Positions 1 to 36,626 of a DNA stretch of 36,626 nt are shown piece after piece; the stretch's first letter is position 1; each line of letters starts with the position of its first letter. Source of the stretch: a virus. The DNA lies in IMG/VR virus record IMGVR_UViG_3300028498_000076, positions 1 through 36,626 of that record; one strand, written 5' to 3'. The notes below the pieces were generated by a model. It saw only the letters and a program-made list of their open reading frames with translations. It was not told the DNA's origin and made no database searches. Position numbers and translations under genes: made by a program.

Positions 1-222
1 TTAGCTATTCAAGAAACCTATGGCAAGGTCTAACAGTTCAGCAGCGTTGGCAGTATTGCAGTTTATACTAACCGTTTTACCCGCCGCATCAGTCAATGTA
101 ACGCTGGTCGATGGGTTAGGGTGGACATGGTTGCTAAGTAACGCGGCTATGTCCTTTTTTTGTGCCTGTAAATCCCTTGTATTACCCTGCTGGCTTGGCT
201 TTGGGAATGCTAAAGTCGTCAT
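1..222 (-). CDS. Small hypothetical protein next to the repressor
   Basis: This 73-aa protein is read leftward, on the same strand as the repressor gene. An AGGA Shine-Dalgarno sequence (minus strand) sits just before the ATG at 222. I recognise no domain. The N-terminal half is polar (AFPKPSQQ near residues 5-12). The C-terminal half looks like a short strand-helix unit (VTLTDAAGKTVSIN near 41-54, then AAELLDLAIGFL near 60-71). Its position between the repressor and the presumed left prophage end suggests a lysogenically expressed gene, possibly co-transcribed with the repressor across a 122-base gap. Function unknown. Confidence 0.55.
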   Translation of the reverse strand: MTTLAFPKPSQQGNTRDLQAQKKDIAALLSNHVHPNPSTSVTLTDAAGKTVSINCNTANAAELLDLAIGFLNS

Positions 223-302
223 ATCTTCCTGCTCCTGCTTGTTAGTGGCAGGGCTATCTTACGCGCTAGTCTGATTATCGACAATAGTGTTTTAAAACCA
301 AA

Positions 303-319
303 ACGACAATATATGTCGT
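303..319. repeat. Short inverted repeat between orphan gene and repressor
   Basis: ACGACA (303-308) and TGTCGT (314-319) form a perfect 6-bp inverted repeat around a 5-base AT spacer. It lies in the 122-base gap between two leftward genes, 26 bases beyond the repressor stop codon. It could be a weak hairpin or a protein site; no T-run follows it. I see nothing else in this gap. Confidence 0.3.
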
Positions 320-344
320 GCTACCAAAATGTTAATAAATCTAG

Positions 345-851
345 CTATACAGCAAGTTTAAGCATTGTAGTGATGCTTGTACCAGCATCTGGGTTCTTAC
401 ACAGCATGTCATAGATACTGACCACTAGTTCAGCCTTTTTGTCAGACTCCATTCGCTTGTTATGCTCTATCAAGTAGCTATCTACGATTGTCAGGGCTTC
501 TACCATTACTGTCATGTCAATACTACCGTCTACTGTATTTTGATCTTGCGCTACGGCCTTATCTGCCCTCGTACCGTTTGCTTGCGGCGCGTCAGTACTG
601 TATGGCTCACCAATTCCTTTATGTAACCAGTCGACGTTCACACCTGTGGCGTCGGCTATTTTTTTGGCTGTACCTTTATGAATACTGGTGCTGCCTTTAG
701 TCCAAATGCTATGGAAAGTAGATTTACTTATATCAACACGATTAGCAAATGAAAATGGGTATTGCTTTTCATCTTCAGTCATTAACTGGTAAAGCCGTTT
801 TTTGAGTGGCGTATCCAGTTCCATATTATTTTCGGTCAATTCGGAACTCAT
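345..851 (-). CDS. XRE-type phage repressor (Mu c-like role)
   Basis: This 168-aa regulator is divergent from the ner-A-B operon, the position of the Mu c repressor. Residues 12-62 form a helix-turn-helix: ANRVDISKSTFHSIW includes the turn and recognition helix, and GVNVDWLHKGIGEP is the segment that typically ends XRE/CI-type domains. A polar linker (about 66-92) leads to a helical tail (110-168) that probably mediates oligomerisation. I see no S24 peptidase motif, so control by LexA-like self-cleavage is unlikely. GGAG precedes the ATG at 851. Likely role: hold the lysogenic state by blocking the early promoter at the repeats in 921-976. The family is clear; its operator is inferred. Confidence 0.8.
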   Translation of the reverse strand: MSSELTENNMELDTPLKKRLYQLMTEDEKQYPFSFANRVDISKSTFHSIWTKGSTSIHKGTAKKIADATGVNVDWLHKGIGEPYSTDAPQANGTRADKAVAQDQNTVDGSIDMTVMVEALTIVDSYLIEHNKRMESDKKAELVVSIYDMLCKNPDAGTSITTMLKLAV

Positions 852-920
852 GCCAGACTCTCCTATTCAGTGCCATATTTATAAGTATTTGATATTAATA
901 ATGAAAATAAATTATCTTAA

Positions 921-976
921 AAATAGTTCAATTTATTTATTATGAACTATTTACATAGAACTATTTATGAACTATT
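921..976. promoter_or_regulatory. Repressor/Ner operator repeats
   Basis: Four copies of one motif sit in the divergent control region: AAATAGTTCA (921-930, inverted), TGAACTATTT (943-952), GAACTATTT (958-966) and TGAACTATT (968-976). The last two starts are about 10 bases apart, one helical turn. Two TCGAAC copies (996-1001 and 1008-1013) continue toward ner. The 203-base region 852-1054 is strongly AT-rich and holds no gene. By analogy with Mu these repeats are the probable operators for the repressor, for Ner, or for both. Confidence 0.6.
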
Positions 977-979
977 ATG

Positions 980-1007
980 TTTACAAGTTGATTTATCGAA
1001 CTCTAAA
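980..1007 (+). promoter_or_regulatory. Candidate early promoter for ner-A-B
   Basis: TTTACA at 980-985 (5 of 6 to the -35 consensus) is followed after 16 bases by TCTAAA at 1002-1007 (4 of 6 to the -10 consensus). The -35 lies just after the last GAACTATT repeat, and the -10 lies between two TCGAAC copies, so bound repressor could block it. The leader to ner would be about 40 bases. Assigned by eye only. Confidence 0.35.
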
Positions 1008-1054
1008 TCGAACCTAATAAAAATAAACCAGCTAAGCTGATTGGGGTCATTACT

Positions 1055-1372
1055 ATGTTGTGCTTTGAGCATTACCCGATTTTTGAACAGTGGGAACGTC
1101 TGCCTGATGGCAGCTGGCACGCTGAAGACATTAAGTCCGCTATCCGTAAGCGTGGCGTGACTTTAGCTGAGCTATGCGAGCAGATGGGCGTAGACAATCG
1201 CGCTGCTAGTAAAGCATTGGCTGAGCCATTTACTAAAGGCGAGTTAGCTATCGCTCAATACCTTGATGTGCCTGTACAGCTACTGTTCCCTACACGCTGG
1301 ACGGTAGACAAAAAGCGCGTTAGACCACGCTATGCCGCTAAATATACCACGATGGCGGAGCTATTGTCATGA
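1055..1372 (+). CDS. ner: Ner-like early transcriptional regulator
   Basis: This 105-aa DNA-binding protein is the first gene of the early operon. It has the Ner/Nlp signature: WHAEDIKSAIRKRGVTLAEL (residues 21-40), a helix-turn-helix across about 36-58, and a KGELAIAQYLDVPVQLLFPTRW segment (61-82) that corresponds to the conserved 'wPkGE..IA..L....iWPsRy' region of the family. In Mu, Ner turns down early and repressor transcription during lytic growth; the same is inferred here. The Mu protein is shorter, so about 15 N-terminal residues are extra. Its stop overlaps the transposase start by 4 bases (ATGA), indicating coupled translation. Confidence 0.8.
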   Translation: MLCFEHYPIFEQWERLPDGSWHAEDIKSAIRKRGVTLAELCEQMGVDNRAASKALAEPFTKGELAIAQYLDVPVQLLFPTRWTVDKKRVRPRYAAKYTTMAELLS

Positions 1373-3657
1373 AAAATCAGTTCACAATGACAGAAATTAT
1401 GAACTACGAACTATCTGGCTTGCCAAAATCGCGTCGCGGTATGGATAAGTACGCAGACAAAAATGGCTGGCAGTACGTAGAAGTTCCCAGCACTGGTCGT
1501 GGCGGTGTACGCCGTGAGTATGTTTTGCCTGATGCGTTATTTGAAGAGGTGAAGCTACAAGCGTTGGCAACACTCGCTGACGATGCGGACATTAGCGATG
1601 TGGCTCAAACCTCATCTACTGAACTGGCGGCCACCAATAATAATGTCGTTGCTAGCGCGGCAGTGCTTGCCGAATGGCAACGTAATTGCGCTATTGCTCG
1701 CATCGGAGTAGTGCGCTATGTACTGAAAACCGCTGAGCTGACGGGTAAAACTAAAGCGATAGAAGCATTTGCAAAAGCCAGTAAAGAGAAACGTTTAGAC
1801 GAGACGCTTATCGCAACTATTAAACGCGCCAATGCCAAAAGCGGCGGCAAGGATGGGCGCGGTAACGTGAGTCGTCGCACCTTGTTTGATTGGGTAAAAG
1901 CGTTTGAGACTAGCGAGGCGGATGCCAATGCCAGCGCTGTCGCATTACTAGCGCCAAAAGCTCGCACGACTGAAATACCGCCGTGGGCTGGAATACTGCT
2001 AAAACTATGGAGCGATCCTGCTAAGCCTGAGCTTGCCGAAGTCATGCGCCGTATTGAAACGGCTTACGCTGATAGTAATGTCGAGATGCCAAGCTACCAT
2101 CAGGCAAGATACTTTTTAGAAACGCATATCGGCAATGTCGAGCGTGAGCGGGGACGTATGGGCAGCCGTGAGATTAAAAATATCAAGCCGTTTGTACGCC
2201 GTGACGCCAGTGTTTTGTTGCCGTCTGATGTGTATACCGCTGATGGTCATACGTTCGATGCTGAGGTAGCACACCCTGATACTGGCAAGCCGTTTCGCCC
2301 TGAGATCACCACTGTATTGGATGTGCATACCAGAATGGTGGTGGGTTATAGCATTGATTTGGCAGAGTCTGGCCTTGCCGTACTGGACGCGATATCTAGC
2401 GCAGCAAGTGACTACGGTATACCAGCCATATTCTATGTGGACAACGGATCAGGCTATAAAAATACGATGATGAAAGATGAGTCGACGGGTCTTATGACAC
2501 GTATGGGTGTGGAGGTAAAACACTCTATCGCCTACAACTCACAAGCGCGCGGGACTATCGAGCGGGTGCATCAAACAATTTGGATACGGCTTGCCAAAAA
2601 ACTGCCTACCTATATAGGGGCAGATATGGATAGCCAAGCCAAGCAAGCCGTGTTTAAGAAAACACGCAAAGATATTAAGACGTTTGGTGAGTCAAAAGCA
2701 CTGATCGGCTGGAATGAGTTTTTGCAAATCGCAAGTGATGCAGTCATGGCTTATAACAATGAGCCACACACTGGTCTACCGCGCCGCTATAACCAAACAA
2801 CGGGACGCCGTGAGCATTTAACCCCGCAAAAAATGTGGGATGAACAGGTCGATGCTATGACCAAAGCTGGCACTGGATTGGTTGTCGTATCAGATGCTGA
2901 ACGCGACGACTTGTATCGACCTTACCTACAGCGCAAATGTCTGCGCGGTGAGATCAATTTGTTTAGTAATAAGTATTTCTCACACGATCTTGAGCAATAT
3001 CACGGCGAGACTATGCTGGTCGGTTATGACATTCATGACGGTAGCCGTGTATGGGTGCGCGATAACACACATCGCCTTATATGTATCGCTGAGTTTGAAG
3101 CAAATAAGAAAGGGTATTTTGCTCAATCTGCGCTGGGTGATGCGAGAGAAAAACGTGCTCAAGGTCAAGTGAAACGGGCGAAAGTGCATGTTGATGCGGC
3201 ACTTGAAAACATGCGACCGCACCGCGTATTAGAGCATGTACAGGATCAGATGATGCCAAGTGTTGATATTGAGCGTGCGCAAAACTTACTCAATGAGCGG
3301 TTGGCTAAAAATTCGGTCACAGTAGAAAGCAAAGGTACTGATGTGACCACTATGCAAGCCACGTTTGACAAGCTAAATAGCATCAATAATGAAAGCAAAG
3401 AGAAAAAAACTTTCGCATCGCCGCAAACGGTTGTCATACCACAGCCTAAAAGCAATACGGATATGACGCAAGATGAGAAGTTTGAACGGTGGCTTGGTCT
3501 GTATGAGAAAGTCAAAGCTGGTAATGAGCTGGATGCTGGTGACAAAGACTTTTACGAGCTATATCCAGAGTCGAAAATATTTGGAATAAAAATGAAGGCG
3601 TATCAAGCCGCTCATGAAGAGCAGTACGGTACTAAAGTGTTTTTTAAGTGGGGTTAG
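1369..3657 (+). CDS. A: Mu A-like DDE transposase
   Basis: This 762-aa transposase joins phage ends to target DNA for integration and replicative transposition. Residues about 5-60 resemble the Mu-type N-terminal DNA-binding domain (SGLPKSRRGMDKYADKNGW). The RNase H-fold core carries D292 (in YTADGHTFDAEV), D358 (in FYVDNGSGYKN) and E398 (in QARGTIERVHQ), the expected acidic triad. A beta-barrel-like Mu C domain follows (about 500-590), then a charged helical tail that in Mu contacts B and ClpX. It is about 100 residues longer than Mu A. It overlaps ner by 4 bases. A large perfect hairpin lies between it and B. Family assignment is secure. Confidence 0.95.
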   Translation: MKNQFTMTEIMNYELSGLPKSRRGMDKYADKNGWQYVEVPSTGRGGVRREYVLPDALFEEVKLQALATLADDADISDVAQTSSTELAATNNNVVASAAVLAEWQRNCAIARIGVVRYVLKTAELTGKTKAIEAFAKASKEKRLDETLIATIKRANAKSGGKDGRGNVSRRTLFDWVKAFETSEADANASAVALLAPKARTTEIPPWAGILLKLWSDPAKPELAEVMRRIETAYADSNVEMPSYHQARYFLETHIGNVERERGRMGSREIKNIKPFVRRDASVLLPSDVYTADGHTFDAEVAHPDTGKPFRPEITTVLDVHTRMVVGYSIDLAESGLAVLDAISSAASDYGIPAIFYVDNGSGYKNTMMKDESTGLMTRMGVEVKHSIAYNSQARGTIERVHQTIWIRLAKKLPTYIGADMDSQAKQAVFKKTRKDIKTFGESKALIGWNEFLQIASDAVMAYNNEPHTGLPRRYNQTTGRREHLTPQKMWDEQVDAMTKAGTGLVVVSDAERDDLYRPYLQRKCLRGEINLFSNKYFSHDLEQYHGETMLVGYDIHDGSRVWVRDNTHRLICIAEFEANKKGYFAQSALGDAREKRAQGQVKRAKVHVDAALENMRPHRVLEHVQDQMMPSVDIERAQNLLNERLAKNSVTVESKGTDVTTMQATFDKLNSINNESKEKKTFASPQTVVIPQPKSNTDMTQDEKFERWLGLYEKVKAGNELDAGDKDFYELYPESKIFGIKMKAYQAAHEEQYGTKVFFKWG

Positions 3658-3681
3658 CTACTTAGGTAGCCCTAAAAAGGT

Positions 3682-3709
3682 GGCGGTAGTCACTGCAATG
3701 ACTACCGCC
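3682..3709 (+). other. 11-bp perfect hairpin between A and B
   Basis: GGCGGTAGTCA (3682-3692) pairs perfectly with TGACTACCGCC (3699-3709) across a 6-base loop. It fills the 90-base gap between the transposase stop and the B start. No T-run follows, so it is unlikely to be a simple intrinsic terminator. It could stabilise mRNA ends, stall polymerase or be a processing site that sets the A:B ratio; these roles are inference. Confidence 0.7.
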
Positions 3710-3747
3710 TGATCAAGTACGCATACTCAATCATAGGAGATTAAATC

Positions 3748-4509
3748 ATGCGTGAAGTAATGAACAATGTCAATACGGCTATGGCTGTTGGGGTAGCGCA
3801 AGTCACGAATGTGGCGGTGTGCTTTGAAGCAATAGAGCGTATACAAAGCCGACATCCTAGCTTACCAGGAATCGGTGTGTTTTACGGTCGAAGCGGCGAC
3901 GGTAAGTCGTCTGCTGCCAGCTATATCGCCAATAAGCTAAATGCTTATTACGTACAGGCGACGAGCATTTGCACTAAAAAGAGCTTTTTGGAGTCGGTAC
4001 TGCGCGAGATGACCATTCCAGCTGCTAAAACAGCGGCAGAGATGCTCGGTCAAATTGCAGAGGAGTTAGCAAAATCAGGTCGCCCACTGATTATTGACGA
4101 AGCTGATCATCTTGTAAAAGGAAACAAGATTGAGATGATTCGCGACATTTATGAGTCATCACAGGGCACGATATTGATTATCGGGGAGGAGATGCTACCC
4201 AAAAAGCTTGAACGCTGGGAGCGCTTCCACGGTCGTGTGCATAGCTGGGTGCCCGCGCAGCCTGCCACGGCAAACGATGCTGCACTACTGGCAAAAGTTT
4301 ATGCGCCAAAAATCGCGATTGACGATCAGGTGCTCGAACAGCTTGTTGGTGCAGTACGTGGCTCAACACGCCGTACTTGCACGAACATTGAGATGCTGGG
4401 ACAGCGCGCGCTCGAATGCGGTATCCGCTCTGTGTCGATGAATGATCTTGAGCAACTGCTACCCAATGGCTTTATTACTGGTCAATCACCTAAACCACGC
4501 TCATTTTAA
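3748..4509 (+). CDS. B: Mu B-like AAA+ ATPase, target-selection protein
   Basis: This 253-aa ATPase delivers target DNA to the transposase and activates strand transfer in Mu. Walker A is GRSGDGKSS (residues 47-55). Walker B is PLIIDEADHL (113-122), with D117/E118. GTILIIGEE just downstream fits sensor 1. The C-terminal helical part (about 180-235) fits the Mu B C-terminal domain. Only about 43 residues precede the P-loop core. Mu B (312 aa) has an extra N-terminal helix-turn-helix domain, which appears to be absent here. GGAG lies 8 bases before the ATG. Confidence 0.9.
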   Translation: MREVMNNVNTAMAVGVAQVTNVAVCFEAIERIQSRHPSLPGIGVFYGRSGDGKSSAASYIANKLNAYYVQATSICTKKSFLESVLREMTIPAAKTAAEMLGQIAEELAKSGRPLIIDEADHLVKGNKIEMIRDIYESSQGTILIIGEEMLPKKLERWERFHGRVHSWVPAQPATANDAALLAKVYAPKIAIDDQVLEQLVGAVRGSTRRTCTNIEMLGQRALECGIRSVSMNDLEQLLPNGFITGQSPKPRSF

Positions 4510-4521
4510 AAGGAATATCTT

Positions 4522-5277
4522 ATGTGTTGTCGTTGTCAAAACTCACTCGAAAATGACTGTCAAAATGTTATGCAAAATACTGGTTTATCATCTAAGTTTT
4601 CTTACAAGCGTAACCCAATACTTGACGCCGCCAAGCTACCAGAGCAACCAGTACGTTCTTTTGAAGAGCAGGTGTGGGATGTTGCCCGCACTGCTCAATC
4701 AGAGTTTACAGTTCGTGATGTACGTAGTCAGGTCGGCGCAGAAATTACAACGGGACGTGTCAGAGCATGTCTTGAAAAATGGCAGCTAGCGGGACATATC
4801 GCGCGCACTGTCGATACTAGTAACCATCTACCCATCTATCTATATAAGGTTATCAAGGATTGTGGCCAGAAGCCGCCGCAAGTTGATAACAAAGGCCAAC
4901 TTAAAAAGCAAAGTACACAAGAGATCGTCTGGCGTACTGCTCGTATCTTAAAAAGATTTAATGCTCGTCAAATCATTGCGTCTGCAAACGATGGTGAGAC
5001 GATGCTTAATGAAAAAGCTGTGCGCTATTACCTGTTTCATCTACACGATGCGGGTTATCTCACTTGTCTCAATGCGGACGACAATCAAACGCTTGCGCAA
5101 TATGCCTTAACTGTTAATACAGGACCGAAAGCACCTGAAGTCCAGCGCGGCAAAAAAATCTATGACGGTAACTTAGGTATGGTTGTGTACGATCCCAAAA
5201 TACCCTTACCGCCCTCGCATCAAGCTGAAAAAAATAATTCTAGACAAGCTAAAAAGAAGGGGGCAGGTCATGTCTAA
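4522..5277 (+). CDS. Early protein with two similar winged-helix-like segments
   Basis: This 251-aa protein has no name I can assign. Two stretches resemble each other: residues about 48-93 (EEQVWDVAR... ending CLEKWQLAGHI) and 133-180 (QEIVWRTAR... ending YLFHLHDAGYL). Both read as three helices then a wing, as in tandem winged-helix DNA-binding domains of Mu-like early regions. The N-terminus is Cys-rich (C2, C3, C5, C13). The C-terminus is basic and disordered-looking. AAAGGA precedes the start. The stop overlaps the next start by 8 bases. A DNA-binding accessory role in replication or early regulation is plausible but not shown. Confidence 0.75.
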   Translation: MCCRCQNSLENDCQNVMQNTGLSSKFSYKRNPILDAAKLPEQPVRSFEEQVWDVARTAQSEFTVRDVRSQVGAEITTGRVRACLEKWQLAGHIARTVDTSNHLPIYLYKVIKDCGQKPPQVDNKGQLKKQSTQEIVWRTARILKRFNARQIIASANDGETMLNEKAVRYYLFHLHDAGYLTCLNADDNQTLAQYALTVNTGPKAPEVQRGKKIYDGNLGMVVYDPKIPLPPSHQAEKNNSRQAKKKGAGHV

Positions 5278-5536
5278 TGCTATCCAAACGAACGGTCAAT
5301 CACTGTTTGATGAAGTCAAAGCTAATGCAATCGCGCCAGACAAAACTGCTGCTCACTATCTGAGCCAAGAACGTCAACGCGCTGCTCTGACTCGCTTACC
5401 GAGTTTTGAGCAAGCAACCATGAATGATATGGAGCGTTTACGTAAAGAAGTCAGAAGCTTACATCGTTTAATCGTACTAGTGATGGTGATCTTACTGGCT
5501 ATTGCAATATTGGGAGGTGTGCTATGTCTACTATAG
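5270..5536 (+). CDS. Small single-pass membrane protein
   Basis: This 88-aa protein has its start chosen at 5270 because AAGAAGGGGG lies directly upstream. The frame is open further upstream, but that stretch lies inside the previous gene. Residues 1-65 are polar and helical; residues about 67-88 (LIVLVMVILLAIAILGGVLC) are one hydrophobic span at the very C-terminus, so it is probably tail-anchored with the N-terminus in the cytoplasm. It overlaps its neighbours on both sides (8 and 13 bases), so it belongs to the early operon. Function unknown. Confidence 0.7.
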   Translation: MSNAIQTNGQSLFDEVKANAIAPDKTAAHYLSQERQRAALTRLPSFEQATMNDMERLRKEVRSLHRLIVLVMVILLAIAILGGVLCLL

Positions 5537-5934
5537 AAACTACAACCATTGATACAGCTGCTGATGCTGACGTTCAAAACCCGCAAGACTGGAAACACTA
5601 TCCAGTGACGGCTACTAACTGGATCGATGCCTGTCACGAGGAAAAAGAAAAGCTCGGTATCTCGTACGCTGAAATAGCGCGCCGTATCAAATACGCGCGT
5701 CCAAGCTTGTCACTGGCACTCTCAGGTAACTATACGGGCAACACCAAGACCATCGCTGACGCGTATATCACCTATCGTACGCAGGTCTTATGTCCTTATG
5801 CTAGTGAGACAGTCGACCGTCAGTACTGCCGCAATCATGCCCTTACAGATGCGCCGACTCATAATCCTGCGGCTCTGCGCCACTGGCGCGCTTGTCAAGG
5901 CTGCGCGCATAAACCTGAAGGAGCATCATTATGA
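5524..5934 (+). CDS. HTH protein with a Cys-rich C-terminus
   Basis: This 136-aa protein has a helix-turn-helix at residues about 44-80 (ISYAEIARRIKYARPSLSLA, then SGNYTGNTKTIADAY). It resembles the compact HTH of Mu-like early proteins that act like Ner or Cro. The C-terminal 50 residues carry C90, C102, C124 and C127 (the last two as CQGC), possibly one zinc site. Its start lies 13 bases inside the preceding gene; its ATGA overlaps the next start. It probably binds DNA; the target is unknown. Confidence 0.7.
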   Translation: MSTIETTTIDTAADADVQNPQDWKHYPVTATNWIDACHEEKEKLGISYAEIARRIKYARPSLSLALSGNYTGNTKTIADAYITYRTQVLCPYASETVDRQYCRNHALTDAPTHNPAALRHWRACQGCAHKPEGASL

Positions 5935-6206
5935 CTGCACAACAACTAGACACTGCCTCTAATCAAGCGATTGCACAGGAGCTTGAGACGTTTGATTGGC
6001 ATAACCCTAAGGTTGCCTGCAAAGGCGCAAGGATTGAGCTGATAGTGATAGGTAACGCAAGTGCAGCATTAGCCGCTACTGACGAATGGGCGGCAAAACT
6101 GGCACATGGTGCAGCCCTTGACTCCATTGGTCTATCTGTAATGAGTGATGATCACCGTTGGAAAATAATTATTCAATTTAAGGAAGGTAGTCATGTCAAA
6201 AAATAA
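5931..6206 (+). CDS. Small hypothetical early protein
   Basis: This 91-aa soluble protein sits in the tightly packed early operon, overlapping the previous gene by 4 bases and the next by 14. It has one helical N-terminal half and two likely beta strands (ARIELIVIGN near 33-42, HRWKIIIQFK near 75-84), a small alpha-beta fold. I recognise no motif. GAAGGAG lies just upstream of the ATG. Real by spacing, Shine-Dalgarno sequence and codon use. Confidence 0.65.
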   Translation: MTAQQLDTASNQAIAQELETFDWHNPKVACKGARIELIVIGNASAALAATDEWAAKLAHGAALDSIGLSVMSDDHRWKIIIQFKEGSHVKK

Positions 6207-6480
6207 AAATAGTAAAACTTTAGGCGCTGTCATGGGCGGGCGTAGTGCGGATCAAATATCGCCAGACGAGGCCATGATCTTTGCGCTGGCGTCAAACATG
6301 ATGGCAATAGCGCTTGCGGATATACCCGATGCCAAAGAGCGTGTCATGCGCGCTCGGCATCAGCTACTACTTAGACAGTCAAATGTCACTATAGGTAAGA
6401 GACGACAAATAGAAGGTGTGGAGAGCTATGTGCTTGATGCTATTAAGCACATGCAAGCAAATACGCCAACTATTCACTAA
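6193..6480 (+). CDS. Small hypothetical early protein
   Basis: This 95-aa protein is mostly helical. It has a basic N-terminus (MSKNKNSK), then SPDEAMIFALASNMMAIALA (about 23-42) as a hydrophobic helix probably too mixed to be a membrane span, then a basic, Arg-rich segment (KERVMRARHQLLLRQ). GGAAGG precedes the start inside the end of the upstream gene. No known family recognised. Confidence 0.65.
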   Translation: MSKNKNSKTLGAVMGGRSADQISPDEAMIFALASNMMAIALADIPDAKERVMRARHQLLLRQSNVTIGKRRQIEGVESYVLDAIKHMQANTPTIH

Positions 6481-6501
6481 AATTAAAATAAAGGAAAAAT
6501 T

Positions 6502-7017
6502 ATGAAAGCTATTAAATTAAAAAGCCAAGCAAACGTATTTGTCTGTCAAAATAAAATGCAAGCAATGGAAGCGATCACGGAAGTGGGTAACAGTCAGCGC
6601 GAGATCACTCGCTTAGAGACGGAAATCAATGATATTACGGCAACTGCTATTGATGAGCGTAAAGACCGTATCGATGAGCTACGCGGTGTCATTGAGACGC
6701 TATCTCATGGCGTGCAAAGTTGGTGTGAGGTCAATCGTGACTTGCTATGCAAAAAAGGCAAGACGGTCAATCTAACGACTGGTGAGGTGTCGTGGCGTGT
6801 GCGTCCACCTAAGGTGAATCTGCGCGGCGTCGACAAGCTGCTGGAGATGCTGAAAGGTGATCGTAAGTTAAAGAAGTTTGTCCGAGTTAAGGAAGAGATC
6901 AATAAAGACGCTATCTTAGCTGATCCTAAAGCGGTGCAGGATATCAAAGGGATTAGCATCAGCTCAGGCATTGAGGATTTTGTTATCAAGCCGTTTGAAG
7001 TTGAGACTGGGGAGTAA
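6502..7017 (+). CDS. gam: Gam-like host-nuclease inhibitor / DNA end-binding protein
   Basis: This 171-aa protein matches Mu Gam (174 aa) in length, position and organisation. Mu Gam is a Ku-like dimer that coats linear double-stranded DNA ends and blocks exonucleases. Residues 20-75 form a long charged helix (QREITRLETEINDITATAID, then ERKDRIDELRGVIETL). Family-typical motifs follow: LLCKKGKTVNLTTGEVSWR (about 81-99), PPKVNLRGVDKLLEMLK, and INKDAILADP near 134-143. GGAAAAAT precedes the ATG. It is the last rightward gene before a strong hairpin terminator, so it probably closes the early operon. Confidence 0.92.
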   Translation: MKAIKLKSQANVFVCQNKMQAMEAITEVGNSQREITRLETEINDITATAIDERKDRIDELRGVIETLSHGVQSWCEVNRDLLCKKGKTVNLTTGEVSWRVRPPKVNLRGVDKLLEMLKGDRKLKKFVRVKEEINKDAILADPKAVQDIKGISISSGIEDFVIKPFEVETGE

Positions 7018-7035
7018 GTAAAGTAATTTAGAATT

Positions 7036-7067
7036 GAAAACAACCCACTTATTAGTGGGTTGTTTTG
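7036..7067. terminator. Bidirectional intrinsic terminator after gam
   Basis: AAAACAACCCACT (7037-7049) pairs with AGTGGGTTGTTTT (7054-7066) around the 4-base loop TATT. A- and T-tracts on the two sides let it end both the rightward early transcript and the leftward 653-aa cargo gene, whose stop lies at 7071. It marks the left edge of the cargo island. Confidence 0.85.
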
Positions 7068-7070
7068 TAT

Positions 7071-9032
7071 CTATGCTTGTTTCTTTATTTCCTGAGGGAT
7101 GAACTCGTTATGCATATTGTGAAGGTACGCAAGACTGGTTTCTGTATCAGCTTCATATCTTAGCTGCTCCTGATAGAATTGTAGTCTGACTTTCGCATTT
7201 GTTATAACCTCTGACCAAGTCATGACATACACTTCTATTCCTCCATCAGGGCTTACATGGACACACCCCTTAGGAGAGTTAGCATTATTTGCGGTCATCT
7301 GCGCGATTCTATCAAGCTCATTAGAAATTGCTAGAAACTTCCATTTACAATCAGATTTATTAAATCTTTCGTCTTCACTAACTGCTTGAGCATATCCCAT
7401 TATCTGAGCGATAACAGGACTGTCTATTTTCTTTTTAGGACGTTTTAACTCAACGACCAGATAGTCTTTCTGTCCTGGTCTAACTTCTACCGCTTTTGAT
7501 AGCATGAGATCTAATCTGCCTTGCCTCTCATCATTAATTAAGACATTACTATCATCTTCAGAGCGTTTTCCTAGTTCATTTAGATGTATTTTAAGAGCAT
7601 CTTCAAGGCGCTTTTCGCTAGCAGCTAATGCAAAGTGCTCATCAAAAATCCAAGACTCACTTTCCAATATTTTATGGAGCTGATCTCGCTCTAATAAAGA
7701 GTTTTTATAGTCAAATACTAAGGTATGTAACGACTCTAAGAAATCAAGACGGTCAGCTACAACCTTAGCTGATTTGATAATATGAGATAAACTAGTCTTC
7801 TCTAGAAGAGTAGCGAATTCATCTTGCTCTTCTTTATTCAAATTTAAGACTTCTGTCATAATTGCTTGCATAGCTTGAGGGTTTTCTTCAAGAGCTTGAG
7901 ATAACAACTTAAAGGTAAACTTCTTCGTCTTCTGGTTTGCCTTAGAGAACTTAGGTAAGTTGTCTTCAACTTTAGCTGCAATGATGTCAAATATTTCACG
8001 TTTTGCTATTTCTATAACACCAGGATCATTATTTTCTTGGAAAGGATATATTCCTGAATCCTTCCAACCCTGTAGTCTATGTAGTCTTTCCTTATCTTTT
8101 TTTTCTTTAAAGTGTTCATTTACTTTTTGATAGCAGGCTTCTAGTAAATTTTTACCATCTGTCATGATTTCAATCAACTCTAAACCAGACTCACTATTTA
8201 ACTTAGTAATATAGTCACTACTTAGATAAGCAGAAAATGAATATTCTAAATTTCTCACTTTATAAAGCTCAGGTTTTTGCTCTTGTAAAACAGTACCGTT
8301 GTTCTTACAAAGTAAGATTTTTTTTGACTTAATATTCGACCATTCAACGATCTTAACTGTATGCTTTCCGTCTAAGTTATCTATTGATAACTCATAATCC
8401 TCTATATGTTCTATAGCGTCTTTAGGATTGATAGGATATCCATTTACTATTATTTCGACTTCAGGAAAAGTATATAAGTGGACTGCAAAAGTCTGGGTAA
8501 GCTTTGTTTTTATATCCTCAAAATTATAGGAAGCAACTTTTTTGTTCAGCTCACTGATTGTTATAACCGACTGAGTCTCTTTTACCTTAGATATAGATGG
8601 GTTCGATATATCAAATTTATTCGCATTATCAGAATTCAAGCTTATATCTAGCTTATAAAAACCATCTTTCCTTTGATACACACTTTTCCAATCAACAATC
8701 CTGCCAAGAGAAAAGGACTTAAACCTTCCTGCACCTTTCTGTCCGTGAATAGGTCTGCCACTTTTTGTTTCTGACTTAAAAGCTTTCCACGAGTTACCGA
8801 TATAGATCAAATACGTATTGGCTTGCTCTTCTGTTATACCTTCTCCATTATCTTCTATAGTAATGGACTGGTTGCCCATGTCATTAGACTCAATACGTAC
8901 AGACACACGAGTAGCATCCGCATCTAAACTATTCCAAACAAGCTCTTCGATAGCCTGAAGTGGTGAAGCCATTGATACACGCTTGACATGATCATCAGAC
9001 AAATTAACTTCTCGTGTGTTTAAATCTGACAT
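7071..9032 (-). CDS. GHKL ATPase - PD-(D/E)xK nuclease fusion, candidate defence protein
   Basis: This 653-aa protein runs against the early operon. The N-terminal ~200 residues are a GHKL (Hsp90/MutL/gyrase-type) ATP-binding domain: E29/E30 and N34 in EELVWNSLDADA, the DNGEG loop (61-65) and the glycine-rich lid HGQKGAGRFKS (96-106). A MutL-like transducer region and helical middle follow. The C-terminus (about 450-610) looks like a restriction-type nuclease of the DUF4263/Shedu kind: LESESWIFDEHF (456-467), D508 in GRLDLML, E528 and K530 in VVELKRP, and Q543 before MGYA. Gene DNA is much more AT-rich than the phage genes (one 60-base sample, 8101-8160, has 16 G+C, against 31 in 14281-14340). 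The Shine-Dalgarno sequence is weak. Domains are seen; the defence role is inferred. Confidence 0.8.
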   Translation of the reverse strand: MSDLNTREVNLSDDHVKRVSMASPLQAIEELVWNSLDADATRVSVRIESNDMGNQSITIEDNGEGITEEQANTYLIYIGNSWKAFKSETKSGRPIHGQKGAGRFKSFSLGRIVDWKSVYQRKDGFYKLDISLNSDNANKFDISNPSISKVKETQSVITISELNKKVASYNFEDIKTKLTQTFAVHLYTFPEVEIIVNGYPINPKDAIEHIEDYELSIDNLDGKHTVKIVEWSNIKSKKILLCKNNGTVLQEQKPELYKVRNLEYSFSAYLSSDYITKLNSESGLELIEIMTDGKNLLEACYQKVNEHFKEKKDKERLHRLQGWKDSGIYPFQENNDPGVIEIAKREIFDIIAAKVEDNLPKFSKANQKTKKFTFKLLSQALEENPQAMQAIMTEVLNLNKEEQDEFATLLEKTSLSHIIKSAKVVADRLDFLESLHTLVFDYKNSLLERDQLHKILESESWIFDEHFALAASEKRLEDALKIHLNELGKRSEDDSNVLINDERQGRLDLMLSKAVEVRPGQKDYLVVELKRPKKKIDSPVIAQIMGYAQAVSEDERFNKSDCKWKFLAISNELDRIAQMTANNANSPKGCVHVSPDGGIEVYVMTWSEVITNAKVRLQFYQEQLRYEADTETSLAYLHNMHNEFIPQEIKKQA

Positions 9033-9286
9033 AGCGTTAACCTGTTGATGAAATAATGTTCATTAAAAATAGTTTTATTGTTTAATTTTAATGTAAAGCT
9101 AATAAATAATCTAACTTCTTTTCATGAAATTAATAATTAAGTTGTAGGTAATAATAAACACTACCTTATCGCTATAATAATAGATATATTTATCATGCGG
9201 TTACGCTAGATTTTACACAGCATACCATTTTATAAACTGTACTCTCACTATATGCAATAATACTAGTCAAATATTAGGAGCTGCTC
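9033..9286. other. AT-rich divergent intergenic region of the cargo island
   Basis: These 254 bases separate the leftward GHKL-nuclease gene from the rightward membrane-protein gene and hold no ORF I would call. A TTTACA (minus strand, 9097-9092) could be a -35 for the leftward gene, but its -10 is poor. TATAAT at 9173-9178 is a good rightward -10 without a matching -35. The pair probably have independent promoters here. Confidence 0.35.
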
Positions 9287-9880
9287 ATGCAAGAGTTACT
9301 ACAGTTACCACTTCAAGTGCAAGCTACGCTAGTCGCGGGCTATCTTGGATATGCCTTATTAAAACGTGACTATCGAAAAACTGAAAAAGTAACTGATATA
9401 TGGCTTTTAGTGCTAGTACTAGGATTGCCGACAGCTATTATCTTATACCTTTATACATCAACATTAGCTTACATATCAGTATTTTCAGGACCTTTATTTG
9501 CTTATGCTTGGATAAAGTGGCTAGGCCCTTTGTGGAGGAAGTTTCTATATAAAAATAATGTTAGTCACCATATCAATGACGGTGATGTATGGAAAACTCT
9601 CTCAGCGGATAAAGAGGTAACAGCGACACAGATTAAACTTTTTAACAATAATGGTAGTTGTTATATGTGTCTTGATACATCTGAATTTGATGGTCAGCCG
9701 TTCGCGCCTTTTATTATGGATGATGATGGTATCGCGTTTTACGTGACTCATGTCATAAAAAAAGACGAAAACGATTGGGATAAAATTGATGGGGTTATAT
9801 CAGATCTTGGTCATGGCAGTATGATTACTTACTTTCCTAGAAATGATATAAAATTTTTAGAAATGCGCTATATAAAGTAA
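9287..9880 (+). CDS. Membrane-anchored protein of the cargo island
   Basis: This 197-aa protein has hydrophobic stretches at about residues 10-26 and 39-80 (the second long enough for two passes, around a PTAI turn). A soluble, acidic C-terminal domain of about 110 residues follows (GDVWKTLSADKE, FAPFIMDDDGIAFYVTHV), probably cytoplasmic. AGGAG precedes the ATG. It lies beside a candidate defence gene but on the opposite strand. I do not recognise the family. It could be a second defence or exclusion factor or an unrelated moron. Confidence 0.65.
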   Translation: MQELLQLPLQVQATLVAGYLGYALLKRDYRKTEKVTDIWLLVLVLGLPTAIILYLYTSTLAYISVFSGPLFAYAWIKWLGPLWRKFLYKNNVSHHINDGDVWKTLSADKEVTATQIKLFNNNGSCYMCLDTSEFDGQPFAPFIMDDDGIAFYVTHVIKKDENDWDKIDGVISDLGHGSMITYFPRNDIKFLEMRYIK

Positions 9881-9901
9881 CTTCAAGTAGTAGTATTAGA
9901 A

Positions 9902-10057
9902 TTACTTTTTAGGCTTCTCAGGCAGTGGGATTGATCTAAGTGGTGGCGATGATGTCCGACCTTGGTCGGTAGACTTTTTGTTTCCCCCTTGGTCTGATTC
10001 AATAATAACTTTCCTTCTATCTTCTGAATTTCTACCACTATTTTTTGGATCACTCAT
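9902..10057 (-). CDS. Small basic-polar protein, 51 aa
   Basis: The start is set at 10057 because AAGGAAGG sits directly before this ATG on the minus strand; a longer in-frame start at 10135 lacks such a site. The product is highly polar and probably disordered (MSDPKNSGRNSEDRRKV, ending PLRSIPLPEKPKK), with a proline-rich C-terminus. It converges on the membrane-protein gene with 21 bases between their stops. Function unknown. Confidence 0.5.
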   Translation of the reverse strand: MSDPKNSGRNSEDRRKVIIESDQGGNKKSTDQGRTSSPPLRSIPLPEKPKK

Positions 10058-10170
10058 ACTTCCTTCCTTATGATTTAATGGATAAGATGCCGATAGATGA
10101 AGCTTATAGGCTGTTTTAAATTTATGCCATACCACAATGAATGTAAAGACTTAACTTACGCCTACTACAT

Positions 10171-10220
10171 AAACATAAAAAACCCGCTATCACGCACCTG
10201 ATAGCGGGTTTTTTATGTTT
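10171..10220. terminator. Bidirectional intrinsic terminator closing the cargo island
   Basis: A perfect 22-bp stem (10171-10192 with 10199-10220) with a 6-base loop (CGCACC). Its core CCCGCTATCA/TGATAGCGGG is flanked by A6 and T6 tracts. It can terminate in both directions and separates the cargo genes from the gemA-mor unit. Confidence 0.9.
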
Positions 10221-10274
10221 AGAACTAATGTTTAAAATAATTTTGGCTCATAACTCTAAACACTCCCTTTTGGA

Positions 10275-10280
10275 TATAAT
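10275..10280 (+). promoter_or_regulatory. Candidate -10 element for gemA-mor
   Basis: A perfect TATAAT lies 40 bases upstream of the chosen gemA start, immediately after a strong terminator. I see no good -35 at 15-19 bases, and no CTCGGAAC activator motif 40 bases upstream. The unit therefore needs its own promoter, possibly a weak or activator-dependent middle promoter. Confidence 0.35.
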
Positions 10281-10319
10281 GACAAATATCCAATAAATCA
10301 TGTGTTTATGAGGTCTGCG

Positions 10320-10760
10320 ATGGCGTATTCTCCCCAAAAAAAGAAGATGATGCAACTGGTGCATATCGGCAAAAATAAGCTGGGGCTGGATGACGGCACA
10401 TATCGCGAGATGCTATATCAAATGACAGGTAAAAACTCAAGTAAAGACTGCACAGCAGCGTCGCTACGTAAAGTCGTCGATCACATGGAGCAGCACGGCT
10501 TTACCGTGACACCCGCCAAAAAACATCAGACCAAAAAGCCAGACGCAGCGGCTGCCAAAAAAGCATTGGTAGACAAGATTGAAGCGCTACTCACTGTTGG
10601 CAAAAAGCCGTGGGAATATGCAGAGACAATGGCAAAACATATGTACAAAGTCGATGCGCTAACGTTTTGTACACCCCGTCAGCTGCGCGGTATTGTCACG
10701 GCTTTGACCAAGCACAATCAAAAAATGGCTAAGCTTACGGAGGTGCAAGCTGATGCCTGA
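10320..10760 (+). CDS. gemA: GemA-like regulatory protein (Mu gp16 family)
   Basis: This 146-aa protein starts near MAYSPQKKKMMQLVHIGK, matching the family pattern 'Kr.LiqlvHvgkr.LGLDDdtYR' (here NKLGLDDGTYREML). A conserved second segment reads TPRQLRGIVTALTKH. In Mu, GemA alters host gene expression and DNA supercoiling. ATG 10320 is preferred over in-frame GTG 10302 and ATG 10308 because GAGG lies 6 bases before it and the family begins here. The stop overlaps the activator gene by 8 bases. Confidence 0.85.
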   Translation: MAYSPQKKKMMQLVHIGKNKLGLDDGTYREMLYQMTGKNSSKDCTAASLRKVVDHMEQHGFTVTPAKKHQTKKPDAAAAKKALVDKIEALLTVGKKPWEYAETMAKHMYKVDALTFCTPRQLRGIVTALTKHNQKMAKLTEVQADA

Positions 10761-11163
10761 TCGTCATCATACTAAAACCTATCAAGAACTAGCAATGCTG
10801 CTCGGTCAAGAGACTGCTGATCAACTGGTGACAGCGTACCGTGGTCAAGAGTTGCATATTCCTCCCATAAAAAAACTAACGACTAATCATAGGTTGGTGC
10901 TGCTGCTAGGTGATGACATTGCTCGCCGCTTATGCCATTACTGGGGTAACACTACTTTAACGTTACCGATGCAGCTAACGAAAAAAATTAAGCAGCGCAA
11001 TGCAAGCATTGTAGAGCAGTATAAAGCAGGTGCAACGAGTAATCAGTTGGCGGCGGGGTATGCTATTACAAGTCGTCATGTACGTAAGATTGTGCAACAG
11101 CATAATGATGCGCAAGCTAAAGAGGCTTATGCCCGTGTGCAGTACCAGCTGTTTGATCATTAA
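10753..11163 (+). CDS. mor: Mor/C-family activator of late transcription
   Basis: This 136-aa protein matches the Mor/C family. LCHYWGNTTLTLPMQL (60-75) is the dimerisation helix and beta strand ('GG..lYIP' in Mu), and IVEQYKAGATSNQLAAGYAI (86-105) continuing into TSRHVRKIVQQ is the C-terminal helix-turn-helix. In Mu, Mor activates the middle promoter and C the late ones. Only one such gene is seen here, so it probably activates the three late promoters at 11242, 19233 and 29051. Residues 13-37 and 48-72 look like two copies of the same segment. It overlaps gemA by 8 bases and is followed by a terminator. Confidence 0.85.
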   Translation: MPDRHHTKTYQELAMLLGQETADQLVTAYRGQELHIPPIKKLTTNHRLVLLLGDDIARRLCHYWGNTTLTLPMQLTKKIKQRNASIVEQYKAGATSNQLAAGYAITSRHVRKIVQQHNDAQAKEAYARVQYQLFDH

Positions 11164-11186
11164 CCTTAAACTCTAAGATTGTCCTT

Positions 11187-11220
11187 GCCGTTAGATATTG
11201 GCGTATCTAACGGCTTTTTT
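11187..11220 (+). terminator. Intrinsic terminator after mor
   Basis: GCCGTTAGATA (11187-11197) pairs with TATCTAACGGC (11204-11214) around a 6-base loop and is followed by six T residues. It ends the gemA-mor transcript 24 bases after the mor stop, just before the first late promoter. Confidence 0.9.
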
Positions 11221-11241
11221 GTGTCTGCAAATAATTAAAAA

Positions 11242-11287
11242 CTCGGAACTATTACCCCCGTGTTTTGGGCACTGGCTTTGAGATGAT
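11242..11287 (+). promoter_or_regulatory. Late promoter 1, activator site plus -10
   Basis: CTCGGAACT at 11242-11250 followed by N4 and CCCCCG. GATGAT begins exactly 40 bases later (11282-11287) as a -10-like hexamer. The same element occurs at 19233 and 29051. If GATGAT is the -10, the site covers about -52 to -34, the location of Mor and C sites in Mu. It drives the lysis and DNA-packaging operon. No good -35 is needed or seen. Confidence 0.75.
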
Positions 11288-11337
11288 AGCGGTATTGCAC
11301 AACTTTACTATCCTATTATCTGACTGCCGAGCTGACT

Positions 11338-11988
11338 ATGACCCAAACTGTATTAACCGAGAAAGAATTTTTTGATTGGATGCGCTCACAACAAGCCGAT
11401 AAGCGGTTGACGCAAATTATGGTCAATGGTGCAAATGAGCTACTGGCACTAACTGATCCAGCTGAATTAAAAGCTATTTTGGCTAAGGTGAATGGTTGGT
11501 CTAATGGCGAAGAGATGAGCCTGTCTGATGATGGTATGGCACTGCTTAATGAATTTGAGGGATTCCGTACGCATCCTTACCTTGATACTGCCAAAAAACC
11601 GACCATCGGCTATGGCTCAACATACTATCCTGATGGTCGCGCAGTAAGTATGAATGATAAGCCTGTTACGCGTAGCGAGGCTGCACACATCAAACAGGTA
11701 GTGCTCAACCAAGACTTTAGCCCTGCCGTCAATATGATGTTTGCTGATGAGATTGAGCGCGGTGAGCTGACGCAAAATATGTTTGATGCGTTGATATCGC
11801 TAGTCTACAACATCGGCATTATGGGGCTGAAAGGCTCTAGTGTCTATCGCAACATTAAAGCAGGTAAATATGCTGCCGCCGCTGATAGCTTCTTACCCTT
11901 TAATAAAGTCCGCAAAAATGGTGTGCTGGAGTTTGAGCCTGGTCTAGCAACTCGTCGTGAAAAAGAGCGCGCGTTGTTTTTGGCATAA
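11338..11988 (+). CDS. T4-type lysozyme (GH24 endolysin)
   Basis: This 216-aa muramidase cleaves peptidoglycan at lysis. The catalytic triad is visible as E74 in NEFEGFR, D83 in YLDTAKKPT and T89 just before IGYGS, the E-8aa-D-5aa-T spacing of lambdoid and P22-type enzymes. Conserved downstream segments are NMFDALISLVYNIG (about 147-160) and TRREKERALFL at the end. A helical extension of about 65 residues precedes the domain; it is not a signal peptide, so export should depend on the holin. First gene of late operon 1. Confidence 0.92.
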   Translation: MTQTVLTEKEFFDWMRSQQADKRLTQIMVNGANELLALTDPAELKAILAKVNGWSNGEEMSLSDDGMALLNEFEGFRTHPYLDTAKKPTIGYGSTYYPDGRAVSMNDKPVTRSEAAHIKQVVLNQDFSPAVNMMFADEIERGELTQNMFDALISLVYNIGIMGLKGSSVYRNIKAGKYAAAADSFLPFNKVRKNGVLEFEPGLATRREKERALFLA

Positions 11989-11998
11989 GTAGGGATTT

Positions 11999-12097
11999 AT
12001 GAATTGCTTTAAGAAGTTAAAGAACGCACTGGCAGTCATTAGATGGCTAGTGCAGCTGCTCATACGCTTAGCCAAATACAATAAGGACAGGTCATGA
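11999..12097 (+). CDS. Very small hydrophobic-basic protein in the lysis cluster (32 aa)
   Basis: The ORF reads MNCFKKLKNALAVIRWLVQL and continues LIRLAKYNKDRS. GGGA lies 4 bases before the ATG. It starts 11 bases after the lysozyme stop, and its TGA overlaps the ATG of the holin-like gene (ATGA, 12094-12097). The middle (about 10-24) could be a short membrane or amphipathic helix flanked by Lys/Arg. The coupling suggests it is translated. A role in lysis timing or only as a translational coupler is inference. Confidence 0.45.
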   Translation: MNCFKKLKNALAVIRWLVQLLIRLAKYNKDRS

Positions 12098-12474
12098 CAG
12101 ACAACTGTGAGCCACAAAATACAGAGCACTTTGGTTTTGATAAAACCAGTGGCTCTGATGAAAGTTACATTCGCCAGCTGACCGTTGATGAATTACCAAA
12201 GCATACAAATAGCTTTGACGTACAAGGGACGGGTAATTACTTACCCGCTCAATATGGACAGGTGAAGGCTGAGCCTAAGCATTGGTATCAGTCAAAAACC
12301 ATTTGGTTTAACTTGATCGTCACTGCTGCGACCCTTGCTAGCTCTGCAACACCAGCGCTTGAACAACACATGAGTGCAGAGGTCTATGGCGTAATCGCTT
12401 CAGGTGTCTCCTTTATTAACGCTATCTTGCGCCTAGTCACGGGCAAGCCAATCAAAGGCGGTGGCAATGGGTGA
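12094..12474 (+). CDS. Putative holin
   Basis: This 126-aa protein has a polar N-terminal ~60 residues, then KHWYQSKTIWFNLIVTAATL (about 62-81) leading into a first membrane span, a short polar turn (EQHMSAE), and a second span VYGVIASGVSFINAILRLV (about 97-115) with a basic tail (GKPIKG). The pattern 'W.SKT.WFN' plus two helices and 'IILR..T..PI' is typical of small phage holins. Its place next to the endolysin supports this. Some relatives have a shorter N-terminus. Confidence 0.7.
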   Translation: MTDNCEPQNTEHFGFDKTSGSDESYIRQLTVDELPKHTNSFDVQGTGNYLPAQYGQVKAEPKHWYQSKTIWFNLIVTAATLASSATPALEQHMSAEVYGVIASGVSFINAILRLVTGKPIKGGGNG

Positions 12475-12664
12475 CATTATTGATGATGCCAACAAAATCG
12501 CTGCTGTGCATCTAAATGCTGCTTTATCACATATCAAAACCCCAGCGGCTAACGATATTACAGATTGTATCGACTGTGATGATCCTATAGGCGCATTGCG
12601 TAAAGCTGCTGCACCGCACGCCATACGTTGTGCTGAGTGTCAAGGCTACCATGATAAGGACTGA
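12467..12664 (+). CDS. TraR/DksA-type C4 zinc-finger protein
   Basis: This 65-aa protein has the DksA/TraR pattern: an N-terminal helix (GDIIDDANKIAAVHLNAALS) and a four-cysteine finger, CIDCDDPIG near 36-44 and CAECQGYHD near 55-63. Short TraR-like proteins bind the RNA polymerase secondary channel and are common in phage late operons. ATG 12467 is chosen over GTG 12461, with AAAGG a few bases upstream. It overlaps the holin gene by 8 bases. Confidence 0.8.
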   Translation: MGDIIDDANKIAAVHLNAALSHIKTPAANDITDCIDCDDPIGALRKAAAPHAIRCAECQGYHDKD

Positions 12665-12666
12665 CG

Positions 12667-12999
12667 ATGATATTAGAGCTAGATACCTATCAAGCGATTG
12701 GAATTGCTTTGACCATCGCAGGCTCAATTTTGGGCGCAGGAAAGGCACTTTTTGCCCGTTTTGATGCGTCATTGCGCGAGCGTGATGATGGCCTTAAACA
12801 TGATTTGAATCAGCTATCTAATCAGATGGCTAACGAGTCCAATGCTATCCGTAAACTTGATCGTGAGATGCTAGAGCTAAAAGCAGAACTACCACGCGAA
12901 TATGTCGCCAAGGCTGATTTCATCCGCTCTTTTACAGTAGTGGAAGGCAAGATTGACGCCGTCTATAACTTGATTATCCAGCAAAAAAATAAGGAATGA
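12667..12999 (+). CDS. Mu gp25-like membrane/coiled-coil protein (DUF2730)
   Basis: This 110-aa protein has one N-terminal membrane span (YQAIGIALTIAGSILGAGKA, about 8-27) and a long charged coiled coil (LKHDLNQLSNQMANESNAIR, then KLDREMLELKAEL). This is the architecture of the DUF2730 family found at the same place in Mu (gp25), between lysis and terminase genes. It may take part in lysis, like a spanin-associated component. Starts 2 bases after the zinc-finger stop. Confidence 0.7.
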   Translation: MILELDTYQAIGIALTIAGSILGAGKALFARFDASLRERDDGLKHDLNQLSNQMANESNAIRKLDREMLELKAELPREYVAKADFIRSFTVVEGKIDAVYNLIIQQKNKE

Positions 13000-13001
13000 T
13001 G

Positions 13002-13313
13002 ATGTCCGTTGATATGGCAAAAAGTCGCCGAGAAGGTATGCGCTGGCATCTGCTCAATGCTCTAGATAAAGCACGTCCGCTAGGGGCTATAGATACATTA
13101 CTACTTGATGTAGTGCGCTGTATCTATCCTGATACGACTAAAAAAGAGCTGCACAGTCAATTGGACTACCTTGATAATAAATCGCTTGTAGTACTGGTTA
13201 AACGTCCTGATGGTCATTGGCACAGCTGCCTAAACAGCAACGGTGTCGATATGGTCGAATACACCGTGGATTGTCCTTTGGGTATTGCGCGTCCTGAAAA
13301 GTACTGGGGTTAG
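13002..13313 (+). CDS. Mu gp26-like winged-helix protein
   Basis: This 103-aa protein contains a winged helix-turn-helix: REGMRWHLLNALDKARP, then LLDVVRCIYPDTTKKELHSQ and LDYLDNKSLVVLVKRPDGHW. This is the usual content of the gene just before the small terminase gene in Mu-like phages (gp26). Three ATGs occur in a row in frame (12996, 12999, 13002); AAGGA at 12991-12995 best fits the third. Confidence 0.7.
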   Translation: MSVDMAKSRREGMRWHLLNALDKARPLGAIDTLLLDVVRCIYPDTTKKELHSQLDYLDNKSLVVLVKRPDGHWHSCLNSNGVDMVEYTVDCPLGIARPEKYWG

Positions 13314-13316
13314 AAA

Positions 13317-13865
13317 ATGGCACGTGAAAGCGCAGTAGATCAGCTAAGTTCTGAGCATTTGGAGCTATTAAAAGTACGCCTTGAAGACTCAGGGTTTCAA
13401 GACTATCAAGAGCTTACAGACTGGCTGACCGAGCTTGGCTATCAGATTAGTAAGTCATCTGTCCATCGCTTTGGCAAAAAGCATGAACAGAAGATGCAAG
13501 CGGTGTCATTGTCTACGCAAGCGGCTATCTATATGGCTGAGCGCAATCCTGATGATGCAGGCGCGCTATCGTCTACCGTTGTTACGATGATGCAGTCAGA
13601 GTTTTTTAACGCGCTGGTACAACTGCAAAGCCTAGATGATGATAAAGATATTAATCCAATGGATCGTTTAGCGGCACTGTCTAAAGTCAGTAAAGGCATT
13701 GCGGAACTGTCCAAAGCATCGGTCAATCAAAAAAAGCACCAGATTGAAGTACGAGACAAAGCCAATGCTGCTGCTGATAAGGTTGAGCAGCTGGCAAGTA
13801 AAGGTGGTCTGAGTGGCAAGGCGGTACAAGAAATACGTAAAGCGATACTAGGGATTGCAGACTGA
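13317..13865 (+). CDS. Small terminase subunit, Mu gp27-like (DUF3486)
   Basis: This 182-aa protein is recognisable as DUF3486 by its N-terminal HTH region (AVDQLSSEHLELLKVRLEDS, YQELTDWLTELGYQISKSSV, HRFGKKHE) and helical C-terminus ending GLSGKAVQEIRKAILGI. In Mu the protein acts as the small terminase that recognises the packaging region and loads the motor. It overlaps the large subunit by one base (TGATG). Confidence 0.85.
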   Translation: MARESAVDQLSSEHLELLKVRLEDSGFQDYQELTDWLTELGYQISKSSVHRFGKKHEQKMQAVSLSTQAAIYMAERNPDDAGALSSTVVTMMQSEFFNALVQLQSLDDDKDINPMDRLAALSKVSKGIAELSKASVNQKKHQIEVRDKANAAADKVEQLASKGGLSGKAVQEIRKAILGIAD

Positions 13866-15442
13866 TGACCAAAAAAGAGACGCCGCCATTACTTGATGCC
13901 AATACTGATTTGGAAGCGCCAGCAGTACTGCTACCGTATCAACAAAAATGGATAGCAGACGAGTCACAGCTTAAGATCGCTGAGAAATCACGGCGTATTG
14001 GTCTGACTTGGGCAGAGGCTGCGGACTGTGCTTTGGTTGCGGCATCTGATAAAAAGTCAGGTGGGCAAAATGTCTACTATGTTGGCTATAACCAAGACAT
14101 GACAATGGAGTTTATTGAAGCCTGTGCAATGTGGGCGCGCTCGTTTAACTATGCCGCAAGTGAGATCGAGGAGGGCATCTTTGTCGATGAGGACGGCGAC
14201 AAAGAGATTAAGACTTATACCATCCGATTCCCTAAAGCCAAAAACCGTATCACGGCGCTATCAAGTCGCCCATCTAACTTACGTGGTAAGCAAGGCGTAG
14301 TCGTCATTGATGAGGCAGCATTCCATGAAGACTTGGCAGGACTCATTAAAGCGGCACTGGCACTACTTATCTGGGGCGGTAAAGTACGCATTATTTCAAC
14401 GCACAACGGTGATGAGAACGCTTTTAACGATCTAATCCAAGAAGTACGAGCGCTGAAACGTAGCGGCACAGTACACAAAACCACGTTTAAGGAAGCGGTA
14501 GAGCAAGGGTTATATAAGCGTGTCTGTCTGCGGTTGGGTAGAGATTATGATCCAGCCGAAGAAAATGAGTGGATGGCTGAGGTCTACAAATTCTACGGTG
14601 ATGATGCTGAAGAAGAGCTGGACGTTATCCCAGCGCAAGGCTCAGGACGCTGGCTGACAATGGGGCAGCTAGAAAAGCTACAAAATGATGAGCGGCAAGT
14701 AATTCGTTTTGTCGCGCCTAAAGAGTTTGAGCTGTGGACTGAGGACGCCCGTAACACCCATGTAGACAAGTGGTTAGAAGAAGTTGCCGACCCTGTATTG
14801 CTAACGCTAGACAAGACACACCCGCACTACTATGGACTTGATTTTGCCCGTCATCGTGATGCCTGTGTGATGTGGTGGCAAGCAGAGAGGCTAAACACAG
14901 GGCGCTACTGCCCATACGTGCTAGAGATGGAAAAGACGCCCTATAAGCAGCAAGAGCGCATCTGTATCCACGTGATTGAGCGTACCCCGCGATTTAATCA
15001 GGGCGCAAATGATGCCAGTGGTAACGGTGAGTATTTAGCCGAGGCTTTGCAGGTCAAGTTTGGGGCGCATCGCATCGATGCAGTAAAGCTTAGTGAAGGC
15101 TGGTATGCCGAGCATACACCACACTTTGGCGCGTGTCTGACCGATGGCACGATTGAAGATATGCCAGCAGATCGTGATATCCGCGATGATCATTTGCTAT
15201 TTACTAAAATTAAAGGCGTGGCACGAATACCTGCTAAACGTACCAATAGCAGTACTGGCAGTAAGCGCCACGGCGATAGTGGTATTGCTCACTTGCTTTG
15301 CGATTATGCGAGTAAATCGCCAACGCCTGAGCTGGATTGGACACCAGTGCCAATTGATAGATCAGAGATGCCACGCGGAATGCGTGATGTATTTGACAAG
15401 CTTGCATCGCTTAGTGGGTTTTTAAGTGCTGGTGGCTGGTAG
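13865..15442 (+). CDS. Large terminase subunit, Mu gp28-like
   Basis: This 525-aa packaging motor has an ATPase domain with a Walker A-like segment AEKSRRIGLTWAEA (39-52), Walker B GVVVIDEAAFHE (144-155, D149/E150) and coupling motif ISTHNGDENAF (177-187). The C-terminal RNase H-like nuclease starts near HYYGLDFARHRDACVMWW with D326 as first metal ligand. The arginine-rich non-canonical P-loop is normal for the Mu type. In Mu this enzyme packages by a headful mechanism from the left end, taking host DNA at both ends. Confidence 0.95.
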   Translation: MTKKETPPLLDANTDLEAPAVLLPYQQKWIADESQLKIAEKSRRIGLTWAEAADCALVAASDKKSGGQNVYYVGYNQDMTMEFIEACAMWARSFNYAASEIEEGIFVDEDGDKEIKTYTIRFPKAKNRITALSSRPSNLRGKQGVVVIDEAAFHEDLAGLIKAALALLIWGGKVRIISTHNGDENAFNDLIQEVRALKRSGTVHKTTFKEAVEQGLYKRVCLRLGRDYDPAEENEWMAEVYKFYGDDAEEELDVIPAQGSGRWLTMGQLEKLQNDERQVIRFVAPKEFELWTEDARNTHVDKWLEEVADPVLLTLDKTHPHYYGLDFARHRDACVMWWQAERLNTGRYCPYVLEMEKTPYKQQERICIHVIERTPRFNQGANDASGNGEYLAEALQVKFGAHRIDAVKLSEGWYAEHTPHFGACLTDGTIEDMPADRDIRDDHLLFTKIKGVARIPAKRTNSSTGSKRHGDSGIAHLLCDYASKSPTPELDWTPVPIDRSEMPRGMRDVFDKLASLSGFLSAGGW

Positions 15443-15476
15443 GTTTTGGTTAACAATATTATTTTAAGGACTTTTA

Positions 15477-17117
15477 ATGTCGTTTTATTCAGTACTAAAA
15501 CAGGCTGCTCCAGTCGCGCAAAAGCAGATCAAGCGGCTGCTCGGCTCACAAGTGCAAGCAGCTGATGACCGTGCCCATGTGTGGGAGCGTCCAGAGCTAA
15601 CGCACCCAGCGGTAGGACTAACACCTGCTAAGTTACATCAACTATTGACTGGTGCAGAATCAGGCAATATGAACGATATGCTGGCGCTATTTGAGGACAT
15701 GGAAGAGCGTGACAGTCATATCTTTGCCGAACTTGATAAGCGTAAGCGTAGCCTGCTGTCGCTGGACTGGTATATCAAGCCGCCAGCCGATGCAACCGCC
15801 GCTGAAAAGGAGCAAGCAGCGACTATTCAAACGCTTATGCACGCGATCAATGATTTTGATATTGTCATTAAAGATGCGCTAGATGCGATTGGCAAAGGCT
15901 TTAGCGGGCAAGAAATTAACTGGATACGCGATGGCAGCAAATGGTATGTCGAGTCGCTTGAGTTTGTCATACCACAACGCTTTGTAATTGCACCAGACAA
16001 TAAAACGCTGATGCTAGGCAACGGTATCGATGCGCCTGAGGCGCTGTGGGATCATGCGTTTTTAATGCACACGCACAAAGCCAAAAGCGGCTATCTGGTA
16101 CGGGGTGGACTGCACCGTATCCTTGCGTGGCCATACGTGTTTAAAAACTACTCAGTGCGTGATTTGGCTGAGTTTTTGGAAATTTATGGTCTACCTATGC
16201 GTCTAGGTACATATCCTGCTGGCGCTACCGAATCTGAGAAGTTCACCCTGCTACGTGCAGTAATGGAGATAGGGCACCGTGCTGCTGGTATTGTCCCGCA
16301 AGGTATGCAAATCGACTTTAAAGAAGCCGCCAAAGGCAATAGTGATCCGTTTGAGTCAATGATCAAGTGGTGTGAGCTGTCACAGTCTAAAGCGATTCTG
16401 GGCGGTACGCTGACTACTCAAAGCGATGGTAAATCTAGCACTAATGCGCTTGGTAACATTCATGAAGTCGCACGAATTGAAATACGTGATAGTGATGCTA
16501 AGCAGCTCGCAGCGTCTATAAGCCGCGACATTGTAGCTTCGATGATGCGGTTAAATTATCCGAGTGTTCATCCACGCCGCTACCCTAAGTTCGCGTTTGA
16601 TTTATCAGAGCCAGAAGATATCACAACCTTTAGTGAAGCTATCCCTAAACTGGCTGGCGTCAATGGTATGCGGATTGGTGCTGAATGGCTACACACTAAG
16701 CTAAGTATCCCGATGGCTGGTGAGGATGAGCCAATCTTAAGCGTGGGTAGCACTGCAACGCCTACCGCGCTTACTGCTGCACTGGCTGCGCATCGAGCTG
16801 CACTTGCCGCGCAAGCTGACCCTGTCAAGCGTGAGCACGCAAATATTGATACAGCAGAGCGCGGGATCGATAAGGCCACTACTGGTGACGATTGGGACAA
16901 TAATATTGCTGATATGAGTGCTAAGCTGGGACAAGCGATGGTCGATAAGCTATCGGCTGCAACAAGTTATGACGAAGCGCTGGCTCTATTGTCTAATGCT
17001 GAGCCAAATCAGGCAGTCGATGAGCTAGCGGCTAATCTTGAACAATATCTATGTGCTGCTGGTCTCTGGGGTGCATTGCATGAGCAACCGTTAGAATTGC
17101 CCGCTGGGGATGTGTAA
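15477..17117 (+). CDS. Portal protein, Mu gp29-like (DUF935)
   Basis: This 546-aa protein is the Mu-type portal, the dodecameric ring at the capsid vertex. Recognisable segments are DMLALFEDMEERDSHIFAEL near 63-82, KRKRSLLSLDWYIKPP, GFSGQEINW, and LAEFLEIYGLPMRLGTYP. The C-terminal ~130 residues are Ala-rich and helical. AAGGA lies 6 bases before the ATG. Position after terminase and before MuF is the Mu order. Confidence 0.92.
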   Translation: MSFYSVLKQAAPVAQKQIKRLLGSQVQAADDRAHVWERPELTHPAVGLTPAKLHQLLTGAESGNMNDMLALFEDMEERDSHIFAELDKRKRSLLSLDWYIKPPADATAAEKEQAATIQTLMHAINDFDIVIKDALDAIGKGFSGQEINWIRDGSKWYVESLEFVIPQRFVIAPDNKTLMLGNGIDAPEALWDHAFLMHTHKAKSGYLVRGGLHRILAWPYVFKNYSVRDLAEFLEIYGLPMRLGTYPAGATESEKFTLLRAVMEIGHRAAGIVPQGMQIDFKEAAKGNSDPFESMIKWCELSQSKAILGGTLTTQSDGKSSTNALGNIHEVARIEIRDSDAKQLAASISRDIVASMMRLNYPSVHPRRYPKFAFDLSEPEDITTFSEAIPKLAGVNGMRIGAEWLHTKLSIPMAGEDEPILSVGSTATPTALTAALAAHRAALAAQADPVKREHANIDTAERGIDKATTGDDWDNNIADMSAKLGQAMVDKLSAATSYDEALALLSNAEPNQAVDELAANLEQYLCAAGLWGALHEQPLELPAGDV

Positions 17118-18458
17118 ATGCCTGATTCTAACGTAACGCTGCAAAACCTGTTTGGTCGCCGTCCTGATGATGCTATCCAGTATCTACAAGACAAAAAGCC
17201 TCGTGCCAGTATTGACTATCTAGAAGTGCAAGGGCGTGCGCACGATCACGCCTTTGTCGTTGCTAAGATGACTGACATGGATATGCTAAAGCAAGTGCAG
17301 CAGTCACTGGTCGAAGCAATGGAAGGCGATATGTCATTTAAGCAATGGCAAGCGTCTATCGAGCCGATGCTTAAGGAAAAAGGTTGGTGGGGTAAAAAAG
17401 ATATGACGCTACCTGATGGTAGTGTCAAGCCAGTCCAGCTGGGTAGTGACCATCGATTAAAGCGTATATATGAAACCAATATCAATCAAGCGTATCACAA
17501 GGCGCGCCGACACGATGGTGACTACGATATATACCCCTATGCGATGTGGGTATCACGTGGAGATAACCGCGTACGTCCAAGTCACCAATCACTCAATGGG
17601 CAAATATTTCGTCGCGATGATCCTTACTACCAGTCTATCCGTCCGCGCTGTGCTTATGGCTGCCGCTGTGATGAGATATTACTGACTGCTGAGCAAGCCG
17701 CGCAGTATGGTGCGCTTGACGGCTATACGATATACGATGATATCAGCCAGTATGTGACCACTGAATCTGTCATCGTACAAGGCACTTATGGGGCTTATAC
17801 TGCACCTGTCAACGTCATGCGCTTGCCTAATATGCCCGTATACCGCACAGATGCGGGCTGGGTACATACAGGCGATGCGCTACCGATGCAGCCAATGCTT
17901 GATAAAGCGGGACAAGTACCAGCACTGCTAGGCGCTAATAGTATGCAAGCGGTACTTGGACGCGCGTCAGTGCTTAGCCGATTTAATGACGATGTAAAAA
18001 CGTGGGTCGATAGTGTTGATCCAACACGACCAAAAGGTGAGTTTCGACACGTTGGTGTAGTACGCCCTGAGTTTGTACAAAAACTAGCAGATGAAAAGGG
18101 ATTGGCGCTAGAAAATGCCGTTATTACTTTGCATGATCGAATTACGTTGCAGCATTTGGATCGGGCACATAAACGGCATGATCCCAGCTGGGTTGCAAAT
18201 ATTGTGCGTAACCTAACAGCGCCTCATAGTTTGTATTGGGACAATATAACCAACGCACCCGTACTGGTATTTGATACACCAGACATAAGCTACAAATTGA
18301 TTGTCAAAATGAACGAGAGGATAAAGGGGCGCGATGTAGTCGAAGCGAAGCAAAATTACATTGGCAATGTGATACGTACTATCTCGCTCGATACGGCTAG
18401 TAACTTGAACAATGGTACTAACTATACGCGTTTATTGAGCACGGTCGATAGTAAATAG
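17118..18458 (+). CDS. F: MuF-type minor head protein with a probable C-terminal toxin-like nuclease domain
   Basis: This 446-aa protein starts right after the portal stop. Residues about 50-200 are the Mu F/SPP1 gp7 head-morphogenesis domain: RIYETNINQAYHKARR, then AMWVSRGDNRVRPSHQSLNG and the Cys-containing RPRCAYGCRCD. The last ~140 residues (from about 307, GEFRHVGVV) look like a separate compact domain with QHLDRAHKRHDPSW (345-358) and a final NGTNYTRLLST. That layout resembles the Barnase/EndoU/ColicinE5/RelE-like nuclease modules known at the ends of MuF proteins. Head role is secure; the toxin-like assignment is inference without confirmed catalytic residues. Confidence 0.88.
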   Translation: MPDSNVTLQNLFGRRPDDAIQYLQDKKPRASIDYLEVQGRAHDHAFVVAKMTDMDMLKQVQQSLVEAMEGDMSFKQWQASIEPMLKEKGWWGKKDMTLPDGSVKPVQLGSDHRLKRIYETNINQAYHKARRHDGDYDIYPYAMWVSRGDNRVRPSHQSLNGQIFRRDDPYYQSIRPRCAYGCRCDEILLTAEQAAQYGALDGYTIYDDISQYVTTESVIVQGTYGAYTAPVNVMRLPNMPVYRTDAGWVHTGDALPMQPMLDKAGQVPALLGANSMQAVLGRASVLSRFNDDVKTWVDSVDPTRPKGEFRHVGVVRPEFVQKLADEKGLALENAVITLHDRITLQHLDRAHKRHDPSWVANIVRNLTAPHSLYWDNITNAPVLVFDTPDISYKLIVKMNERIKGRDVVEAKQNYIGNVIRTISLDTASNLNNGTNYTRLLSTVDSK

Positions 18459-18460
18459 AA

Positions 18461-18539
18461 GGCATTGGGTGGGAATTGAACCCACTACACACGGCTTAGT
18501 GATTATGCTGATAATCGCTAATGCAACCGTCCTCATACC
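18461..18539 (-). other. tRNA-like element, antisense, between F and G
   Basis: Read leftward, the 79 bases contain a textbook T-arm (GTGGG TTCAATT CCCAC, 18485-18469) followed by CCAATGC. A hairpin GATTAT/ATAATC (18516-18501) has CAG in its loop. CCAATGC can pair 6 of 7 with GCATTAG (18524-18518), making a 63-base tRNA shape, or more weakly with GGTATGA at 18539. A proper D-arm or U33 anticodon loop is missing, and no CCA is encoded. It is probably a decayed or mimic tRNA, or an RNA structure; not a functional tRNA by eye. Confidence 0.35.
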
Positions 18540-18608
18540 ATTATGAGTACCAATGCTATTGCTAGCGTAACGTCAATCGCTGTCAATATCAACAACTTAG
18601 AGCGATAT

Positions 18609-19091
18609 ATGACAATATCAACGATATTAATTACAGATGAGCTACAACGGGTACTCAACCAAGCAGCTCGGCAAACCAGTAATACTGCACCGCTTATGCG
18701 GACTATACGCGCGCAATTGCTCAGTCAGACGCAGCAAAACTTTCGGATGCAAGGGCGTCCAAAATGGCCAGCGTTATCTGATGTAACGATTAAAAACTAC
18801 GAACGTTTAGGTATTAGTACAGCGGGACTACTTAGGCGCTCTGATTCGCTATATAACAGCATACAAACCTTTAGTGATGCAACCAGTGCCACTATTAGCG
18901 CAGGTGGTGGTAATCAATCGGGCGCGTATGCTGCTATACAACAATGGGGCGGTATGGCAGGTCGAGGTCGTAAAGTTAAGATACCAGCACGTCCTTACAT
19001 ACCGATTGATATCAATGGCTACTTGCAGCCTGAAGCAGAAGCGGGTATCAATCAGGTGCTTATGGCGCACTTAAGGCGTAGTTTCAGATAA
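18609..19091 (+). CDS. G: gpG-like virion morphogenesis protein (tail completion)
   Basis: The product is 160 aa from ATG 18609, chosen because AGAG lies 6 bases upstream and the family begins with a strand like MTISTILITDEL. An in-frame ATG at 18543 would add 22 residues but lacks a Shine-Dalgarno sequence. Family features: RMQGRPKWPALSDVTIKNYE (W in the 'f...G..W..L' pattern), TAGLLRRSDSLYNSI, AAIQQWGG and PARPYIPI near the C-terminus, as in Mu gpG/P2 gpS-type proteins. These help join head and tail. Last gene of late operon 1; a terminator follows. Confidence 0.85.
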   Translation: MTISTILITDELQRVLNQAARQTSNTAPLMRTIRAQLLSQTQQNFRMQGRPKWPALSDVTIKNYERLGISTAGLLRRSDSLYNSIQTFSDATSATISAGGGNQSGAYAAIQQWGGMAGRGRKVKIPARPYIPIDINGYLQPEAEAGINQVLMAHLRRSFR

Positions 19092-19191
19092 TGCCTCAGA
19101 CATATAGTAAATGAATAGCGTTAGAGGGTCGTTAGATTTACGACTGTCAGGCGCAAAGGATAAAAGGCGGTGATTGCTCTACTTACAAATT

Positions 19192-19217
19192 AAACGCTCC
19201 TAAGAGGGCGTTTTTTT
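19192..19217 (+). terminator. Intrinsic terminator ending late operon 1
   Basis: AAACGCTC (19192-19199) pairs with GGGCGTTT (19206-19213) with one T-G wobble, and seven T residues run to 19217. It lies about 100 bases after the gpG stop and just before the second late promoter. The rest of the 288-base gap (19092-19379) holds no gene I support. Confidence 0.8.
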
Positions 19218-19232
19218 GTGCCCACTCAAAAA

Positions 19233-19278
19233 CTCGGAACTGTATCCCCTGAGAAATCAGATATTAATTTGCGATGAT
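19233..19278 (+). promoter_or_regulatory. Late promoter 2, activator site plus -10
   Basis: CTCGGAACT (19233-19241), N4, then CCCCTG. GATGAT starts 40 bases downstream (19273-19278), spacing identical to the elements at 11242 and 29051. Bases on either side are unrelated, so the match is not a simple duplicated block. It is expected to drive the protease-to-tape-measure operon with a leader of about 95 bases. Confidence 0.75.
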
Positions 19279-19379
19279 AAGTCTTTACTAAGCTGAACCT
19301 GTGCTAAGGGGGCGTTATGTAGTGCCGTTATCACCTAAAAAGACTGAGATCAATCAAGACAAATAGAGAATCAAACACT

Positions 19380-20477
19380 ATGTCAAAAATAGCCCCGCCA
19401 TACATTGCCGCACTATCACTGACTATTGCCAGCGCTGCTAGTACGCCTGAAGGATATTTTTTAGTATTCCCTGAAGGGGAGACGAGAAGCGGTGACGGCA
19501 GCGGGCGACCACACGAGTGCGACAGTTGGAAGCTTAACGCCAGTAATGGCTACCCGCTTGCAAGTCTATTAAACGCGCGCCCGACTGACATGGTCATCGA
19601 CTATGAGCATCAAACGCTATACACCGAGAAAAATGGTCAGCCAGCACCTGCTGCTGGTTGGTTGGCTGCGGGACAGTTTGAATATGTGGATGGCGTTGGA
19701 CTGTGCAACCGCGTACCAAGCTGGACGACCAGAGCGACACAAGCGATCGCTGGTCATGAGTACCGTTATAAGTCACCAGTCATTGCTTACGATACGGACG
19801 GTAATGTCACAAACGTAATGAACGTTGCTATCACAAATCAACCCGCATTGTTGACGCTTGATGAGCTGACCGCGCTATCTGCCAAATTTACCCTAAAACA
19901 AGATCAGGACAAATTTATGAACCCTTTACTTGCTTATGTTATTGCTGCGCTTGGACTCAAAGAGTCAACGACTGAAGATGAAGCCGTAACCGCTCTATCC
20001 GCGCAAGTCGATGACTTTAAAACTAAAGCCATTGATGCAAAAGTCACCATCGATACGGGCAAGCCATTGGCGGCATTGTCTAGTGTTTTTACTCATACTG
20101 TTGAGCCTGACCCTGCTAAGTACGTGCCAGTTGAGACGATGACTGAAACCGTCGCGGAACTAAACGCAAAAATCACAACCCTACAAGGCAATCAAGTCGA
20201 TCCTAATGCTGCGCTATTGACTGCTGCCCTGTCTGACGGGCGTTTATTGCCTGCACAAGAAAAATGGGCACAGTCATATGCCGCATCTGATCCTGCTGGC
20301 TTTAAAGCGTTTTTAGATAACGCGCCTGTCATCGCTGCACTTAATCAAAAGCAAACAACTGGTAAACCTGATCCTGTCGCGGGTGGCAAGATCACGGCAC
20401 TATCAGCTGAGCAAATCGAAGTTGCAAACGGTATGGGTATCTCGCACGCCGATATGATTGCGGAGCTTAACGCCTAA
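19380..20477 (+). CDS. I: Head maturation protease/scaffold, Mu gpI-like
   Basis: This 365-aa protein has an N-terminal protease domain (about 1-165): EGYFLVFPEGETRSGDGSGR, then WKLNASNGYPLASLLNARPT, MVIDYEHQTLY and YRYKSPVIAYD, followed by NVAITNQPAL. These are typical of the Mu I family, which trims scaffold and head proteins. The C-terminal half (from about 180) is Ala/Glu-rich and helical, as expected for scaffold. An internal start gives the scaffold alone (see 19917). First gene after late promoter 2. Confidence 0.9.
   Translation: MSKIAPPYIAALSLTIASAASTPEGYFLVFPEGETRSGDGSGRPHECDSWKLNASNGYPLASLLNARPTDMVIDYEHQTLYTEKNGQPAPAAGWLAAGQFEYVDGVGLCNRVPSWTTRATQAIAGHEYRYKSPVIAYDTDGNVTNVMNVAITNQPALLTLDELTALSAKFTLKQDQDKFMNPLLAYVIAALGLKESTTEDEAVTALSAQVDDFKTKAIDAKVTIDTGKPLAALSSVFTHTVEPDPAKYVPVETMTETVAELNAKITTLQGNQVDPNAALLTAALSDGRLLPAQEKWAQSYAASDPAGFKAFLDNAPVIAALNQKQTTGKPDPVAGGKITALSAEQIEVANGMGISHADMIAELNA
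19917..20477 (+). CDS. Z: Nested scaffold protein (Mu gpZ-like), in-frame internal start in I
   Basis: ATG at 19917 (M180 of gpI) is in frame and preceded by AGGA at 19906-19909, 7 bases away, an excellent internal ribosome site. The 186-aa product (MNPLLAYVIAALGLKE onward) is exactly the helical scaffold half without the protease. In Mu, gene Z is nested in I in the same way. The start is seen; translation from it is inferred. Confidence 0.7.
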   Translation: MNPLLAYVIAALGLKESTTEDEAVTALSAQVDDFKTKAIDAKVTIDTGKPLAALSSVFTHTVEPDPAKYVPVETMTETVAELNAKITTLQGNQVDPNAALLTAALSDGRLLPAQEKWAQSYAASDPAGFKAFLDNAPVIAALNQKQTTGKPDPVAGGKITALSAEQIEVANGMGISHADMIAELNA

Positions 20478-20519
20478 GTAGTTATTCCAAATTGCTAACT
20501 TAATTTAAAAGGACAAATC

Positions 20520-20942
20520 ATGCTAAATACACCATACCGCGATGGTATCTCATTGCCCTTAATGATTGCTGCTATCACCACTATCACTGAGGGTGAGCTG
20601 GTAGCGGTCAATAGTACGGGAGAGGCAGTGCCTGCGACTGATGCAGATGCCAAATACTTGATGGGTCGATCTGAAACGACTGCTAGCCCTGAAGCACCAG
20701 CGTCCAATAATACAATCGTGATCACGCGTAATCGTCAGTTTTTGCTTGCTAATGATGCGACAAATCCAGTCACTGCCGCTGATATCGGTACTACTGTGGT
20801 GCTGACCGCAAAAAATACCGTTGGCAAATTTACTGATGGTGATCCTGCGGCATTGGGTGTCGGTACGCTGATGGGTGTCGATTATAGCGGTAAGGCGTGG
20901 GTCGAGATTGGCGGTGCGCCTGTGGGTATGCTCGGCGCTTAA
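20520..20942 (+). CDS. Putative head decoration/stabilising protein
   Basis: This 140-aa, beta-rich protein is small-residue rich (GELVAVNSTGEAVPATDADA, TTVVLTAKNTVGKFTDGDPA, LMGVDYSGKAWVEIGG). It sits between protease/scaffold and major head gene. Proteins of this kind and place (DUF2190-like or lambda gpD-like) sit on the capsid surface. AAAGGA precedes the start. Family name not certain. Confidence 0.65.
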   Translation: MLNTPYRDGISLPLMIAAITTITEGELVAVNSTGEAVPATDADAKYLMGRSETTASPEAPASNNTIVITRNRQFLLANDATNPVTAADIGTTVVLTAKNTVGKFTDGDPAALGVGTLMGVDYSGKAWVEIGGAPVGMLGA

Positions 20943-20994
20943 TCCACACCGCGATACGAATGAATCAAATTAATACTAACATCAAGGACACGCT

Positions 20995-21903
20995 ATGAAC
21001 GTCAATGCACAAACGCTAAATGCTATCGCCGCTGGGCTTAAGAAAGTCTATAACGATACGTTTAATAAAACTGAGAGCTTTTATAAACAAGTGGCAATGG
21101 TCGTACCAAGCTCTAACTCACAAGAGACCTATGCATGGCTATCTAGAATGCCACGTATGCGCAAATGGATCGGTGACAAAGTCATCAATAAGTTATCCAA
21201 GCAAGGTTACAGCATCGTCAATGATGATTTTGAAGTCACCGTCGAAGTTAAGAAAAACGATATCGAAGACGATAATATTGGTCAATATAACAATATGTCA
21301 CAGCAAGCGGCGTGGTCTGCCAAGCAACTACCTGATGAGCTAATCGCGGAACTGATTAACGATGGTGATACGAATCTATGTTATGACGGCAAACCGTTTT
21401 TTAGTACACAACATCCTGTCACAGTTAAGGACAAAGATACTAAAGTTAGCAATGTGCTCAATAAAGCACTGTCTGCTGAGTCTGCCGCTGCTGCAAAAGC
21501 TAGCTATGGTGTTGCCCGTACCAAGATGCGTACGTACACCGATGAAGAAGGCCGTAGCCTAAAAATTAAGCCGAACTTACTTATCGTAGGAACGGACTTG
21601 GAAGATACGGCACGTACTCTATTGACTGCTGATAAGTTAGAAAACGGCGATCAAAATATCTACAAAGGCTCAGCCGAACTGTTAGTCATTAGTGATATTA
21701 AATCGGGCGAATGGTATCTACAAGATACTTCTATGCCAGTCAAAGCTTTGATTCTGCAAGAGCGTAAGAGGCCTGTATTTGTTTCTCAGACTGATTTGAA
21801 CGCGCCTGATGTATTTATGCGTGGCACATACAAGTTTGGTGCTGAAGCTCGCTATGGCGCAGGTTACGGCTTTTGGCAGTTGATGTTAAAAGGCTACGCA
21901 TAA
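20995..21903 (+). CDS. T: Major head protein, Mu gpT-like
   Basis: This 302-aa protein (Mu T is 305) matches across its length: NAQTLNAIAAGLKKVYNDTF at the start, then MVVPSSNSQETYAWLSRMPR, the GDKVINKLSKQGYSIVNDDF region, DTNLCYDGKPFFSTQHPV and LLIVGTDLEDTARTLL. It has an HK97-like capsid fold. AAGGA sits upstream. It forms the capsid shell around the Z scaffold. Confidence 0.95.
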   Translation: MNVNAQTLNAIAAGLKKVYNDTFNKTESFYKQVAMVVPSSNSQETYAWLSRMPRMRKWIGDKVINKLSKQGYSIVNDDFEVTVEVKKNDIEDDNIGQYNNMSQQAAWSAKQLPDELIAELINDGDTNLCYDGKPFFSTQHPVTVKDKDTKVSNVLNKALSAESAAAAKASYGVARTKMRTYTDEEGRSLKIKPNLLIVGTDLEDTARTLLTADKLENGDQNIYKGSAELLVISDIKSGEWYLQDTSMPVKALILQERKRPVFVSQTDLNAPDVFMRGTYKFGAEARYGAGYGFWQLMLKGYA

Positions 21904-21958
21904 ACGCTGACCTATAACATGAGCCTAACGCTGGATAGCTATTAACTAAGAGGTAACG

Positions 21959-22390
21959 ATGTCTACTTACGCAACAATAGAGTCAATGATTACGCGTTTT
22001 GGCAAAGAAGACTTAGTCGAAATCACCGACACCGAAGTGCCTTACACGGGCGAAATCAATGAGTCAAAGCTACAAGCGGCCATTATCTCTGCCAATTCAG
22101 AAGTAGATGCCTACCTTGCTAAGCAAATGAACGTACCTACGGTGCTAGGCTCACCCTTTGTCCAAATGATGGCGTGCGATGTCGCGCGCTATCACGTGGC
22201 ACTAGGTAACGCACGGGTCAGCGAGCGCGATGAAAAGCGTTATGACTTGGCAGTGAAAAACCTAAAAGCAGTTAATAAGGGAGAGATTGGAATTGGTGCT
22301 GGTACGGCTGAAACGAACGCAGCGCCGAGTATTAATCTTGCACAGATGACAAGCGGACGTCCAAGCGTGTTTGGCAACTCTCAATATTAA
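21959..22390 (+). CDS. Head-tail connector, Mu gp36-like (DUF1320)
   Basis: This 143-aa protein has the DUF1320 pattern: YATIESMITRFGKEDLVEIT at the N-terminus, then ESKLQAAIISANSEVDAYLA and MMACDVARYHVALG. These helical proteins form the adaptor ring below the portal. AGAGG lies upstream of the ATG. Confidence 0.88.
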   Translation: MSTYATIESMITRFGKEDLVEITDTEVPYTGEINESKLQAAIISANSEVDAYLAKQMNVPTVLGSPFVQMMACDVARYHVALGNARVSERDEKRYDLAVKNLKAVNKGEIGIGAGTAETNAAPSINLAQMTSGRPSVFGNSQY

Positions 22391-22402
22391 AAGGCAAAAA
22401 TC

Positions 22403-23038
22403 ATGCTGGCTCAGATAGAACAGGCTATCAAAGATACGCTACACGAATACAACCAAGCGCATGGCGGTGGTTTTGTCCGTGGTATTAAGAGCTACGCGGG
22501 AGACTTTGATGCCGAGTCACCTGATGAGTTTGCGCAAATAGTCGCCTCGTTCCCTGCGATCTGGGTAACGTTCAAATCCTCATCCAAGCCTAAAAAACTG
22601 AGTGCAAAAAAGCGAGAGCGTGATTATGTCTTTACGGTGCTTGTGGCAGCAAATTCTGGACGACGTGAGGAAACAAGTCGTCAGGGCGCATTTAAGGCTG
22701 ATGGGACAATGCTTAATATTGGCAGCTATCAACTTATTGAGCTGGTCGAAAATGCGCTATTGGGTAACCGCATGGGACTGGCTATTGATCCGTTGGACGC
22801 GGGCGAAATTACGTCGCTGTTTAATTCAAAAACGAGTAATCAAGTTGTTAGCGTCTTGGCGTATGACTGGCATACGAGTACCACCGTTTCAGACCCAGAC
22901 CGTGATGCCGATGTGCCATTCATTGAGCGTATCAATATGGACTATATCTATTTTGATACTGACGGCAATGCAGCTGATGACCCGCGTGTACTAGCGTCTG
23001 ACCAAATTGATTTAACCCCTTTAAATTTAAGAGCTTAA
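22403..23038 (+). CDS. Tail terminator/connector, Mu gp37-like (DUF1834)
   Basis: This 211-aa protein matches DUF1834: MLAQIEQAIKDTLHEY, FPAIWVTFKSSSKP, RDYVFTVLVAANSGRREETS and YQLIELVENALLGNRMG, ending with a beta segment YIYFDTDGNA. Family members cap the tail or join tail to head. It follows the gp36-like gene by 12 bases; GGC-AAAA and AAGG are only a moderate ribosome site. Confidence 0.88.
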   Translation: MLAQIEQAIKDTLHEYNQAHGGGFVRGIKSYAGDFDAESPDEFAQIVASFPAIWVTFKSSSKPKKLSAKKRERDYVFTVLVAANSGRREETSRQGAFKADGTMLNIGSYQLIELVENALLGNRMGLAIDPLDAGEITSLFNSKTSNQVVSVLAYDWHTSTTVSDPDRDADVPFIERINMDYIYFDTDGNAADDPRVLASDQIDLTPLNLRA

Positions 23039-23047
23039 GGAATAACT

Positions 23048-23353
23048 ATGAAAACGCCTGGTATCTATACCGACATCAATACGCAGACGCAGCGGACGGG
23101 TCTGCCAACGCAAGATCATCGCATTGTTTTCGTCACTGGTGACACTAAAGCACCTACAAACCCCACACCCATCTATGACACCGCTACAGCGGATATCGTT
23201 AGCGGTGCTGACTCTAAAGCGGGTCGTATGATGGCGGCGGCTTTGAGTATATCGCAGGGGGTGCGTGTTGAAACTGTGGGAAAGGGAAAAGGGTCTAGTG
23301 TCAGCTACATCAATCTTGACTTGCCACTACCAGACGATCAATTACCATCTTAA
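23048..23353 (+). CDS. L: Tail sheath, N-terminal piece (split sheath)
   Basis: This 101-aa protein reads like the first ~100 residues of a Mu-type sheath: KTPGIYTDINTQTQRTGLPT matches 'vPGvYtEfn....rsLP', followed by HRIVFVTGDT, PTPIYDTATADIVSGADSKA and GRMMAAALSISQGVRVETVG. It then stops after a short unrelated tail. The C-terminal sheath domain is encoded separately at 24134, with another gene between. AAGGA precedes the start. It could be a real separate subunit or a broken gene; its own ribosome site and clean frame favour the former. Confidence 0.7.
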   Translation: MKTPGIYTDINTQTQRTGLPTQDHRIVFVTGDTKAPTNPTPIYDTATADIVSGADSKAGRMMAAALSISQGVRVETVGKGKGSSVSYINLDLPLPDDQLPS

Positions 23354-23376
23354 AGAATAATTAAAGGATATTTTTC

Positions 23377-24087
23377 ATGATCTCATCATGTCTAAAAGTA
23401 CAAGTCGGCAACAGTCCCTCTTTTATTATTAGCTTTACAGGCGCAAATCTTGAGTATGACGTTGACTCAGTTGGCAATCTTGACGATCTCATTGTCTTTA
23501 GTCACCTTTATAATTTTTTTGGTTTTAAGTCTAAATGGACTTATGCGGTACCAACAATATCAATAACGGGCACGCCCTATGGTTGCCTTATTGGTCATAC
23601 AGCAGATTCAGAAAACTCAGTCGGTCATCCCGATAGCTTAAGCCTCACGTGCTTTACACAGCAGAGCTTAAGAGATGAATTATCAACACAAGTGCCGTTT
23701 GTAAATGGCTCCTACATCATGTCGGAAGAAGAGTGGCGTGCGCTGGTAGAGTCAACAAGCTTTGAAAATTTCAACTCGCTTTTAATTGAAGCTCAAGTCA
23801 GTAATGAAATGACAGTCATAACAGAGCGTACAACACTTAAAGTTATGCGCTGTACGGCTGCTGAGATGCTAACACTGCCACCTCGCTACTCGGATGCTCC
23901 AGATTATAGTGATGCCTTTAATCTAGTTAAGGCAAGATTGGTCAATAAGGTAGCTGTACTTGACAGTAATGGACTAGCACCAGCTGTTTATCATGCAGAT
24001 GGTGACTATATTGAGTTTACTGCTGATTGTGCAATTCAGATCTCTATTCCCGAACCTGAATTAAATCCCGTTCCAATACCGACTTAA
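23377..24087 (+). CDS. Unknown protein encoded between the two sheath pieces
   Basis: This 236-aa, beta-rich soluble protein has AAAGGA upstream and sits 23 bases after the sheath N-piece. I recognise no domain: no endonuclease, transposase or intein motif and no membrane span. Segments include SPSFIISFTGANLEYDVDSV, TISITGTPYGCLIGHTAD and a Pro-rich end (PEPELNPVPIPT). It has several Cys and aromatic residues. It may supply the missing peripheral sheath domain in trans, decorate the tail, or be an inserted moron. Confidence 0.65.
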   Translation: MISSCLKVQVGNSPSFIISFTGANLEYDVDSVGNLDDLIVFSHLYNFFGFKSKWTYAVPTISITGTPYGCLIGHTADSENSVGHPDSLSLTCFTQQSLRDELSTQVPFVNGSYIMSEEEWRALVESTSFENFNSLLIEAQVSNEMTVITERTTLKVMRCTAAEMLTLPPRYSDAPDYSDAFNLVKARLVNKVAVLDSNGLAPAVYHADGDYIEFTADCAIQISIPEPELNPVPIPT

Positions 24088-24133
24088 TTTAAATTCTTGT
24101 CCTTATCTACAAGTAAGCATTATGGAGCTATAC

Positions 24134-24931
24134 ATGCCAAACCAAATACTAGCCCCACACGGGCACTCACTAATCGCACTTGATGCGCCAATTACGCTCG
24201 AGGCTGATGCTGATGCGTGGGTCGAACACTTAGACTTTGTATCATCCAAAACTGAACAAAATGATGCCATTCTGATTGTGCCGTTTGACGATGTCGACGA
24301 TGCTACCGCCTTTGCAAACTTTGCGTCAGTCAAATCGTGCTACCGAATCATTGCGGTGTGCTATCACGGCGCGATTGGCTTTGAGCCAGAACTATCAGCA
24401 AGTATTGCAGCGACTATTGCAAGCGAAGCTGATCCAGCGCTACCGTTTAACGGTTGTAAATTATCTGCGCTACCAGTTGTTGACGGCAGTCTACGCTTGA
24501 CCAAAACCCGCATCGAGCAAGCATTAAATGATGGCGTGGCGATGGTTAATGTAGGTCATGACAGCAAGCCTGAGATTGTGCGATTAATCAGTACATACCG
24601 TACAAATCCAGTGACTGGTCAAGCGGATGATCTTTTGCTGGATATTAATGGTGCGTTGGTACTGCGTTATGTACGCCGAGACCTACGTGCAGCAGTAGCA
24701 GCAAATCCACGCCGCAAAAATACTGATGCGTCTCGTCGGGATTTACGCAGCCTACTTCTTGATCGTTGCCTAAAAATGGACGATGCCGAAATACTCGAGC
24801 ACGTGGCCTCTACCAAAAATGAGCTGACTGTGATGCAAAGTACGGCAGATAAAACAGCGGTAGATGCTCGTATTCCGTCGCATTGGGTGCGCGGTATGCA
24901 AGTTATTAACACTACGCTAGACGTTTATTAA
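24134..24931 (+). CDS. L: Tail sheath, C-terminal piece (split sheath)
   Basis: This 265-aa protein starts at 24134, where GGAG lies 6 bases before the ATG; an in-frame ATG at 24122 has no such site. It carries the conserved sheath core: NDAILIVPFDDVDDATAFAN, LPFNGCKLSALPVVDG, RLTKTRIEQALNDGVAMVNV, EIVRLISTYRTNP, VLRYVRRDLRAAVAANPRRK and the end RGMQVINTTLDVY. The contractile sheath normally is one chain of 370-500 residues. Together with the N-piece this gives 366 residues. Confidence 0.8.
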   Translation: MPNQILAPHGHSLIALDAPITLEADADAWVEHLDFVSSKTEQNDAILIVPFDDVDDATAFANFASVKSCYRIIAVCYHGAIGFEPELSASIAATIASEADPALPFNGCKLSALPVVDGSLRLTKTRIEQALNDGVAMVNVGHDSKPEIVRLISTYRTNPVTGQADDLLLDINGALVLRYVRRDLRAAVAANPRRKNTDASRRDLRSLLLDRCLKMDDAEILEHVASTKNELTVMQSTADKTAVDARIPSHWVRGMQVINTTLDVY

Positions 24932-24945
24932 TTTAAGGATAACCC

Positions 24946-25332
24946 ATGAGTGAAGCAGATGTAGTCGGCACAATCGTGCTAACGGTGGACGGGCGTGAGT
25001 TTGACTGTGCAAGTGTCAGCCCTAAGCTTGTGACGGGTAAGAAGCCTGTCGCAACGATGAACCGTCAAGGCCGCACCCGAAAAAAAACCAAAACAACAAG
25101 CTCTATTACGCTGTCAGTCGAAGTCATCATCCCCGAATCAGGTGATATCGATTGGGCAAATATTGAAGACGGACGCATTACAATTGAGTCGCTGGACGGT
25201 GGTCATCGCACGACTTACACAGGCTGTGAAGCAACGGACGTATCGGAGAGCTATAAGCTTGACGGTGAAGCAATGCGATCTATTGAGATGTTCGCGCTCG
25301 ATAAAATCGGCGAAGGGCAAGCGGCCACTTAA
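24946..25332 (+). CDS. M: Tail tube protein, Mu gpM-like
   Basis: This 128-aa protein forms the inner tube. Typical segments are GTIVLTVDGREFDCASVSPK, GKKPVATMNRQGR and TYTGCEATDVSESYKLDGEA, as in the Mu M family ('G.dv.ar.'...'f.gc...d..e...dG'). AAGGA is upstream. It directly follows the sheath C-piece. Confidence 0.88.
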   Translation: MSEADVVGTIVLTVDGREFDCASVSPKLVTGKKPVATMNRQGRTRKKTKTTSSITLSVEVIIPESGDIDWANIEDGRITIESLDGGHRTTYTGCEATDVSESYKLDGEAMRSIEMFALDKIGEGQAAT

Positions 25333-25373
25333 TCCTACTAACCAAAATATAGTACGAAAAAACAGGAATAATC

Positions 25374-25700
25374 ATGACTAAAGCAAAAGAGAATCCAGCG
25401 ACAGATATTATCGAAAAGGTGACATTGCCAGTTGGCATCTGCATCGATGGAGTACGGTATACAAAAGTAGAGCTGCGTCCTATCACGGTCGGACAAAGCT
25501 ATGCGGCGTCCATGAATGCTAGTGAGACAGACTTGCAAGTGCTGGTCGATCTCGCAGTAATGACACACGTACCTACACTTGGTCGTGCGCTAACGTATGA
25601 CGAGCTAGATAGCGCCAGCCGTCAAGACGGGCAGCGATTGGAAATTGCGCGCATGACACTGGAAAAAAAAGAGCGCGAGCAAGCAACCAAGTCCGCCTAG
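25374..25700 (+). CDS. Tail assembly chaperone, zero-frame product (Mu gp41-like)
   Basis: This 108-aa protein lies between tube and tape measure. IEKVTLPVGICIDGVRYTKV, then ELRPITVGQSYAASMN matches the 'v.L..pi...G..v..l.lR.pt.ge...' pattern of Mu gp41. The 3' end carries A AAA AAA G (25664-25671), where -1 slippage makes the longer product. In tailed phages the short and long forms coat the tape measure during assembly. Confidence 0.85.
   Translation: MTKAKENPATDIIEKVTLPVGICIDGVRYTKVELRPITVGQSYAASMNASETDLQVLVDLAVMTHVPTLGRALTYDELDSASRQDGQRLEIARMTLEKKEREQATKSA
25664..25670 (+). promoter_or_regulatory. Programmed -1 frameshift slippery site
   Basis: In the chaperone frame the codons read GAA AAA AAA GAG, giving the heptamer A AAA AAA followed by G, the strong dnaX-type slippery sequence. 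After a -1 slip the frame is open without stops to 25921. Confidence 0.85.
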
Positions 25701-25921
25701 TAGGGTTACTCATTAAGATGGGCGTACCTTATGCTGATGCTTGGGGTATGCCTGTCGATATGGCGTTAGATATGCTCGGATTATCGCCTAATGTCACTAA
25801 GTCTAAACAACCAGCAAACAATCCAGCGAATCCTGTGTCTACACCACCATCGCCTCCTGCATCCAATGCCAAACCACGTAAGTTGGTTGCTGCTCGTCGT
25901 AAATCAAAAACCATTACATAG
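25670..25921 (+). CDS. Frameshift extension of the tail assembly chaperone (Mu gp42-like)
   Basis: This frame continues the chaperone after -1 slippage: 99 zero-frame codons plus 83 give a predicted 182-aa fusion. The extension reads RARASNQVRLVGLLIKMGVP then YADAWGMPVDMALDMLG and ends in a Pro/Lys-rich tail. An ATG at 25718 exists, but there is no convincing Shine-Dalgarno sequence, so independent translation is unlikely. The same design is known for gpG-T of lambda and gp41-42 of Mu. Confidence 0.8.
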   Translation, partial: RARASNQVRLVGLLIKMGVPYADAWGMPVDMALDMLGLSPNVTKSKQPANNPANPVSTPPSPPASNAKPRKLVAARRKSKTIT

Positions 25922-25930
25922 GGCGTTTTT

Positions 25931-28060
25931 ATGTCTACTCAAACCGTTAGTTTACGACTATTGCTCACAGGCAATGCTGGCGCTGAGCTACGGCGTATCG
26001 CTCAGCAAAATATTCGTGATACGCGTTCTATCAATGATATGCAACGCCTCGGTATTCGTACCCAGCGCCAAGTACATCAAGAGATACGCAACCAAGAACG
26101 CGCCTATCGTCGTTTGCGTTCAAGTGGCGTGGCATCCGCTAACGATCTGCGGCGTGCCCAGCGTGCGATGCGAGAGGAAGTGCGACGACTTAATGGTGAG
26201 CTGCGTACTTCAGGTACATTGATGGGTAAGATGCAGGGTGCTGGTGCTATGGTCGGTGGTGTCGTAGCAGGCGCTGCCGTGGTTAATAGTCAAATTAAGC
26301 CTGCACGCACGTATGATGAACAGCTAGCCCGAACGTCAGGAACAGCAACATACGGCAAGGGTATGAGTATCAGCGATCGTAAGCTGGTCAAAGTTGAACT
26401 AGATAAAACGGTAATGGCTGCGGTACGCAGTGGTGGCGGCACGCGTGAGGGTGGACTTGAGGCGGCAGATACACTTATTGCAAGCGGTGCGTATGATTTA
26501 GCATCAGTAAAACAAGTGCTGGGCGTCACACAACGGGCGTCGTTTGTATCGGGTGCGACCGCGCCAGACGCTGCTGCTGTGACTTTACAGCTCAAAAACT
26601 TTGGACTAAACCCTAATCAAATATCACTTGGACAAGATATCGCTGTGGCTGGTGGACAATTGGGTGGGTTTGAGTATGACACGATGGCGCAATATCTTAG
26701 TCGCCAATTACCGCTTGCTAAGGCTGCGGGCTATGGAGGACTTGATGGTCTGAAAAAGATTGTAGCGCTCAATCAGGTCGCTATCAATACGGCTGGTAAT
26801 CAAGATGAGGCGGGTAACAATGTCGTCAATCTATTGCAGAAAATAAGCTCACGTGAATTTAGTAAGCAAATAAATAAGCAAATCGAACCACAGGCTGGTG
26901 ATCCACAACTACCAAAAGAGCTAGGCGGCGGCCTTGATTGGTCAGCGTACGCACGGCAACAAAAATTACAAGGTGTGGATCAGATTGATGCATTTGTCAG
27001 CTTACTTGAACGCCAGCTGGCTGGCGACTCGCAATATCAAGCCCTTAAGAAGCAAGCGGGTAATGCAAAAGGGCAAGAAGCTAAAGCACTATATGAGCAG
27101 ATGAGCACAATGCTAGAAGGCTCAAATTTAGGTGAGGTCATCGCTGATAGACAGGCGCTAATGGCAGCGCTCGCGATCAGTACTAACGGCTCAGAGAATG
27201 AACGTATTAAGTCTGGCCTAGATAACGCAGGTGGTACAGTTGATGGGCTGCATGAGCTGTTTAAAGGTGATGAGTGGGCAACGGCAATGGATCGCCAGCA
27301 AGAGCAGCTTAATATCAACTATGGTTTATATAAACAGGTCAATGAGCAGCTAAGCGGTTTTAACCAATCGCTTGGCGGCTTTATGGAAAAACATGAAGGA
27401 CTGGCAACTGCTGCATATGGTGCAGGTCTTGCATTAGCAGCAGTTGCCGCTGCTGGTGTAGTCAGCTCTTTAGCTGGTGGTGCTGGTGCGGCAGGCGCAG
27501 GCGCAGCAGCTGGTGGATTATTAGGTCGCGCAGGCGGTGTACTTGGTCGTGTAGGCGGCGCGCTTGGACGCGGTGCTATAGCTGGTGGCAGTGCGCTGGT
27601 ATCAGCCTCAGGTGCTGCCGTTGCTTACTCTGGCGCACTTGGCTATGGCGCAGGTACGCTAATAAATAAAGGGTATATCGAAAAAAATGCTGGGTTATCG
27701 GATGCCATTGGCGGCACTATTCATACCGCGCTTGCTAACATGGGCGTTGAAAGTAGCCAGCAAGCGCTGGATGCTCATTTTAATAGCTTAATACAGCAAA
27801 ACCAGCAGACTGCGCAAAAGCAAGACCAGATGGTTTCTGAACAAGCCCAAACTAAACAAATCCAAAGTCAAATCATGAGCCAGCAGGGGCAAATGATAGC
27901 CCAACAAGGACAGATGATTGGTCAGCTGCAAGCTATTGCCAGTAAACCAGCTCCAACATTTAATCCAACAATCACTATTGGTGGACACTCGACGGCAATG
28001 AATATGATGGATGAGATTGGTAAGCAAAGTAAGCGCGGTAAGTTCGGACCTTATCGTTAA
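25931..28060 (+). CDS. Tail tape-measure protein
   Basis: This 709-aa protein sets tail length and lies directly after the chaperone. The N-terminus is basic coiled coil (RRIAQQNIRDTRSINDMQRL). A Gly/Ala-rich hydrophobic block at about 490-580 (GAGLALAAVAAAGVVSSLAG) is typical of segments that enter the host membrane. The C-terminal region (about 617-665) is Gln-rich with short repeats (MSQQGQMIAQQGQMIGQ). Its TAA shares bases with the stop of the convergent gene at 28057. I see no terminator at this junction. Confidence 0.9.
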   Translation: MSTQTVSLRLLLTGNAGAELRRIAQQNIRDTRSINDMQRLGIRTQRQVHQEIRNQERAYRRLRSSGVASANDLRRAQRAMREEVRRLNGELRTSGTLMGKMQGAGAMVGGVVAGAAVVNSQIKPARTYDEQLARTSGTATYGKGMSISDRKLVKVELDKTVMAAVRSGGGTREGGLEAADTLIASGAYDLASVKQVLGVTQRASFVSGATAPDAAAVTLQLKNFGLNPNQISLGQDIAVAGGQLGGFEYDTMAQYLSRQLPLAKAAGYGGLDGLKKIVALNQVAINTAGNQDEAGNNVVNLLQKISSREFSKQINKQIEPQAGDPQLPKELGGGLDWSAYARQQKLQGVDQIDAFVSLLERQLAGDSQYQALKKQAGNAKGQEAKALYEQMSTMLEGSNLGEVIADRQALMAALAISTNGSENERIKSGLDNAGGTVDGLHELFKGDEWATAMDRQQEQLNINYGLYKQVNEQLSGFNQSLGGFMEKHEGLATAAYGAGLALAAVAAAGVVSSLAGGAGAAGAGAAAGGLLGRAGGVLGRVGGALGRGAIAGGSALVSASGAAVAYSGALGYGAGTLINKGYIEKNAGLSDAIGGTIHTALANMGVESSQQALDAHFNSLIQQNQQTAQKQDQMVSEQAQTKQIQSQIMSQQGQMIAQQGQMIGQLQAIASKPAPTFNPTITIGGHSTAMNMMDEIGKQSKRGKFGPYR

Positions 28061-28656
28061 AGCTCTGAGCTTGATTTGATATTTTCTTCACAAAGCCCTA
28101 ACCAGTATTCATAGTTTGCTTTGTGGTCTGCAATTTGTTCTACGTTGTAACCATCTTGATGTATAGAGTCGCCTATATAATAAGAGTTGATTGGAACTAT
28201 CTCATTATAAGCTTCATAACATCCCATAAAAAAGTGCATTTCTGATGGAGGCTTATATTCATCGACTTCTATAGTATTTAATAATTCGCTACGAATGTCG
28301 CGCAATCCTTGGGTATCTTTGTTTTGATAAAGCACTTCGTTCTTTGCATAGTCTGATTTTAGTTTTGCTAATCGCTCTTTTGCAAAGGACAATGCCATCT
28401 CAGGATCATTATGGATGGTTGGAGTTGTAGAAGGTGCTGTTACAACTTTCTCTGCAACTGGCGCGCTGACTGGCTCTACTGGTAACGTTTGTTCTGTTTG
28501 AAAACTCCCTGCAATTAACATCCAAACTATCAGAAAAGGCAAGCTGATCAACCAACCCATACCTATCGGCTGTTTAGCCTTAATTTTGTTTTTTGCTATC
28601 CACCATCCACCGATCCAAAGTACTAACCAAACTCCTAAAAGTACATATATATTCAT
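28057..28656 (-). CDS. Moron: two-span membrane protein
   Basis: This 199-aa protein is read against the late genes. Two N-terminal membrane spans: about 3-20 (IYVLLGVWLVLWIGGWW) and 33-52 (GWLISLPFLIVWMLIAG). A Pro/Val linker and a soluble helical domain of about 120 residues follow, with YEAYNEIVPINSYYIGDSIH near its middle. AGGAG lies before the ATG on the minus strand. Coding DNA is AT-richer than its neighbours. No family recognised; reverse-strand membrane genes between late operons are often lysogenic-conversion or superinfection-exclusion genes. Confidence 0.7.
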   Translation of the reverse strand: MNIYVLLGVWLVLWIGGWWIAKNKIKAKQPIGMGWLISLPFLIVWMLIAGSFQTEQTLPVEPVSAPVAEKVVTAPSTTPTIHNDPEMALSFAKERLAKLKSDYAKNEVLYQNKDTQGLRDIRSELLNTIEVDEYKPPSEMHFFMGCYEAYNEIVPINSYYIGDSIHQDGYNVEQIADHKANYEYWLGLCEENIKSSSEL

Positions 28657-28710
28657 CTTTACTCCTGCTCAGATACTGCTTTATTGTTTTATTTTAAATA
28701 TATAGAAAAA

Positions 28711-28881
28711 TTATACTTGTGTAAGAATAGGAGTCGTTACAGTCTCAGTAAACATTACAGTAATGCTTACTGGTACACCAGCTGCAGGTTGTTTTTCTCT
28801 AATTGACTTGTTTACGAAGACCATCAGTAAAATTAGTAAAAATCCTGCCAGTATCATCATCACTTTGAAGTTCAGATTCAT
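28711..28881 (-). CDS. Moron: small single-span membrane protein
   Basis: The product is 56 aa from ATG 28881, preferred over an upstream in-frame start because GGAG lies 8 bases before it. One span, about residues 5-25 (FKVMMILAGFLLILLMVFV), then SIREKQPAAG and a Thr/Val-rich tail. It probably shares a transcript with the 199-aa gene 54 bases beyond its stop. Promoter expected in 28882-29050, which is AT-rich and otherwise empty. Confidence 0.6.
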   Translation of the reverse strand: MNLNFKVMMILAGFLLILLMVFVNKSIREKQPAAGVPVSITVMFTETVTTPILTQV

Positions 28882-29050
28882 TATTTTTTCTCCTACTAAC
28901 AATCAAAATTATTATACATATAACTAATAAATCTATTCTCAATCTGATCATGCTTTCGTAAATACTAGACCATCTCTTTGCTTATGTTTGTTCTTGCCTA
29001 TGGTACTGTATTTTAAATAACTAGGAAATAGATATCTATATTTCAGGTTT

Positions 29051-29096
29051 CTCGGAACTTCGTCACCTATAAACGCCTATCCTATTATTCCATAAT
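29051..29096 (+). promoter_or_regulatory. Late promoter 3, activator site plus -10
   Basis: CTCGGAACT (29051-29059), N4, then CACCTA. CATAAT begins 40 bases downstream (29091-29096), a better -10 than in the other two copies. The spacing equals that at 11242 and 19233. It restarts late transcription beyond the reverse-strand morons for the N-to-fibre operon. Confidence 0.75.
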
Positions 29097-29131
29097 GAAC
29101 TTACTTTCTCACGAGTATTGCGAGCGCATAA

Positions 29132-30343
29132 ATGGCATGGCAAGAAAATTTATATGACGCATCCTTTCGCGGTGTTGAGTTTGAATATTTTGGCGTTGAT
29201 GACAGCCAAGACAAGGCGCTTGCGACTCATCAAGCGCCGTATGCTAATGATGCTGATATCCATGATATGGGTAACAATCCCAAAAATATAAGCATGACCG
29301 CACTTGTAGAAGGTGTGGACTATGAACAGGCGTTAGAAGACTTACTCAATGCGCTAGATGCCAAAGGCTCAGGTGAGCTGATACATCCCGTGTTTGGCGC
29401 ACAAGAGGCTATTTGCGCAAGTTATAGAGTCAAGCACGATAGTGACATCGTAGACGGCTGTACGGTTGAGCTACAGTTTATTGTAAGTGGCTCAAAACGA
29501 AATATTCAGCATTTTACACCTGAACCAATGCCTGCCACTAGCCAAGCAGCGGACAGCATTATCTTAGCAACGCCAGCGGAGGAGCTGACAGTTTATCAAG
29601 AGCAGCTTGATGCTATTGGCACTGAGGCCGCTATCACGCAATCTCGTAGTATCCCTGAAACTATACGTAGCAAACTACGCGCAGTACGGACGAATCTTGG
29701 CACAAACCTGGTACGTGTAGATGACTTACTTGATCCACCAGTGTGGTTAGGTAGTATCGTCGGTGACGTGGACGGTATTGTTAAGACGCTACCGCTGGAC
29801 TACGATCCAATGAACAATTGGCGGCGTCTGTTTAACCATATCAAAGCCATTGGCGATGTGTTCGGTGATAGTGATGTGCCACCGCTACGCAGAACAGGAC
29901 AAGTACTACCAGCTGCGATGATTAGTCGTGGCGTCATTGAAATATTAAAGGAAGAACAGCGCAATCCTACATTGACGCCAAGTGATTTGATTGCGATCAA
30001 TGATGAAGCGCGTCAACAAGTACAAGAGGCAATCGATCAGGTACGTGCTGATGATAGTACACAAAATGACCAATCGTTGCCTGTCGTCAATACAGATGTT
30101 ACGCCTATTATTCGTGACCTTAAAAAAGCTGCCGCCCAACTGCAAGCATTGACTGACGCTACGATTAATAGTCGTCCGCCGCTGACTAAGCACACAGTTA
30201 CAGTGCCGTGTACTTGGCGTTTATTAGCGCATCTACTATACGCTGACCATACGCGCGCGGATGAGCTATCGCGGCTCAATCGTGGACTGGTTGATGCATC
30301 TGTCATTGATGCAGGTACACAGGTGTCATGCTATGCCCGATAA
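29132..30343 (+). CDS. N: gpN-like baseplate/DNA circularisation protein
   Basis: This 403-aa protein has the family N-terminus WQENLYDASFRGVEFEYFGV, then ANDADIHDMGNNPKNISMTA and AKGSGELIHPVFG, a clear match to the DNA-circularisation N-terminal domain. In Mu-like myophages it is a central baseplate or tail-tip protein; the name comes from an older proposed role. The ribosome site is weak (GCGAG). It overlaps gene P by 11 bases. Confidence 0.9.
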   Translation: MAWQENLYDASFRGVEFEYFGVDDSQDKALATHQAPYANDADIHDMGNNPKNISMTALVEGVDYEQALEDLLNALDAKGSGELIHPVFGAQEAICASYRVKHDSDIVDGCTVELQFIVSGSKRNIQHFTPEPMPATSQAADSIILATPAEELTVYQEQLDAIGTEAAITQSRSIPETIRSKLRAVRTNLGTNLVRVDDLLDPPVWLGSIVGDVDGIVKTLPLDYDPMNNWRRLFNHIKAIGDVFGDSDVPPLRRTGQVLPAAMISRGVIEILKEEQRNPTLTPSDLIAINDEARQQVQEAIDQVRADDSTQNDQSLPVVNTDVTPIIRDLKKAAAQLQALTDATINSRPPLTKHTVTVPCTWRLLAHLLYADHTRADELSRLNRGLVDASVIDAGTQVSCYAR

Positions 30344-31394
30344 CGACACAGAAAAAATGGCACTACATATCGACGGCGTGGTGTGCTCGACATGGGATGA
30401 TCTAAGTGTCGATAGTGATATTGGCGTACCAGCGGACGCGTTTAGTTTTAGCTGGTTTGATGCCGAGCAAGACGTATTGCCTGATTATGTCAAAGCAGGA
30501 TCAAGCTGCACGGTGAGCTGTAACGGTGAGACCGTATTGACAGGCATATTAGACCGTATTGGTCAGCGCGTAGGACGCACAGGTTTAAGCACTAATTTAT
30601 CAGGGCGCGACCTAGCAGGACAGCTAATTGATTGTCACGCACCCATCGATGCCGCTGCCAATCTTAGTCTGTCTGAGCTGATCAAGCGTTATGTGACAGG
30701 TGGTGATTTGTCAAACCTGCCTATTACCATTGGCAAAGTGCAAAACGATTGGCTCAAAGGTAAGACGGGTGTAGATATTGGTGAGTCGGTCTGGGATGTG
30801 CTAACAGCGGCAGCACAAGCGAGTGGTCAGTATGTATGGCTATCAGCTGATGGCGCACTGATGATCGGTAATCCGTTTGATGTACCACAGCCAGCCGTTA
30901 AGCCTAAATTTTATCTGTACAACGACGATAGATACGAGCAAAACAACGTACTCGATGCTGACTATCAATATGACATCTCAAACGCATTTAGCACGATGGA
31001 AGTGGTAGGCCAAAACGATAAGGGCAAAAACTTTAAAACTAAAGTCACAAGTGATCGCATGGTGCTCAAACGACACCGCATCATTAACGATAGCCGCTCG
31101 GATACACAAGCGGAAGCGGAGAAATTCGCCGCTAAAGCAATGGCTGATGCTTGGCTAGATGCGACGGACTTAACCTTGCCAGTATCAGGTTGGACACACA
31201 ATGGTCAGGCGTGGCGAACAGGCTGGGAAGTAAGTTTTGATAGTAATGTCTTGCCGCGCGCTGTTGGTGATTGGGTGATTTATGGTCGCACAATGCTGAC
31301 ATCACGCGCCAATGGCAAGACTACTGAGCTGCGACTAAAACGCCGTGAGGACTGGATGCAACCAGTCAAGTACGCTGATCTGATTAAAAAGTGA
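30333..31394 (+). CDS. P: Baseplate hub protein, Mu gpP-like
   Basis: This 353-aa protein starts at 30333 (MPDNDTEKMALHIDG); AGGTG lies 7 bases before it and the upstream extension in the same frame lies within gene N. Features: FSFSWFDAEQDVLPDYVKAG, ILDRIGQRVGRTGLSTNLSG, RDLAGQLIDCHA, and a C-terminal WEVSFDSNVLPRAVGDWVIY. This is the Mu gp44/P2 gpD-type hub, equivalent to the T4 gp27 domain. Confidence 0.9.
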   Translation: MPDNDTEKMALHIDGVVCSTWDDLSVDSDIGVPADAFSFSWFDAEQDVLPDYVKAGSSCTVSCNGETVLTGILDRIGQRVGRTGLSTNLSGRDLAGQLIDCHAPIDAAANLSLSELIKRYVTGGDLSNLPITIGKVQNDWLKGKTGVDIGESVWDVLTAAAQASGQYVWLSADGALMIGNPFDVPQPAVKPKFYLYNDDRYEQNNVLDADYQYDISNAFSTMEVVGQNDKGKNFKTKVTSDRMVLKRHRIINDSRSDTQAEAEKFAAKAMADAWLDATDLTLPVSGWTHNGQAWRTGWEVSFDSNVLPRAVGDWVIYGRTMLTSRANGKTTELRLKRREDWMQPVKYADLIKK

Positions 31395-31401
31395 GTAAGA
31401 C

Positions 31402-31881
31402 ATGAACCCATTTAAACAAGCACCAGCTGTTCGCCAAGCAATCATCGGCACGATCAAGCGTACTGGTAATAAAGCGTTGCAGGTACTTGGCTTAAGCGGT
31501 GAGCTGGTCAATGATGTACCGCTATATCAGCAGGTAGGGTTTGCCAGTTGGCTACCTGAAGATGCTGAAGTAATTATGTTACCGATGAGCGGCAAAGCAC
31601 GTAATTTTGTCATCGTCGCTGGTCAAGACTCGGTAGCGGTGGAGCTAAAAGAGGGTGAAACTGTGGTCTATAACCAGCATGGCGTTGAGATTCGGTTGTT
31701 AAGTGATAGGGTCAAGATTAATACCAACTTAGAGGTTGATGGCAATATCAAAGCCACAGGCGATGTATCAGACAAAGCTGGCTCTATGCAAATCATGCGC
31801 GAGGCATACAATATCCACGGTCATACAGCTGAAGGTACATCACCGCCAACTGTACTAATGGGAGCTGCTGATGCGCTTTGA
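31402..31881 (+). CDS. Baseplate spike, Mu gp45-like (gpV type)
   Basis: This 159-aa protein is the membrane-piercing spike. An N-terminal OB-like part (DVPLYQQVGFASWLPEDAEV) is followed by a beta-helix region (GVEIRLLSDRVKINTNLEVD). The tip motif is IHGHTAEGT with H139 and H141, the HxH that holds a metal ion in Mu gp45 and P2 gpV. It is shorter than the Mu protein. Its last 11 bases overlap the next gene. Confidence 0.9.
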   Translation: MNPFKQAPAVRQAIIGTIKRTGNKALQVLGLSGELVNDVPLYQQVGFASWLPEDAEVIMLPMSGKARNFVIVAGQDSVAVELKEGETVVYNQHGVEIRLLSDRVKINTNLEVDGNIKATGDVSDKAGSMQIMREAYNIHGHTAEGTSPPTVLMGAADAL

Positions 31882-32242
31882 CCAAACCACCAATGACTAC
31901 ACGCTGGATGGTATTAACGCACCACCATTTACAGGTGCTGAAGCACTAGCAGAAGCGGCCTATTTGCGCTTATTAACGCCAAAAGGATCATGTTTTAGTG
32001 ATAGTCAGCTCGGCAGTGAACTGTATAAGCTTAAGCGTAGCAAGGATGTACCGCGTATGCGTAGACAAGCGATTGCGTGGGCAAAACAAGCGTTAGAGCC
32101 ATTACGCGCACCATATTATCTAAACAATATTATTGTGACTGCGGGCAATGTTGAGTCAGGCCATTTATTGATAAAAGCTGAATTGGTACAAGCGGACGGT
32201 AGTGCCACTAATACATCTATTAACGTACAGGTAGCTGGATAA
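31871..32242 (+). CDS. Baseplate wedge, Mu gp46-like (gpW/T4 gp25 type)
   Basis: This 123-aa protein contains EALAEAAYLRLLTPKGSCFS, DSQLGSELYKLKRSKD and ALEPLRAPYYLNNIIVTAG, characteristic of the Mu gp46 family. GGGAG precedes the ATG. It overlaps the spike gene by 11 bases and the J-like gene by one base (TAATG). Confidence 0.9.
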   Translation: MRFDQTTNDYTLDGINAPPFTGAEALAEAAYLRLLTPKGSCFSDSQLGSELYKLKRSKDVPRMRRQAIAWAKQALEPLRAPYYLNNIIVTAGNVESGHLLIKAELVQADGSATNTSINVQVAG

Positions 32243-33288
32243 TGTATCAAACCCCTAAATATAGCAATATCAAAGCCGTCATCATGCAAGAGTATGTCAA
32301 TCAAACTGGCATACTGCCACAGCGTGACTCAGATGCAGACGTGCGTGCATCAGGTACAGCGGCGGTTGCTGAGGGCTTGTACAGTCATCAAGAGTATATT
32401 TTAAAACAACTTTTCATTCAGACGGCAGATGAGCCTTACCTTTATATACACGCTGATGAGCTGGATTTGCCCCGTCTTGGTGGCTCGACAGCAACGGGTC
32501 AGGTATGGGCTTCAGGTAACACTGATGGGGGCATCTTGCCCGTTGGTAGCAAACTGACTGATGGTTTTGGACGCTATTGGCAGACCACTATAAATGTCAC
32601 TTTGTCTGCTAAAAAACAGGTGGCTGTACCAGTGCAAGCAAGTAATAGCGGTGCAGCATTTAATGCCACTGGCACGTTGAGGTGGGTATCACCAGTCGCG
32701 GGACTACAAAGCGTAGCAGGTGTAGATGTAATCAGTGGTGGATCAGACGGTGAAAGCCTAGAAAGATGGCGCTCAAGGCTCTGGAACAAGAAAAAGCTGG
32801 GTAAAAGTTTGTCACGTACAGAAGACTTGCGCCAAGCAGTATTGGGTGTGTCTGGTGTCGCTAATGCTTACGTTTATCCCTTACGTCGCGGCGCTGGTAG
32901 CGTTGATGTTGCTATCACGGCACAAGGCGCTAATGGGGCAACTTTACCAAGCGACAGCTTACTGGCTCAATCTGAGCAAGTTTTAAAAGATACTACGGCA
33001 TTCTGGGAAGATGTGCGCACTTTTAAGCCCACCATAATTGCGTTTGATGTGACCGCTAAAATCACAGGCGTTAATGTTAATACGGGTGAGATTAGCGCAA
33101 TCATCAATGACTATCTAAAAGCAATGATACCCGCTGAGAGCTACAAAGCAGCGGTGCTGTATAGTCTTATTATGGCTGTAGAAGGCATGATTGATGTGCA
33201 GTTAACGCCAAATGTCAATGTTAATCCTACTGTCAGTATGGAGCAAGTAGGCTGGATACGCCCTGCCAATGTCATGGTGACCTCATGA
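32242..33288 (+). CDS. Baseplate J-like protein, Mu gp47-like
   Basis: This 348-aa wedge protein shows ADVRASGTAAVAEGLYSHQE, EPYLYIHADELDLPRLGGST, ATGQVWASGN, then NSGAAFNATGTLRWVSPVAG and GGSDGESLERWRSRL, the ordered motifs of the gpJ/T4 gp6-like family. Its stop overlaps the next start (ATGA). Confidence 0.92.
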   Translation: MYQTPKYSNIKAVIMQEYVNQTGILPQRDSDADVRASGTAAVAEGLYSHQEYILKQLFIQTADEPYLYIHADELDLPRLGGSTATGQVWASGNTDGGILPVGSKLTDGFGRYWQTTINVTLSAKKQVAVPVQASNSGAAFNATGTLRWVSPVAGLQSVAGVDVISGGSDGESLERWRSRLWNKKKLGKSLSRTEDLRQAVLGVSGVANAYVYPLRRGAGSVDVAITAQGANGATLPSDSLLAQSEQVLKDTTAFWEDVRTFKPTIIAFDVTAKITGVNVNTGEISAIINDYLKAMIPAESYKAAVLYSLIMAVEGMIDVQLTPNVNVNPTVSMEQVGWIRPANVMVTS

Positions 33289-33809
33289 GTGAGACAAACA
33301 AAATAGCAGATGCGCTCATGCAACACCTACCATATGGGGCATATGACCATAGCCATAAGACAGTTATATATAAAGATATAGTAGCACACAGCAAAGCGTT
33401 AGAGTTGGTCAAGGTATCAGCAGCGCGTATTTTTGCAGTATTAAATGGCATACCAGACGAGCTGATTGATGAGTTTGAGCGTGAGTACGGCTTGCCACTC
33501 TTATGTGGTCAAAGTGATGTCGGCAATACAGTCGATGATCGCCGAGCCGAGATTGAACGTGTAAAGAGAGAAGGGCACGTACTGCTTAATTTAGAGGGTC
33601 TCTACAAGCTGTTTGCTCGCTACGATCAGACCGTGCTGGCAGTGCAAACTTACGTGCCTATGCAGTGTTTAGGGTCGTGTGTTGACCCGCTAAATACTGC
33701 ACGGCTGCGATTTCGTGTGACATTGACACTTGCCAAACCGATCAAGGCAGATATGAGCTGTTTATCAAAAAACTACTTACCCGCCTCTCTCAGACTTGAT
33801 ATTAAATAA
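33285..33809 (+). CDS. Baseplate protein, Mu gp48-like (DUF2313)
   Basis: This 174-aa protein carries ALELVKVSAARIFAVLNGIP, DELIDEFEREYGLPLLC and the DDRRAEIERVKREG stretch, the DUF2313 signature (P2 gpI-like role). It is the last wedge gene and overlaps gp47 by 4 bases. Confidence 0.9.
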   Translation: MSETNKIADALMQHLPYGAYDHSHKTVIYKDIVAHSKALELVKVSAARIFAVLNGIPDELIDEFEREYGLPLLCGQSDVGNTVDDRRAEIERVKREGHVLLNLEGLYKLFARYDQTVLAVQTYVPMQCLGSCVDPLNTARLRFRVTLTLAKPIKADMSCLSKNYLPASLRLDIK

Positions 33810-33818
33810 GGATAGACT

Positions 33819-34529
33819 ATGCATCGTATTGACTCTGCCACCGCGCGTGAAAACGCAAATGGTGACGGTAAAACAGGCTTTCATGACAATGCTGATCTGC
33901 CAAATCAAGACGCTACTTACTTCACGCCTGAGTGGTCAAACGCACTCCAAGAGGAGGTAGCCAATGTGATTGAAGGTTTAGGACTGACATTGGACAAGTC
34001 TGATAACGGGCAGCTTTTAAAAGCTTTGGTTCAGGAATTTGGTAAAAAAAAGGTACTTGAGGATTCTATTAAAGAATATAAAAGTATGTTTGAAAAAGAC
34101 CGTGAGCGCTTAAATGAACTCGAAGCACGTACTTATGAAGACACACAAGTCGGTGAACTGTTTTGGACGTCTAAGCATTTTGTTACAGCTGAAGCAGTAG
34201 CAGAATATAAAGGTTATGGTAAGTGGCAGCGAGCACTACAGGGGCGTGTCGCAGTTGGTTTTTCAGATGATCCTGAGGATCACATAAACTTTAGGACACA
34301 TAGCAAGGAGTACGGTGAGCATGAGCATACCTTGACTGTAGAAGAAATGCCAAGTCATAGTCATACTGCTGATATTCATTCGGGTAATATCGACGGCAAT
34401 ATACGTGCTGGTACACAGAATACGAGTGGTATGGAAGCTAACGTCGGTACAAGTAATACTGGTGGCGGTAAGGCTCACAATAACATGCAGCCATCCAAGA
34501 CACTTGACTGCTGGGAACGTATCGAATAA
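33819..34529 (+). CDS. Short tail fibre / collar-type receptor-binding protein
   Basis: This 236-aa protein starts with a baseplate-attachment segment (GKTGFHDNADLPNQDATYFT, PEWSNALQEEVANVIEG) common in fibre proteins, followed by a short helical shaft (about 78-105). The C-terminus has tail-collar motifs: HEHTLTVEEMPSHSHT (H168, H170, H180, H182) and GGGKAHNNMQPSKTLDCWER, as in T4 gp12-like tips. It is short, and neither a fibre-assembly gene nor an invertase follows, so there is no Mu-type G-segment here. AAGGA precedes the start. Confidence 0.85.
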   Translation: MHRIDSATARENANGDGKTGFHDNADLPNQDATYFTPEWSNALQEEVANVIEGLGLTLDKSDNGQLLKALVQEFGKKKVLEDSIKEYKSMFEKDRERLNELEARTYEDTQVGELFWTSKHFVTAEAVAEYKGYGKWQRALQGRVAVGFSDDPEDHINFRTHSKEYGEHEHTLTVEEMPSHSHTADIHSGNIDGNIRAGTQNTSGMEANVGTSNTGGGKAHNNMQPSKTLDCWERIE

Positions 34530-34607
34530 AGAAAACGGAGCGGTAATAAAATGTTGGAGCATTATATTACCACTCTTTGACAGACAGTACCTGTCGCAAA
34601 GCCGAGG

Positions 34608-34667
34608 CTCCGTCGCCGTGTACACAGCGAGCGGAGTGTAACACAGAATCTAACGCGATTCTAACGC
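34608..34667 (+). promoter_or_regulatory. GC-rich hairpin and direct repeats upstream of com
   Basis: The 155-base gap after the fibre gene holds a long imperfect hairpin. CTCCG-TCGC (34608-34616) pairs with GCGA (34627-34630) and CGGAG (34632-34636) with one bulge, and GTGTACAC forms the palindromic top. No T-run follows. TCTAACGC is then repeated at 34649-34656 and 34660-34667, 11 bases apart (one helical turn). A weaker GGTAATA/TATTACC pair lies at 34542-34571. No gene is supported here; it is probably the control region of the modification operon. Confidence 0.5.
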
Positions 34668-34684
34668 TAAGCACAGGAAAAATT

Positions 34685-34900
34685 ATGCAGTTTATTTCAT
34701 GCCAAGAGTGTGGCAAAAAACTACTCAAAATCGGCAATTTTGACAAACTATCTATCAAATGTAGCCGTTGTAAGACCATTAACCATTTGAGCGTCCAGAA
34801 CGCCCTATCAGAAGACCACGAGTCTCAAACTAAAGAAGGAAATACTCGTGGCCACACGCAAAAAGAATCCAAAGGTCGATCCCAAAGCGCCTGCTCGTAA
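34685..34900 (+). CDS. com: Com-like zinc-finger translational regulator
   Basis: This 71-aa protein is clearly like Mu Com: CQEC (C6, C9), then FDKLSIKCSRCKTINHL (C26, C29), a four-Cys zinc ribbon, with a polar tail. Mu Com binds mom mRNA and opens a hairpin that hides the mom start. Start set at 34685 by AGGAAA directly upstream; a longer in-frame extension from 34577 has no ribosome site and an unrelated sequence. The end of com overlaps the next gene by 53 bases, and a start-blocking hairpin lies in the overlap. Confidence 0.88.
   Translation: MQFISCQECGKKLLKIGNFDKLSIKCSRCKTINHLSVQNALSEDHESQTKEGNTRGHTQKESKGRSQSACS
34816..34851 (+). promoter_or_regulatory. Start-codon-sequestering hairpin in the com overlap
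   Basis: CCACGAGT (34816-34823) pairs perfectly with ACTCGTGG (34844-34851). The right arm contains the GTG start (34848-34850) of the 57-aa gene; the 20-base loop contains its AAGGA (34835-34839). This matches the logic of the Mu mom translation-inhibitory stem-loop that Com opens. Com binding here is inferred. Confidence 0.7.
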
Positions 34901-35021
34901 CGGCTTTAAATATAAGCCAAAGTTTGGCGTTATCATTAACTGCGATGATGAAACTCATCAAAAGAGCGTCTATGACCAGCTAAATATGCAAGGCTACAGC
35001 CTTAAGGTGGTGGTCGTATGA
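34848..35021 (+). CDS. Small 57-aa protein starting inside com
   Basis: Starts at GTG 34848 (MATRKKNPKV...), with AAGGA 8 bases upstream, and ends in an ATGA overlap with the ABC/GNAT gene. It has a basic N-terminus, then FKYKPKFGVIINCDDETHQK, then YDQLNMQGYSLKVVVV: a small beta-alpha-beta unit with 'PKFGVII.C.DE..Q...Y..L...GY..KVV'. I recall similar short modules beside phage and plasmid DNA-metabolism genes but cannot name a function. It is short and starts at GTG, so simple gene calling misses it. It occupies the place where mom starts in Mu. Confidence 0.7.
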   Translation: MATRKKNPKVDPKAPARNGFKYKPKFGVIINCDDETHQKSVYDQLNMQGYSLKVVVV

Positions 35022-36103
35022 ATATTGATATCAAGCATCAGTGTACCGACCACGACAGTTACCGTGCTGCTCGTATTAAAAGCCTGTTTAACGTTGAGCA
35101 AGGCGCAAACGTTAATATCACTGCCGACCTACCCATTGATGACAACGATTGGCAGATTGGCGTCATAGTGGGCGGCTCTGGTACAGGTAAAACGAGTATC
35201 GGTAAAAAGCTATGGCGCGGCACACCGATCCATAACCCTAAGTGGGATAAAACCCAGCCCATTATTGACCAGATAGCCGTCAATGGCAGCATTGATGATG
35301 CCACCGCATGTCTATCAGCAGTTGGTCTGGGCACTGTACCTGCATGGCTACGACCTTATCATGTACTAAGTAATGGTGAGCAATTTCGCGCTAACCTTGC
35401 ACGTGCGTTAGCTGATGCGCCTGAGCGATTGATTATAGATGAGTTTAGTAGTGTCGTTGATCGTCAGATTGCTTGTATTGGTGCTAATGCTTTTGCAAAG
35501 TCTTGGCGTCGTACAAAAGGTAAGCAGGCAGTACTTTTGACTTGCCATTACGATGTACTTGATTGGCTACAACCTGATTGGGTGTATGACACCTCCAAAG
35601 GTGAATTTACACGGGGGAGTCTTTGGCAACGCCCAGCCATCAACTTTGACATCTACGAGACCAACTGGCAGTTTTGGCACTTATTTGAGCCGCATCACTA
35701 TCTAAAGATACCGCGTATGATTGCCGCTACTAATTACGTGGCAGTAGTCGATGGAGAGCTAGTCGCTCATCTTGCAGTATCAACGCGCCCTGGTCTCATC
35801 GAAGCACGAGCGTGTCGACTGGTAGTAATGCCTGAGTGGCAAGGTGCTGGTATTGGTATGCGCTTTTTAAATCAGGTGTGCGAGCACTGGTTAAATGCTG
35901 AAAATCGTTATAACAAGCCACTCCGCACTATTTTTCATACTAGCCATCCAAACTTAGCAGCAGCTCTAAGACGTGATTCAAAATGGACGCAGATTAGTGG
36001 GCAGCTGCATGGGGGTAAACCATCTAAAAATAGTACTACCACTTATGGGATGCACTTTCGAGCTGTGCAAGGCTTTCGTTATCTAGGGGCTGACTATGAT
36101 TAA
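35018..36103 (+). CDS. ABC-ATPase/GNAT acetyltransferase fusion, predicted DNA-modification enzyme
   Basis: This 361-aa two-domain protein has an N-terminal ABC-type ATPase without membrane spans: Walker A VGGSGTGKTS (51-60), signature VLSNGEQFRANLARAL (116-131), Walker B RLIIDEFSS (137-145, E142) and H-loop LLTCHYDV (H177). The C-terminal GNAT domain includes ATNYVAVVDGELVAHLAVST and the acetyl-CoA loop VVMPEWQGAGIGMRF (269-283). Mu Mom is also a GNAT-type enzyme acting on adenine. Position after com, and coupling to a formyltransferase-fold gene by an 8-base overlap, suggest base modification of phage DNA. Domains are seen; substrate and product unknown. Confidence 0.85.
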   Translation: MNIDIKHQCTDHDSYRAARIKSLFNVEQGANVNITADLPIDDNDWQIGVIVGGSGTGKTSIGKKLWRGTPIHNPKWDKTQPIIDQIAVNGSIDDATACLSAVGLGTVPAWLRPYHVLSNGEQFRANLARALADAPERLIIDEFSSVVDRQIACIGANAFAKSWRRTKGKQAVLLTCHYDVLDWLQPDWVYDTSKGEFTRGSLWQRPAINFDIYETNWQFWHLFEPHHYLKIPRMIAATNYVAVVDGELVAHLAVSTRPGLIEARACRLVVMPEWQGAGIGMRFLNQVCEHWLNAENRYNKPLRTIFHTSHPNLAAALRRDSKWTQISGQLHGGKPSKNSTTTYGMHFRAVQGFRYLGADYD

Positions 36104-36626
36104 AGTGATGATAGTCGGTCAAAAATGGCTAGCTGAGCAGTTGCTTAAGCGTTGTATTGATATGGGTGATATTGAGGTTGTATTGGTATCAGTACCGTGT
36201 TTGGATGATAGAACGGCGATACTGGCTGATAGGTTAGCTATTCCCGTGGCTACTCATGGTAAGACATTAGTAGCAAGTGCGGTACCAGATGGTATCGATG
36301 TAATCTTGATGGCACACGCCTACTGTTTTGTAGGTGCTAATGCTAGAGCTAAGGCTAGACTAGGTGCTATCGGTTATCATCCAAGTCTACTGCCAGCACA
36401 TAAAGGTAAAACCGCCATCGCAGACGCATTTAACGCAGGTGATGCTGTGACAGGTGGCTCTTTATATCAATTAGATGATGGTTGGGACACAGGTATGGTT
36501 ATTGATCAAGCTATTATAAAGATAGATAATAACGATACTATCAAATCAATCTGGCAGGATAAATTAGCACCATTAGGTTTGCTGCTTTTTGAAAATTACT
36601 TAAAGAGTATTAGGTATGATATATAG
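36096..36626 (+). CDS. Formyltransferase-fold protein of the modification operon
   Basis: This 176-aa single-domain protein has the Fmt/PurN fold: MIKVMIVGQKWLAEQLLKRC at the start, IDVILMAHAYCFVGANAR, and the signature GYHPSLLPAHKG (93-104), then DAFNAGDAVTGGSLYQLDDG and WDTGMVI. The catalytic His (H95) and Asp (D131) are present, but the usual Asn of N-x-H-P is Gly93. No C-terminal tRNA- or sugar-binding domain is present. It overlaps the ABC/GNAT gene by 8 bases, so the two are probably made together. Possibly a formyl- or related one-carbon transfer onto a modified base; inference. The window ends at its stop. Confidence 0.85.
   Translation: MIKVMIVGQKWLAEQLLKRCIDMGDIEVVLVSVPCLDDRTAILADRLAIPVATHGKTLVASAVPDGIDVILMAHAYCFVGANARAKARLGAIGYHPSLLPAHKGKTAIADAFNAGDAVTGGSLYQLDDGWDTGMVIDQAIIKIDNNDTIKSIWQDKLAPLGLLLFENYLKSIRYDI

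Follow-up and report, generated by a model that had tools for sequence, protein, structure and literature searches.

A Com-preceded phage operon combining a ParB-like tail protein, an ABC ATPase-GNAT fusion and a formyltransferase-fold protein: a candidate system for DNA base acylation

What could be made, and on which target, by a phage operon that joins a small protein, an ABC ATPase fused to an acetyltransferase (AG) and a formyltransferase-fold protein (FT)? The operon closes IMG/VR record IMGVR_UViG_3300028498_000076 (hereafter the window, i.e. the whole analysed stretch of 36,626 nt, the end of which coincides with the FT stop codon at 36626), and the rest of the window encodes the MuA- and MuB-type transposition proteins, terminase and portal of a Mu-like transposable phage, whose closest genome relatives among the IMG/VR matches listed are Psychrobacter contigs (88-90% identity). 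An earlier reading made from the letters alone (the sequence-only reading) had placed an operon of exactly these three genes at 34848-36626; its coordinates proved exact, and Pfam and PHROGs agree on the gene contents (Table 1). Each of the three predicted ORFs overlaps the next by 4-8 nt, the first of them starting with GTG. As the cassette recurs in phages of Pseudomonas, Porphyromonas and Gordonia, and hundreds of occurrences were counted across IMG/VR contigs and bacterial genomes, we consider that the gene arrangement did not arise by chance. Elsewhere in the window, a reverse-strand ORF of 653 aa (7071-9032, -; phrog_6203, 3.1e-85) is located amid the forward phage operons.

Table 1. Features of the operon and its upstream region (nucleotide positions in the window, or residues of AG)
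Feature	Position	Strand	Basis
Com-like zinc-ribbon translational regulator, two C-x2-C pairs	34685..34900	+	Pfam PF10122, phrog_6417
8-bp mRNA hairpin CCACGAGU...ACUCGUGG	34816..34851	+	RNA fold
57-aa protein, stand-alone ParB-like tail	34848..35021	+	phrog_28816, alignment, tail-motif linkage
AG, ABC ATPase-GNAT fusion, 361 aa, soluble	35018..36103	+	Pfam, PHROGs, motif columns, AlphaFold model
AG Walker A	35171-35194	+	invariant motif columns
AG LSNGEQ signature	35366-35383	+	invariant motif columns
AG Walker B DE	residues 141-142		
AG H-loop	H177		
AG GNAT acyltransferase domain	about residues 211-327		
AG acyl-CoA loop Q275-G-x-G	35840-35851	+	
FT, single-domain formyltransferase fold, 176 aa	36096..36626	+	Pfam PF00551, PHROGs, AlphaFold model

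The cassette had been proposed to stand under a Com-like regulator in the mom position, and a Com gene is indeed present just outside the limits first given for the operon (PF10122 over the cut-off at 2.5e-10 for 34685-34897; phrog_6417, 5.5e-22; gpCom phrog_13819, 3.4e-7), the 3' end of its ORF overlapping the start of the downstream modification-slot gene (the 57-aa ORF) by 53 nt (34848-34900). In a Com-seeded scan (which kept the best 80 matches, so that its figures describe near relatives), about 70 of the loci continue with an N6/N4, C5 or D12 DNA methylase and a few are unresolved; the genes found after Com were N6/N4 methylases (34), C5 (15), D12 (14 and 7) and AG with FT (3). Furthermore, a DNA adenine (Dam-type) methylase directly follows Com in B3, UMP151 and Bise (and, by Pfam, in Mcat1), and PAN70 has Com followed by Mom (PF25680, 2e-77); a separate Com search over 369 genomes gave five matches, too small a number to be informative. 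The position behind Com is one for DNA-modification genes, and because elsewhere it holds DNA methylases or Mom (the strongest argument that we have), we consider with good confidence that the cassette modifies phage DNA. The proposal of DNA modification in the mom position is thus strongly supported by its context, the slot survey having yielded methylases, Mom and the present cassette, and Com is seen to be a regulator of phage DNA-modification genes in general, with mom as one case. Large proteins that have no Pfam match were also seen after Com-like ORFs (L412:2708-3937 and L420:2704-3660), and these represent either false Com matches or further Com-controlled genes.

At the boundary between Com and the cassette, the 3' arm of the hairpin contains the GTG start codon of the 57-aa ORF (34848-34850) and its loop a Shine-Dalgarno-like AAGAAGGAA, making it a candidate for a Com-operated translation switch that resembles the translation-inhibitory stem-loop of Mu mom. 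The same structure occurs in four Psychrobacter relatives (L002, L003, L004 and L095; shuffle p 0.00-0.02); we discarded it as a general feature of Com-bearing cassettes, since it is present in the Psychrobacter group only. Control of the com promoter by Dam, as in Mu, was likewise discarded, there being no GATC within 34530-34690.

The 57-aa protein (phrog_28816, 6.8e-20) aligns as a free-standing version of a tail of approximately 38 aa found at the C-terminus of ParB-like phage proteins (motif [FY]xYKxQ[YF]GVIVxCxDExxQxxxYxxLxxxGYxxKVVxV), the same tail being borne by ParB-like proteins of Gordonia (gp1), Jace (gp85), P335 (Orf23) and Vinitor-27. When a DNA pattern of the tail motif was scanned over IMG/VR, 49 contigs matched, one of which ends before the neighbouring gene; in all of the remaining 48, AG comes directly after the motif. 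Com accompanies the short form of the tail only (64 of 91 short forms as against 0 of 58 of ParB length). We predict from this that the 57-aa protein acts as a DNA-targeting factor, or as an adaptor or partner of AG.

The fusion of an ABC ATPase to an acetyltransferase, as claimed by the sequence-only reading, was recovered with both domains in a single protein (ABC_tran PF00005, 1.8e-5; GNAT PF13508, 5.4e-6; phrog_11143, 8.5e-164). Walker A, signature, Walker B and H-loop are intact, as in the ABC-GNAT system, and the GNAT domain retains its CoA-binding motif. The AlphaFold model (pLDDT 90.5) supports the ABC fold by Foldseek, in which ABC transporter ATPases were the sole matches. We rejected AG as a Mom homologue, as it had no Pfam Mom match and a probability of 0.1% when its profile was compared with PAN70 Mom by hhalign. 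In many phages the ABC and GNAT parts are separate adjacent ORFs (P335 of Lactococcus, L010; Vinitor-27 of Oenococcus, L013; L062-L085), which are sometimes annotated as an iron-siderophore transporter, and in Gordonia phages, Jace, SL25 and others AG adjoins the terminase genes. Moreover, ASCH-domain or ASCH-like proteins are located near ABC-GNAT genes at L013:5130-5522 (Pfam ASCH, 1.9e-4), L072:6050-6433 and L332:5580-5975 (the latter two judged by eye), and might read or erase the modified base.

For the third gene, the predicted formyltransferase fold was borne out by Pfam (Formyl_trans_N PF00551, 1e-17), by PHROGs (phrog_9240, 2.9e-52) and by a confident AlphaFold model (pLDDT 97.5), in which this fold is the sole domain, the protein ending at residue 176. 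The catalytic His95, Ser97 and Asp131 are present, and the position two before the catalytic His, occupied by Asn in the Asn-x-His-Pro-Ser motif of PurN and Fmt, is Gly93. Across 125 FTs, His and Ser are invariant, Asp is kept in 124 of the 124 that have a residue at that column, and the Asn position holds G, A, I, V or S in every case. In profile comparison the hydrolase domain of FDH (ALDH1L1) ranked first (162 bits, as against 108 for Fmt, 79 for ArnA, 68 for PurN and 52 for HypX), as it did in Foldseek, and FDH itself has Ile at the Asn position (I-Y-H-P-S in the alignment). By its His-Ser-Asp triad, its non-Asn residue and its best profile, FT therefore classes with the FDH hydrolase domain, although the C-terminal OB-fold and the fused carrier and ALDH domains of FDH are absent from both its sequence and its model. 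Its PHROG name, PurN-type GAR transformylase, was rejected on account of the missing Asn and of the profile scores. FDH transfers a formyl group onto the thiol of a 4'-phosphopantetheine arm (PMC8748788), and HypX has been proposed to formylate CoA, yielding formyl-CoA (PMC6802093). Because FT lacks the Asn and resembles the FDH domain, a supply of formyl-CoA appears likelier than direct formylation of an amine, and the simplest reading is that the GNAT domain receives its formyl-CoA from FT. The formyl transfer suggested earlier is refined as regards its acceptor: a phosphopantetheine thiol, as predicted from homology and from the CoA enzymes encoded in other AG operons.

Relatives of AG number over 420 in bacterial genomes and at least 580 in IMG/VR contigs; those at least 48% identical to the AG of the window form class 1, and those below this value (mostly 35-40%) class 2. 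FT lies beside AG in 126 of the 143 class-1 loci with downstream room (17 are devoid of it), its start usually overlapping the AG stop, and was found in none of 21 class-2 AG loci. In the reverse direction, an FT-seeded IMG/VR scan (again the best 80, hence near relatives) gave 77 new loci, of which 75 adjoin AG, one is an AG-FT fusion (L184) and one is an incomplete contig. The fusion is weak evidence of linkage, being a single in-frame ORF that looks like the loss of one stop codon. Furthermore, the pairwise distances among AGs are correlated with those among their FTs (Mantel r 0.64 for n=97, the highest value in 999 permutations being 0.26). Co-occurrence of the three genes, which had been named as a check, was accordingly seen (FT with AG in 126/143 and, FT-seeded, in 76/77; tail with AG in 48/48), and homologues in sugar or tRNA modification clusters, which would have spoken against the idea, did not appear among the closest matches: the FT homologues retained by the IMG/VR scan are AG-linked save for one incomplete contig.

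The AG operons that have no FT offer independent support for an acyl-CoA donor, since some carry PanD with a CoA-transferase III-like protein and another a family-I CoA-transferase. PanD and the CoA-transferase III-like protein are invariably paired downstream of AG (11 of 80 class-2 loci, some of which are near-duplicates of one another), and the family-I CoA-transferase overlaps AG in L281 (PF01144, 2e-34); in many class-2 loci a donor gene is lacking altogether. In the closely related class-2 contigs L264-L267, two ABC-GNAT genes apparently flank PanD and CoA-transferase III. Aspartate decarboxylase (PanD) produces beta-alanine, which makes beta-alanyl-CoA a plausible donor in operons of this type. 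We argue that the acyl-CoA with which the GNAT domain would acylate a base (formyl-CoA in the present operon) is probably provided by the third gene.

The absence of FT from 17 of 143 class-1 loci, and of any donor gene from many class-2 ones, means that AG may use host acetyl-CoA and that FT could be a tailoring enzyme. Fmt formylates aminoacyl-tRNA and PurN glycinamide ribonucleotide, i.e. the chemistry of this fold is mostly amine formylation, and FT could by analogy N-formylate the free amine of an amino-acyl group (e.g. glycyl or beta-alanyl) previously attached to the base by AG. Its profile match to Fmt (108 bits), the PanD genes beside class-2 AG (suggestive of a beta-alanine-derived group in relatives) and the dispensability expected of a tailoring step are in line with such a role; we nevertheless regard it as unlikely, given that none of the 125 FTs has the Asn typical of amine formyltransferases, that FDH rather than Fmt is the closest profile, and that FT-bearing operons have no gene making or activating an amino acid. 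Should AG instead draw on host acetyl-CoA, the usual donor of GNAT domains, it would give an N-acetyl base with FT acting in parallel (formylating another base, for example, or shifting folate pools), as the many donor-less loci might suggest; the translational coupling of FT and AG, their near-exclusive co-occurrence and their correlated divergence argue for a single pathway, rendering this very unlikely.

The target itself could be a protein or RNA rather than DNA (in host takeover or anti-defence), as some phage GNATs are stated to acetylate host RNA polymerase (PMC7824862). That DNA methylases and Mom otherwise fill the Com slot, that the tail is elsewhere fused to ParB-like DNA-binding proteins, and that AG stands beside terminase in Gordonia phages, Jace, SL25 and others make such a target quite improbable.

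Restriction-site counts bear on the presumed purpose of the mark. CCGG is absent from the window (0 observed vs 52.8 expected from trinucleotides, 1-36626), GGCC is strongly reduced (24 vs 85 over the same range) and palindromic 6-mers average 0.74 of expectation; in the 60 kb of Psychrobacter host chromosome compared, CCGG counts 34 vs 77 expected and GGCC 91 vs 155. Since CCGG is missing from the phage, at least the restriction directed at it was probably met by the phage lineage through shedding of sites rather than through protection. Protection by modification may therefore be partial, and the loss fits a modification that spares such sites, e.g. one on adenine.

Taken together, these observations are compatible with a Com-controlled acylation of DNA bases, in which the tail protein would guide AG to DNA, ATP-driven dimerisation of the ABC domains on DNA would flip out a base and present it to the GNAT domain, and the latter would use a CoA thioester to acylate an exocyclic amine of the base. 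FT would pass the formyl group of 10-formyl-tetrahydrofolate to the CoA (or pantetheine) thiol, so that an N-formylated base would result in this phage, and the mark would, like that of Mom, shield the phage DNA against restriction. As a whole we hold this chain to be tentative, somewhat more doubtful than probable: FT is devoid of the OB-fold and carrier domains of FDH, homology between AG and Mom could not be detected, CCGG has been lost from the phage, and the start-codon hairpin is confined to Psychrobacter relatives. The broader view, that phage DNA is N-formylated by FT and ABC-GNAT and that interchangeable donor modules serve one conserved writer to give differing acyl marks, we put forward as speculative and rather unlikely. 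If true, related phages would write formyl, beta-alanyl or other acyl marks with the same conserved writer. The present reading turns the decade-old GNAT-ABC prediction into a set of specific mass shifts to seek in cultured phages.

Among known systems, the Com-Mom module of Mu shares with the present operon a Com gene directly upstream with overlapping ORFs, a right-end position in a transposable phage, a GNAT-type acyltransferase and a presumed anti-restriction DNA modification; unlike it, the operon has an AG that is not detectably Mom-homologous, an ABC ATPase, a tail protein and usually FT. FT in turn shares the formyltransferase fold and the conserved His and Asp with the FDH hydrolase and the HypX N-domain, and with FDH (its best sequence and structure match) also the Ser and a non-Asn residue at the Asn position, but is a stand-alone protein of about 176-210 aa with no OB-fold, carrier, ALDH or enoyl-CoA hydratase domain; PurN and Fmt have the fold and the HPSLLP motif in common with it and differ by the catalytic Asn, absent in 125/125 FTs. 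In the literature searched (the originals of Iyer 2013 and Krishnan 2020 being outside its scope), a formyltransferase joined with an ABC-GNAT system was not found. The closest precedent is the ABC-GNAT system of Iyer 2013, which, as restated in PMC7824862, pairs the same core domains as AG and has an uncharacterised acyl base as its predicted product; the computational prediction of DNA modification mentioned in the sequence-only reading was, as far as this restatement goes, right for ABC-GNAT. A role of ABC-GNAT as an acyl-DNA modifier had thus been predicted before, and what is added here is the hypothesis that the third gene provides its acyl-CoA donor.
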